A DNA stretch of 44,302 nt from Saprospiraceae bacterium (GTDB lineage: Bacteria > Bacteroidota > Bacteroidia > Chitinophagales > Saprospiraceae), in assembly GCA_021298575.1 (NCBI GenBank), contig JAJTFM010000015.1:1-44302 (forward strand), in the 5' to 3' direction. The notes under the pieces were generated by a model. It saw only the letters and a program-made list of their open reading frames with translations, was not told the DNA's origin and ran no database searches. Positions 1 to 44,302 of this stretch are shown here, piece after piece. Position 1 is the stretch's first letter; every line of letters begins with the position of its first letter. A program made the position numbers and the translations under genes.

Positions 1-1
1 C

Positions 2-157
2 CAGGGCGGCGGAGAACGCAGACCGTGGCAAGACCGCAACAACCAGGGTGGCGGAGAACGCAGACCGTGGCAGGATCGCGATAACCAGGGCGGCGGAGAA
101 CGCAGACCGTGGCAAGACCGCAACAACCAGGGTGGCGGAGAACGCAGACCATGGCAA
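2..157 (+). repeat. Four 42-bp in-frame tandem repeats in the rluB N-terminal tail
   Basis: Units start at 2, 44, 86 and 128; the fourth is cut short after about 30 bases. Each encodes a variant of QGGGERRPWQDRNN. Units 1 and 3 are identical over 42 bases, while units 2 and 4 share the GGT variant at their second codon, so the real period looks like an 84-bp two-unit block. The array probably continues left of the window. Confidence 0.95.
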
Positions 158-1039
158 AAAGGTGGTTTCAATAATAAACCTGGTCAGCGTGGTGGATTCA
201 AAAAGAAAGACGACTTCGTTATTGAGCGCAAACCCAAGCCAGGACTTCCGAGTGGTGAGGGCATGCCACTTAACAAGTATCTGGCACACTGTGGTATCGC
301 ATCAAGACGCAAAGCCGTGGACTACATCAAGAACAGCGATGTAACCGTAAACGGAGAGATAAAACTCGAACCATACTACAGAATACAACCGGGTGATACA
401 GTTATCTGTGACGGAAACGTAATGACCATTCAGGAACGTATGGTGTACATACTCCTGAACAAACCCAAAAACGTTATAACCACAACAGAAGATGAGCACG
501 GACGCGCTACCGTTATGGATATTGTTGATCCATCCTTCCCGGAGAGAATGTATCCTGTGGGCAGACTTGACCGCGATACCACTGGTCTCATTTTGCTGAC
601 AAACGACGGCGACCTCAGCCAGCGACTGACACACCCCAGCTATGCCGTTCACAAGCAGTACAGGGTAGGATTGAGAAGTCCGCTTACACAGGCTGACTTC
701 GAAAAGATCGAACGCGGTCTGGAGTTGGAAGACGGCCTGATGGAGGTAAACTGGATACGTTTCTCACAGGATCATCCGGATCGTACCATTATCGAACTGG
801 AAATAACTTCAGGAAGAAACCGTATTGTCCGCAGGATGTTCGAACATCTGGGCTACGAGGTGTATAAACTCGATCGTTTCTACTTTGCAGGGCTCACCAA
901 GAAGGATCTGGAACGCGGTAAATTCCGTGAACTGACCCAGCGCGAGATTATCATGCTGAAGCACTTTACGGGTCATCCGTCAACCGGAAAGAAGCGTGAG
1001 TCAGACGAAGAGACAACTTCCGGCGAGGATCAAAACTGA
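2..1039 (+). CDS. rluB: 23S rRNA pseudouridine synthase, RluB/RluE/RluF family, 5' partial
   Basis: Converts a uridine of 23S rRNA to pseudouridine in the cytoplasm. The frame is open from base 2, so the true start lies left of the window. The visible N-terminus is a low-complexity Gly/Arg/Gln/Trp tail built of 14-residue units, followed by a Lys/Gly-rich linker. An S4 RNA-binding domain begins at MPLNKYLAHCG (codon at 263) and is followed by the synthase core with the signature GRLDRDTTGL; the catalytic Asp of GRLD is the codon at 569-571. The C-terminal SGRNRIVRRMFEHLGYEV is typical of the RluB/E/F group. Basic, repetitive N-terminal extensions are, from memory, common in Bacteroidota RluB proteins. 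An internal Met at 263 would make a protein of 258 residues that is complete for both domains, but the upstream frame is clearly coding. The exact target uridine is not known from sequence. Confidence 0.92.
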   Translation, partial: QGGGERRPWQDRNNQGGGERRPWQDRDNQGGGERRPWQDRNNQGGGERRPWQKGGFNNKPGQRGGFKKKDDFVIERKPKPGLPSGEGMPLNKYLAHCGIASRRKAVDYIKNSDVTVNGEIKLEPYYRIQPGDTVICDGNVMTIQERMVYILLNKPKNVITTTEDEHGRATVMDIVDPSFPERMYPVGRLDRDTTGLILLTNDGDLSQRLTHPSYAVHKQYRVGLRSPLTQADFEKIERGLELEDGLMEVNWIRFSQDHPDRTIIELEITSGRNRIVRRMFEHLGYEVYKLDRFYFAGLTKKDLERGKFRELTQREIIMLKHFTGHPSTGKKRESDEETTSGEDQN

Positions 1040-1055
1040 AAGGAAGTAATCAAAT

Positions 1056-1100
1056 AAAAAAAACCGGATTCTCCGCACAGGAAGAATTCGGTTTTTTTAT
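1056..1100. terminator. Bidirectional intrinsic terminator after rluB
   Basis: An A-rich arm (1056-1072) with core CCGGATTCT pairs with AGAATTCGG followed by a T-run (1083-1099); one G-U pair in the stem, loop about 10 nt. It has an A-run on the left and a T-run on the right and sits between the convergent rluB and the 1130-1768 gene, so it can serve both. Confidence 0.85.
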
Positions 1101-1129
1101 TTAAGTCAGAGCGCGGGAAGCGATTACCC

Positions 1130-1768
1130 TTATCGGGCAGGAGTAAAAACTGCTGTCGTACCTGCATTCAGCGCATTCCAGAGAATCTGATCCGGATTTC
1201 CGGCAAAGGTGAGCGGGAAACGACCTGTCTCAACCATATTCAGACCTGCGATTTTGCTCTCGGCAGCATTGTTGTTGTTCCAGAGCACTTTGTACTCATT
1301 GACGTCGGCAGCGAGCATCTCGTCTATGGTTACAGAAGTGAGAGCGTGGGCGTTGACGCCAGCTACAAAGTGCGTACCAACATAACGGCCTTCTTTTGTG
1401 TAAACAGAAATGCTGTATGATTTGGCATTACGTGAACGTCCGCGTGCCAGATTGTACAGGACTGCGGTGTAGCGTTCAGTTTCGAAAGCAGCTACCGGCT
1501 CCGGATGTACGGGCATATTACTGTATGCCGCGCTGCGGTCGAGTTCGGGCAGAAACTGATAGTACTCCCAGGAGAGACGAACAGATTTTTTTGCCACACT
1601 GTTCTCGAGTTGAGCCTGAAGAGTTTCTGCACCTATACTGTAGGGGAGAGTGGCCTTCGGGAACTGCTCGATGAACTGTTTGAATGTCGGTGTTGCGCTT
1701 TGTCCGTTTGCGTGGACACTAACTGCAAGCGCGAAAATCAGAAACGGGAAAATCTTTGCGTACTTCAT
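1130..1768 (-). CDS. Secreted protein of unknown function
   Basis: A 212-residue protein that I do not recognise. Residues 1 to about 23 form a standard Sec signal peptide (Met-Lys-Tyr-Ala-Lys, a hydrophobic core, then Ala-Asn-Gly-Gln), with no lipobox cysteine, so the mature protein is predicted to be periplasmic or secreted. The remainder is soluble, about 190 residues, contains no cysteine, and has no repeat or obvious catalytic motif. The start at 1768 is the first Met and immediately precedes the signal peptide. It lies 172 bp downstream of the same-strand GT2 gene, across an A/T-rich spacer, so co-transcription is possible but not shown. No function is proposed. Confidence 0.75.
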   Translation of the reverse strand: MKYAKIFPFLIFALAVSVHANGQSATPTFKQFIEQFPKATLPYSIGAETLQAQLENSVAKKSVRLSWEYYQFLPELDRSAAYSNMPVHPEPVAAFETERYTAVLYNLARGRSRNAKSYSISVYTKEGRYVGTHFVAGVNAHALTSVTIDEMLAADVNEYKVLWNNNNAAESKIAGLNMVETGRFPLTFAGNPDQILWNALNAGTTAVFTPAR

Positions 1769-1940
1769 TGTTGCTCAGTGTTTTAGTACGTTAACCGGAT
1801 TATCTTTCATGAGATTAGGATTAACACTGATCAAGTATGTTCAAAAAGCTTGCCAAAAAATCAATTTACAAAAAAAAATCAAAAAATATTTTTTTTACCA
1901 ATATTTGTCAGGGGGCCGATATCAGTTAAAGAGTGGATTT

Positions 1941-3131
1941 TCAGGTTCTTCTGCGTGCTTTTTCCCACAAAACACTCTGTTTTTTACCCGCTAGCCTTAA
2001 AAATCCGGCATACATGGCTAAATTCATCAGGCAGAAATAATATGGCACAAAGAATATTTTCAGTCTCAACCGGCGATTTTCAAAAATCCACCCGGCGAAG
2101 GCTGCCGAATAAAATACGAGTTGCACAATGAGAACGGGACGGAAAAAAGGCATTTTCTGATACAGCATGGCGTTCAGTACAAGCAGGACAGGAAGCAAAA
2201 CAGGTGCTATCGTCCAGCGGAGTACCCTGTGCGAGATATACTGGAAGGAGAGTTTTCCGTATTTGAAAAAGTCAAGGAGCGGAGCGAGCCTGATAACGGC
2301 CTGAAGGCCACCGGCGGCGATACGAACTTTTCGTTTCCACTCTTCGCTGATATCGGCCGAGGCCTCCTCGGTGGCGAACGCGAGAGGTTCGTATCCGATG
2401 CGCCAGCCTTTCATGGCCATTCGCATTGTCATATAGAAATCTTCCACGAGCGTATCGGCAGGTACATCTTCATAAGCGGCAGTACGAAAGGCAAAAAGCT
2501 CTCCTGCCGCTCCGATTGCCGAGCCAAATCTGGCATCCATCAGTTTCAATGCGCTCTCATACCTCCAGTAAATACCTTCACCGGCTGCGCCGGCATCGCT
2601 GTTTCGCGGGATATGAATTCTTTTCTCTCCGGCTACTGCACCGATACGGGGATCAGCGAAGTGCCGTACCAGATTGGACACAGCATCTCTGTTGATTTCA
2701 GTATTGGCATCGGTACTGACCACAACAGGGGCTGTAACCATTTTCATGGCCCGCTGAAAAGCTGCAATCTTCCCTCTTCGTTCGGGCTCGTGCAATAAAA
2801 ACCACCTGACGCCCTCGGGATACGGATAATTTTCCACCAGTCGCGGAGTATCGTCATCGGAACCATCGGTTACAAAATAGTAGGTGATCCGGTCAGGGGG
2901 ATAGATGCCGTTTATTGAATTTTCAATTTTTTTTTCGATAAAATCAGCCTCATTGTAGGCACACACAATAAAGGCCACCTCCGGGATATCCGCATCGGGG
3001 GAATAATCCGGTCGGGACTGTTGTTTTTTCAACAAAAGCAGGGTCTTCAGCACAACAGCATAGCCCAGATAGGCATAAAATACTACTGCAACGCCTGCCC
3101 AGAAAACGACCTGCAGCCAGAAAGTATCCAT
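1941..3131 (-). CDS. Membrane-bound family 2 glycosyltransferase (poly-GlcNAc-synthase-like)
   Basis: Predicted processive or single-addition transferase that uses a nucleotide sugar at the inner membrane to build a surface polysaccharide. An N-terminal membrane segment (about residues 7-33) is followed by a GT-A domain: FIVCAYNEADFI near 54-65, VTDGSDDDT near 88-95, the metal-binding DAN at 141-143, and a VEDFYMTMRM segment near 230 carrying the ED catalytic-base motif. A cytosolic KVRIAAG segment stands where cellulose-synthase-like enzymes carry Q-x-x-R-W. Two or three C-terminal membrane helices follow. The layout fits the poly-beta-1,6-GlcNAc synthase/CESA-like subgroup. No PgaA/B/D-like partner is adjacent, so the product is unknown. 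A TACCTTTG box ends 4 bp before the ATG, suggesting a very short or absent 5' leader. Confidence 0.85.
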   Translation of the reverse strand: MDTFWLQVVFWAGVAVVFYAYLGYAVVLKTLLLLKKQQSRPDYSPDADIPEVAFIVCAYNEADFIEKKIENSINGIYPPDRITYYFVTDGSDDDTPRLVENYPYPEGVRWFLLHEPERRGKIAAFQRAMKMVTAPVVVSTDANTEINRDAVSNLVRHFADPRIGAVAGEKRIHIPRNSDAGAAGEGIYWRYESALKLMDARFGSAIGAAGELFAFRTAAYEDVPADTLVEDFYMTMRMAMKGWRIGYEPLAFATEEASADISEEWKRKVRIAAGGLQAVIRLAPLLDFFKYGKLSFQYISHRVLRWTIAPVLLPVLLVLNAMLYQKMPFFRPVLIVQLVFYSAAFAGWIFENRRLRLKIFFVPYYFCLMNLAMYAGFLRLAGKKQSVLWEKARRRT

Positions 3132-3135
3132 CGGG

Positions 3136-3143
3136 CAAAGGTA
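3136..3143 (-). promoter_or_regulatory. TAnnTTTG -7 box of the GT2 gene (possible leaderless transcript)
   Basis: On the minus strand this reads TACCTTTG, an exact match to the Bacteroidota -7 consensus, followed by CCCG and then the ATG. With transcription starting about 5 nt after the box, the mRNA would begin at or next to the start codon. No well-spaced TTTG is visible at -33; the nearest TTG is 16 nt upstream. Confidence 0.45.
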
Positions 3144-3199
3144 GGTTAACAGGTATTTACAACGGGCATTTTATCTTCCAATGAGGAAAATTTGAGTTC

Positions 3200-3216
3200 C
3201 TGACTAATAGAGTCAG
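3200..3216. promoter_or_regulatory. Inverted repeat in the divergent GT2/coiled-coil intergenic region
   Basis: CTGACT, 5-nt spacer AATAG, AGTCAG: a perfect 6-bp dyad followed by TATTTTTTG. It lies about 90 bp before the plus-strand gene at 3305 and 70 bp before the minus-strand GT2 gene. It may be an operator; a terminator role is unlikely because no plus-strand gene precedes it. Confidence 0.3.
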
Positions 3217-3304
3217 TATTTTTTGCGTTATTTGTGAACTTTGTAACCTGAAGTGAACATAACGGTCTGTTCCGGGGTTACGAGTTAGCTGAAATTTACG
3301 AACG

Positions 3305-4423
3305 ATGTTGCTGCGTTATTCCATTATTATCACTTTCGTCTTCCTGCAGGTACTCCCTGTGGCCGGACAGGTATCCCGTAAAATCAAGCTGACGCCGGTA
3401 AGCCTGGGTATGGACTTGCCGGAGTCCTATAAACAGCGTACTTTTATAAAAGGGCTGGCCGGTTTTGTAAATAAAATTGACCAGTTGGTAGGTGCCATGA
3501 TTCTTGTGGACGAAAGCAAGACGACTGTCCTGACCAGGTTCGTGCGGCAGGACAAGCCGCCGATTATCACGACTTCTACTTCCGATGTGATATACAGCGC
3601 GCGGATTGACAACAAATTCAAGTTCAACGGATCATACAGTATTGCCTCCACCAAAGTAGAGAAGGATCAGATATATGAACTGATTGTGACGGACATAGGG
3701 TTTGCCTTTCTGCCTGAAGACTACATTCCCTATCTTGAAATTTGTCGCGCAGCTACCAACGTAGCTCCCGAAACGCGGAAAAAAACATACTACGTGCGTT
3801 CAGCGAAACTGACCACTGTTTATACCCGTGCCTACCAGAAAACACTGGGAGATACCGATGTAAACGGGGTAGTATTCAGTGTCGGCGGGGAGGTTTTCCA
3901 CAGCAGCGACCAGTTCAAGGTTGACTATGTAGTATCGGTGGATCTTGTCAGCCTCGAAAAGCTTCTGTCTCTGCAAAGTTGCAACGACCTGATCAACAGC
4001 GAAGAAATAGCGCGCAGGGAAAAGGCCGAACAGGCGCGGCATGCTGCAGCAAAGGCAGAAGAGGAAAAGCGTGCACGGGAACAGGAGCTGAACGCGGCGA
4101 AACAGCAGGTCGAGGAAATGAAAAAGACACTGGGGGAAAGTATCTCCCGCAGCAGCGAGATGCAGAAACAGTTACAGGATGCCCAGGAGCGGGAAAAGGC
4201 AGCTCTGCAGCAACTGAACGATGCTATACGTCTGGCTAATGAAATGGCTTCCAGAGCGCAGATGGCACAGCAGGCTGCCGAAAGCAGAGAGAGCGTTATC
4301 CTGACCTTCAAAAACAAGGAGGGAAAAGTTCTTGAGATCAAGAATCTGGATGAGTTGAGTGAAGACAAACTCCGCGCGCTGGGTTTTGATGTTGAAATCC
4401 TTAAACAGGAAGGGCACCGATAA
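3305..4423 (+). CDS. Secreted coiled-coil protein of unknown function
   Basis: A 372-residue protein with a Sec signal peptide (residues 1 to about 22, ending VAGQ). The middle part, about 25-230, looks globular and beta-rich with several cysteines and is not one I recognise. From about residue 235 to 325 it is a long charged alpha-helix of Ala, Glu, Lys, Arg and Gln heptads, read as a coiled coil. It ends in a small domain of about 40 residues beginning ESVILTFKNKEGKVLEIKNL. Export with a rod and a C-terminal cap suggests a periplasmic or cell-surface structural role, but this is inference. It is followed after 11 bp by the SAM hydrolase gene, so the two are probably co-transcribed. The start is the Met directly before the signal peptide. 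Confidence 0.8.
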   Translation: MLLRYSIIITFVFLQVLPVAGQVSRKIKLTPVSLGMDLPESYKQRTFIKGLAGFVNKIDQLVGAMILVDESKTTVLTRFVRQDKPPIITTSTSDVIYSARIDNKFKFNGSYSIASTKVEKDQIYELIVTDIGFAFLPEDYIPYLEICRAATNVAPETRKKTYYVRSAKLTTVYTRAYQKTLGDTDVNGVVFSVGGEVFHSSDQFKVDYVVSVDLVSLEKLLSLQSCNDLINSEEIARREKAEQARHAAAKAEEEKRAREQELNAAKQQVEEMKKTLGESISRSSEMQKQLQDAQEREKAALQQLNDAIRLANEMASRAQMAQQAAESRESVILTFKNKEGKVLEIKNLDELSEDKLRALGFDVEILKQEGHR

Positions 4424-4434
4424 ACAGTTTCTCC

Positions 4435-5205
4435 ATGAAGTTTGTAACCCTCACCACTGATTTTGGCACCCAGGACTATTACACAGGAGCATTGAAGGGT
4501 GCTATCCTGAGCAAATCGCCGGACGCAAAACTGGTTGATATCACTCATGAAATCAAGCCATACGATATTGTACAGGGAGCCTTTGTTCTGGCCAATGTAT
4601 GGAACGAGTTTCCGGAGGGCACGATTCATCTTGTCGGTGTTAACTGTGTTTATCAGCCCGATTTCCGGTTCGTGGCACTGCAACACGAAAGCCGCTATTT
4701 TCTGGCACCCGATAACGGGCTGCTCACCATACTGTTTCCAGGTATCGGGCAGGAGAACCTGAGAGCTCTGTCGGCAGATACCAATTTACACTTCGCAGTG
4801 AAACATGTATATGCTGCTGCAGTTCAACACCTGACGCAGGGTCTGCCGTTCAACGAACTCGGATCGTTCCCTCCACCGATTGTTGAACGCATCAGTCTGC
4901 AGCCAGTCGTCCTGCCAGACCGGATCAGGGGAACAGTTATTCACGTTGATCATTTCGACAATGTGGTGGTGAATATCCGTCGTAAATTATTTGATGAAAT
5001 AGCGAAGGGGCGGCAGTTTTCGCTTTACTTCAAAAGAAATGACCCAATCACGGAGTTGTCGGGCAATTACTGCGATGTGGCGATAGGAGAGCAGTTGTGT
5101 TTGTTCAACACGGCTGGATTTCTGGAAATAGCGATTAATATGGGCAAAGCTGCCACACTGCTGGGCCTCAAGGCAGATGATACCGTCGAGGTAGTTTTTG
5201 CGTAA
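4435..5205 (+). CDS. S-adenosyl-L-methionine hydrolase (DUF62 / SAM hydroxide adenosyltransferase)
   Basis: DUF62-family enzymes use an activated water or hydroxide to split SAM into adenosine and methionine; relatives are the SAM-dependent fluorinase and chlorinase. The protein is 256 residues, close to the family length. It begins MKFVTLTTDFGTQDYYTGALKG, carrying the SAM-contacting Asp of TTDFG at residue 9, and has the conserved LAPDNGLLTILF segment near residue 85. The C-terminal part with VIHVDHFDNVVVNI near 160-175 matches the family's second domain. The halide-activating features of the fluorinases cannot be judged by eye, so hydrolase is the default. It is cytoplasmic and has no signal peptide. 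The biological purpose of these enzymes remains unclear; here the gene is coupled to a secreted coiled-coil protein. Confidence 0.9.
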   Translation: MKFVTLTTDFGTQDYYTGALKGAILSKSPDAKLVDITHEIKPYDIVQGAFVLANVWNEFPEGTIHLVGVNCVYQPDFRFVALQHESRYFLAPDNGLLTILFPGIGQENLRALSADTNLHFAVKHVYAAAVQHLTQGLPFNELGSFPPPIVERISLQPVVLPDRIRGTVIHVDHFDNVVVNIRRKLFDEIAKGRQFSLYFKRNDPITELSGNYCDVAIGEQLCLFNTAGFLEIAINMGKAATLLGLKADDTVEVVFA

Positions 5206-5225
5206 CAACAAGGTATTACATAAAA

Positions 5226-5261
5226 GAGAGGCCCGAATCCGTGACGGGATTCGGGCCTCTT
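5226..5261. terminator. Strong bidirectional terminator between the SAM hydrolase and glutamine synthetase genes
   Basis: A perfect 13-bp GC-rich stem, GAGGCCCGAATCC (5228-5240) with GGATTCGGGCCTC (5247-5259), loop of 6 nt, flanked by AAAA on the left and TT on the right. It sits between convergent genes and ends 5 bp before the glutamine synthetase stop codon. Confidence 0.85.
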
Positions 5262-5266
5262 CCATT

Positions 5267-7341
5267 TTATCTGACGAACAGCAGTTCGCGGTATTTGACC
5301 AGCGGCCAGTATTCGTCGTCAACGATAGCCGCCAGATCATCCACCGCGGCGCGGATAGCCTCCATTTGCGGTCTTACCGCGTGGCAGAAAATATCAGCTT
5401 CTGCGCGGAGTGAATCAGCGTGATGTGCCTTTTCGTAAGCCTCATGCAGACTGTTCATACCCGCATGAATAGCCTCAACATTGGTATTGACCCTTTTAAT
5501 CAGTTCAATCTGCAGTTTGGCTGAAGAGAGCATATCAATGGCACGCATGGCGGCGATATTCTCTGCCAGCTCCTTCTGATAGCGCAGAACGGCGGGCATC
5601 ACCAGGGACTGTACCATTTCTTCGAGCGATTTTGCCTCAATATCAAGCTTCGTGATATAAGAATGCAATTGTACGGAATGGTAAGCTTCCAGCTCCACCT
5701 TCGTCATGACACCCGATTTTCCGTAGAGTTCCTGAGCCTGTTTATTACCCAGTACGTCGAGAGCCTCAGGCGTGGTAGGGAAATTATTCAGTCCGCGACG
5801 GGCAGCTTCTTCCTTCCATTCATCGGAGTAGTTGTTGCCCTCGAACAGGATAGCTTTGGATCGGCGGATATATGATTTCAGTACGAGCAGGATAGCCTCG
5901 TCTTTTTCTTCACCTTTGGCGATGAGCTTGTCCACATCGGCCTTGAATTCGGTCAATTGAAGACCCATCATGGAATTCATCACTGCCATTGGGCCTGCAC
6001 AGTTCTGACTGCTGCCCACGGCGCGGATTTCAAACTTGTTACCGGTGAATGCGAACGGAGAGGTACGGTTTCTGTCCGTGTTGTCGAGTTCAAGATTAGG
6101 CAGTTTGGCGATCAGGTCGAGCGCGCGTTTCACTTCCTTGCCATCCTGATTTTTGCCTTTGGCAATCTGGTCGAGAAGATTGGTCAGGGCTTCGCCGATG
6201 AAGACAGAGATAATTGCAGGGGGAGCTTCATTGGCGCCCAGTCGGTGATCATTACCGGCGTGAGCGATACTGGCGCGCAGTACGTCGGCATACTTGTGAA
6301 CAGCCGCAATAGTATTGACGAAGAAAGTCAGGAAGCGGAGGTTAGTACCGGGATTTTTGCCTGGAGAGAGCAGGTTGACACCTGTATTGGTACCCATACT
6401 CCAGTTATTGTGCTTGCCGGAGCCGTTTACGCCTGCGAAAGGTTTCTCGTGGAGAAGCACGCGCAGTTTGTGACGGCGTGCCACGCGATCCATGAGGTCC
6501 ATGAGCAGCTGGTTGTGATCCACTGCTACGTTAATTTCCTCATATATAGGTGCGATTTCGTACTGAGCAGGCGCTACCTCATTGTGGCGGGTACGCACCG
6601 GGATACCCAGTTTATGATCACCAGATCGGGACGAGCATTATACAGGGCATCATCCACGACAAAGTATTCCTGTTCCCAGCCGAGTGTTGCCGTTATTTTG
6701 GTCACATTCTCATCGAACAACTGCGCTACAGGCACAGCGGCCTTGTCGAGAAACGCCTGCGAGCGGAGCAGAGGGAGCTTGTAATCCTGCGCTTCACCGC
6801 CATAGGTAACAAAGATAGTCGGGATACACAGCGTTTTACCTTCACCGACAGCCATAATAAAGGCCGGACTGCTGGGATCCCATACAGTATAGCCGCGCGC
6901 CTCGAAAGTACTGCGCATGCCACCGGAAGGGAATGATGAGCCGTCGGGCTCCTGCTGTACGAGTGCGGAGCCGGCGAACTCTTCCATTACCCTGCCATCA
7001 TGCGTCAGCGTGAAGAAAGAGTCGTGTTTTTCGGCTGTTTTTCCGGTTAGTGGCTGGAACCAGTGTGCAAAGTGCGTGCAGCCGTGGTGCTGTGCCCATT
7101 CCTTCATGCCGTTTGCCACTACATCGGCGATTTCACGGGTAAGTTTTTGACCGCTCTGGACAGCGGCTTTAACCGTGAGGTAAGCTTTTTCCGGGAGGTA
7201 CTTCTTCATCGCTTCGTCGTGGAAGACATTCTCCCCGAAGTAGGAAGCGATTGTTTCGGCCTTTCCTTCAGTGAAATCTGTCGAAATCGGCTCAATGCGA
7301 CTTTCCAGGGTCTGGAGTGCGTTAAAACGAGTGAGGGACAT
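5267..7341 (-). pseudogene. glnN: Type III glutamine synthetase, broken by an internal deletion and frameshift
   Basis: GSIII makes glutamine from glutamate, ammonia and ATP and is the usual glutamine synthetase of many Bacteroidota. Two frames carry it. The N-terminal frame (7341-6574, 255 residues) includes GGMRSTFEARGYTVWDPSSP and the glutamate-site motif LGWEQEYFVVD, and stays GSIII-like through YNARPDLV before ending in an out-of-frame tail. The C-terminal frame (5267 to about 6617) resumes at KLGIPVRTRHNEVAPAQYE and continues through EKPFAGVNGSGKHNNWS and KFEIRAVGSSQNCAGP to a normal end. The combined length of about 691 codons is some 40 short of the roughly 730 of the family. From memory, the missing piece between ARPDL and KLGIPV is a conserved stretch containing a PPKGQ motif. 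So about 125 bp have been lost and the frame shifted near 6615. A real mutation or an assembly error are both possible; a GTG at 6598 could in principle restart translation. Confidence 0.88.
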
Positions 7342-7517
7342 TGGTATCTGTGAATAAGTTGAGTGAAAAATGGTATCAGCCCGGCGATTGCCGATTTTTG
7401 TTCAATGAAAAAACGACTTCTTTACTCCTCACGGAGCAGATTAAAAATATCCTGAACGGCGCAGGGGGTCAGCGCTGTTGTCGCTGTCGGATATCGGAAA
7501 AAAAGAAAACAGAATTG

Positions 7518-7638
7518 AAAAAAACCTGAGTGAAAGGGCGGCCTTTCCATTTGCCGAGCGGGGTCGGCATGCTGTTGAAGCCCGGAATGGAGGAAAGGCG
7601 GTGGAACGACATCGTTCTATTGGGAATTTAGCCCTTTT
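7518..7638 (-). ncRNA. Candidate structured leader RNA or small RNA upstream of glnN
   Basis: Four nested or adjacent stems are visible: an outer AAAGGGC (7533-7539) with GCCCTTT (7631-7637); GCCTTTCC (7541-7548) with GGAAAGGC (7592-7599); TGCCGA (7552-7557) with TCGGCA (7564-7569); and GAACG with CGTTC (7604-7617). Read on the minus strand, RNA starting 7 nt after the TAACTTTG box would begin exactly at the outer stem, and a U7 tract (7524-7518) follows it after a 7-nt gap. It does not match any riboswitch class I can recall, including the cyanobacterial glutamine riboswitch. Confidence 0.45.
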
Positions 7639-7644
7639 CTAGCG

Positions 7645-7652
7645 CAAAGTTA
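7645..7652 (-). promoter_or_regulatory. TAnnTTTG -7 box upstream of the glnN leader
   Basis: Reads TAACTTTG on the minus strand, an exact match to the Bacteroidota -7 consensus, placing the transcript start near 7638. No TTTG is visible at the usual 19-21 nt spacing, so expression might need an activator. Confidence 0.45.
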
Positions 7653-7690
7653 ACAAAAAATTTAAAATAACGCCGGAAAAATGACATATT

Positions 7691-7715
7691 ACCTGTCGTT
7701 AACATAATCACAGGT
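7691..7715. promoter_or_regulatory. Dyad upstream of the glnN -7 box
   Basis: ACCTGT (7691-7696) and ACAGGT (7710-7715), perfect 6-bp arms with a 13-nt A/T-rich spacer, located 40-70 bp upstream of the TAACTTTG box. Position fits an activator or repressor site for glnN. Confidence 0.3.
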
Positions 7716-7762
7716 CAGAATATTTAAAACAAATAAACACCGGCCGTGTAATCTTGTTTCGG

Positions 7763-7809
7763 CTGAATCTGTTTTTTTACATCATTATTTTTTTAAATTC
7801 CAGATTCAG
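7763..7809. repeat. 9-bp inverted repeat at the end of the TIGR04282 gene
   Basis: CTGAATCTG (7763-7771) and CAGATTCAG (7801-7809) are perfect inverted copies separated by 29 A/T-rich bases. The right arm overlaps the last codons and stop of the transferase gene. No U-run follows on the minus strand, so it is not a typical intrinsic terminator, though the long stem may stop or protect the transcript. Confidence 0.5.
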
Positions 7810-8435
7810 GTCTGAACAAATTCTTTTGTGGCATCCGGATTTGAGTTTATATAACTGATCCAGTCTTCATATTCGTCTATATCCGACAGCACGGGTAGCA
7901 GCGTGTAATCCTTGCCGAATGAGCGTACCAGCCGGAGAGTATCTTCGGCTACCGATGCAGTACTCCATATTATTCCTTCGAATATTTCCGGCGTGCACTG
8001 TTTCATCCCGAGCAGATAATAACCTCCATCGCGAGCGGGGCCCATGACAAAATCAGTATTGTCGAGTGCATCAAAAGCATAGCGGATCAGTCCGGAGTCC
8101 AGTTCCGGGCAATCGCTGCCGATGATTATGGCCTTTTGTGCGCCGGAGTGAAAAGCCTGGTGAAAAGCCGAAGCCATACGCTGTCCGAGATCGCCGGGCG
8201 ATTGCACTGCTTTCAGGAAAGCGGCACTGGGCCACTCATCGGCAGCAGGGACGTGTTCGCTGTAGCAGAGCAGGCGGCTGCACTCCACACCAAGCGCGGC
8301 GGAGCGTGTTTTTTCAAGCAGAAAGTGGTAAATACGGAGTGCTGCATCATCGCCCGAGACGCTGGCGAGCCGGGTTTTGACCTTGCCCCTTTCCGGATTT
8401 TTAACAAAAACAATGAGTGTGTCCTGTTGGCTCAC
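7806..8435 (-). CDS. rSAM/selenodomain-associated transferase 1 (TIGR04282, DUF2064)
   Basis: A 209-residue cytoplasmic nucleotidyl/glycosyltransferase-like protein with a GT-A/CofC-type fold. The start MSQQDTLIVFVKNPERGKVKTRL has the nucleotide-binding K-x-P-x-x-G-x-x-K-T-R-L pattern of CofC and MobA relatives. The metal-site motif GSDCPEL lies near residue 105 and GPARDGGYYLLGM near 130. Its biochemical substrate is not established; in many bacteria it is found beside a family 2 transferase and radical-SAM genes, none of which is present here. The ATG overlaps the nadC stop by 4 bp, so the two genes are translationally coupled and expressed from an upstream minus-strand promoter. Confidence 0.85.
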   Translation of the reverse strand: MSQQDTLIVFVKNPERGKVKTRLASVSGDDAALRIYHFLLEKTRSAALGVECSRLLCYSEHVPAADEWPSAAFLKAVQSPGDLGQRMASAFHQAFHSGAQKAIIIGSDCPELDSGLIRYAFDALDNTDFVMGPARDGGYYLLGMKQCTPEIFEGIIWSTASVAEDTLRLVRSFGKDYTLLPVLSDIDEYEDWISYINSNPDATKEFVQT

Positions 8436-9292
8436 TTCACTATTTTAAAGCTGAGGTCGAGTGGATTGGCCGAATGAGTGAGGGCACCGGCGGAAACATA
8501 GTTTACACCCGAAAGTGCGTATTTTCTGACATTGAACAGCGTAATTCCACCGGATGCCTCTGTTTCGAACCGGCCATTCACGATAGCCACGGCCTCATGG
8601 AGTATGGGAAGCTCGAAGTTGTCGAACATGATACGGGTAATACCTCCGATTTCGAGTGCCTCCTCCACCTCCACCAGATTTCTCACTTCGAGTGTGATTC
8701 CCAGATCGAGACCTTTTTCTTTCTGATAAGTGTGCGCACGTTCAATAGCCTGTTTTACTCCACCGGCGGCATCAACGTGGTTGTCTTTAATCATCATCCA
8801 GTCATATAGCCCCCAGCGATAATTTTCGCATCCACCAATTTTCACTGCCCATTTTTCGAGGAAACGGATAAGCGGAGTAGTTTTACGGGTATCAAGCACC
8901 TTGACGGGCAGGTCGCCGACTTCAAAGGCAAAGCGGCCACTGAGGGTTGCTATTCCGCTCATACGCTGCATGCAGTTCAGCAAGAGCCGCTCACCCTGCA
9001 ACAGCGATCTGGTATTGGCTTCTACCTCAAAGGCTGTCTGGCCGAAAACTACATCGGTTCCATCTGTTTTATATATGGTGAAAGTTGCCGTCGGGTCGAG
9101 ATGTTTCAGTATTTGTCCTGCGAGTTCCACTCCGGCGATTACACCGTAGTCTTTTACGCGCAGCATTGCCTTGCTCCGGCTGTCTGCCGGAATGGTGGCC
9201 AGTGATGTGTGATCTCCGTCGCGGATATCTTCATAAAGTCCTGCAACGACGAAATCAATGATTTGCTGGTCAGTAATTGCTTCAGGGCGCAT
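8432..9292 (-). CDS. nadC: Nicotinate-nucleotide pyrophosphorylase (quinolinate phosphoribosyltransferase)
   Basis: Converts quinolinate and PRPP to nicotinate mononucleotide, CO2 and pyrophosphate in de novo NAD synthesis; cytoplasmic. The length of 286 residues is normal. Motifs in order: the early EDIRDGDHTS segment, LNCMQRMSGIAT, the phosphoribosyl-site VLDTRKTTP, KIGGCENYRWGLYDWMMIKDNH, and near the C-terminus EASGGI followed by ISAG-like VSAGALTHS. The commonly seen N-H-R of the GLYD motif reads N-Y-R here; whether this is usual in relatives I cannot check. The TIGR04282 gene follows with a 4-bp overlap, and a thioredoxin-like gene ends 30 bp upstream. No nadA or nadB is nearby. Confidence 0.93.
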   Translation of the reverse strand: MRPEAITDQQIIDFVVAGLYEDIRDGDHTSLATIPADSRSKAMLRVKDYGVIAGVELAGQILKHLDPTATFTIYKTDGTDVVFGQTAFEVEANTRSLLQGERLLLNCMQRMSGIATLSGRFAFEVGDLPVKVLDTRKTTPLIRFLEKWAVKIGGCENYRWGLYDWMMIKDNHVDAAGGVKQAIERAHTYQKEKGLDLGITLEVRNLVEVEEALEIGGITRIMFDNFELPILHEAVAIVNGRFETEASGGITLFNVRKYALSGVNYVSAGALTHSANPLDLSFKIVK

Positions 9293-9322
9293 AACTATCC
9301 TGTTGTTCCTGGTTTATAAATG

Positions 9323-9889
9323 TTATTCGTTTGTTTTCCATTTGATATTACAGCCACCGGATGGCCGCTGTATCTGTATAGGGGGTTGTCCGGAAAGCAC
9401 GGCATCAAGAGCGGCCCTGAGGTCTTCTCCCGTACTGGGCACGGGATTGCGTTTCGGGCGACTGGGATCGAGCTGACCGCGATAAACCAACTTCAGATTT
9501 TCATCAAAAACGTAGAAATCGGGGGTACATGCCGCATCATAAGCCTTTGCAACTTCCTGTGTTTCATCGTACAGGTAGGGAAAGGTATAGCCTGCCTCGC
9601 GTGCGTGAGGAGCCATTTTTTCAGGTGCATCTTCCGGATAATTAACGGCGTCATTGCTGTTAATACCGATGAAAGCGACACCCTCCTTTTCGTACTCGCG
9701 GACAATCTCCGCAATAGTCGGATTGACATAAAGTACATAAGGGCAATGGTTACAGATGAACATGATGACAGTTGCCCTGGTTCCGGCTGCGTCAGTCAGT
9801 CTGCACACACCTCCGTGGAGCATGTCGGGCAGTTCGAAATCAGGCGCGGTAGAGCCTAACGGCAACATATTGGATTCTGTATAAGCCAT
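9323..9889 (-). CDS. Thioredoxin-fold protein of the peroxiredoxin-like AhpC/TSA type
   Basis: A 188-residue protein using the ATG at 9889, preceded by CGAGGAG on the minus strand and starting 13 bp after the cyclase gene; the longer frame to 9961 overlaps that gene and has no conserved sequence. It starts MAYTESNMLPLGSTAPDFEL, a typical AhpC/TSA beginning. The active-site segment FICNHCPYV near residue 45 has Cys-x-x-Cys in the order used by the PRX-like-1 subgroup (cd02969, from memory), and GVAFIGINSNDAVNYPEDAP follows. There is no signal peptide, so a cytoplasmic redox role is likely. The family is often annotated only as thioredoxin family protein; the substrate is unknown. It is probably co-transcribed with the cyclase upstream. 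Confidence 0.88.
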   Translation of the reverse strand: MAYTESNMLPLGSTAPDFELPDMLHGGVCRLTDAAGTRATVIMFICNHCPYVLYVNPTIAEIVREYEKEGVAFIGINSNDAVNYPEDAPEKMAPHAREAGYTFPYLYDETQEVAKAYDAACTPDFYVFDENLKLVYRGQLDPSRPKRNPVPSTGEDLRAALDAVLSGQPPIQIQRPSGGCNIKWKTNE

Positions 9890-9902
9890 TCTCCTCGGTG
9901 AT

Positions 9903-12900
9903 TTATGATTTTTCCAGTTCGTTGATGCGTGTCCGGTAGATATGCTGGGGCGTACGGGCATACATTGATTTATACAGCGTAAGTGCCCGCTGATGGTAGG
10001 TGGAGGGGTTTTCGGCTACCCTTCTGAGTTCGAAGTGGACGGCGGCCTCTTCCCTTTCCGTTCTGGCCAGCGCAAGGAGTTGCTGCAATTGCCGAAGTGC
10101 TTCCTGCCGGTGTCCTTCTGCGATAGCTATCTGTGCCCGCAGGATATTGGCCCCGAATGTGAGGTCGGCATTTCCGAGTGCGAGTGCGATATCGCGGCCC
10201 TCTTCCATTGCCTGTCGGGCGGAAGGTATTTCATCTGCATAGATCTGAACCAGGCCTTTTTCGATGAGCGAATAGCCCAGTACAAGCCTGTTGCCCATAT
10301 CGCGGGCGTATTCTATGGCCTCGTTGTAGTAATTTATACTTCGGACGAGATCGCCTTTGTAGAACCACGTGTCACCAAGCGTATTCAGTGCTTTGGCAAT
10401 ACCCTTCTTGTAGTTGAGTTCGCGACTCAGGCCGAGTGTTTTTTCGAGGTAGCCGACTGATTTGTCGAACTCACCGATAACCGAGAGCAAATCACCAATG
10501 AGTCCGCAGGCAATGGCCATTCCCTGCTTGTCGCCCAGCTCTTCAGCCAGTTGCAAATCGCGCTCAAAGTTCTGCATGGCGCGGGTGTAATCGCCCTTGC
10601 GTTCCCACACAGAGCCTATGGAGCCTATGCAGATAGTCATAAACAGCTTGTTGCCCAGTTCTTCAGAGAGGGCCAAACCTCTTTCCAGACAGAGCAGTGC
10701 CGAATCGAGGGCTCCTTTTTCCAGATAAACTATTCCGAGATTGGTATATAAACTGGTTAGCCCCTGTTTGTCGGCAGCTTTTTCGGCAGTTTCAAGTTGT
10801 TCTTCCAGCCAGCGTATTCCTTCATCGTAGTGACCTTGATTCATGAATATGAGTCCAAGGTTGGCTACAATTGCAGTGTTCTCTGCAGCGCGCTGCAGAC
10901 TGCGGTTAATTTCAATAGCGCGTGCATACCAGGTTTTGGCTGGTTCGTAGCCACCCTGCCGGAAGTGGAATGTACCCAGGTTCCCGAAAGTCTTGGCGAT
11001 ACCAATCTGGTCATTTGCCTGTTCAAAACAGCGAACAGCCTCATCCAGATTTGTTTTTGCTTCGGGATAATTACCCCGCAGCATAAGCAACTGGCCCAGA
11101 CGGCGGTAGCTGCGACCCATCAGTTGCCAGTCATTAAGCGCAGCAGCGCGCGATAATGCGTCCCGGTAGTTTTTCTCTCCCTCTTCCCACTGACCTACAA
11201 GTTCAAGTACGGCCCCTTTTCTCAGGAGCAGTTTTACGACCTTTTTACTCCTCTTGTTGATTTCCAGCAGGTTGTCGATCAGCTTGTTATAAAAAGATAA
11301 AGCCTGTCTGTTCAGAAAATTTCTTTGGGAGTAACGGGCTGCTTTTTCGAGATACTTGTTGGTCTTTTTCTCGTCTTCGGCCTGTTCGTAGTGGAATGCG
11401 AGGTCAACATATCGTTCCTCTGATTCGGGGTACAACTGTTCGATGGCCTCTGCGATATCGTGATGCAGCTCGCGCAGGCGTGTGCGTAACTGCATATCAT
11501 AGGCGGCCTCGCGCAGGAGCGAGTGGCGGAAGATGTACCTCAGTTCGTTCATGGCATACCATACCTGCCATTTTTCGGCACTTTGCACCTGCTCCCGCAA
11601 AACGCTGTCGAGATCTCCGTTCCGGCGTACAAAATCCTCCTGTTTGGCCATAACGGCTGACAGCACCGGAAGTTCAAACTCGCGACCGATAACAGCCGCG
11701 GCTTTGACTGTTTCCTTTACCAGTCCACTGAGGCGGTCAATGCGCGCCATCATGATTTCCTTGACGGAGTCATTAATCTGCACATCCTGATTTTTCAGCT
11801 GCAGTACACCATCCACGCTTTTCAGCAAATTGGACTCCAGGAAGTACTCCGACATCTGTTCGATGTAAAAAGGATTACCCTGCGTCATGCGCTGAATCAG
11901 CTCGAACAGATCGGGGTGCATAGGCCCTCCGAGGCGCGACTCTGCGAATGCCCTCAGATCAGAGGCCTGCAGGAAATTCAGGTCCACCTCGGTAAAGGGG
12001 CACCCGATTTCATCGAGAATCTGCTGCTTGAAGATATAGGTACGATTTCCGTCGTCCTCATAGCGACTGGTTGACAGGAAGAGCAGTGGATACGAGGTTG
12101 CCCGGCGGATGAACTGGGATAGAAATTCGCGGCTCATATCGTCGTACCAGTGAGCATCCTCCAGTTCAATCACAACAGGTTGAAGCAGCGACTCCGCGAC
12201 AAAAAGGTTCGACATGGCGGCCAGACCGTTCTGATAGCGGCCGCGGGCATCGAGTTGCTCCCAAAGTGAGCCGGGGTACTGTATTCCGACCATGGCGGCG
12301 AGTACACTCTGAGTACGGGCTATTTCCCTGCGCACAGCATCGGCTTCCGGATGCGTACACTCGGTGAGTTCATACTGTAATTCCAGAAAATTCTGTTCAA
12401 AAAGCTCCCTGTTTCGTTCCGGGGTGTTTTCCGGACTCTGATCGAAATAGTTTTTGAGCAGGTAAATAAAGGGATTGAACTGCTTGCGAAGAATCTGGTC
12501 GCTTTGACAACTGAGCCAGGTTACGTTGCCCGTTTCCCTGAGCAGGCGCCTGAATTCGTAGCTGAAGCGGCTCTTTCCGATACCTGCCTCCCCGAAAACA
12601 TATACGACACCGCAGAATTTATTCTCCCGGAGTGGCCTGGAAAAGTCTGTCAGTTGCCTGAGTTCGGTGGCCCTGCCGAAGTATTCACCTGAAAAACTGG
12701 CCTTACCCGCCAGATTTCTTCCCGTGAGCGTATAGAAGGGTATGGCGTTTTCGAAGCCCTTGAACTGCCCGTCGCCCACTTGACTGAACTTGAAGTTTCT
12801 GTTTCGCGACACGTTCTCATCGGCCATGACCTGTCCCCACTCCGCGCGGCTCATCAGGCGGGCGCCCAGGTTTACGCGCGCACCCACGGCTGCGTACTGA

Positions 12901-13955
12901 CAACGCTCTTTACTGCCTATAACCCCCGTAAAGGCCTGTCCGGCAGTGATACCAATCCGGTAGCGGGCTCCTGTGAGCGATTCAAGACTGCGAAGCTCCT
13001 CCTGAATGGCACCTATATATTCCAGTGCCCTTTCCGTATTGTTTTCAAAAGAAACCGGCGCTCCGAACAGGCAGAACATAACGCCTCCCTTGTCGCCAAA
13101 GTCAATTTCCTTGAAATAACCTCCAAATATTTCACTCTGGTCGAGCACCACGGAGGCAAAATGATTGAGTGCCTCATGCGACTCGACGCCTTCGAACGAG
13201 AGAAATACACTCACGACATTCCGGAACTCGCCTATGGCATTCGATTCGTACACCTCTTTGGGGAAGAAGGCCGACATAATTTCCGGGTCAGGATCGGGCA
13301 GACGCACCTTTTTCAGGTCGGGCAGGGCCGCGATACTGAAATCGGGTGAAACATTCAGCAAAGAGAACTGTCCGTCAACCGGTGTGCAGCCGGCCACTGA
13401 GGGGTTTGTCAGGCGAAGCATTTCGGCGTCGCAGACAATTTGCAGAGATCCGGCTTTGGTTTGAGCCTCTGCACAGGCATCTATGGGCGCTCCCCGGAAA
13501 TAATACGCTTTTCGTCTGTCACCGACGATACCCCAGTGTACTTCCCCTGCCGAGAGGCCCACTTTCAGGCCGATCTGGTGTTCCGACAACACAGAGCCCG
13601 GATCGGCCTGTTCCCGTTCAAAGCGGGAAATCATGGACCGGGCAGTATGAATCACCCTCAGGGCAGCAACCTGAGCTTCCTGGTTGTTGTTGAAAGGGAA
13701 AATTGCCGTGAAACTGTCGCCGGCGAAGTATGGTATGAAACCTCCCTGTTCGTAAACAAGCGCGACCGTTGGCTGAAAAATGTGATTCAACACTTCAGAC
13801 AGCTCCTCGGCACCTTCGGTACCATGGCGCATAAGCCGGTCAGTGAGTCGGGTAAAACCGCTCAAATCGGCGAACATCGCACAGGCATTCAAGCTGCCTG
13901 CCGGGATGTTGTTCCGGTAGTTTTCCTGGATAATGTGCGGAAGAAAGTGTCTCAA
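9903..13955 (-). CDS. Soluble-adenylyl-cyclase-like protein: two cyclase domains, AAA ATPase, TPR tail
   Basis: A 1350-residue cytoplasmic protein that probably makes cAMP. Cyclase domain 1 (about 20-200) has the metal-binding pattern MFADLSGFT (Asp30) and GGFIPYFAGDSF (Asp80). Domain 2 (about 245-420) lacks the first metal Asp but carries FKEIDFGDKGGVMFCLFG and VGARVNLGARLMS (about 357-368), supplying the Asn and Arg of the transition-state pair. This division, metals in C1 and Asn/Arg in C2, is that of mammalian soluble adenylyl cyclase (ADCY10). A STAND/AAA-type ATPase follows: Walker A GEAGIGKSR near 453 and Walker B VVIELEDAHWYDD near 594. From about 850 to the end are many TPR repeats. 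At the position of the bicarbonate-linked Lys95 of sAC there appears to be a Tyr (Tyr76), so bicarbonate control may be lost. It is flanked by an ECF sigma/DUF2807 pair and a thioredoxin-like gene on the same strand. Confidence 0.88.
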   Translation of the reverse strand: MRHFLPHIIQENYRNNIPAGSLNACAMFADLSGFTRLTDRLMRHGTEGAEELSEVLNHIFQPTVALVYEQGGFIPYFAGDSFTAIFPFNNNQEAQVAALRVIHTARSMISRFEREQADPGSVLSEHQIGLKVGLSAGEVHWGIVGDRRKAYYFRGAPIDACAEAQTKAGSLQIVCDAEMLRLTNPSVAGCTPVDGQFSLLNVSPDFSIAALPDLKKVRLPDPDPEIMSAFFPKEVYESNAIGEFRNVVSVFLSFEGVESHEALNHFASVVLDQSEIFGGYFKEIDFGDKGGVMFCLFGAPVSFENNTERALEYIGAIQEELRSLESLTGARYRIGITAGQAFTGVIGSKERCQYAAVGARVNLGARLMSRAEWGQVMADENVSRNRNFKFSQVGDGQFKGFENAIPFYTLTGRNLAGKASFSGEYFGRATELRQLTDFSRPLRENKFCGVVYVFGEAGIGKSRFSYEFRRLLRETGNVTWLSCQSDQILRKQFNPFIYLLKNYFDQSPENTPERNRELFEQNFLELQYELTECTHPEADAVRREIARTQSVLAAMVGIQYPGSLWEQLDARGRYQNGLAAMSNLFVAESLLQPVVIELEDAHWYDDMSREFLSQFIRRATSYPLLFLSTSRYEDDGNRTYIFKQQILDEIGCPFTEVDLNFLQASDLRAFAESRLGGPMHPDLFELIQRMTQGNPFYIEQMSEYFLESNLLKSVDGVLQLKNQDVQINDSVKEIMMARIDRLSGLVKETVKAAAVIGREFELPVLSAVMAKQEDFVRRNGDLDSVLREQVQSAEKWQVWYAMNELRYIFRHSLLREAAYDMQLRTRLRELHHDIAEAIEQLYPESEERYVDLAFHYEQAEDEKKTNKYLEKAARYSQRNFLNRQALSFYNKLIDNLLEINKRSKKVVKLLLRKGAVLELVGQWEEGEKNYRDALSRAAALNDWQLMGRSYRRLGQLLMLRGNYPEAKTNLDEAVRCFEQANDQIGIAKTFGNLGTFHFRQGGYEPAKTWYARAIEINRSLQRAAENTAIVANLGLIFMNQGHYDEGIRWLEEQLETAEKAADKQGLTSLYTNLGIVYLEKGALDSALLCLERGLALSEELGNKLFMTICIGSIGSVWERKGDYTRAMQNFERDLQLAEELGDKQGMAIACGLIGDLLSVIGEFDKSVGYLEKTLGLSRELNYKKGIAKALNTLGDTWFYKGDLVRSINYYNEAIEYARDMGNRLVLGYSLIEKGLVQIYADEIPSARQAMEEGRDIALALGNADLTFGANILRAQIAIAEGHRQEALRQLQQLLALARTEREEAAVHFELRRVAENPSTYHQRALTLYKSMYARTPQHIYRTRINELEKS

Positions 13956-14037
13956 TACTGTCCGGGTTGAAAATTCCGGATGCGAAGGTACGACGAGCAG
14001 ACGTGTGTTTGCTGAAAAATGTGAGAGGAAGCGCCAA

Positions 14038-15198
14038 TCAGAACTTGTATGTCTCTTTCAGTTTCTTCACTTCAAACTTCCTTACCTCGGATGCGCCACT
14101 GGTTCTGATTTTCAGCACCTCCGGATCACCACGATATGTTACACTGCTTGCTCCACTCGAATCAACCCGAAGTTCCCTGATCACATTCACATCAATGGAG
14201 CCGGCTCCTGATGTTTCAACATGGCATACATCCACCGACATGTCGGTTGCCAAAACTTTGGTGGCACCCGACATGTCAATATCCAGCGATTTACACTCGC
14301 CCTGCAATTCCAGTTTGACAGCACCACTGCATTCAACTGTTACATCACCGGCGCTCAGGTCGAGCTGCGTCTTTACTGCACCCGATAAATCCATGTTCAG
14401 TTGCTGGCACAACAGTTTGTTTTTCGAGCGAACATCCACTGCACCCGATACTTCGAGCTCCTTCAACTCGCGAATCGTGATATATACATTAATGGTATGA
14501 AGATCTATATCTATCAGCTTAAAGCGGTCGGATTTCAGCTCCAATTCCAGCGTTTCTCCGGATTGATCTATGTCAACCAGACTGCTGCAATCCGCTCCTT
14601 TCTCTGTCTCTATCCGGATATCACAATTGTCACCCTGGGTAATCCATACTTTCAGGGCAGAGGAAATTTTCAGTCTGGTGAAATCTTCCCGGACAGCCGG
14701 CACCGATTCGGGGGCCACTGAAAGTCGGGAAATACCTGGCAGGGCAGGTACACGTTCCAGTGCGGGCAACCCGGGCTTCTGGACCGGGAGTGGCAATATT
14801 TCGGCCGGCAGTTCAGAAACGAAGCGCTCGGGGGCCGGCTCGGGGGCTCGTTCCCGGGCTACAACTTCTTTAACCGGCAGCGGAGTACGTACTGCTGCGA
14901 GTGGCGGAGTTCCTGTTTCAGACTCAACCGTTTCCTGAATCTGTGGTTGGCTTTGTTCGGTCGGGGGAGGCGGTGCAAAATGTGAAAATACAGCAATTCC
15001 TATTACTGAAGCGATCGTTGTGATCATGGCAATTCCTTTGAAAGTGAAAAATGATTTGGTGGACAATCCGGAACCGACAGATTGTGCAGCGCTGCTTACC
15101 CAGGAATAAATATCAGACGGGGAAGTTTCCGAAGGCATTTCTCTGACCTCCTGAAAGAGTTTGTTCAGTTGTTCTTCATCCATGTCAGCGTGATTCAT
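14038..15198 (-). CDS. Membrane-anchored DUF2807 (GIN domain) protein, possible anti-sigma partner
   Basis: A 386-residue protein with three parts. Residues 1 to about 50 are soluble and acidic. A single hydrophobic segment lies at about 52-73 (GIAMITTIASVIGIAVF). A Pro/Glu-rich spacer of about 100 residues follows. The C-terminal 200 residues are a DUF2807/GIN-type beta-helix, with ladder repeats of the form LSGAV, CSGAVKLELQG, MSGATK, TSGAGSI and SSGASS. The predicted topology is cytosolic N-terminus and periplasmic GIN domain. The gene overlaps the ECF sigma gene by 14 bp if started at 15198; a second Met (MDEEQLNKLF) at 15183 would remove the overlap. The arrangement is that of a sigma factor with a membrane anti-sigma factor, but no classic zinc anti-sigma motif is seen, so this role is inference. 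Confidence 0.8.
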   Translation of the reverse strand: MNHADMDEEQLNKLFQEVREMPSETSPSDIYSWVSSAAQSVGSGLSTKSFFTFKGIAMITTIASVIGIAVFSHFAPPPPTEQSQPQIQETVESETGTPPLAAVRTPLPVKEVVARERAPEPAPERFVSELPAEILPLPVQKPGLPALERVPALPGISRLSVAPESVPAVREDFTRLKISSALKVWITQGDNCDIRIETEKGADCSSLVDIDQSGETLELELKSDRFKLIDIDLHTINVYITIRELKELEVSGAVDVRSKNKLLCQQLNMDLSGAVKTQLDLSAGDVTVECSGAVKLELQGECKSLDIDMSGATKVLATDMSVDVCHVETSGAGSIDVNVIRELRVDSSGASSVTYRGDPEVLKIRTSGASEVRKFEVKKLKETYKF

Positions 15199-15703
15199 TT
15201 ACGGTTGTGAGCGATTGCAGGTGTAACATCAGCTGCTGGCGGCCGCGCAGCAGGCGTTGCTTCACGGCAGACTCGCCGGAAGACTGCATTTCTGCAATTT
15301 CCCTGATGGAAAAACCCGATAGTTCGAACAGAATAATAGTTTCTCTCTGTTGCTCAGACAGCCTGGACAGCGCAGTGTACAGAAGGTCTCTGTTCATGAG
15401 CGCGTGCCCGTCGTCATTGCCGCAGGACAAACTGTTTACCAGGCGCTCATGGTGCGCCAAATAATCTTCCTTCTTCTTTCGATTCTGGTTTGAAAGCAGC
15501 CGTATCGCGATACCACAGAGAAATGACAGGAAAGCAGAGGGATTTTTCAACTCCTCCATCCGGTTAAAGGCTACGATGACGACATCCTGCATCAGATCCT
15601 TCCAGTCAGTCTGACCGTAGGCGCGCGCCTGGCAGAATCGTTCGAACCGCGCATGAACGGGTTCATAAAGACTCATGAATGTTTTTCTCCTGTCATCCGT
15701 CAT
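15185..15703 (-). CDS. ECF-type RNA polymerase sigma factor
   Basis: A 172-residue sigma-70-family protein that directs RNA polymerase to a regulon outside the cytoplasm-facing core set. Region 2 is visible around YGQTDWKDLMQDVVIVAFNR (about 29-48) and the following ELKNPSAFLSFLCGIAIRLL. Region 4 is visible as LSEQQRETIILFELSGFSIREIAEMQSSGESAVKQRLLRGRQQL near 113-158, a helix-turn-helix. It overlaps the downstream DUF2807 gene by 14 bp and is most likely translationally coupled to it. The cyclase operon follows on the same strand. A CTGTC/GACAG dyad at 15723-15739 lies just upstream of the start and could be part of its control region. Confidence 0.88.
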   Translation of the reverse strand: MTDDRRKTFMSLYEPVHARFERFCQARAYGQTDWKDLMQDVVIVAFNRMEELKNPSAFLSFLCGIAIRLLSNQNRKKKEDYLAHHERLVNSLSCGNDDGHALMNRDLLYTALSRLSEQQRETIILFELSGFSIREIAEMQSSGESAVKQRLLRGRQQLMLHLQSLTTVNESR

Positions 15704-15722
15704 GCCTTTGAGCAGCGTATTT

Positions 15723-15739
15723 CTGTCGGTTACAGACAG
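15723..15739. promoter_or_regulatory. Inverted repeat just upstream of the ECF sigma gene
   Basis: CTGTC, 7-nt spacer, GACAG, 20 bp before the sigma-factor ATG. Its position between the end of the tolC-like gene and the sigma gene fits an operator or a leader hairpin; a chance occurrence cannot be excluded. Confidence 0.25.
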
Positions 15740-15774
15740 TAAGTGTCATTGCCGGCGTCAGAAGTTACATGGTA

Positions 15775-17154
15775 TCAGAATAATTTTCCCGAGGCTTTGC
15801 GGAGAGCGAGTTCGGCGAGCAGCAGATCTCCTGCCGTTTGGAGCCAGTTGAATTCTTTTTCTCTGAGAGTAGTTTGAGCGTTCAGCACGTCGGAAGGGAT
15901 CCCGGCGCCACCCTTGAGGGTGTTTGAGGCGAGTTCCAGTTGCTGGCGAGCCAGGTCTATGTCATCTTTCCGGAGCGTGAGTTGCTGGCGTGCGGTAATA
16001 AAGGCTGTACGTGCCTGTTCATATTCCCAGCGCGTCTGATTCAGGTATTCCTCCTGTCTGGCCGAGTTGTATTGCTGCTTCAGAGAAATGGGCAGGTTTT
16101 GTTTCTGCTGTTCCCAGTAACCCGATACCGGTATTTTCATCTGCAGTCCGATATTCCCATTGGAGAACCAGGAGTTCTCTGCGAAGAGCGGTGCGTCATT
16201 GGTCAGGTTGTTCATGCCGAAGAAAGCGAAAGCGGAGAGCGTGGGCTTGAGGCGCGCCTTTTCGGTTTCCAGGCGGAGTTGTTGCAGCCGGTTATCCAGC
16301 AAAAACTGCTGTATTTCGGGGCGGTTGGTAGCTGTTGATGTTGCGTCGAAGGATGGCGGAGTAAACTTTTCCAGTTGCGACAATGCCTCGGCGAGCGTCC
16401 CTTTCACCACCGTTTCCCCGGCTCTTTCGGGCGAAATACCCATCCGGTAGAGCAGCGTTTCTGCATTTCGTTTGCGGTTACTCTCAGCCTGTTCCAGCTG
16501 GATACGGGCGCTGTTCAGTTGCATGCGGGCGTTGATAACGGCAGACTCGGTGGCGGCACCTCCATTGCGTCTGTTCAGCGCGTCCTTCAGCAATTCGTCT
16601 GTTTTTCGGTAATTTTCCTTTAAAAAACCGACCTCTTCAGTGGAAAGCAGCAATGCGTACCATGCTTTAGTAAGCTCCAGTGCTATATTTTGCCGGTTTA
16701 AAGCGTGGTTATTCTCTGTGATATCAGACTGAAAGTCCTGCTCGCGAATCTGGGCATTCAGGCCGGCATCGTATAAACTTTTAGTGGCTGTGACTCCTGC
16801 AGTGGCCTGCCACCAGGTTCCGAACCGGATAGCGCGTGTTTCGTCGGTCGGATTCTGCACATTGAATTGCCCCACGGGCACCACACTGGCAGGCAGAAAC
16901 GGATTGGCCTGCATATCCACATTTCCATTTAACTTCAGATTTTTCTGAAGGCGGGCTTTATCAACCTGCGCTGTACTAATCTGATTCTCAATCCGGAATG
17001 CCCGCTCCGATGGCTGATTTTCCAGCGCCGATTTCAGTGCCTGCTCCAGCGTGAGCGCACTCAGATCCTGAGCATGCGTATTTCCTGCCGTAATAATCAG
17101 CATCAGGACGCTGTAAAAGGCCCTGCAAGTGAAGAAGTATCGGAATGAACTCAT
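15775..17154 (-). CDS. TolC-family outer-membrane efflux protein
   Basis: A 459-residue outer-membrane channel component. A Sec signal peptide covers about residues 1-28 (ending THAQ). The mature protein has the two-fold TolC pattern: long Ala/Gln/Leu-rich helical hairpins with ALTLEQALKSALENQP at the start of repeat 1 and a second set from about residue 290. The last hairpin ends in NWLQTAGDLLLAELALRKASGKLF. It lies 27 bp after the permease gene and is the last gene of a four-gene operon: ATPase, adaptor, permease, TolC. Together these form a tripartite exporter that moves substrate from the periplasm or inner membrane out of the cell. The 71-bp gap to the ECF sigma gene holds no obvious terminator, so readthrough into that gene is possible. 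Confidence 0.88.
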   Translation of the reverse strand: MSSFRYFFTCRAFYSVLMLIITAGNTHAQDLSALTLEQALKSALENQPSERAFRIENQISTAQVDKARLQKNLKLNGNVDMQANPFLPASVVPVGQFNVQNPTDETRAIRFGTWWQATAGVTATKSLYDAGLNAQIREQDFQSDITENNHALNRQNIALELTKAWYALLLSTEEVGFLKENYRKTDELLKDALNRRNGGAATESAVINARMQLNSARIQLEQAESNRKRNAETLLYRMGISPERAGETVVKGTLAEALSQLEKFTPPSFDATSTATNRPEIQQFLLDNRLQQLRLETEKARLKPTLSAFAFFGMNNLTNDAPLFAENSWFSNGNIGLQMKIPVSGYWEQQKQNLPISLKQQYNSARQEEYLNQTRWEYEQARTAFITARQQLTLRKDDIDLARQQLELASNTLKGGAGIPSDVLNAQTTLREKEFNWLQTAGDLLLAELALRKASGKLF

Positions 17155-17181
17155 ACGAGCATGATATTTTTAGATGTAAAA

Positions 17182-18312
17182 TTACCCTCTGAACACCGCA
17201 GCAGGCTCAACGCCATTAATACGGCGAAGGGCGAAGATGGCGCCAAACAACGCGATAAACAGGGTGATGGCAAACATGCCGAGTTTCACCTGCCAGCTGA
17301 ATTCAAAGGTGAGTCCGGAGGACCTGACTCCCATGCGAAACCCTTCCAGCAAGGTATAGGCGATGACAAACCCGACAACGGCGAATACGGCTGCCTGAGT
17401 GAGTATCAGTCGCCTGACATACATATTGCTCGCTCCTATAGCTTTCAGCGTACCATAATCGCGGATACGGTCGAGCGCCGAAGAATACATGGTAAGTCCG
17501 ATGATGAAAAAACCGGAAATAATAGCGAAAACAATCAGTGTTCCGGTACTGGCACCAATGCCGGTAGATCCGAGTGTATAGGCAATCGTTGAGCGGGAGA
17601 AATCCTTGCGGATCCATGCCCGCACACCGTATATATGCTGATTGATTTCGTTGCGCACGCGGGCGGGATCGTAACCGGGCTTCACATTGACAATTACAGC
17701 AGAGATAGCCGTTCCGTTGCGGTTTCCGTAATAATTGGCTCTTTCCAGCGTAGTATAAACGGTATTTCCGGCGAATCCCCTCAGGTTGTCGGTGATGGCA
17801 TTGATAACAGCCCGCTTGCCGTTGATTTCCAGTTGGACACCCACTTCGGGCTGCATGTCATAGACTGCTGCATCATAAAAATCGGCAGTAATGGCATTTT
17901 CGGCTTCCAGATTTGCCAGCGTGCCACTTTTGATTTTATCGGGCCTTGGCCCCGCAGCAAAGGCGGGTGCCTCCGAACCAATCATCAGCACAGGACTGGA
18001 TTTGCCATTGGGTAACACCGCAGTTCCGTTGGCCAGTGCCACACCGTAAGCCGTGGCAACACCTTCGATACTGCGTGCTTCCCTGACGATGCGCACATCG
18101 AGCAGACCAAGCGAATTGGCATCCTGCGTTTTGGCATCAACGACCCAGATATCGCCATTGGAATTATCCACCAGTGCCGACATGAGGCCGGTGAGGAAAG
18201 TAAAAATACCCACCTGTTGACCTATGAGAAAAGTACTTATGACGATACCCACTACAACGCCAATACTCTTGGCGCGGTCGAACCGGATAAATCTGAGAGC
18301 AGTTCTGAACAT
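17182..18312 (-). CDS. ABC exporter permease, FtsX/DevC type
   Basis: A 376-residue inner-membrane permease, started at the ATG at 18312 (MFRTALRFIRFDRAKSIG), 4 bp after the adaptor stop; the frame continues ten codons further upstream into the adaptor gene without conserved sequence. Topology is that of MacB/DevC: one N-terminal membrane helix (about 17-40), a large periplasmic domain of about 200 residues, and three C-terminal helices. The C-terminal FtsX motif reads YSSALDRIRDYGTLKAIGAS. Length and single-FtsX layout fit DevC, which with DevA, DevB and TolC exports glycolipids in cyanobacteria, better than the 650-residue MacB. The substrate here is unknown. Confidence 0.87.
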   Translation of the reverse strand: MFRTALRFIRFDRAKSIGVVVGIVISTFLIGQQVGIFTFLTGLMSALVDNSNGDIWVVDAKTQDANSLGLLDVRIVREARSIEGVATAYGVALANGTAVLPNGKSSPVLMIGSEAPAFAAGPRPDKIKSGTLANLEAENAITADFYDAAVYDMQPEVGVQLEINGKRAVINAITDNLRGFAGNTVYTTLERANYYGNRNGTAISAVIVNVKPGYDPARVRNEINQHIYGVRAWIRKDFSRSTIAYTLGSTGIGASTGTLIVFAIISGFFIIGLTMYSSALDRIRDYGTLKAIGASNMYVRRLILTQAAVFAVVGFVIAYTLLEGFRMGVRSSGLTFEFSWQVKLGMFAITLFIALFGAIFALRRINGVEPAAVFRG

Positions 18313-18316
18313 AGGA

Positions 18317-19276
18317 TTACAATTGAATGGCACATTCCACACGGGCGTTCAGCAGCAGAGCTCCGGGGTTATTGAGGAGTATTTTAACCTCTCTTACACG
18401 CCGGTCTTCCATCTCGCCGGGGGTTTCAGCGAACAGCGATTTCTTTTTCAGGAGCGGGGCTGCATAAACTACGGTACCGGAAGCGAGTTCCTTTCCAGTT
18501 CCGATGGCTCTTATCACCGCTTTCTGGTCTGTCTGTACCCTGTCGGCCAGCAGTTCATCAATTTCACATCTTACAATAATACGGCCTTCGGGAGCCAGCT
18601 CGGCGAACTGACCCTGAGGCGGCAGCGCATTACCTGCCTGCGTACTGATGCTGAGTATTTGTCCGTTCACCGGCGCCTTGACCGATCTGAGTGCCAGTTC
18701 GCGTTCGGCCACGGCGAGTTCGGTGCGTATTTCCTGCAGGCGGGCGCGACTCACCTGCGCGGAGGCGCGAAGGCGATCGCAGGCAGCCTGCTGATTACGC
18801 ACCTCATAATTGGCATTATCGCGATTTTGCTCTGTCTCCACACGTGAGTCGAATAATTTCTGCAGTCTCTGAGCACTCAGTTTGAGGTTTTCGAGGCGGA
18901 TTTGAGCCTCGGCCTCGGCTTTTTCATCGGCGAGTACCTGTGCTTCCTGGGTGGACAGTCGTGCGCGGGCCTGCGTCACACGGGCAGATGCAACGGTGTT
19001 TTCCAGTTCAAGCACCACAGTACCGGCACGAACCGCATCTCCTTCCCGGATGTACAGCTTTGATACCACCCCGCCATCATTGGCGGCCAGCGAAACGATA
19101 TCCTGTTCTGGTTCCACGCGGCCTATACCCACCACTTCAGTTGCCTGGGCGGGCGCACCCTGATAGGATGTTTGTTCCTCCTTTTTTTCCTCCTTGCCTC
19201 CGCAGGCAATCATGCCGGATGCAAAAGTGAACAGAGCCAGCCGGATGAACATACCGGATAAATTATTAAACTTCAT
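18317..19276 (-). CDS. Periplasmic adaptor lipoprotein of the ABC exporter (HlyD/DevB/MacA type)
   Basis: A 319-residue membrane-fusion protein that links the inner-membrane pump to the TolC-like channel. The ATG at 19276 (MKFNNLSGMF) directly precedes a signal peptide ending in SGMIACGG, a lipobox with Cys at about residue 25; upstream codons in frame are not conserved. Order of parts: a lipoyl/barrel-sandwich half (LAANDGGVVSKLYIREGDAV), a long alpha-hairpin rich in Ala, Arg, Gln and Glu (about 95-200), the second lipoyl half (LRSVKAPVNGQILSIS), then a beta-barrel. The gene starts 62 bp after the ATPase stop if that start is used. Consistent with DevB- or MacA-type adaptors. Confidence 0.87.
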   Translation of the reverse strand: MKFNNLSGMFIRLALFTFASGMIACGGKEEKKEEQTSYQGAPAQATEVVGIGRVEPEQDIVSLAANDGGVVSKLYIREGDAVRAGTVVLELENTVASARVTQARARLSTQEAQVLADEKAEAEAQIRLENLKLSAQRLQKLFDSRVETEQNRDNANYEVRNQQAACDRLRASAQVSRARLQEIRTELAVAERELALRSVKAPVNGQILSISTQAGNALPPQGQFAELAPEGRIIVRCEIDELLADRVQTDQKAVIRAIGTGKELASGTVVYAAPLLKKKSLFAETPGEMEDRRVREVKILLNNPGALLLNARVECAIQL

Positions 19277-19338
19277 AGTTGGGTAGGTTGAAAAACTGCA
19301 ATTCTGTTGAGTATCCGGAAAGTCCGGAGCTTTGACTG

Positions 19339-20040
19339 TCAATGAAAATCATCGGCGGGGGGCGTATCAGAAACCCTGCCATCATTAACATATACGATGC
19401 GGTCGGCGAAAGGCCTCAGGCGCATATCGTGCGTGACAACCGCCAGTCCGATGCCCTGTCGGGTGAGCATCTTCAGTTCGTCCATCACAACAGCTACCGA
19501 CCGGGGGTCGAGGGATGCAGTGGGTTCGTCGCACAGTACCATGGGCGGATTGCTTACCAGCGCGCGTGCGATTGCTATTCGCTGCTGCTGGCCGCCCGAC
19601 AGATTTTTCGGCAACTGCCGGAGCCTGTCGCTCATTCCCACCTTTTCAATGGCTTCATGTGCGCGCTTGCGCGCAGCAGCAACCGGAATGCCCTGAAGTT
19701 GGAGGGGTATCATCACATTTTCCTCGGCAGTAAGCGGCTGGATAAGATTAAAATTCTGGAAAACGAACCCGATATTGTTGAGTCGGAGAGATGCGAGCTG
19801 CTTTTCGGAGAGCTCGCTGGCAGTCTGGCCACCCACTACAACCCGTCCCTGTGTAGGATAGATAACACATCCGAGGAGAGAAAGGAGCGTAGTTTTTCCA
19901 CTCCCGGAAGGGCCGATAATCAGGGTCAATTCACCTTTTTTCAGTGTGAAATCGGTGGGGTACAATGCAGTGATGACCTGATCTCCTGTTTTGTACTCTT
20001 TGGAGGCGCCGATGAGCTGCGCGACAATATCGGATTGCAT
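19339..20040 (-). CDS. ABC exporter ATPase, MacB/LolD/DevA type
   Basis: A 233-residue cytoplasmic ATPase that powers the exporter. Walker A is GPSGSGKTT at 43-51, the Q-loop segment is IGFVFQNFNLI near 90, the signature LSGGQQQRIAIARAL lies near 146, Walker B MVLCDEPTASLD near 166, and the switch His is in VVTHDMRL near 200. LLGCVIYPTQGRVVVGG and the ALYPTDFTLKKGE beginning are typical of the MacB/LolD/DevA group. It is the first gene of the four-gene minus-strand operon. The region before it contains a 9-bp stem with a TTCG loop. Confidence 0.92.
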   Translation of the reverse strand: MQSDIVAQLIGASKEYKTGDQVITALYPTDFTLKKGELTLIIGPSGSGKTTLLSLLGCVIYPTQGRVVVGGQTASELSEKQLASLRLNNIGFVFQNFNLIQPLTAEENVMIPLQLQGIPVAAARKRAHEAIEKVGMSDRLRQLPKNLSGGQQQRIAIARALVSNPPMVLCDEPTASLDPRSVAVVMDELKMLTRQGIGLAVVTHDMRLRPFADRIVYVNDGRVSDTPPADDFH

Positions 20041-20079
20041 GGACGAGCGTTAAAAAAATCAAACAACTATACAATGCAT

Positions 20080-20101
20080 TTGTTCAAGTTCGCTTGAGCA
20101 A
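20080..20101. promoter_or_regulatory. Hairpin with TTCG loop between the exporter operon and the LamG gene
   Basis: TTGTTCAAG (20080-20088), loop TTCG, CTTGAGCAA (20093-20101), a 9-bp arm pair with one G-U position, preceded by the palindrome AATGCATT. It is 40 bp upstream of the divergent exporter ATPase start and 73 bp before the LamG start. It may be an operator for the exporter or a leader hairpin. Confidence 0.35.
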
Positions 20102-20173
20102 CAGATTACGTAATAATTCTGCTAAAAATCCACTTCAGGGCAACTGAAGGCCCATCCAATCCGTCATTCCCAA

Positions 20174-20971
20174 ATGAGATATACAATTCCACTCCTGTTC
20201 CTTCTTCTCTTCCTTTCCGTACAATCCTGCAAGGATTCCGGCATCAATTCTGGTGCTTCTGTCACCTGTTTACCTGCCAATCTTCAGAACGGACTGGTTG
20301 CTGCCTACACATTCGGCGGCGGCTCGCTGGCTGACGCCACGCCCGGCGGACACGATCTCTCCCAATCAGGGCCGGCGACACCCACAACTGACAGGGCAGG
20401 CAATGTATCCTGTGCCTATAACATCGTGAACGGATCGGGCACAACATCGGTGCTGACCAACACACAGACAAGCTTTTTGAACGGCATGTCCGATTTTACC
20501 ATCAGTATATGGTATAAACCAGAAGGTGCACGGAGTGGGGGTGATTTTGAGGGATTACTGAGCAGGGGCAATCAGAGAAGGTGCCCCGACCGCAGGGGTG
20601 AGTGGTCGGTGTCGCTGTACGACTGCCGCAGAGCGGTATTTGGACATAACAACTCCGTTTGGGTCAACCTGATTTCCCTGCCTTCCGACGATTTATGTCA
20701 GGATGAAATGAACAATATCACCGGCAAATGGCACCATGTGGTGGCTGTTAAAGACGGCGATGAATTGCGAATTTATTTCAATGGTGATTTAGACGATACG
20801 GTGAGCGGGGTGGCTAACTGCAGCACAGCTACACAGCTGGCGCAAGACACAGGCGATCTTTTTCTGGGGCTTGATTACAACGGCGCCCTGGATGACGTAC
20901 TGATTTACAGAAGAGCCCTTTCCGGACAGGAAATTTCAGAACTTTTCAATCTGGAGGCCTGCTGTAACTGA
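20174..20971 (+). CDS. LamG/concanavalin-like lipoprotein
   Basis: A 265-residue predicted lipoprotein. Residues 1-19 are a type II signal peptide ending LSVQSC, the Cys of which would be lipidated. The rest is one concanavalin-A-like LamG domain: LVAAYTFGGGSLADATPGGHDL, then FTISIWYKPE, WHHVVAVKDGDELRIYFNGD and ALDDVLIYRRALSGQEISEL, the usual end of such domains. These domains bind glycans or proteins; ligand unknown. Several extra Cys pairs are present, including the C-terminal ACCN. It is followed after 40 bp by the TSUP permease and then rsmG on the same strand. Confidence 0.85.
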   Translation: MRYTIPLLFLLLFLSVQSCKDSGINSGASVTCLPANLQNGLVAAYTFGGGSLADATPGGHDLSQSGPATPTTDRAGNVSCAYNIVNGSGTTSVLTNTQTSFLNGMSDFTISIWYKPEGARSGGDFEGLLSRGNQRRCPDRRGEWSVSLYDCRRAVFGHNNSVWVNLISLPSDDLCQDEMNNITGKWHHVVAVKDGDELRIYFNGDLDDTVSGVANCSTATQLAQDTGDLFLGLDYNGALDDVLIYRRALSGQEISELFNLEACCN

Positions 20972-21011
20972 CAATTCCCGATTTATGCGGGCAGATGGTT
21001 ACTTTTGCGGC

Positions 21012-21773
21012 ATGGAATTGTATCTTTTGTGCGCTTTTGCTTTTCTTGCCGGCCTGGTTGACAGCATTGTGGGTGGTGGCGGACTGGTTCAAATACCCGC
21101 ATTTTTCATACTGTATCCGCAGTTGAGCGTACCGAATGTCATCAGTACGAACAGAATTGCATCTGCGGTGGGCACATCCGTGGCTGCGCTGAACTATTCA
21201 AAGAGCGTATCTATTCCATGGAAAACAGTACTGTATGCCGGTATTACAGCATCGGTGTGTTCATACCTTGGAGCCACAGTACAGAGTTTACTTCCTTCCG
21301 GCGTCCTGAAGCCTGTCATACTGGTTTTGATTGTGCTGATAGCTGTTTACACATTCAGAAAGAAAGACTTCGGGCACCACGAGAACCTGAACGTGACTGA
21401 AGAAAAACTCCCTTACTGGGCTGCTGGCACAGGCGCACTGCTGGGCTTTTACAACGGATTTATTGGTCCGGGAACGGGCAGCCTGCTTGTTTTCGCATTT
21501 GTGAGCATCATCGGGTATAACTTTTTGAAGGCATCAGCCATATCCAAAATAGTCAACGTTATTTCCGACGTGTCTTCACTGGTTTTTTTCTTCATCCACA
21601 AAACCATTATTTTCAAACTGGCATTACCTATGATGGCCTGCAATGTTGCCGGGTCGTATCTTGGCAGTCGTCTGGCTGTTCTGCGCGGAAATGTCTTTAT
21701 CCGGAAAGTCTTTCTGGCAGTTATTGCCGGAATAATCATGCGTTTTGCCTGGGATATTTTCGGAGGTGTTTAA
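21012..21773 (+). CDS. Sulfite exporter TauE/SafE (TSUP) family permease
   Basis: A 253-residue inner-membrane protein with about eight transmembrane helices. The ATG at 21012 (MELYLLCAFAFLAGLVDSIVGGGG) starts directly at the first helix; nine further in-frame codons upstream look non-coding. The family signature GLVDSIVGGGGLVQIP in helix 1 and GFYNGFIGPGTGSLL in the second half are both present and reflect the internal two-fold repeat. Members carry sulfite, sulfonates or other small organic anions; the substrate cannot be read from sequence. It is 12 bp upstream of rsmG, so these genes are probably co-transcribed. Confidence 0.9.
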   Translation: MELYLLCAFAFLAGLVDSIVGGGGLVQIPAFFILYPQLSVPNVISTNRIASAVGTSVAALNYSKSVSIPWKTVLYAGITASVCSYLGATVQSLLPSGVLKPVILVLIVLIAVYTFRKKDFGHHENLNVTEEKLPYWAAGTGALLGFYNGFIGPGTGSLLVFAFVSIIGYNFLKASAISKIVNVISDVSSLVFFFIHKTIIFKLALPMMACNVAGSYLGSRLAVLRGNVFIRKVFLAVIAGIIMRFAWDIFGGV

Positions 21774-21785
21774 ACACAATCTAAC

Positions 21786-22427
21786 ATGCCATCAATCATT
21801 GCCCATTATTTTCCGAAACTGACGGCAGAACAACTGTCGAAGTTCGAGCAGCTGGTGCCGCTTTACACAGAGTGGAACGAAAAAATCAATGTAATTTCGA
21901 GACAGGACATAGAGAATCTGACAGAGCGGCACGTGCTGCACTCGCTGGCCATCGCCTGCGTGGTCGGATTCAGTCCCAATGCCAAAATCATGGATTTGGG
22001 TACTGGCGGCGGATTCCCGGGTATTCCGCTGGCTATTTTTTATCCTGAGACACAATTCACACTCGTTGATGCCACGGGAAAAAAAATCCGGGTAGTAGAA
22101 GAGGTTGCACTGGCCCTGGGCCTGACAAACGTGACGGCCATACACGCGAGGGTGGAGGAACTGAAAATGATCGGGCAATATGATTTTGTGTTGTCACGCG
22201 GTGTAGCGCCACTCGACAAACTGTTGTTCTGGGGGCGGAAGTTCCTGAAAAAGAAGCATATACACGCACTTCCAAACGGCATTATTGCTCTGAAGGGGGG
22301 TGATTTAAGGCCCGAAATAAATGCATTGCCAGGGAAAGGGGGCAATTACACGGACGTTTTTCCTATCCGCGAATTCTTCAGCGAGCAGTTTTTTGAAGAG
22401 AAGTACGTGGTATATGTGCAAGGTTAG
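21786..22427 (+). CDS. rsmG: 16S rRNA (guanine-527-N7)-methyltransferase
   Basis: Transfers a methyl group from SAM to N7 of G527 in 16S rRNA; cytoplasmic. The length of 213 residues is typical. The N-terminal helical part contains YTEWNEKINVISRQDI and the His of ERHVLHSL, both RsmG hallmarks. The SAM-binding loop is IMDLGTGGGFPGIPL at 68-82, and DFVLSRGVAPLDKL lies near 137. In many bacteria the gene sits with gidA near the origin; here it follows a TSUP permease. Its stop codon lies in the left inverted repeat of the MITE-like element that separates it from the convergent folC. Confidence 0.95.
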   Translation: MPSIIAHYFPKLTAEQLSKFEQLVPLYTEWNEKINVISRQDIENLTERHVLHSLAIACVVGFSPNAKIMDLGTGGGFPGIPLAIFYPETQFTLVDATGKKIRVVEEVALALGLTNVTAIHARVEELKMIGQYDFVLSRGVAPLDKLLFWGRKFLKKKHIHALPNGIIALKGGDLRPEINALPGKGGNYTDVFPIREFFSEQFFEEKYVVYVQG

Positions 22428-22544
22428 AGCCTGTTTTTTCATTTTTGAAGGCGCATAGCCGGAGCTACGCAACTGAAAAAAGGTGAAAAATGACGAAAAA
22501 TGAGCCGTTTTTGACTCGGCAAGAGAATCCTGAACAAGCTCTTA
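22424..22544. mobile_element. MITE-like element filling the gap between rsmG and folC
   Basis: A 121-bp sequence with imperfect terminal inverted repeats: TTAGAGCCTGTT (22424-22435) against the reverse complement of AACAAGCTCTTA (22533-22544), 10 of 12 positions matching. Taking GAGCCTGTT as the element end, the flanks are both TTA, which would be a 3-bp target duplication. It encodes nothing. Inside are a hairpin around GCATAGCCGGAGCTACGC (22452-22469), a GCCG/CGGC stem, and A-rich runs. The right end supplies the TAA stop of folC and the left end overlaps the TAG of rsmG. The ends resemble those of IS5-type elements from memory only. Confidence 0.55.
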
Positions 22545-23858
22545 GGCCCTGCGCGGATCAGGAACAACCTCGGCAACCACGAAAATACTGCCAATAACCA
22601 CGACTAGATCGTCAGGAGAGGCTCTTTTAACGGCTGCTTTCAGTGCATTTTTAACTGAAGAGTAAGCCCTGCCGGTGAGTCCGACAGAGGCTGCCTGCTG
22701 CGCCAGCTCCCGGGCGTCGAGACCGCGGGGAATATTTGCCTTTGCGAAGTAGTAACTGGCATTTTTCGGGAAAAAAGACAGCACCTTTTCGGCTGGTTTA
22801 TCGTTTACAAAACCTGTAACGATATGCAACTCCCGGTGTGGCCAGTTGTTAATACGGTTAAAAGCCATGGCAATACCGGCTTCGTTATGGGCACTGTCGC
22901 AGAGCACAGTTGGCGAGTTACCTATTACCTCCCAGCGACCCATGAACCGGGTTAGCTGCTTAAGGTTTTTTAGACCTGATTTTAGTGCATTTTCGTCAAT
23001 ATTCGGGAAAATCGTCTTCATCTTTTCCCAGGCTTGCAGCGCGGTAGCCATATTTTTCTCTTGAAACGGTCCTCCGGCCTCCAGTTCGAGGTTACTCATC
23101 CATGTTTTTCCGTCTCTGGCAGCATGATAAAACGTCCGGATGCCGCGATGCTGAATATCCTCCCGGAGAGGTGACGCCACTATATGCTGGTCGGCAAATA
23201 CAATTTCTGAACCCGTTGACCGGGCTTTTTCCAAAAAAACCGGTGCTGACTCGGGGTGCGTTTCGCCTATAACGACCGGAACACCAGGTTTGATGATTCC
23301 TGCCTTTTCTCCGGCAATCAGCGTGAGTGTATCCCCCAGCATGTTCATATGATCATAGCTTATATTGGTGATAACGCTTAGTTCAGGCGTGATGATATTC
23401 GTACTGTCGAGGCGGCCGCCAAGGCCTACTTCAACAATTGCCACGTCTACGCGCTCGCGGGCAAAGTGATCGAAGGCCATTGCCACGCAAAGTTCGAAGA
23501 AAGAGGGCTGCACCTCTTCGATTTTCTGGAGGTTGGATTCTACAAATTCGACTACAGCCTTGCGGGGTATATAGTTCCCGTTAATTTTAATACGCTCTCT
23601 GAAATCGCGGTAGTGCGGACTGATGTACAGCCCCGTTTTGAGTCCGGCGGCCTGACAAATTGCTGCCAGCATATGACTTACGGATCCTTTCCCATTGGTA
23701 CCGCCGACATGAACAGTGGGGAACTTCATATGCGGATCGCCGAGATGACTGGAGAGTGCCAGCGTATTGGTGAGGTCTTTTTTAAAGGCCGCCGGCCCGA
23801 CCCTGTGAAACATGGGTAATTGGGCGTACAGGTAATTCAGCGTTTCTGCGTAGGTCAT
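22542..23858 (-). CDS. folC: Bifunctional folylpolyglutamate/dihydrofolate synthase
   Basis: Adds glutamate to dihydropteroate and to tetrahydrofolates in the cytoplasm, an ATP-dependent Mur-ligase-type reaction. A length of 438 residues is obtained with the ATG at 23858 (MTYAETLNYLYAQLP); the frame extends 19 codons upstream without conservation. The ATP-binding loop GGTNGKGS is at 52-59, VEVGLGGRLDSTNI lies near 155, and ITNISYDHMNMLGDTLTLIAGEKAGIIKPG near 185 carries the ligand and Mg-binding residues of the family. The C-terminal domain includes VLCDSAHNEAG. The stop codon is provided by the terminal repeat of the adjoining MITE-like element. A near-palindrome containing a TAAATTTG box is 60-80 bp upstream. 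Confidence 0.93.
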   Translation of the reverse strand: MTYAETLNYLYAQLPMFHRVGPAAFKKDLTNTLALSSHLGDPHMKFPTVHVGGTNGKGSVSHMLAAICQAAGLKTGLYISPHYRDFRERIKINGNYIPRKAVVEFVESNLQKIEEVQPSFFELCVAMAFDHFARERVDVAIVEVGLGGRLDSTNIITPELSVITNISYDHMNMLGDTLTLIAGEKAGIIKPGVPVVIGETHPESAPVFLEKARSTGSEIVFADQHIVASPLREDIQHRGIRTFYHAARDGKTWMSNLELEAGGPFQEKNMATALQAWEKMKTIFPNIDENALKSGLKNLKQLTRFMGRWEVIGNSPTVLCDSAHNEAGIAMAFNRINNWPHRELHIVTGFVNDKPAEKVLSFFPKNASYYFAKANIPRGLDARELAQQAASVGLTGRAYSSVKNALKAAVKRASPDDLVVVIGSIFVVAEVVPDPRRA

Positions 23859-23921
23859 GAGAGCGCCTGTTTTAAAGGATTGGGCAGTGCGTACGACAAT
23901 ATTAACCCGGGTCAAAATAAT

Positions 23922-23938
23922 CTGTTCAAATTTAACAG
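23922..23938 (-). promoter_or_regulatory. Palindrome overlapping a TAnnTTTG box upstream of folC
   Basis: CTGTTCAAATTTAACAG is a 17-bp dyad with one mismatched pair around a central A. On the minus strand it contains TAAATTTG, an exact -7 consensus. The ATG of folC is about 65 bp downstream. A regulator bound here would cover the -7 box. No good TTTG at -33 is seen. Confidence 0.35.
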
Positions 23939-23966
23939 TAAAATTGACTAAAATTTGACCTTTGTC

Positions 23967-23998
23967 TTTGAATATGCACGTTTAAACAGCCTACTTTG
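23967..23998 (+). promoter_or_regulatory. Candidate promoter of the GT4 gene
   Basis: TTTG (23967-23970), 21-nt spacer, TACTTTG (23992-23998), one base short of the TAnnTTTG consensus. The ATG follows 26 bp later, so the position is suitable. Confidence 0.35.
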
Positions 23999-24024
23999 CA
24001 TTCGCAATTTTACAAATCCCTCCA

Positions 24025-25062
24025 ATGAATATTCTGATCGTCTGTGATTCCAAAATGCCTGTTTCTCCTTACGACGACAAAGGCAGACAAGTTTGGTGGC
24101 TTGGCTCAGGGTTGTCGGAGTCGGGCCATAATATCACTCTGATGCTGAAGGAGAAGGTGGAGTGTCCTTTCGCCAGAACGCTGATTTATCAGGAGAAGAA
24201 GCCACTTTCCGAACAGATACCCGACAATACGGATATAATTCATTTTCATCAGCAGCCCAAAACCGACCCGGGCGTACCTTATCTGATTACACTGCACGAG
24301 AACGTTTTGCTACCGAGAACATTAGACAGAAACACCGTTTTTTTGTCGCACAGTCACGCCCAGTTACACGGCGGATCTGTATATGTGCATCCGGGTATTG
24401 ATTTCAGTTCATATACACCTCCCGATTTTTCTGCCAAACGTATCTGGTTTCACTTTCTGGGTAATGCGGCCAGAAAGGGCAGGAATATTCGCGGAGCTAT
24501 TGATATAGCCCAAAAATCGGGAGGTCGTCTGCACGTTGTGGGTGGGTCGAGGGTTAATTTCCGGCAGGGCTTTCGCATTCCGCTCAGTTCTTCAGCCCGC
24601 TTCCACGGCATGTTAAGTCCCGACGGACGCGACACCATACTAAACTCATCCAAAGGGCTGATTATTCCACTTTTGTGGCAGGAACCGTTCAGTTTGTCGG
24701 TTGTGGAGAGTTTATACTACGGCTGTCCGGTTTTTGGGACGCCGTATGGTGCCTTACCCGAGCAGCTGGGCAAGAAACCTGCCCAGCGTCAGGGAAGCTT
24801 TCCGGCAAGCGGATCCGTCGAGGCATTTTATTCCGAGTTTGGGAGCCTGTCAGTGAAAAAAGCCGAACTGATTGATGCCGTCAGGACAGCCGCCGAGTTC
24901 GACCAGCTTCGTTGTCATGAATATGCTGTTTCCGGTTTTTCCGCCAGGCGCATGGCCGACGATTATATCAGGCTGTATGAGCAGGTAATCAAAGGAATTC
25001 CGCTGAGTGCAGAGGCTCCTGCAACCAAGGGCATTGACGACAGTACGCTCGTACTCGGTTAA
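24025..25062 (+). CDS. Family 4-type glycosyltransferase
   Basis: A 345-residue cytoplasmic transferase of the GT-B fold. The N-terminal Rossmann half starts MNILIVCDSKMPVSPYDDKGRQ and includes WWLGSGLSESGHNITL. The C-terminal half has the group-1 signature EPFSLSVVESLYYGCPVFG near 226-244, with the Glu pair E-x7-E expected to contact the donor nucleotide sugar. The donor and acceptor are unknown; lipopolysaccharide, capsule or glycolipid synthesis are all possible. The gene stands alone between folC and rplY with its own promoter-like sequence and a terminator. The very start MNILIVCDSKMP fits this family, and no other Met is close by. Confidence 0.85.
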   Translation: MNILIVCDSKMPVSPYDDKGRQVWWLGSGLSESGHNITLMLKEKVECPFARTLIYQEKKPLSEQIPDNTDIIHFHQQPKTDPGVPYLITLHENVLLPRTLDRNTVFLSHSHAQLHGGSVYVHPGIDFSSYTPPDFSAKRIWFHFLGNAARKGRNIRGAIDIAQKSGGRLHVVGGSRVNFRQGFRIPLSSSARFHGMLSPDGRDTILNSSKGLIIPLLWQEPFSLSVVESLYYGCPVFGTPYGALPEQLGKKPAQRQGSFPASGSVEAFYSEFGSLSVKKAELIDAVRTAAEFDQLRCHEYAVSGFSARRMADDYIRLYEQVIKGIPLSAEAPATKGIDDSTLVLG

Positions 25063-25076
25063 ATATAACAACAAAA

Positions 25077-25114
25077 GGCCGCCCTGCCGAAGCAGGGTAG
25101 CCAAAATGTTTTTT
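25077..25114. terminator. Intrinsic terminator between the GT4 gene and rplY
   Basis: CCCTGC (25082-25087), loop CGAA, GCAGGG (25092-25097), extended by GGC/GCC (25077-25079 with 25100-25102) and followed by T6 at 25109-25114. On the minus strand an A/T-rich TTTTGTTG run follows, so it may serve both convergent genes. Confidence 0.65.
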
Positions 25115-25126
25115 ACAGGGCAGCAA

Positions 25127-25693
25127 TTACTGGCCGCGGAGCGCGCGCGGGATTTCGATAGACGCAATCGGAACAGCAGGCTGGTTGACGATATTGACAC
25201 CGTCCTGTGCTTGAATATCGCGAACACGAAGGGTAGAACCGAGCTCCATGGCAGAAATATCTGCAACAACTTCGTCAACAGCCATCTCGGGGGTAGTAAT
25301 AATACCCACCGAACGCATGCGGGGCATGAACTTGCCTCCTTCTTTAACGCCCTTGGACTGACCAACGAACCTGACAGGAACAGAAGCCTTGAACTTGACA
25401 CCCGGGATAAGGGTCAGGAAGTCAAGATGAAGCACCTGTTCTGTAACCGGGTGAAACTGAATATCCTTCAGAATAGCCTTGTAGGTCTGACCATCAAGCG
25501 TGATTTCCGCCATTTTGAACTTGGAGGTGTAAACCAAATGACGAACATCGGGGGCATTGATGGTGAACTGTATAGCATCACCACCACCACTTTTGTACAT
25601 GATGGCCGGAATTTGACCTGCGCGACGAATCTTAGCAGTCTCTACTTTACCAGAACCAGCTTTGGGATGGCCTTGAATTGTAACGATTTCCAT
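25127..25693 (-). CDS. rplY: 50S ribosomal protein L25 (CTC form)
   Basis: Binds 5S rRNA in the large ribosomal subunit. Using the ATG at 25693 (MEIVTIQGHPKAGSGK) gives 188 residues, the long two-domain CTC form. The N-terminal RNA-binding domain includes RRAGQIPAIMYKSGG and ILKDIQFHPVTEQVLHLDFL, the latter highly characteristic of L25. The C-terminal TL5 domain runs from PVRFVGQSKGVKEGG to VPIASIEIPRALRGQ. The longer frame to 25738 overlaps the promoter and is unlikely. No pth or prs gene is adjacent. A consensus promoter lies 43-73 bp upstream. Confidence 0.95.
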   Translation of the reverse strand: MEIVTIQGHPKAGSGKVETAKIRRAGQIPAIMYKSGGGDAIQFTINAPDVRHLVYTSKFKMAEITLDGQTYKAILKDIQFHPVTEQVLHLDFLTLIPGVKFKASVPVRFVGQSKGVKEGGKFMPRMRSVGIITTPEMAVDEVVADISAMELGSTLRVRDIQAQDGVNIVNQPAVPIASIEIPRALRGQ

Positions 25694-25735
25694 TGTATTG
25701 AGCGATGAATTGTAATCTTTTTCAAAAAATGCCCG

Positions 25736-25766
25736 CAAAGGTAGCCTTTTTCGGAAAGTTTACAAA
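25736..25766 (-). promoter_or_regulatory. Consensus Bacteroidota promoter of rplY
   Basis: On the minus strand: TTTG (25766-25763), 19-nt spacer, TACCTTTG (25743-25736). Both boxes match the known -33/-7 consensus exactly. The predicted start near 25729 gives a 5' leader of about 36 nt. Confidence 0.75.
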
Positions 25767-25804
25767 TAATTTCAGTGTTTTGAAGTAATTTTTCTGTTCG
25801 GGCA

Positions 25805-27235
25805 CTATTGATTCGATCCGGAGTCGCGTTTGGCCAGGAAATAAAGAGGTAACCCGACACCCACGATGGCAAGCCCGGGCACCGTAAACTGGGGTTTATT
25901 GATGAGCAGGTTGATGGTAAATGCTGCTGCCATGATGATATACAATGCAGGAAGGTAGGGGTACCCGAAGGCCTTGTATGGCCGTTCGAGGTCTGGTCTT
26001 TTCTTCCGAAGTATGAAAATCCCTGCAACAGTCAGGATATAGAAAAGCATGACAGCGAACATCACATAATCCAGAAGGTCTCCGTATTTTCCGGAAAGGC
26101 AGAGTACCGAGCACCATACGAACTGTATCCAGAGTGCAAATTCCGGAACTCCGTTTTTGTTAAGCTCCTTCATTTTCCTGAAGAAAAGTCCGTCGGTTGC
26201 CATAGAATGATAAACCCTAGCTCCTGCCAGTATGAGTCCGTTGTTGCATCCAAATGTGGAAATCATGATCATTACCGCCATCACTGCGGCACCGGCCGCA
26301 CCGAGCATGGCTGTAAGAGCCGCAGTACCCACCCTGTCCTGCGTGGCATGCTGAATACCGTTCTGCATGAGTTCCGAGCCCTGTGTGCCGGTATAGAAGG
26401 GGAGTACCGACAGATAACTAAGGTTGGCAAGCAGGTAAAGTATTGTAACAGCGAGTACACCGAGCGCCAGTGCGAGCGGTACATTTCGCTTCGGATTGTC
26501 AATTTCTCCAGCGATGAATGTTACATTATTCCAGGCATCGCTCGAAAAAAGCGAGCCAACCATAGCAATGCCAATTGCGGATAAAATAGCTGACATCCCT
26601 GCCGGCGACGCCACTCCTTCCATACCCTGAAAGTTTCCAAAGTTCAGTGAAATAACATCGCTGTTTCTGAAAACGAAAAGTCCGAGCAGAATGAGCAATC
26701 CGAGTGACAATCCTTTGGCAGCAGTGAGGATATCCTGTATAAAAGCTCCGGTTTTCAGTCCATGGGTGTTCAGCCAGGTAAGCACGAACAGGGAGGCTAT
26801 TGCAAGAAGCTGTGCTGCTGAAATATTCTGTCCACCCATACTCAGGAGTATATTGTCTGGTCCGAGCATTGGAACAAGAACCCCTGTAAACTTGGCAAAG
26901 GCCACGGCAACAGCCGCAATCGTACCGCACTGTATAACAGCAAACATGGCCCAGCCAAACAGAAAAGCGATCATTTCACCGTAAGACTCTTTCAGATACT
27001 GGTATTGTCCGCCTGATTTAGGGAACATACCGGCGAGTTCGCCATATGAAAGTGCGGCAATCAGTGTCATAACACCGGTAATGATCCATGCAAGCAGGAG
27101 CAGAAAAGGACTGCCAAGAACGCGCCCCATATCAGCACTTACGATGAAGATACCTGAGCCAATCATACTTCCCGATACAATAAAGGTAGCTGTTCGCAGG
27201 CTCAGTTTCTGAGAGGTAACTAGTGATTTCTCCAT
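25805..27235 (-). CDS. APC-family amino acid permease
   Basis: A 476-residue inner-membrane transporter, about 12 helices. Helix 1 contains GSMIGSGIFIVSADM, the glycine-rich unwound segment that binds substrate in APC transporters. The next loop holds ALSYGELAGMFPKSGGQYQYLKESYG, a family signature; EIDNPKRNVPLALALG follows helix 6. The C-terminus has YPYLPALYIIMAAAFTINLLI typical of the amino-acid/polyamine/LAT-like subgroup. The substrate cannot be read from sequence. The gene is 67 bp upstream of rplY's long frame and lies on the same strand, but rplY has its own promoter. Confidence 0.88.
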   Translation of the reverse strand: MEKSLVTSQKLSLRTATFIVSGSMIGSGIFIVSADMGRVLGSPFLLLLAWIITGVMTLIAALSYGELAGMFPKSGGQYQYLKESYGEMIAFLFGWAMFAVIQCGTIAAVAVAFAKFTGVLVPMLGPDNILLSMGGQNISAAQLLAIASLFVLTWLNTHGLKTGAFIQDILTAAKGLSLGLLILLGLFVFRNSDVISLNFGNFQGMEGVASPAGMSAILSAIGIAMVGSLFSSDAWNNVTFIAGEIDNPKRNVPLALALGVLAVTILYLLANLSYLSVLPFYTGTQGSELMQNGIQHATQDRVGTAALTAMLGAAGAAVMAVMIMISTFGCNNGLILAGARVYHSMATDGLFFRKMKELNKNGVPEFALWIQFVWCSVLCLSGKYGDLLDYVMFAVMLFYILTVAGIFILRKKRPDLERPYKAFGYPYLPALYIIMAAAFTINLLINKPQFTVPGLAIVGVGLPLYFLAKRDSGSNQ

Positions 27236-27312
27236 ACAAGTGTACTTTTAAAAAAATTCTGAACAAATTCTGTTTCGGGGGAATGGGCCGGCAAGATATA
27301 CAGTTGGCAGGA

Positions 27313-29511
27313 TTAATCAATAATTATCCAGCGCATGCCCTGTGCAGGTATGGTGACTTCGACGCTGATTTCATAATCCCTGGAAACATCACAAACTGTT
27401 TTGCGTCCTTTTTCATCCGTAAGTGTTGCCTTTTCATGAAGTCCTGTGTAATAAACCGGCAGTTTCAGTTGTTTTGTAATGTTTTCCTTCAGCGGATTGA
27501 AGAGCAATACAAAGCCTTTTTCTTTCAACCCGGGGTTCACGTGCATGATACCATCCCAGTCGCGCCCGTCGGGTCTGCGAAGGTGAATGACATCCGAATT
27601 GAGTATATCACGGTACTTTTTATACCAGTTTATGACCGATTTAACCATTTCCCTGGTTTTGTCGGTATCGTAAAGCCGTGGCCCACGGTAACACGCCTGT
27701 GCCCCGGCACCATAGTTTTGCATCATAAGTGTTTTGTAAACATCAAGGTGTTCTTCGAGTGGCTCAATAGTGGCTGCGGCTCCACCTCCTTGATACTGCG
27801 TTAGCGGGACGAACATCCATCCCATTGAAGGTGCTTTTTCCCAGGTGCCGTCATATACATGCTGACGGTTCATGACAACCTGTTCCTCACGGGGGAGACT
27901 GAAGTTGGTTTCGCGGTAGCCCATGGCTATTTTATGCGTTCCGTCGAGGAAGTACCAGTCGGGTGCATTGATATATACGCCCTTTTCGTTGAGCCAGCGA
28001 TATAATCCTTTCTGCAACTCCATTTGCCTCCATTGTGAATCGGCAAGGCCTTTGTGACCGGGGTGAGAAGTTGAAGCGCACACGTCGCCGGGGTAAGGGC
28101 CATCATTTTCAAATATGTCGAAACCCGTTTCTTCAATAAATTTTCTGAGTTTTGCCAGATAGGCCAAACCCCATTTACTTCCCATACAGGGCGCATTCCC
28201 GAAAAACGCTCCTTTATCGGGCAGACCCGTCACCGGGTCAATCACATCATCCTCATCGCTGATTCTGCGGCTGCTGAAAAGGGAGTATCCCCCCAGGCCT
28301 ATTCCTTTGGAGTGAGCGTAATCGGCCAGCTCTTTGAATTTAGCGATATTGGCCGTGCTGGTATCCTCCATGTTAAGTCCGGAGCCGAATGAAAGAATCA
28401 CCATTTCATAGCCGGTTTCCGCGCATTGGTCAACTGCCTTCCTTACCACGGCAGGTTCGGTGGTAGTCAGGTGCATAAATATCGGATTCTGCGTGGCCCA
28501 GGGGGTAATTGTCCGGTACATCCTTCTTCTGGCCAAACCCGAACGTTCACGGTCATAACTGTCCAGCAGCAGTTCCCAGGTTCTTAAACTTTCCATCGTT
28601 TCTCCCCCGCCAAGAACAATTCCCGGACCGACACCAGGGAATACCTCAAGTACACAGGGAGTGTTATAGTCGTAATTGACCTGGGATGTGTAGGAAGAGT
28701 CAATAATCCAGTGGGTACTTTGATCGCTAAGTTCAGCACGCATGGCATTGTTGAAGCAGTAGTTGCTTTCAATATAGATACCATGCGGTTTTTTCATACG
28801 ATCGGGATGCCCCACAACTGCGGACTCTTCCTCGTGGGCAGCGAGAATCTCGTTAACGATTTTATCCACCACAAATGACTTTCCGGAGGGATTTTCATTC
28901 GTGATGGTCACCCATTTGCAAATCAGAGGCAGATAGTCATACAGTTCATAATGAACAAAAACTTTAAGACCCTCCAGAGAGGCGGAGGCATGTTCAAACT
29001 GAAAGACCAGTTCGACACCTGTTGCATCCATCTGATTGGAAGCCCAGCGGTTCCTTTTCCAGTTAATTCTGGGTGAAATCTTTTTCACCTCCCAGGAGGC
29101 CAGTTGAAAGTCTTCAGGTTTTCCTGCGAGTGCGTCAACCCACTCTGGCAATAGATAACCCTGTTGTTTTTGTCCGTAAAGACCACCTATGTTATAACTT
29201 TTACCATTCAGAACAATTCTTGCCTCAGGTTTTACCGCTCTGAGCAACTGTTCGCTGGAGCATAGATTCCTGTAGTCGTAACAGGCCAGATTAGCTCCTA
29301 TTCTGAATGTACGCCTGGCGAGACCATTCCAGAGAATAATGTCGCGTTCATCCAGGCTGAGGAAGGCCCCCGCCTTTGAATTTGGCCTGTTGACCAGCCA
29401 GTCGCTTTCACATTCACTCCCGGGTGAAAAGAAAGGGAGTGTACGATTTGACTGTGCCAGGATAGAACCGGAAAGGCAAATAACGAAGAGAACAAAAAAA
29501 AGACGTATCAT
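27313..29511 (-). CDS. Secreted alpha-galactosidase-like glycoside hydrolase of uncertain family
   Basis: A 732-residue exported protein, signal peptide about 1-20 (ending ILAQ). An N-terminal beta-rich half (to about 330) is followed by a likely TIM-barrel: FIENDGPYPGD-like FDIFENDGPYPGDV near 463-476 carries an Asp in a strand-end position typical of a nucleophile, and GYRETNFSLPREEQ near 528-541 follows. GMRWIIID closes a C-terminal beta-sandwich. The order of beta-sandwich, barrel and beta-sandwich resembles GH36/GH-D enzymes and also GH129; from memory, relatives occur in Bacteroidota and Planctomycetes, often labelled alpha-galactosidase, without characterised substrate. The start is 8 bp downstream of the barrel-protein gene, so the two are an operon. 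The neighbouring GH20 enzyme suggests a shared N-acetylhexosamine/galactoside glycan. The catalytic assignment is inference. Confidence 0.65.
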   Translation of the reverse strand: MIRLFFVLFVICLSGSILAQSNRTLPFFSPGSECESDWLVNRPNSKAGAFLSLDERDIILWNGLARRTFRIGANLACYDYRNLCSSEQLLRAVKPEARIVLNGKSYNIGGLYGQKQQGYLLPEWVDALAGKPEDFQLASWEVKKISPRINWKRNRWASNQMDATGVELVFQFEHASASLEGLKVFVHYELYDYLPLICKWVTITNENPSGKSFVVDKIVNEILAAHEEESAVVGHPDRMKKPHGIYIESNYCFNNAMRAELSDQSTHWIIDSSYTSQVNYDYNTPCVLEVFPGVGPGIVLGGGETMESLRTWELLLDSYDRERSGLARRRMYRTITPWATQNPIFMHLTTTEPAVVRKAVDQCAETGYEMVILSFGSGLNMEDTSTANIAKFKELADYAHSKGIGLGGYSLFSSRRISDEDDVIDPVTGLPDKGAFFGNAPCMGSKWGLAYLAKLRKFIEETGFDIFENDGPYPGDVCASTSHPGHKGLADSQWRQMELQKGLYRWLNEKGVYINAPDWYFLDGTHKIAMGYRETNFSLPREEQVVMNRQHVYDGTWEKAPSMGWMFVPLTQYQGGGAAATIEPLEEHLDVYKTLMMQNYGAGAQACYRGPRLYDTDKTREMVKSVINWYKKYRDILNSDVIHLRRPDGRDWDGIMHVNPGLKEKGFVLLFNPLKENITKQLKLPVYYTGLHEKATLTDEKGRKTVCDVSRDYEISVEVTIPAQGMRWIIID

Positions 29512-29519
29512 ACAAACGT

Positions 29520-30257
29520 TCAGAAGAAGAGACCTGCCCGCAGGGATAGAATACCCAGCGCGCTTTTTGATTCATTTTTAGCCCAGTTGCCTGCTGATTT
29601 TTCCACCATGGAGGCATCATTGGTCAAATCAGAAAATTGTTGCTGATAGCTCAGTCCGAAAGTCAGTGACGTTCTTTCGCCAAGTGCGTACTCTATACCG
29701 CCGCCCAGCCCCCACGACATAACAAGCCCGTTTACATCTTCGCGAATATCCTCATCTGCAGTATTCTGATTATTGGTGCCGCGGACATCGCCTGTGGCTT
29801 TGTTGACAAATCCGAATGTCAGAACAGGAATTTCAGCGTAGTAGGAGATCGGATCGCCCTTCCCTGCTTTCATTTTAAGGCCGAGGGGAACCTCAACACT
29901 GGTAATGTGGTACTGAAGTTTGGCATTGAGCGGAAGCGTATCGAGCCCGGGCTGACTTAACGTGGAAGAAGGCCAGAAAACACCCCTCGAGTACCCGTTC
30001 TGGTAGGTTCCGCCCTGATTGAATCCGAAACCAATTCCGGAAACAATGGCATAGTTATCGGCGAAATAATACTCACCCATGGCACCCACGCGGGCACCCC
30101 AGTTTACCCCTAAACTTTCCAGTCTTTTATCGCCGGTGTTAATCCACGACCAGGTGGGGGATCCCTGAACACCAAAACGGACAGTGCCAGCATACTGAGC
30201 GCAGAGAGACGATAAAAATGCAAGGCTGAAAAGCGCGAAGAGAGCAATTTTTTTCAT
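29520..30257 (-). CDS. Outer-membrane beta-barrel protein, PorT/OmpW-like
   Basis: A 245-residue protein using the ATG at 30257 (MKKIALFALFSLAFLSSLCAQ), where a clear signal peptide begins; the 36 codons upstream in frame are not conserved. The mature part alternates polar and hydrophobic residues in about eight strands and ends in LSLRAGLFF, the terminal aromatic residue expected of outer-membrane barrels. Strand pairs such as YALGERTSLTFGLSYQQQF fit the outer-membrane protein beta-barrel family. No enzyme motif is visible. It is 8 bp upstream of the glycosidase gene, so it may help deliver or anchor that enzyme's product or act as a small porin; this is inference. Confidence 0.8.
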   Translation of the reverse strand: MKKIALFALFSLAFLSSLCAQYAGTVRFGVQGSPTWSWINTGDKRLESLGVNWGARVGAMGEYYFADNYAIVSGIGFGFNQGGTYQNGYSRGVFWPSSTLSQPGLDTLPLNAKLQYHITSVEVPLGLKMKAGKGDPISYYAEIPVLTFGFVNKATGDVRGTNNQNTADEDIREDVNGLVMSWGLGGGIEYALGERTSLTFGLSYQQQFSDLTNDASMVEKSAGNWAKNESKSALGILSLRAGLFF

Positions 30258-30441
30258 GTTATTTTGTTTTTGAGCAGGTAAATACGAGCCAGTGGTCTGA
30301 TTTCGTTTAAAATAATGAATTTTGCACCCGGCAAACCGGAACAGACAATTCAAACAGGGCTGCAAATCTTGTAAACCTTTCTGAATCCGACCCGCAATTC
30401 AAGAAAAAAACTCAAAAAAAGAGAAAAAAGTGACTTTTCAA

Positions 30442-31470
30442 ATGGGCTTTTTGAAATATTTCACACTTGTTTTAACACTTTTTGCACTAAACTCGTGTGA
30501 AAACAACGATCGTGGAAACACTCCGGATGTGAGTAATATTGATGTGACCGTACATGTTGACCGTTTCGAGCAAGATTTGTTTGGAATGGATACCTTGCGA
30601 CTGACGGAGGAGATGGATAGAATGAACGTGAAATACCCTGAACTTTTCCCTTTGTTCACCGAAACCATCATACACGACCAGACAAATCCCAAAGAAACTC
30701 CGGAAATGGCCTTATCGGGATTTCTGCGTTCACCGAGAATCAGACAGCTGAAAGATACGGTTCAACAAGTGTATGGAAATATTGCACCGTTGGAGAAGGA
30801 GTTGAATCAGCTTTTCAGGTATTATAAATACTATTTCCCTGAAAAACCGACCCCACGGGTAGCCACAATCATATCCGAATTCGGTGTGGATGCATTTACC
30901 TGTGGCGATCAATTATGCGGCATAGGCCTGGATATGTTTCTTGGAGAGAACTACCCGGGATACAGTCCGGATATTTTTCCAGCGTACCTTCGCAGGCAGT
31001 TCAATGACAAATACATTTCTGTAAGGCTTGCAAAAGCACTCGTTCAGAACACCTTCGGAGAAACCCCTCCCGGGAAAAGTCTGCTGGACATGATGCTTTA
31101 TAATGGCAAAATGCTTTATATGGTGAAAAAACTTCTTCCAGGAACCCCCGACAGCATGATTATGGGTTACACCAACGAGCAGATGGAAGGCTGTGTAGCC
31201 AACGAGCAGGCAGTATGGGCCAGGATTCTTGATCAAAAACTCCTCTATTCTACCGATTTCGGTGAGTTCAGAAAGCTTGTAACACCAAGTCCGAATGCCC
31301 CGGTCGTATTTCAGGAGGCACCTGGTGAAGTAGGCAACTGGATCGGATGGCAGATTGTCAAGTCGTGGGTAAAGAGAAATCAGGGTGCCAGCATGAAAGA
31401 ACTGATTTCACAAACAGACTCACAAAAATTTCTGGAAACAGCACGTTACAAACCACAACAGCTCAACTAA
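30442..31470 (+). CDS. gldB: Gliding motility lipoprotein GldB
   Basis: A 342-residue lipoprotein of the gliding/T9SS apparatus. The ATG at 30442 is preferred to the GTG at 30430 because it directly precedes the signal peptide, which ends LFALNSC with Cys at about residue 19. The domain is the GldB family, a relative of DUF2268-type proteases, recognised from VDRFEQDLFGMDT near the start, YYKYYFPEKPTPRVATIISEFG in the middle and GNWIGWQIVKSWVKRN near the end. In Flavobacterium johnsoniae GldB is needed for gliding. The protein is inner-membrane or periplasmic-facing. A GH20 gene follows after 2 bp, an unusual neighbour; the motility genes gldA/C/D are not in this window. Confidence 0.85.
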   Translation: MGFLKYFTLVLTLFALNSCENNDRGNTPDVSNIDVTVHVDRFEQDLFGMDTLRLTEEMDRMNVKYPELFPLFTETIIHDQTNPKETPEMALSGFLRSPRIRQLKDTVQQVYGNIAPLEKELNQLFRYYKYYFPEKPTPRVATIISEFGVDAFTCGDQLCGIGLDMFLGENYPGYSPDIFPAYLRRQFNDKYISVRLAKALVQNTFGETPPGKSLLDMMLYNGKMLYMVKKLLPGTPDSMIMGYTNEQMEGCVANEQAVWARILDQKLLYSTDFGEFRKLVTPSPNAPVVFQEAPGEVGNWIGWQIVKSWVKRNQGASMKELISQTDSQKFLETARYKPQQLN

Positions 31471-31472
31471 CA

Positions 31473-33719
31473 ATGAACAGATCAGTTATTTTTCAGGTAG
31501 TTATCGCAGGCCTGCTACAGGCATTTACATCTTTTGGGCAAAACTTCCATTTGTTGCCAGAGCCGAACTACATGACCTCACGTGAGGGTGTTTACTTTGT
31601 TGCAGACAGGGTGGAGTTGTTCGGCGATGTCCCCGAATTTTCAGTAATCAATGAGCTTCAAAAGGCCACTCCGAAAAAAAAGACAGATAAACGCACCCGC
31701 AGAATCATGTACATTTTCGACAAATTTGTACTCGATGAGGGATATTGGCTCAGTGTGGAAGACACTCTGGTGACCATTGGTGCAGCAACGACCTCCGGAT
31801 TTCTTTACGCTGAGCAAACAATTATGCAGCTCAGGCAGGAAGGGGCATTCATGAAGCTGCCCGGCCTGGAAATCATAGACTCACCACGTTTCGGGTGGAG
31901 AGGTATGCACCTCGACGAGAGTCGCCATTTTATGGGTAAAGAATTCGTGATGAAGTACATAGACTGGCTGTTTTCTCTGAAAATGAATGTACTTCACTGG
32001 CATCTGACGGATGCACCCGGCTGGCGGATCGAGATAAAAAAATACCCGAAACTGACAGAAATCGGAGCGTGGAGACCCGACCGAAGCGGACTTTCATTCA
32101 TGGAAGCAGATACAGCAAAGGCTGGAGAAGCGATGACCTATGGTGGTTTTTACACTCAAAAAGATATCAAGGAGATAGTACGGTACGCTGCCGAGCGGAA
32201 TATCACCATTATACCTGAAATTGAAATGCCTGGACATACTACTGCTGCGCTGGTTGCATATCCGGAGTACTCTTGCACGGGAGGACCGTTTCCTATGCCG
32301 GGAGGTGCCAAAAACAGTCCTTACCCAAACTTCTGTGTCGGAAACGAGGATACCTATGAATTCCTCACAGACATTCTTTCAGAGGTTGCAGAATTGTTCC
32401 CTTCGGAATACATACACATCGGAGGCGACGAGGTGGATCGCGCCCAGTGGAGTAAATGTGCCCGGTGCCAGAAACTGAAAGGTGACCTGAAGATAGAGGA
32501 CGATTCGAAACTACAAGTCTATTTTACTGAAAGAATAGAGGAAATCCTCGCCGGCATGGGCAGAAAACTGATGGGTTGGGATGAAATAATGGAGGGCGGC
32601 ACGCTTACACCTTCAGCCGGGGTGATGGTTTGGCGGGGTGAAGACCTTGTAAGGAAGGCAACTGCTGCGGGGCATCAGGTGGTTGTTACGCATAACTATT
32701 ATTTTGATTTGTACCAGGGAAGCCCCGCGCTTGAGCCCGTTACTTACGGATACCTGCCGCTTGAAAGGGTATATACTTACGAGCCGGTACCCTCCGGATC
32801 AACAGATATGGAGCGTGCCAATATCCGTGGAGTGGAAGGATGCTTGTGGACAGAAATGATACCGGACAGCAAAAAAGCTGAGTATATGCTCTTCCCGAGG
32901 CTGCTGGCCCTGTCTGAGGTTGGCTGGACGCAACCGGAAAAAAAGGACTGGAAACGCTTCGTTTCCTCATTACCAAAGTATTTGAAATGGCTCGATGAGC
33001 AGCAGGTCAGTTACGCAACGAGCGTATTTGATCCTCAGATCAAACTGGCACCGGAAGGTGGAGTAATGACATGTCAGTTTAGTCAGCAAATACCGCAGGG
33101 AGAAATCAGATATACACTGGACGGCACAGAGCCCGGAGCAGGTTCCGCGTTGTACACAACACCAGTCAGGCTGAGAGGAAAATCAGAAATACGAGCGAAA
33201 GCGTTCTATTCTGCAGGCAAGTCCAGTAAAACTGCCGCGGCTTCCTATCTGCCGTCACTGGCAACCGGCAAGCAGTTTTCACTTAAATTTCAACCCGCGA
33301 AACAGTACAATGGCGAAAGGCCATGGATACTGAATGATGGAGTAAAAGGGTCTTTTTCATTCAACGATGGCAACTGGTGCGGTTTCTACGGAGATGATGT
33401 AGAACTGACGCTGGATTTGGGAGAAAAGCAGGAGATCAAATCGTTGCGGGCAAATTTCTTTGAACAGGAAAGAAGCTGGATATACCTTCCTGAGGCAATA
33501 GAAGTCGAGCGCTCCGATGATGGAAATAACTGGACAACCATTGCCTCAAATCCGGGACCTGTTGCTGATGGAAAGGAAGGCATCAAAACAATCAATCTGG
33601 TTTTTGAGGGAGTCAAAACGAGGTATCTGCGTGTCAAGGCCCGTAGCAAAGGACAACATCCGGTTTACCCTGAGGGCAAATGCTGGATTTTTATGGATGA
33701 AATCGAGTTGAATCAGTAG
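31473..33719 (+). CDS. Beta-N-acetylhexosaminidase, GH20
   Basis: Removes terminal beta-GlcNAc or GalNAc from glycans; exported, with a signal peptide of about 1-20 (ending FTSFGQ). A length of 748 residues results from the ATG at 31473, 2 bp after the gldB stop; the frame extends into gldB without conserved sequence. Order of domains: GH20b-type N-terminal alpha/beta domain (about 22-140), GH20 barrel from SPRFGWRGMHLDESRHFMG, with YIHIGGDEVDRAQW where Asp319 and Glu320 form the catalytic pair, then a chitobiase-type C-terminal beta domain from about 525 to 590, and an F5/8 type C (discoidin-like) sugar-binding domain from about 600 to the end. The gene overlaps the convergent glucosaminidase gene by 7 bp. 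Confidence 0.93.
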   Translation: MNRSVIFQVVIAGLLQAFTSFGQNFHLLPEPNYMTSREGVYFVADRVELFGDVPEFSVINELQKATPKKKTDKRTRRIMYIFDKFVLDEGYWLSVEDTLVTIGAATTSGFLYAEQTIMQLRQEGAFMKLPGLEIIDSPRFGWRGMHLDESRHFMGKEFVMKYIDWLFSLKMNVLHWHLTDAPGWRIEIKKYPKLTEIGAWRPDRSGLSFMEADTAKAGEAMTYGGFYTQKDIKEIVRYAAERNITIIPEIEMPGHTTAALVAYPEYSCTGGPFPMPGGAKNSPYPNFCVGNEDTYEFLTDILSEVAELFPSEYIHIGGDEVDRAQWSKCARCQKLKGDLKIEDDSKLQVYFTERIEEILAGMGRKLMGWDEIMEGGTLTPSAGVMVWRGEDLVRKATAAGHQVVVTHNYYFDLYQGSPALEPVTYGYLPLERVYTYEPVPSGSTDMERANIRGVEGCLWTEMIPDSKKAEYMLFPRLLALSEVGWTQPEKKDWKRFVSSLPKYLKWLDEQQVSYATSVFDPQIKLAPEGGVMTCQFSQQIPQGEIRYTLDGTEPGAGSALYTTPVRLRGKSEIRAKAFYSAGKSSKTAAASYLPSLATGKQFSLKFQPAKQYNGERPWILNDGVKGSFSFNDGNWCGFYGDDVELTLDLGEKQEIKSLRANFFEQERSWIYLPEAIEVERSDDGNNWTTIASNPGPVADGKEGIKTINLVFEGVKTRYLRVKARSKGQHPVYPEGKCWIFMDEIELNQ

Positions 33720-34723
33720 TCGTATTGCTGCAGGCCGTACCGCTCAATCGTACTGATGAGTTTCTCGGCATACGTTCTGTCTGTTGCATATCCCATCGTT
33801 TTCAGTCCGTAAGCCCACTTTCTGTAATCCTTGCCATGCTTTTTTAGCTTTGCATAACGGCCTCCAGACAATAGAATGCTGTGGGCCCTCCAGCTGAGTT
33901 TGGGATCCTTGAAATTGAGGAAAAAATCCTTGTGCGAGTCATCGGAATGATTGGTACAATGGCCTTTTTTGCAGTTTCTGGAGAAACACTTCATGCCAAA
34001 GTGGTTATTGTTGCGAACCGCAAGCGTACTCGTGCCTGCACGACTTTCAATCAGTCCCTGTGCGAGGCTTATACTTGCCGGGATTCCATAGCGGGCCATT
34101 TCCTGGCGTGCAATTGCGTTGTATTTTTTTATGTAGTTAGCAGTCTGGTCACCCTTAAGCGACTCAATTCTGACTGGTGCGGCATCGTTAACCGGCTTTT
34201 TGAAAATTTTTTGTTTATTTTCTTGAGCCTTCTTCAGTTTCGACACAGATTTCTCGGGCCTTTCATCAGGAATATCAGCCATCATACCGAGTTGAGTTTC
34301 ACTGTTTCCCCGTGAATGTCGAACGCTTGATTTTGCTTTGGGAACAACTGCTGACTTTACCGTATTGCTTTCGGGGATTTCTGTATTCCAGTCAATGGAA
34401 GAAACGGGCCCTTGTACTAAAGCAGCTGCCGGGCTATCGTTAAAAAGGGCAAAATATCCTGCCCCGGCCAGAAACCCAACTTTCAGTAATGTTCCTCTGC
34501 TAAATACATTTACAGTGCAGGTGTGCCATAAATACCTCAGGGTTGTCCATTTTCGGTTAATACTGTTTGACTTGCTGCTAGCAGCGTGCTGTGTGCGTTC
34601 CCTGCCGGCATAGCCCAAATGGGCAGATGGCAGACTGTCGGCTTGTTTTGTTCTGGAGGAAGCTTCACTGAATCTGAATCTGTGAAGAAGCTCCTCTTCT
34701 GCGTACAATTTGTTCTTTCCCAT
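33713..34723 (-). CDS. Glucosaminidase (GH73)-type peptidoglycan hydrolase with a membrane anchor
   Basis: A 336-residue protein with a cytosolic basic N-terminus of about 75 residues, one membrane segment (about 80-97, GTLLKVGFLAGAGYFALF), a flexible periplasmic linker and a C-terminal hydrolase domain from about 190. The domain starts YNAIARQEMARYGIPASI and contains LAQGLIESRAG, where the Glu is the likely catalytic acid, followed by NNNHFGMKCF, FKDPKLSWRAHSILLS and GYATDRTYAEKLISTIERYGL. It matches the FlgJ-like/Mannosyl-glycoprotein endo-beta-N-acetylglucosaminidase family that cuts cell-wall glycan strands. The start at 34723 is preceded by a TATCTTTG box 19 bp away; the 11-codon-longer frame runs into that box. 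Its last 7 bp overlap the GH20 gene. Confidence 0.85.
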   Translation of the reverse strand: MGKNKLYAEEELLHRFRFSEASSRTKQADSLPSAHLGYAGRERTQHAASSKSNSINRKWTTLRYLWHTCTVNVFSRGTLLKVGFLAGAGYFALFNDSPAAALVQGPVSSIDWNTEIPESNTVKSAVVPKAKSSVRHSRGNSETQLGMMADIPDERPEKSVSKLKKAQENKQKIFKKPVNDAAPVRIESLKGDQTANYIKKYNAIARQEMARYGIPASISLAQGLIESRAGTSTLAVRNNNHFGMKCFSRNCKKGHCTNHSDDSHKDFFLNFKDPKLSWRAHSILLSGGRYAKLKKHGKDYRKWAYGLKTMGYATDRTYAEKLISTIERYGLQQYDY

Positions 34724-34742
34724 GACGTTGAATTTAGTGAAG

Positions 34743-34774
34743 CAAAGATAAAACAATTAGTTTTTATCTTAAAA
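34743..34774 (-). promoter_or_regulatory. Promoter of the glucosaminidase gene
   Basis: Minus strand: TATCTTTG at 34750-34743, an exact -7 box, with TTTT 20 nt upstream in place of TTTG. The start codon is 19 bp downstream of the box. The A/T-rich spacer holds the direct repeat ATTGTTTTA. Confidence 0.5.
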
Positions 34775-34977
34775 CAATTTCTGTCAAATATAAATAATTT
34801 GTTTTTTTTATAGTGTAATCAATTCAAAATCAATTATTTTTAAAAAAAGCGTCTCTCCTGTGTCGTTTCTCATGGCCAAGCTGCCAATTGGCTTGTACAT
34901 TGAGGCAGCGTATTGGATATAAAATTCGTTATAAGGGAGGATGGGAGATATTTCGTAACTTTCCCTCCGAAATTTCA

Positions 34978-35586
34978 ATGGATTTCGCCCTTAATCTGGA
35001 GAACGCAGAAAAAGACTTTGTGAATGCCCTCCTTCGTCAGGAGCGTTGGGCACAGAAACAGTTGTACGAACAATACTTCGGCAAACTGATGGGCATCTGT
35101 ATGCGTTATACCGGCTCAAAGGATGAAGCACTTGATTTGCTGCATGAGGGGTTCATGAAAGCATTTCAGAACATTGGCAAGTACAAGCCGGGCACATCCA
35201 TTTTTGCGTGGTTGCGTACCCTTATGGTAAACGTTTGCATTGACTACTACCGTAAAAATCAGCGCAGAAGAACTTCCGACCTCGACGAGGCAAGTTCCAG
35301 GTTTGTTGACGATCCGGATATTTTGAGTAGCCTCACGGCGGAGGAAATTCTCTTAAAAGTCCAGGAATTACCACCTGTTTACAGGACTGTTTTCAACTTG
35401 TACGTCATCGAGGGCTACTCCCACAAGGAAATCGGAGAGATGTTGAATATCACGGAAAGCACCTCCAGGTCCAACCTGGTAAAAGCCCGCCAGAAACTGA
35501 TAGACTCTCTTTCGCAGATCGGTCACAATCAATCATCTGGAGTTTCAAACAGCAACATGCATTCCAGTTTAACAGACCAACCATGA
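34978..35586 (+). CDS. ECF-type RNA polymerase sigma factor
   Basis: A 202-residue sigma factor, started at the ATG at 34978 (MDFALNLENAEKDF); 30 further codons in frame upstream have no family similarity. Region 2 lies around LMGICMRYTGSKDEALDLLHEGFMKAFQNI (about 45-74) and the following FAWLRTLMVNVCIDYYRK. Region 4 is PPVYRTVFNLYVIEGYSHKEIGEMLNITESTSRSNLVKARQKL near 135-178. The type resembles the sigma factors common in multiple copies in Bacteroidota. The gene overlaps the next one by 4 bp (ATGA), so the products are made together. The target regulon is unknown. Confidence 0.9.
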   Translation: MDFALNLENAEKDFVNALLRQERWAQKQLYEQYFGKLMGICMRYTGSKDEALDLLHEGFMKAFQNIGKYKPGTSIFAWLRTLMVNVCIDYYRKNQRRRTSDLDEASSRFVDDPDILSSLTAEEILLKVQELPPVYRTVFNLYVIEGYSHKEIGEMLNITESTSRSNLVKARQKLIDSLSQIGHNQSSGVSNSNMHSSLTDQP

Positions 35587-36866
35587 ATCAACAAGATTTT
35601 GACGCAAAAATCAAGGCTGAACTTGAAGCCATGGAAGTTCCGTACGATCCGGACAGTTGGGCAGTTTTTGAGAAGAAACTGGACTCATCTATCGACAGGT
35701 CTCTAAACAGTTTTGATGACTCTTTCAGATCAGTACTGACAAAAGTGGAGACTCCCTATGAATCCGAACTATGGAACACGATGGCACGGCAACTTGATCA
35801 GTCTGCTGCCATCCGTAAAGTCAGGTATTTCAAACTGGCTGAAGCCGCTGTAATTTTATTGCTTGCAATTCAACTGAAGTCCTATCTGCCTGACGCATCA
35901 TCTCCCGTGCAGCCGGGCTCAGTGCCGCCACCTGTCTCGGTGCCACATAGCTCTCCAATGGCAGCACTAAAATACCGCAAATTGCCTTTAACAGCTTCAG
36001 CAACATCCGCCGTTACTCACCACCCTCAAAACCTTGAAATTATTGATCTGGTTGACGCTCCATTCATTCCTGTCTTATCGGTTAATAATAGCGAAGAGTT
36101 GTATCCCTCTGTAAATCTTCCTTTCGTCCCAACCCTCAACCCTGCTCTGCCTGACAATAAAACCAATGAGCCAATTTTCGCCGCCGTGCAAACAGGTATT
36201 GAGTACCAGCAAAAAGCCCAAAAGTGGTTCATAGCCGCGTTTGCAGAAGCGGGAACAAGTGTTGTCAGGGGCAATGTAGCCTCCTCTTTCACTGGTGTAA
36301 ATCCGGGCATGGGAATATTAGTTGGCAATGACTCTGGAAAATGGGGTATCGAAACAGGGCTATTCGTCAACAGAAATTCGTTTACTCCCGATCCCATGAC
36401 AACCGTGTATGCAGGAAATCCTCAAACTGGATTCCTGGCGTTCAATACTACCGTCGCCGACGCAACTACAATAACAATCCCCATGCGTGCCAGTAGAAAA
36501 ATTGCCGGAAACAGCGCACTTGAACTTCGTGCGTTGGCGGGATTAACAGCTGAACTTGTTGCAGAAAAGAGTTTCACCAGAAGGACAATTTATTTGCCTC
36601 CTGCCGGCCAATCCTCCGGAGGGCCTAACCTTCCATCAGGCACCATTCCGGATAAAGTACAATCCGGCGTTTTTGAAGGTGGTACTATTAGCGATAACCT
36701 GTCATTAAATGCTACTCTGGGATTAAGACTCAAAGCCAGTTTGGGTTCAAACTATTCTGTTTTCCTGGAACCAACAGCCAGCCTGAACCTCGCGGGCACA
36801 TGGAGCCCGGACAGGGAAAGAACCGACAGATTTTCTGTCCGGGCCGGTGTTTATACCAAGCTCTAA
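35583..36866 (+). CDS. Sigma-partner protein: cytosolic motif repeat, membrane helix, barrel-like C-terminus
   Basis: A 427-residue protein that overlaps the ECF sigma gene by 4 bp. Residues 1-80 are predicted cytosolic and contain the same motif twice, VPYDPDSWAVFEKKLD at 19-34 and TPYESELWNTMARQLD at 57-72. One membrane helix at about 84-98 is followed by a Pro/Ser-rich linker and a C-terminal part from about 210 with the beta-strand pattern of an outer-membrane protein (AFAEAGTSVVRGN, GILVGNDSGKWGIETGLF, LRLKASLGSNYSVFLEPTASLNL). The combination is unusual: an inner-membrane helix plus barrel-like strands. By position it is likely the anti-sigma factor, with the first 80 residues binding the sigma factor; this is inference, as no classic anti-sigma domain is recognised. 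Confidence 0.7.
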   Translation: MNQQDFDAKIKAELEAMEVPYDPDSWAVFEKKLDSSIDRSLNSFDDSFRSVLTKVETPYESELWNTMARQLDQSAAIRKVRYFKLAEAAVILLLAIQLKSYLPDASSPVQPGSVPPPVSVPHSSPMAALKYRKLPLTASATSAVTHHPQNLEIIDLVDAPFIPVLSVNNSEELYPSVNLPFVPTLNPALPDNKTNEPIFAAVQTGIEYQQKAQKWFIAAFAEAGTSVVRGNVASSFTGVNPGMGILVGNDSGKWGIETGLFVNRNSFTPDPMTTVYAGNPQTGFLAFNTTVADATTITIPMRASRKIAGNSALELRALAGLTAELVAEKSFTRRTIYLPPAGQSSGGPNLPSGTIPDKVQSGVFEGGTISDNLSLNATLGLRLKASLGSNYSVFLEPTASLNLAGTWSPDRERTDRFSVRAGVYTKL

Positions 36867-36902
36867 AAAAACAGGCGAATCAGGTGGATCCGCCTGTTTT
36901 TT
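36865..36902. terminator. Bidirectional terminator at the convergent end of the giant gene
   Basis: CAGGCG (36872-36877) pairs with CGCCTG (36891-36896); the flanking A-run and T-run extend the stem on both sides. It sits directly between the stop codons of the sigma-partner gene and the giant minus-strand gene. Confidence 0.8.
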
Positions 36903-39900
36903 ATCTTACGATAGTAACATCTCCCTTTCTGTAAACCGGTATTGTCCTGCTGCAAATCTGCAAATCAGCCCAAAGCTGCCAAACATATACCCCCGGGTTC
37001 ATTGGTTCGTCGTTGAAGAAACCTTCCCACCCCTCTCCAAGATCTGTCGTCACAAACATCAGATTCCCCCAGCGGTCATATATTTCCATTCTGTATGACA
37101 GAATGGTGAAATTACTCCCAAAGAAAGCCCTGAACAGTGAATTGTCTGGATCAGACGATTCCGGTGCGAATACGTTTGGTACATATACCCTCAACGGATT
37201 CCCTGCATCGTCTGCCAGCTCAATTTCTGAAGTAGCCAGTACATTCTGGCCACAATCGTTTGTTGCTGACAGCCACACCCTGCCGGGTTCGTCAGCAGTT
37301 GCCGTTTTGCCATTTGTGCCATTCCACCAAACCAGCTCCAGACCGGAGGTGTCGCCTGCGAGGAATGGAAACAGGGTAATACTCTGACTGTCACAAGGCA
37401 CCAGAACGGCATCCGGAAGATCTACTCTGAGTGGCTGCGTTTCCTGAATACCAGCCTCCGCATTGTAAATACAACCATACTCATCTACGATGACAATAGA
37501 ATACAGACCCGGTGCAAGATTGCCAAACAGACTGTCGGTCTGAAAAACACCTCCATTTATCGAGTAACCTGATGCCATCACAGTACCTTCAATGTCCACT
37601 CTGATGCTTCCTGATCCCGTATTGCTGCAGGATTTCCTTGTAAAGAGATCAAATTCCAGCTCCGGATATCCAGAAACTGTTACCGTTACTGTGGAGTCAC
37701 ATCCTTCGTTATTTTGAAGAATAACCGTTTTCGTCTCGCCGATTTGTATTTCCGTTCCGAAATAGTCAAATGACTCACCTTTACAAATCTGTACATTCAG
37801 GGTGCTTTGTGACGTTTTTCTGGAACCAACATTGACTGTTATAACCGAATCGCAGCCCTGCCAGTTTTGTATGGTGAAAACATTCACCGTGTTTGGCAAC
37901 AGGTTGTTTCCGTTAAAATTGTACGTTTCATTCTCGCAAATCGAGATGTTCAGCGTACTCTGTGAAGCCTGCAATTCACCGACTGTTATGGTTACTACCG
38001 AGTCACAACCTGTTGGGGTACTTAGTGTGAAGGATTGTGACTGGCCAATCGAAAGATCAATTCCCTCATAAAGATAGGTCTCACCCGTACATACTTTTAC
38101 GGTTTGCGATGACGAGACCGGCTGCAGAGCTGTTACTGAAACAGTCAGTATGGAATCACAACCCAGATAGTTGGTCAGTGTAAAAGTTCGTGTCTGTCCA
38201 GCCGCAATTGTTGTACCTTGATAAGAATAAAAACCACCCTGGCATATTTGTGGATTGATACTGCCATAAGTAATTGGAAGCGAAGAAACTGTTACGGTAA
38301 CGATTGAGTCACAACCCGCAGCTGTCTTCAACACAAATGACTGAGTTTGACCAACTGCGAGGCTTACTCCTTCATACACATAAAATCCTCCGGCACACAC
38401 CCTGGCATTGAATGAAGTAGTTGGCGGCGGGATTGCATTAACTGTCACCGTAACAACTGAATCGCATCCAAGATAATTTGTCAGAGTGAAATTTCTGGTC
38501 TCACCAGGTGCCATATTTACCCCCTGATACTGGTAACTTCCGCCTTCGCAGACTGCCACATTCAAATTTCCAAAGCTGACGGGCAGTGCGGTTACTGAGA
38601 CCGTTACAAGAGAATCGCAGCCTTGAGCTGTTTTCAAGGGAAATGTCTGTGACTGTCCGATACCAAGGCTAACTCCTTCGTAAACAAATACCTGACCCTG
38701 ACACACCTGTGCTTCAAACGATGAAGTAACCGGTGGAAGGGCCGACACGGACACAGTGACGAGCGAATCACAACCTCGGTAATTTGTCAGTGTGAACGTG
38801 TACATCTGGCCAATGGTCATATTAACCCCCTGATAATTAAACAGTTTGCCCGGACAAACCTGCGCATTCAGTTCAGAGTATGAAACTGGCAATTGAGTCG
38901 TAGTGACAGTAACAACAGAGTCACAACCGTTTTGTGATGTTAGCGTAAATTTTCTGGTCTGCCCTGCACCAATCTGTACGCCCTGATAACTGTAAAATTT
39001 CCCCTGGCAAACCGGAACAGTAAATGAAGAAGCAAGTGGCGGAAGACTTGTGACAGAAATGGTGAGAATTGAATCGCAACCAAGGTAGTTTGTTAGTATA
39101 AAGGTCTTCGATTGACCCGCTGGAATATTTACCCCCTGATAGGCGTAATATCCACCCTGACAAATGGTAACGTCCAGATTTTCAGTGGAGATTGGCAATG
39201 CTGTAACCAGAATTGTTACCAGAGAATCACACCCGCTCTGTGTTGGCTCACTAAAAGTTTGTGACTGGCCCACTGTAAGATTCACTCCCTGATAATTGTA
39301 GAACGAACCCGGACATACACTGACATTTACTGTTTCAGAGAATACATTCGACCCTGAAACTGTTACCGTTACTATTGAATCACAGCCAGCCTGATTGGTA
39401 AGTATAAAGTTTCTTGTTTCCCCGGCTGCCATATCAACTCCCTGATAAGTGAACACTGTTCCGGCACATATCTCCGCATTTACACTTCCGTAAGTAGGAG
39501 AAAGACCATAAACATAGACTGTTACAATTGAATCGCAGCCACTTTGCGATGTCAAAGTAAATGTCTGTGATTGACCTACACCCAGCTCCGCTCCCTGATA
39601 TGAGAATGTCTGTCCAAGACATACACCCGCATTGAGGGTTGTATTGAAAACCTGTATAGCACCAACATTTACAGTAACCAGCGAGTCACATCCATCCGGC
39701 GTTTCAAGCTGGAAAACCTGAGATTGACCGATAACCAGATTTGTGCCCTGGTAGTTATAAACTGATCCCGGGCAGATTCTCACATTCAGGGTAGAACTGA
39801 GCGGGGGAGCTTGTTGGACAAGTACCTGGACCACCGAATCACACCCTGTCGAAGCAGTGTAAATAAAACTGACCGACTGACCAGGTCCAATTTCTGTGCC

Positions 39901-42900
39901 ATTATAGTTGTAGGTGCCGCCGGAACATACTACCACCTGAACAAAGCTGTACAGGGTGTCAAGCGACACAACATTGACCCTCAGTGTTGAATCGCATCCT
40001 GCCACGCTTGTCAGGTTGAAGTTCTGAGACTGGCCAGCTGGTATGTTAACACCCATATAAGTATATACATCCCCTGCACACGCCGTGACATCCAGCGTTC
40101 CTGAAGCACTTGGAATTGCATCCACAAAAACAGTGACTACAGAATCGCATCCAAGCGAGCCTGTGAGTGTAAAACTTCTGACGTCACCGACCGATAACTC
40201 TACACCCTCATAGGAGTACGTACTCCCTAGACATACCTTTGCGTTAAGGGTATCTTTGGGTATCTGGAATTCTGACACCTGAATATAGAGCAATGAATCG
40301 CAACCTCCGCCCGTTGAAGGAATAGTAAAGGTTCTTGTCTGTCCGGGGGAAATATTTACTCCCTGAAATGTATATACACTTCCCGGGCAAACCTGAACAA
40401 ATTGTGTAAATGAAGGGGCCGGCAGTATCCCGACACTCACCGTTACCAGTGAGTCACAACCAAGGTAGTTGGACAGTGTAAATATTCTTGTCTCTCCCGG
40501 CGAAAGGTCAACACCCTGATATGTGAAAAACTCCTCCTGACAAACAGACGGATTGAGCGCGCCTTCGGAAACGGGCAATCCGCTGACTACAATTGTCAGC
40601 AGTGAATCGCACCCAAGATAATTGACAAGCGTAAAGGTCCTGGATTCTCCGGTTGCCAGATTTGTTCCCTGATAGTTATAGACGTCCGATTCACAAATTG
40701 TAACAAGCAGGGTTGAATCAGTCGGCAGCCGTTCGTTAACCGTGACTGTTACCAGCGAATCACAACCGGCGATACTTGCCAGGGTAAAGACCCTGGTAAT
40801 ACCGGCAGGTATCAACTCGCCGTCATATAATGCTGAAGCACCGGGACATACGAGAAGCTCAAGCGAAGAGGAGAGCGCCGGACAAGGAGCTACATCTATC
40901 AGCAGATCCGTAAAAACGGAACCCCCGCATCCTGCCAATAACGCTGTATCTGATACAATTACCGGAATCCATACCGAATCTAGTATTATAGTATCCAGTT
41001 GTACAGTATAAGTGGTTGGTGGCACCTGATTCCACTCAAAACTGCCGTCTGAGCCTGAAATACCAGTATTCAATACCGTGTTATTTCTGACAAGGTTGAC
41101 TGGTATCTGCCCTACAAGGGTATCAGCGGCGTCAATCAGGCCATTGTGATTTACATCTGACCATACCTGTCCGTAAACATTGCCAAAGCCATTGAAAAGT
41201 GCCAGTGTGAGATCGCCACTCCGGGCTGTACAGCCAAGTGTGTCAGTCATTTCCGCAAAGTATGTTCCACTCTGTGTGGCAATAAAATCATTTGTATTGG
41301 CGCCTGGAATTGGATTTCCCTCAAAATACCACTGCCAGCCGACAATACCCGGCAAATCTGGCAAGCAAAGCGTATCTGGATTACAGCGCTCATGACAGCC
41401 GGCAGGTATTGCCGCCACATTGGGTCCGGGGTAAATAACAGCTGAATTACTCTGCGCAAAACAACCGAACTCATTAAAGACCCTGACGAAGTATAGACCA
41501 GCTTCTTCAGTAATCAGCACAGGACCTGTATCGCCTGTGTTCCACACGATCTGCCAGTTGGCGGGTTGAGGGCCGGTGTAAGTCAACACGGTTGGTTCCC
41601 CGGCACACAGATTGTCACCGGCAACGGTAAACCCGTCTGGTACAGGATTAACCGTCACCTCAAACGGATCAAATACCGTTGTGCAGCCTGTTTGCGAATT
41701 GGTCACCGTAACAGTGTAAATATGTGTGCCAACCTCCAGCAGATTCCCTCTGGTTTCGGTAAATTGTAGCACAGATGTGGTAGAACCATCACTCCACAAA
41801 TAGGCATAATCACCATTATCCTGTATCTGCAGGTTCACATCTTCACCGTAACACACGGAAAGAGTCGGAAAGGACACGCCGATTATCTGCCCAATCTCGT
41901 TCAGTTCAAGTGCCTTGATAACACCTACAGGAGCCGGGCTAACCTCAACGGTAGCACCTGAGGGAGAGTAATTGCACCCGTTATTGTTGCTTACCGTTAC
42001 ATCATAAACGCCCTCCTGATCTGCAATAAGCGTTTGTGAATTGAAGCCATTCGACCACAGATAGATAGCTCCGGGGCCCCCGGGTGCAGTAAGTGTTACA
42101 GACTGGCCTTCGCAGATAGTCGGGCTCAAAGGCGTTATTTCACCCGAGAACGGATTGGCAGTGACAGGTACAGGCAACGAGAAAGATGCCTGGCAACCAT
42201 AACTGTTTACCGTAGTGACCGATACAGTGTAGGTACCCAGTGAAGCATAGTTGTGAAAAACAGGATTACCGTCACTTGAATTCTGGGCTCCGGATCCCGG
42301 ATCACCAAAATTCCACACAGATTCCAGGATACCGGTGGTATTATTCAGCATGAACTCCGTAGCCGAACCGGCACAGTTGGCCTGAGGGGCGGCAAATGAA
42401 GGTTGCTGTACAATGGGAATTATGATGTCGCGGGAAATAGTTGAATAGCAACCGGACGCCTCGGTAATAGTAAGCGATGCCGTAAAAGCCCCTGAAACAG
42501 GGTAAACATATACCGGATTACTCAGGGTGGATGTATCAGCAGTACCTGCAGCCCCAAAGTTCCACTCCCATCCCGTGATTTCTGCCTGAGGTAACTTCGT
42601 ACTCTCATCCGAGAAAAAAGTGGAATCTCCCGGACAACCCGGGATTGCCGAAAAGTCAGCAACCGCAAGAATATCAACGGAGTCAATCAATTCACAGAAG
42701 CCAAAACCCTGCAGGTAAACAATAGCCTGTACTACATATTTACCTGGGTCTGGATACGTAAAATTTGCTGTTTCACCAGTAGAAGTTCCAATCGTGGCAC
42801 CTCCGGAAATACCCGTCCACCAGCCTGTTTGAGGCAGGTTGTACTGGCCCGCATTGACCCCAATACTGAAAGAGACAGAGTCACAGCGTTCCGAAGGATC

Positions 42901-44302
42901 AATCACTATTTCCAGATCGCCTGTATTGCAGGCAGTAGCTCCACCGAGCGATCCGCTGCCATATCCACCACCTCCTCCATTGCAGTAGTTATAGAGTAGC
43001 AGTCCCGATGCCGTCGAACTGCATCCGGTCTCGTTCGTTGCCACTACAGTAAACAAACCATACTGATTGGTAGTATAGGTTGGTCCGGTGGCTCCAAGGG
43101 GTATTCCATCCTGCAGCCACTCGTAGGTGAAGGTTCCTCCCTGCGGTACCAGTGCAGTCATGGTAACAAATGCACCATTGTTACAAAAGCCGGTCGGATT
43201 TGCCGTAGTTACACTCACATTGGGCGGCGGCAGATCATCCACAGAAAAATCTGTTGCACCTGTACACCCGTTGTTGTCAACAACCTCGAGTACATAAGAA
43301 CCGGAGGTGAGTTCCACAGCAGCCGTGGAGGAGAGTAAACTTCCGTCGGCAGTCGTCCAGGCGTAGGAAGTATAGGATTGAACAGACATATAGGTAGCCG
43401 ATATACCGGCACAGAGGCCTTCAGGCCCGTTAATGACCGGCTCAGGATTGGCGTTAACCAAAACCTGCCTCTGGGCATTATACCCACAGGCCGCTACCCG
43501 AACCTGATGGTTTCCAGGCTCACTCCAGAATATTTCAACAGTATTTGTTCCCTGTCCGGCACTGATAGTACCAGCAGACGAAGGGATGACCTCCCACTGA
43601 TATGTCAGGCCCTCGATGAGTGCCGTAGAATAAGTTCCGACCTCGTTATCGCATAAAGAGGGGGGACCGGTTACAACCAGTGTGGAGGGTACACCTATAT
43701 TGTACGTTACCGGGGCAGAGGCGCAGCCAAGTCCATCAACAGAAACATGTTTGACACTAAGCGAATATGGACCAGTTGCATTCCACGTTACGGCCACCGG
43801 ATCACCTGTTTGCGATACAGGGAAACCACCGGTTGCCTGCCATTCCACCGTGTAGGGCGCGCTGCCGGAAACTTCATAGGTGTACGTATTCCCGGGACAA
43901 ATCAACTGTGCACCGGCAACTGCAATGGGTGTTGCCGGACGTGCAATAACATTTACTGTAAGTTCGGCACTCTCCGAACAGGTCTGACCTTGCTGGGATG
44001 CTTCGGCGTAAATACGATAAGAGCCCGCAGGAGCGTTTGCCGGGAAATTCAGAACTGCGGAAGGTGAAGAGGACGTCCAGAAAACACTTCCGTCGGACTT
44101 GAAAATAATCCAGTTGGCAGAAACATTTATGTCAGGTGAAAGCCACCTTGCCCGGAATGTGGATGCGGTGCCTTCGCACAACTCCACCGACCCCTCAATC
44201 AAAAACGGAGGCAGAATTTTTACAGGGATACTGTCAATACCACCACAGCCCAGATAACAATTTTCATATTCGACCACGAGCCAGTGACTGATGGATGGAT
44301 CT
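36901..44302 (-). CDS. Giant multi-domain secreted protein with T9SS C-terminal sorting domain, 5' partial
   Basis: At least 2466 residues are visible; the frame is open to the window edge, and the GTG at 44277 is only an internal codon. From the N-terminal side: Ig-like/PKD-like domains with Cys-rich signatures (about 44300-42150), including two PKD domains with the WNFG motif near 42570 and 42310; further Ig-like units; an SdrD-B/CNA-like domain, VWSDVNHNGLIDAADTL, near 41160-40890; 21 tandem 51-residue repeats (about 40870-37670); a SprB-like repeat (about 37660-37430); a short beta domain; then the C-terminal domain with VYVPNVFAPESSDPDN and MEIYDRWGNLMF. That end is the gliding-motility-associated type B sorting domain (TIGR04131), which directs export through T9SS to the cell surface. 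It probably works as an adhesin or surface filament; the ligand is unknown. A terminator follows the stop. Confidence 0.92.
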   Translation of the reverse strand, partial: DPSISHWLVVEYENCYLGCGGIDSIPVKILPPFLIEGSVELCEGTASTFRARWLSPDINVSANWIIFKSDGSVFWTSSSPSAVLNFPANAPAGSYRIYAEASQQGQTCSESAELTVNVIARPATPIAVAGAQLICPGNTYTYEVSGSAPYTVEWQATGGFPVSQTGDPVAVTWNATGPYSLSVKHVSVDGLGCASAPVTYNIGVPSTLVVTGPPSLCDNEVGTYSTALIEGLTYQWEVIPSSAGTISAGQGTNTVEIFWSEPGNHQVRVAACGYNAQRQVLVNANPEPVINGPEGLCAGISATYMSVQSYTSYAWTTADGSLLSSTAAVELTSGSYVLEVVDNNGCTGATDFSVDDLPPPNVSVTTANPTGFCNNGAFVTMTALVPQGGTFTYEWLQDGIPLGATGPTYTTNQYGLFTVVATNETGCSSTASGLLLYNYCNGGGGGYGSGSLGGATACNTGDLEIVIDPSERCDSVSFSIGVNAGQYNLPQTGWWTGISGGATIGTSTGETANFTYPDPGKYVVQAIVYLQGFGFCELIDSVDILAVADFSAIPGCPGDSTFFSDESTKLPQAEITGWEWNFGAAGTADTSTLSNPVYVYPVSGAFTASLTITEASGCYSTISRDIIIPIVQQPSFAAPQANCAGSATEFMLNNTTGILESVWNFGDPGSGAQNSSDGNPVFHNYASLGTYTVSVTTVNSYGCQASFSLPVPVTANPFSGEITPLSPTICEGQSVTLTAPGGPGAIYLWSNGFNSQTLIADQEGVYDVTVSNNNGCNYSPSGATVEVSPAPVGVIKALELNEIGQIIGVSFPTLSVCYGEDVNLQIQDNGDYAYLWSDGSTTSVLQFTETRGNLLEVGTHIYTVTVTNSQTGCTTVFDPFEVTVNPVPDGFTVAGDNLCAGEPTVLTYTGPQPANWQIVWNTGDTGPVLITEEAGLYFVRVFNEFGCFAQSNSAVIYPGPNVAAIPAGCHERCNPDTLCLPDLPGIVGWQWYFEGNPIPGANTNDFIATQSGTYFAEMTDTLGCTARSGDLTLALFNGFGNVYGQVWSDVNHNGLIDAADTLVGQIPVNLVRNNTVLNTGISGSDGSFEWNQVPPTTYTVQLDTIILDSVWIPVIVSDTALLAGCGGSVFTDLLIDVAPCPALSSSLELLVCPGASALYDGELIPAGITRVFTLASIAGCDSLVTVTVNERLPTDSTLLVTICESDVYNYQGTNLATGESRTFTLVNYLGCDSLLTIVVSGLPVSEGALNPSVCQEEFFTYQGVDLSPGETRIFTLSNYLGCDSLVTVSVGILPAPSFTQFVQVCPGSVYTFQGVNISPGQTRTFTIPSTGGGCDSLLYIQVSEFQIPKDTLNAKVCLGSTYSYEGVELSVGDVRSFTLTGSLGCDSVVTVFVDAIPSASGTLDVTACAGDVYTYMGVNIPAGQSQNFNLTSVAGCDSTLRVNVVSLDTLYSFVQVVVCSGGTYNYNGTEIGPGQSVSFIYTASTGCDSVVQVLVQQAPPLSSTLNVRICPGSVYNYQGTNLVIGQSQVFQLETPDGCDSLVTVNVGAIQVFNTTLNAGVCLGQTFSYQGAELGVGQSQTFTLTSQSGCDSIVTVYVYGLSPTYGSVNAEICAGTVFTYQGVDMAAGETRNFILTNQAGCDSIVTVTVSGSNVFSETVNVSVCPGSFYNYQGVNLTVGQSQTFSEPTQSGCDSLVTILVTALPISTENLDVTICQGGYYAYQGVNIPAGQSKTFILTNYLGCDSILTISVTSLPPLASSFTVPVCQGKFYSYQGVQIGAGQTRKFTLTSQNGCDSVVTVTTTQLPVSYSELNAQVCPGKLFNYQGVNMTIGQMYTFTLTNYRGCDSLVTVSVSALPPVTSSFEAQVCQGQVFVYEGVSLGIGQSQTFPLKTAQGCDSLVTVSVTALPVSFGNLNVAVCEGGSYQYQGVNMAPGETRNFTLTNYLGCDSVVTVTVNAIPPPTTSFNARVCAGGFYVYEGVSLAVGQTQSFVLKTAAGCDSIVTVTVSSLPITYGSINPQICQGGFYSYQGTTIAAGQTRTFTLTNYLGCDSILTVSVTALQPVSSSQTVKVCTGETYLYEGIDLSIGQSQSFTLSTPTGCDSVVTITVGELQASQSTLNISICENETYNFNGNNLLPNTVNVFTIQNWQGCDSVITVNVGSRKTSQSTLNVQICKGESFDYFGTEIQIGETKTVILQNNEGCDSTVTVTVSGYPELEFDLFTRKSCSNTGSGSIRVDIEGTVMASGYSINGGVFQTDSLFGNLAPGLYSIVIVDEYGCIYNAEAGIQETQPLRVDLPDAVLVPCDSQSITLFPFLAGDTSGLELVWWNGTNGKTATADEPGRVWLSATNDCGQNVLATSEIELADDAGNPLRVYVPNVFAPESSDPDNSLFRAFFGSNFTILSYRMEIYDRWGNLMFVTTDLGEGWEGFFNDEPMNPGVYVWQLWADLQICSRTIPVYRKGDVTIVR
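36904..37191 (-). other. T9SS type-B (gliding motility) C-terminal sorting domain
   Basis: About 95 residues from RVYVPNVFAPE to the terminal GDVTIVR, with NPGVYVWQLWADL, the usual N-P-G-x-Y-V-Y/W-x-L strand. Matches the TIGR04131/CHU_C-type domain by motif. Confidence 0.88.
37671..40874 (-). repeat. 21 tandem copies of a 153-bp (51-residue) repeat in the giant protein
   Basis: Every unit has the pattern V/I-C-x-G-x-x-Y/F-x-Y-x-G then x-G-x-x-x-x-F and ends G-C-D-S-[LVI]-x-x-V-x-V. GCDS is counted 21 times, the first near 40762 and the last near 37701, a spacing of 153 bp. Each unit has exactly two conserved Cys (VC and GCDS), probably a disulfide per unit or between neighbours. Related CDS-type repeats are, from memory, common in Bacteroidota surface proteins. 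Confidence 0.92.

Follow-up and report, generated by a model that had tools for sequence, protein, structure and literature searches.

The window analysed here is a stretch of 44,302 nucleotides from a Saprospiraceae bacterium (contig JAJTFM010000015.1). On its minus strand it carries glnN, the gene for a type III glutamine synthetase (positions 5267–7341), whose product matches the Pfam families GSIII_N, Gln-synt_C and Gln-synt_C-ter. The gene occupies two frames in the window (7341–6574 and 6598–5267), while in 38 relatives it is one frame of 728–730 residues; the break at 6574–6598 may reflect either a genuine lesion or a fault of the assembly. Five of the genomes compared (G004, G007, G008, G009 and G023) carry, in addition to the orthologue, a second type III glutamine synthetase-like gene, 51–53% identical over the matched part. 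Upstream of glnN, on the same strand, positions 7806–8435 of the window match TIGR04282, a glycosyltransferase family of arsenosugar biosynthesis.

A first-pass annotation had described the segment at 7518–7652 as a structured leader or small RNA read from the minus strand. The -7 box on which this description was anchored, TAACTTTG (consensus TAnnTTTG), is present as claimed at 7652–7645 of the minus strand. The transcript start had been placed at 7638; if the box spans positions -12 to -5, the placement given for Flavobacterium psychrophilum (PMC9723704), the predicted start lies close by, at about 7640. The multi-stem fold drawn for the 121-nt segment was reproduced as well, with an outer stem (AAAGGGC at 7637–7631 with GCCCUUU at 7539–7533), an inner stem (GCCUUUCC at 7599–7592 with GGAAAGGC at 7548–7541) and smaller hairpins. 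The segment has a minimum free energy of -37.2 kcal/mol (z -2.86), and none of 200 dinucleotide shuffles was as stable. Fold stability alone is nevertheless weak, suggestive evidence, because z falls to -1.77 when the segment is cut to 7645–7536 (11 of 200 shuffles equally good) and ranges from -0.87 to -2.15 in the leaders of seven relatives.

When 100 genomes, counting that of the window, were searched at the DNA level, 14 gave matches, and every one of these genomes belongs to the same genus; one of the matches (L011) is due to chance and lies inside another gene, and one genome (G025) has a second, weak match (L015). The glnN orthologue, identified by protein, is present in 40 of the 42 genomes of the genus. 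For 39 of these genes the upstream sequence was taken to a length of at most 900 nt; with the window this makes 40 leaders, some of which are shortened by contig ends (the shortest, that of G029, has 284 nt). Homologues were selected for their resemblance to the P3/GGA core, and a carrier was defined as a leader that departs by no more than 7 substitutions from a 24-nt core that holds the hairpin P3 and the first bases of the 3' strand of the helix P2. By this definition the element is carried by 22 of the 40 leaders, which form one clade within one genus, and is missing from the other 18. A TAnnTTTG box stands 60–95 nt 5' of the core in all 22 carriers.

A covariance model built from the 22 carrier sequences (R1) has one match per genome in 22 of the 42 genomes of the genus, and every match lies upstream of glnN on the same strand. 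R1 was also run on 298 genomes drawn from the family, covering 112 genera and scored with 12 candidates per genome, and matched only two, both of the same genus. Its scores in 28 outgroup glnN loci are at chance level (best 11.4 bits), and in the 18 core-less leaders, searched with the filters off, the best is 14.5 bits against at least 72.6 bits in carriers. Within the genomes and loci covered by these searches, the idea that the element has spread beyond the genus was rejected. A scan of genome contigs with the exact pattern returned 31 stretches, 18 of them titled as Bacteroidota and 13 titled to other phyla.

This constant position bears on one of the forms that had been proposed for the segment, namely a stand-alone sRNA that ends at a tract of seven U. 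The tract does exist in the window (7524–7518), where it follows a stable fold, but it is not conserved among the homologues and lies within the codons of an ORF that overlaps it; moreover, no shared terminator comes after the structure, and 22 of 22 copies are located 5' of glnN on its strand. Such an sRNA is very improbable. The segment is best explained as the 5' leader of the mRNA of glnN and not as a separate gene.

When RNAalifold was applied to a plain MAFFT alignment of the 22 carriers it returned, unprompted, the helices P2 and P3 and nothing else, with 6 of 13 pairs doubly changed. P2 is the inner stem of the window's fold (5' strand at 7592–7599, 3' strand at 7541–7548, minus strand); it joins the bases after the AAAU that follows P3 with a strand located 37–43 nt upstream, and double compensatory changes occur at five of its pairs. 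P3 is the hairpin U-GCCGA-CCCCGC-UCGGC-A (7552–7569, minus strand), with the consensus U-GYCGR-CCCYGN-YYGRC-A (G013 and G015 are among the exceptions), and 99.2% of its cells are paired over the 22 sequences. The CGCCC that comes after P2 (7536–7540, minus strand) is largely conserved in the alignment.

Parsimony on the glnN tree counts about 20 double compensatory changes in P2 and P3, spread over 7 pairs, although some of these counts may represent one gain followed by a one-sided change (e.g., in G020/G038/G017); in P3, C-G changed to U-A four times and A-U to G-C three times. Across both helices 291 of 308 cells are paired after register shifts in four sequences, and the P2 change counts and split lengths rest on these hand-set, three-column shifts. 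The arms of P2 fit their own partners better than foreign ones (-12.3 vs. -9.7 kcal/mol over 22 genomes; permutation p 5e-5), in a permutation that, like those for the P1 arms, for covariation, for the outer helix and for the repeated codon tests, ignores relatedness. The covariation score is 0.270, compared with 0.196 in shuffled alignments (0 of 500 as high) and 0.064–0.118 when the pairing is slid, while two of the five measures were reached by shuffles (27 and 10 of 500). Each of the two helices appears in 20 of the 22 best single-sequence folds, the exceptions being G013 (neither helix), G030 (no P3) and G016 (no P2). Judging from this pattern of substitutions, P2 and P3 are real helices. 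The first-pass annotation had asked for covariation in the leaders of related glnN genes, and the compensatory changes found by RNAalifold and by parsimony support its view of a structured leader of a nitrogen-assimilation gene.

It could also be argued that P3 and P2 form an inverted repeat that acts in the DNA, as an operator for a transcription factor, an idea encouraged by the operator-like sites that the sister leaders carry near the same promoter. However, the arms of P2 are some 37–43 nt apart and the compensatory changes are of many kinds. In addition, G-U cells outnumber A-C cells in P2 and P3 by 21 to 10, even if 6 of the 10 A-C cells occur at the outermost P2 pair, and this excess favors the minus-strand RNA as the molecule that folds. 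A role of the two helices as a DNA operator is therefore regarded as highly unlikely.

The remaining parts of the window's fold are less general. The hairpin of the P1 region, GAACG-AUGU-CGUUC (7604–7617, minus strand), holds the AUG of the leader ORF in its loop, and many relatives have a hairpin of the type AAAGCGxxUU/AAUG-C-CGCUUU with the AUG in the stem. Support for P1 is moderate: the test of own against foreign arms gives p 0.03, 72.7% of the cells are paired, and the helix is absent from the RNAalifold consensus. The outer helix, which had been drawn as the frame of the whole structure, is strong in the window and in G001 only (-11.4 and -12.6 kcal/mol) and sets this species pair apart; over the 22 leaders its arms pair no better than foreign arms (p 0.23), so it was rejected as a feature of the family. 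What is conserved in 22 genomes of the structure first proposed is thus P2 and P3, but not the helix that was thought to enclose them.

The statement that the element matches no known riboswitch class was borne out by Rfam 15. Covariance models of this release gave no match at the gathering threshold in the whole window, and the six matches at 7340–7820 (E 0.76–9.9) are all far below gathering scores; the models of the glutamine riboswitches (glnA RNA and downstream-peptide) have no match at gathering in the window, nor at E ≤10 in 7340–7820. Identity with a known RNA family was accordingly rejected, and a riboswitch, if the leader is one, would be new. A ligand-binding P3 loop is, together with an arrest peptide, one of the two main rivals of the interpretation favored below. 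According to this idea, a small molecule, glutamine for instance, is bound by P2 and P3 together with the conserved loop and the AAAU linker, and the ORF has no role of its own beyond that of a by-product. The conservation of the unpaired positions (the CCCYG loop and AAAU) and the metabolic nature of the target gene fit it, yet a multi-helix junction is lacking in this two-helix element, the opposite strand of the internal loop (16–22 nt) varies in length and sequence, no shared expression platform was found, and the codons that follow the structure are under selection. No switching partner for a riboswitch was found in the leaders, no consistent partner of the P3 loop was seen by eye, and folds of the part after the core revealed no pairing with the start of glnN. 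A riboswitch is thus considered rather unlikely.

No terminator or anti-terminator common to the leaders was found: 3 of the 22 have no candidate, and those of the others differ in sequence and place, with energies (taken with no shuffled control) from -1.6 to -16.5 kcal/mol. This argues to some extent against classical attenuation; terminator candidates do exist in G030, G007 and G009, in the form of strong hairpins that precede T-rich stretches.

What the first-pass annotation overlooked is that a conserved short ORF surrounds the structure. In the window this ORF has 47 codons plus TGA (MSFHRLSSIPGFNSMPTPLGKWKGRPFTQVFFNSVFFFSDIRQRQQR) and runs from 7612 to 7469 on the minus strand; its AUG is present in 22 of 22 carriers, where it opens ORFs of 46–95 codons. 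The openness of the frame was rejected as proof of coding (shuffle P 0.048–0.576 per leader, with other frames often longer), and the evidence comes instead from the kind of changes that the codons show. In codons 13–30 after the core (counted from the core start), the single differences among 15 gap-free rows are synonymous in 322 cases and nonsynonymous in 249 when read in the frame of the ORF; the other two frames give 98/534 and 92/558 (p 0.0005 by column shuffling). The test omits 7 of the 22 rows, G013 among them by hand, and its p value is the same when G013 is added (16 rows) or when three near-copies are removed (12 rows). Within the RNA core the picture is the opposite, with 6 synonymous and 420 nonsynonymous differences, and paired positions alter two peptide residues at once; since changes in the core alter the peptide, it is the RNA and not the peptide that is kept there. 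The part after the core, on the other hand, looks as if it were read as protein.

Changes in length follow the same frame. From the box to the AUG the lengths are 28–32, with all residues modulo 3 represented and at least 8 events, while 5 of the 6 events downstream of the AUG involve multiples of 3. The total from AUG to core, which is independent of the register shifts made by hand, is 39 or 42 in 21 of 22 leaders and 38 in G006 (L026). In this exception the ORF is shifted through P3 with the RNA pairing intact, and near its end it is back in the frame of four relatives. Taken together, these observations indicate that the leader ORF is probably translated.

Toward its end the window's ORF encodes a late block, FFFSDIRQR (7481–7507, minus strand), of which FFxTDxRQ-like versions are recognized by a loose pattern in 15 of 22 leaders. 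Over 15 rows the block has 236 synonymous and 122 nonsynonymous differences in frame, and the two other frames give 51/343 and 40/334; in a five-genome clade that does not have it, the codon test gives 26/29 (p 0.052). The strong synonymous excess of the block, and the fact that the tail after it varies, suit the second main rival, in which sensing is done by the peptide itself: acting by arrest or attenuation, it would stall the ribosome, for instance through the RQ-like end of the block, and the RNA would only tune the stall. Arrest-peptide leaders such as TnaC and SpeFL of E. coli are indeed known (PMC7815308). Nevertheless, the block is missing in 7 of the 22 leaders, the changes in the core freely alter the peptide, and no conserved run of Gln codons was seen by eye in the 22 translations (the window's ORF ends in RQRQQR). 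For these reasons a peptide sensor, although a serious candidate, is unlikely.

Selection on codons would also be expected if the ORF encoded a small trans-acting protein, with GlnN as one conceivable target, and the structure in its mRNA served its own control, and small factors that inactivate glutamine synthetase exist in cyanobacteria (PMC6316151). Against this proposal, the N-terminal part and the tail of the peptide vary in length and sequence and its middle follows the RNA pairing; furthermore, no Pfam match was found at E ≤0.1 for four of the peptides, nor any NCBIfam match for two. This possibility is improbable.

The distance between the stop of the leader ORF and glnN is 127 nt in the window, 1 nt in G016, G034 and G027, and about 19 to 279 nt elsewhere, and this variation speaks against a single geometry of coupling. 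In L024, L032 and L034 the leader ORF ends one base before the start of glnN (TAA-G-ATG), an arrangement that suggests translational coupling in this subclade.

The 18 leaders that do not carry the element (L019, L027, L030, L033, L036, L041–L045 and L047–L054) have features of a different kind. The sequence TTTCGCT(A/G)AA is found within 500 nt upstream of glnN in all 18 of them and in none of the 22 carriers. Among the 16 non-carriers with a TAnnTTTG box, all 16 have a TTTCGC site between -17 and -20 relative to the box, 12 have one between +65 and +67, and 11 have one between +95 and +98. The mean is 2.5 sites per leader, compared with 0.44 in a backward control; one of the 22 carriers has a TTTCGC there. 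The sites are spaced by about 84 and 31 bp, distances that approximate 8 and 3 helical turns, and by their sequence and placing the sites look like a phased operator array that is largely specific to glnN. The operator-plus-box pattern has 20 matches in the genus, 12 of them at glnN, and the other 8 are near the 5 given by the backward control, so a wider regulon for the motif was not supported. No operator-like site was found in the 23 outgroup leaders, of 28, whose start could be placed.

In the GlnN protein tree of 39 rows (G024 was left out as too short) the 22 carriers are one group (support 100/99). When 12 outgroup rows are added, the best tree nests the carriers inside the non-carriers, with a support of 82 for the branch to the nearest non-carrier; this is a quick tree whose well-supported branches are also compatible with the non-carriers as one group. 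Given the support of 82 and the quick tree, the direction of change from operator to RNA leader can be called likely only; the RNA leader would have been gained within the genus. The broader proposal that a dual-coded element (a folded RNA plus a codon-selected frame, with the ribosome as the switch) arose once in the genus and, at one and the same glnN promoter, took over from DNA operators arrayed in helical phase is tentative, and as a whole it is less likely than not to be true. If true, it would represent a swap from DNA-operator to RNA-leader control of nitrogen assimilation.

The best reading of all these data is that the element is a dual-coded, ribosome-gated cis-regulatory leader of glnN, and a probability of roughly 0.5 is assigned to it. 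Its foundations, all of them drawn from the comparison of genomes, are the promoter box, the cis position, P2 and P3, the selection on the frame after the structure and the single group formed by carriers on the GlnN tree. Transcription would proceed from the TAnnTTTG promoter, starting at about 7640, and would produce a leader whose short ORF (AUG at 7612, stop at 7469) has the conserved RNA domain inside it; in this domain the long-range helix P2 would close on the P3 hairpin with its conserved CCCYGN loop, and a hairpin near the 5' end would hold the leader AUG. A translating ribosome must melt P2 and P3, hence folding and translation would be mutually exclusive, and the competition between them may set the output of glnN. 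In one of the states P1 and P2/P3 would be folded, possibly fixed by a protein or a metabolite, and the leader would be poorly translated, with the transcript lost to Rho, to an RNase or to the lack of coupling. In the other state ribosomes would open the leader and glnN would be made. We infer from the features of the leader that it is translated in the cell, which of the states is "on," and the route that links them to expression (Rho, coupling or decay); the signal, perhaps nitrogen or glutamine status, is a guess based on the target gene.

The glnN leader therefore offers a concrete and testable RNA element at the gene of a type III glutamine synthetase. One group of uncultured bacteria has a folded RNA in an upstream ORF, and its close relatives have apparent DNA operator sites; as close relatives differ in which of two architectures, each excluding the other, stands at this promoter, a change in the mode of regulation can be studied along the gene tree.

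Control of metabolic genes by leader ORFs is a familiar arrangement, of which trpL is an example. Open-licence literature, as represented by listings and the beginnings of abstracts, yielded no paper on the same leader element and none on leader control of type III glutamine synthetase in Bacteroidota. The nearest systems in kind, none of which was found to be the same element, are the upstream ORFs of Bacteroides, the attenuators of F. psychrophilum, the cyanobacterial riboswitches and the leader ORFs of E. coli. In Bacteroides, short ORFs resembling leader peptides have been reported in long 5' UTRs (PMC7366714). F. psychrophilum, likewise a member of the Bacteroidota, has TAnnTTTG promoters, predicted structured leaders and leader peptides at amino-acid operons, and control by attenuation has been proposed or predicted for it (PMC9723704); it differs in that glnN is not named in the leader-peptide section of that paper and R1, run on genomes of the Saprospiraceae, matched one genus only. 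The glutamine riboswitches of type 1 (glnA RNA) and type 2 (downstream-peptide) are also leader RNAs of nitrogen genes, but they are described as restricted to cyanobacteria (PMC6316151), and the window's leader has no Rfam match. The TnaC, SpeFL and MdtU systems resemble the glnN leader in placing a short ORF ahead of a gene for metabolism or transport, and for speFL and mdtU the translation of the ORF, or stalling on it, is tied to Rho and to mRNA structure (PMC7815308). In contrast to these three, neither a shared terminator nor a run of Gln codons was found in the glnN leader, and its most conserved structure lies inside the ORF, where it is kept by compensatory substitutions that change the peptide.
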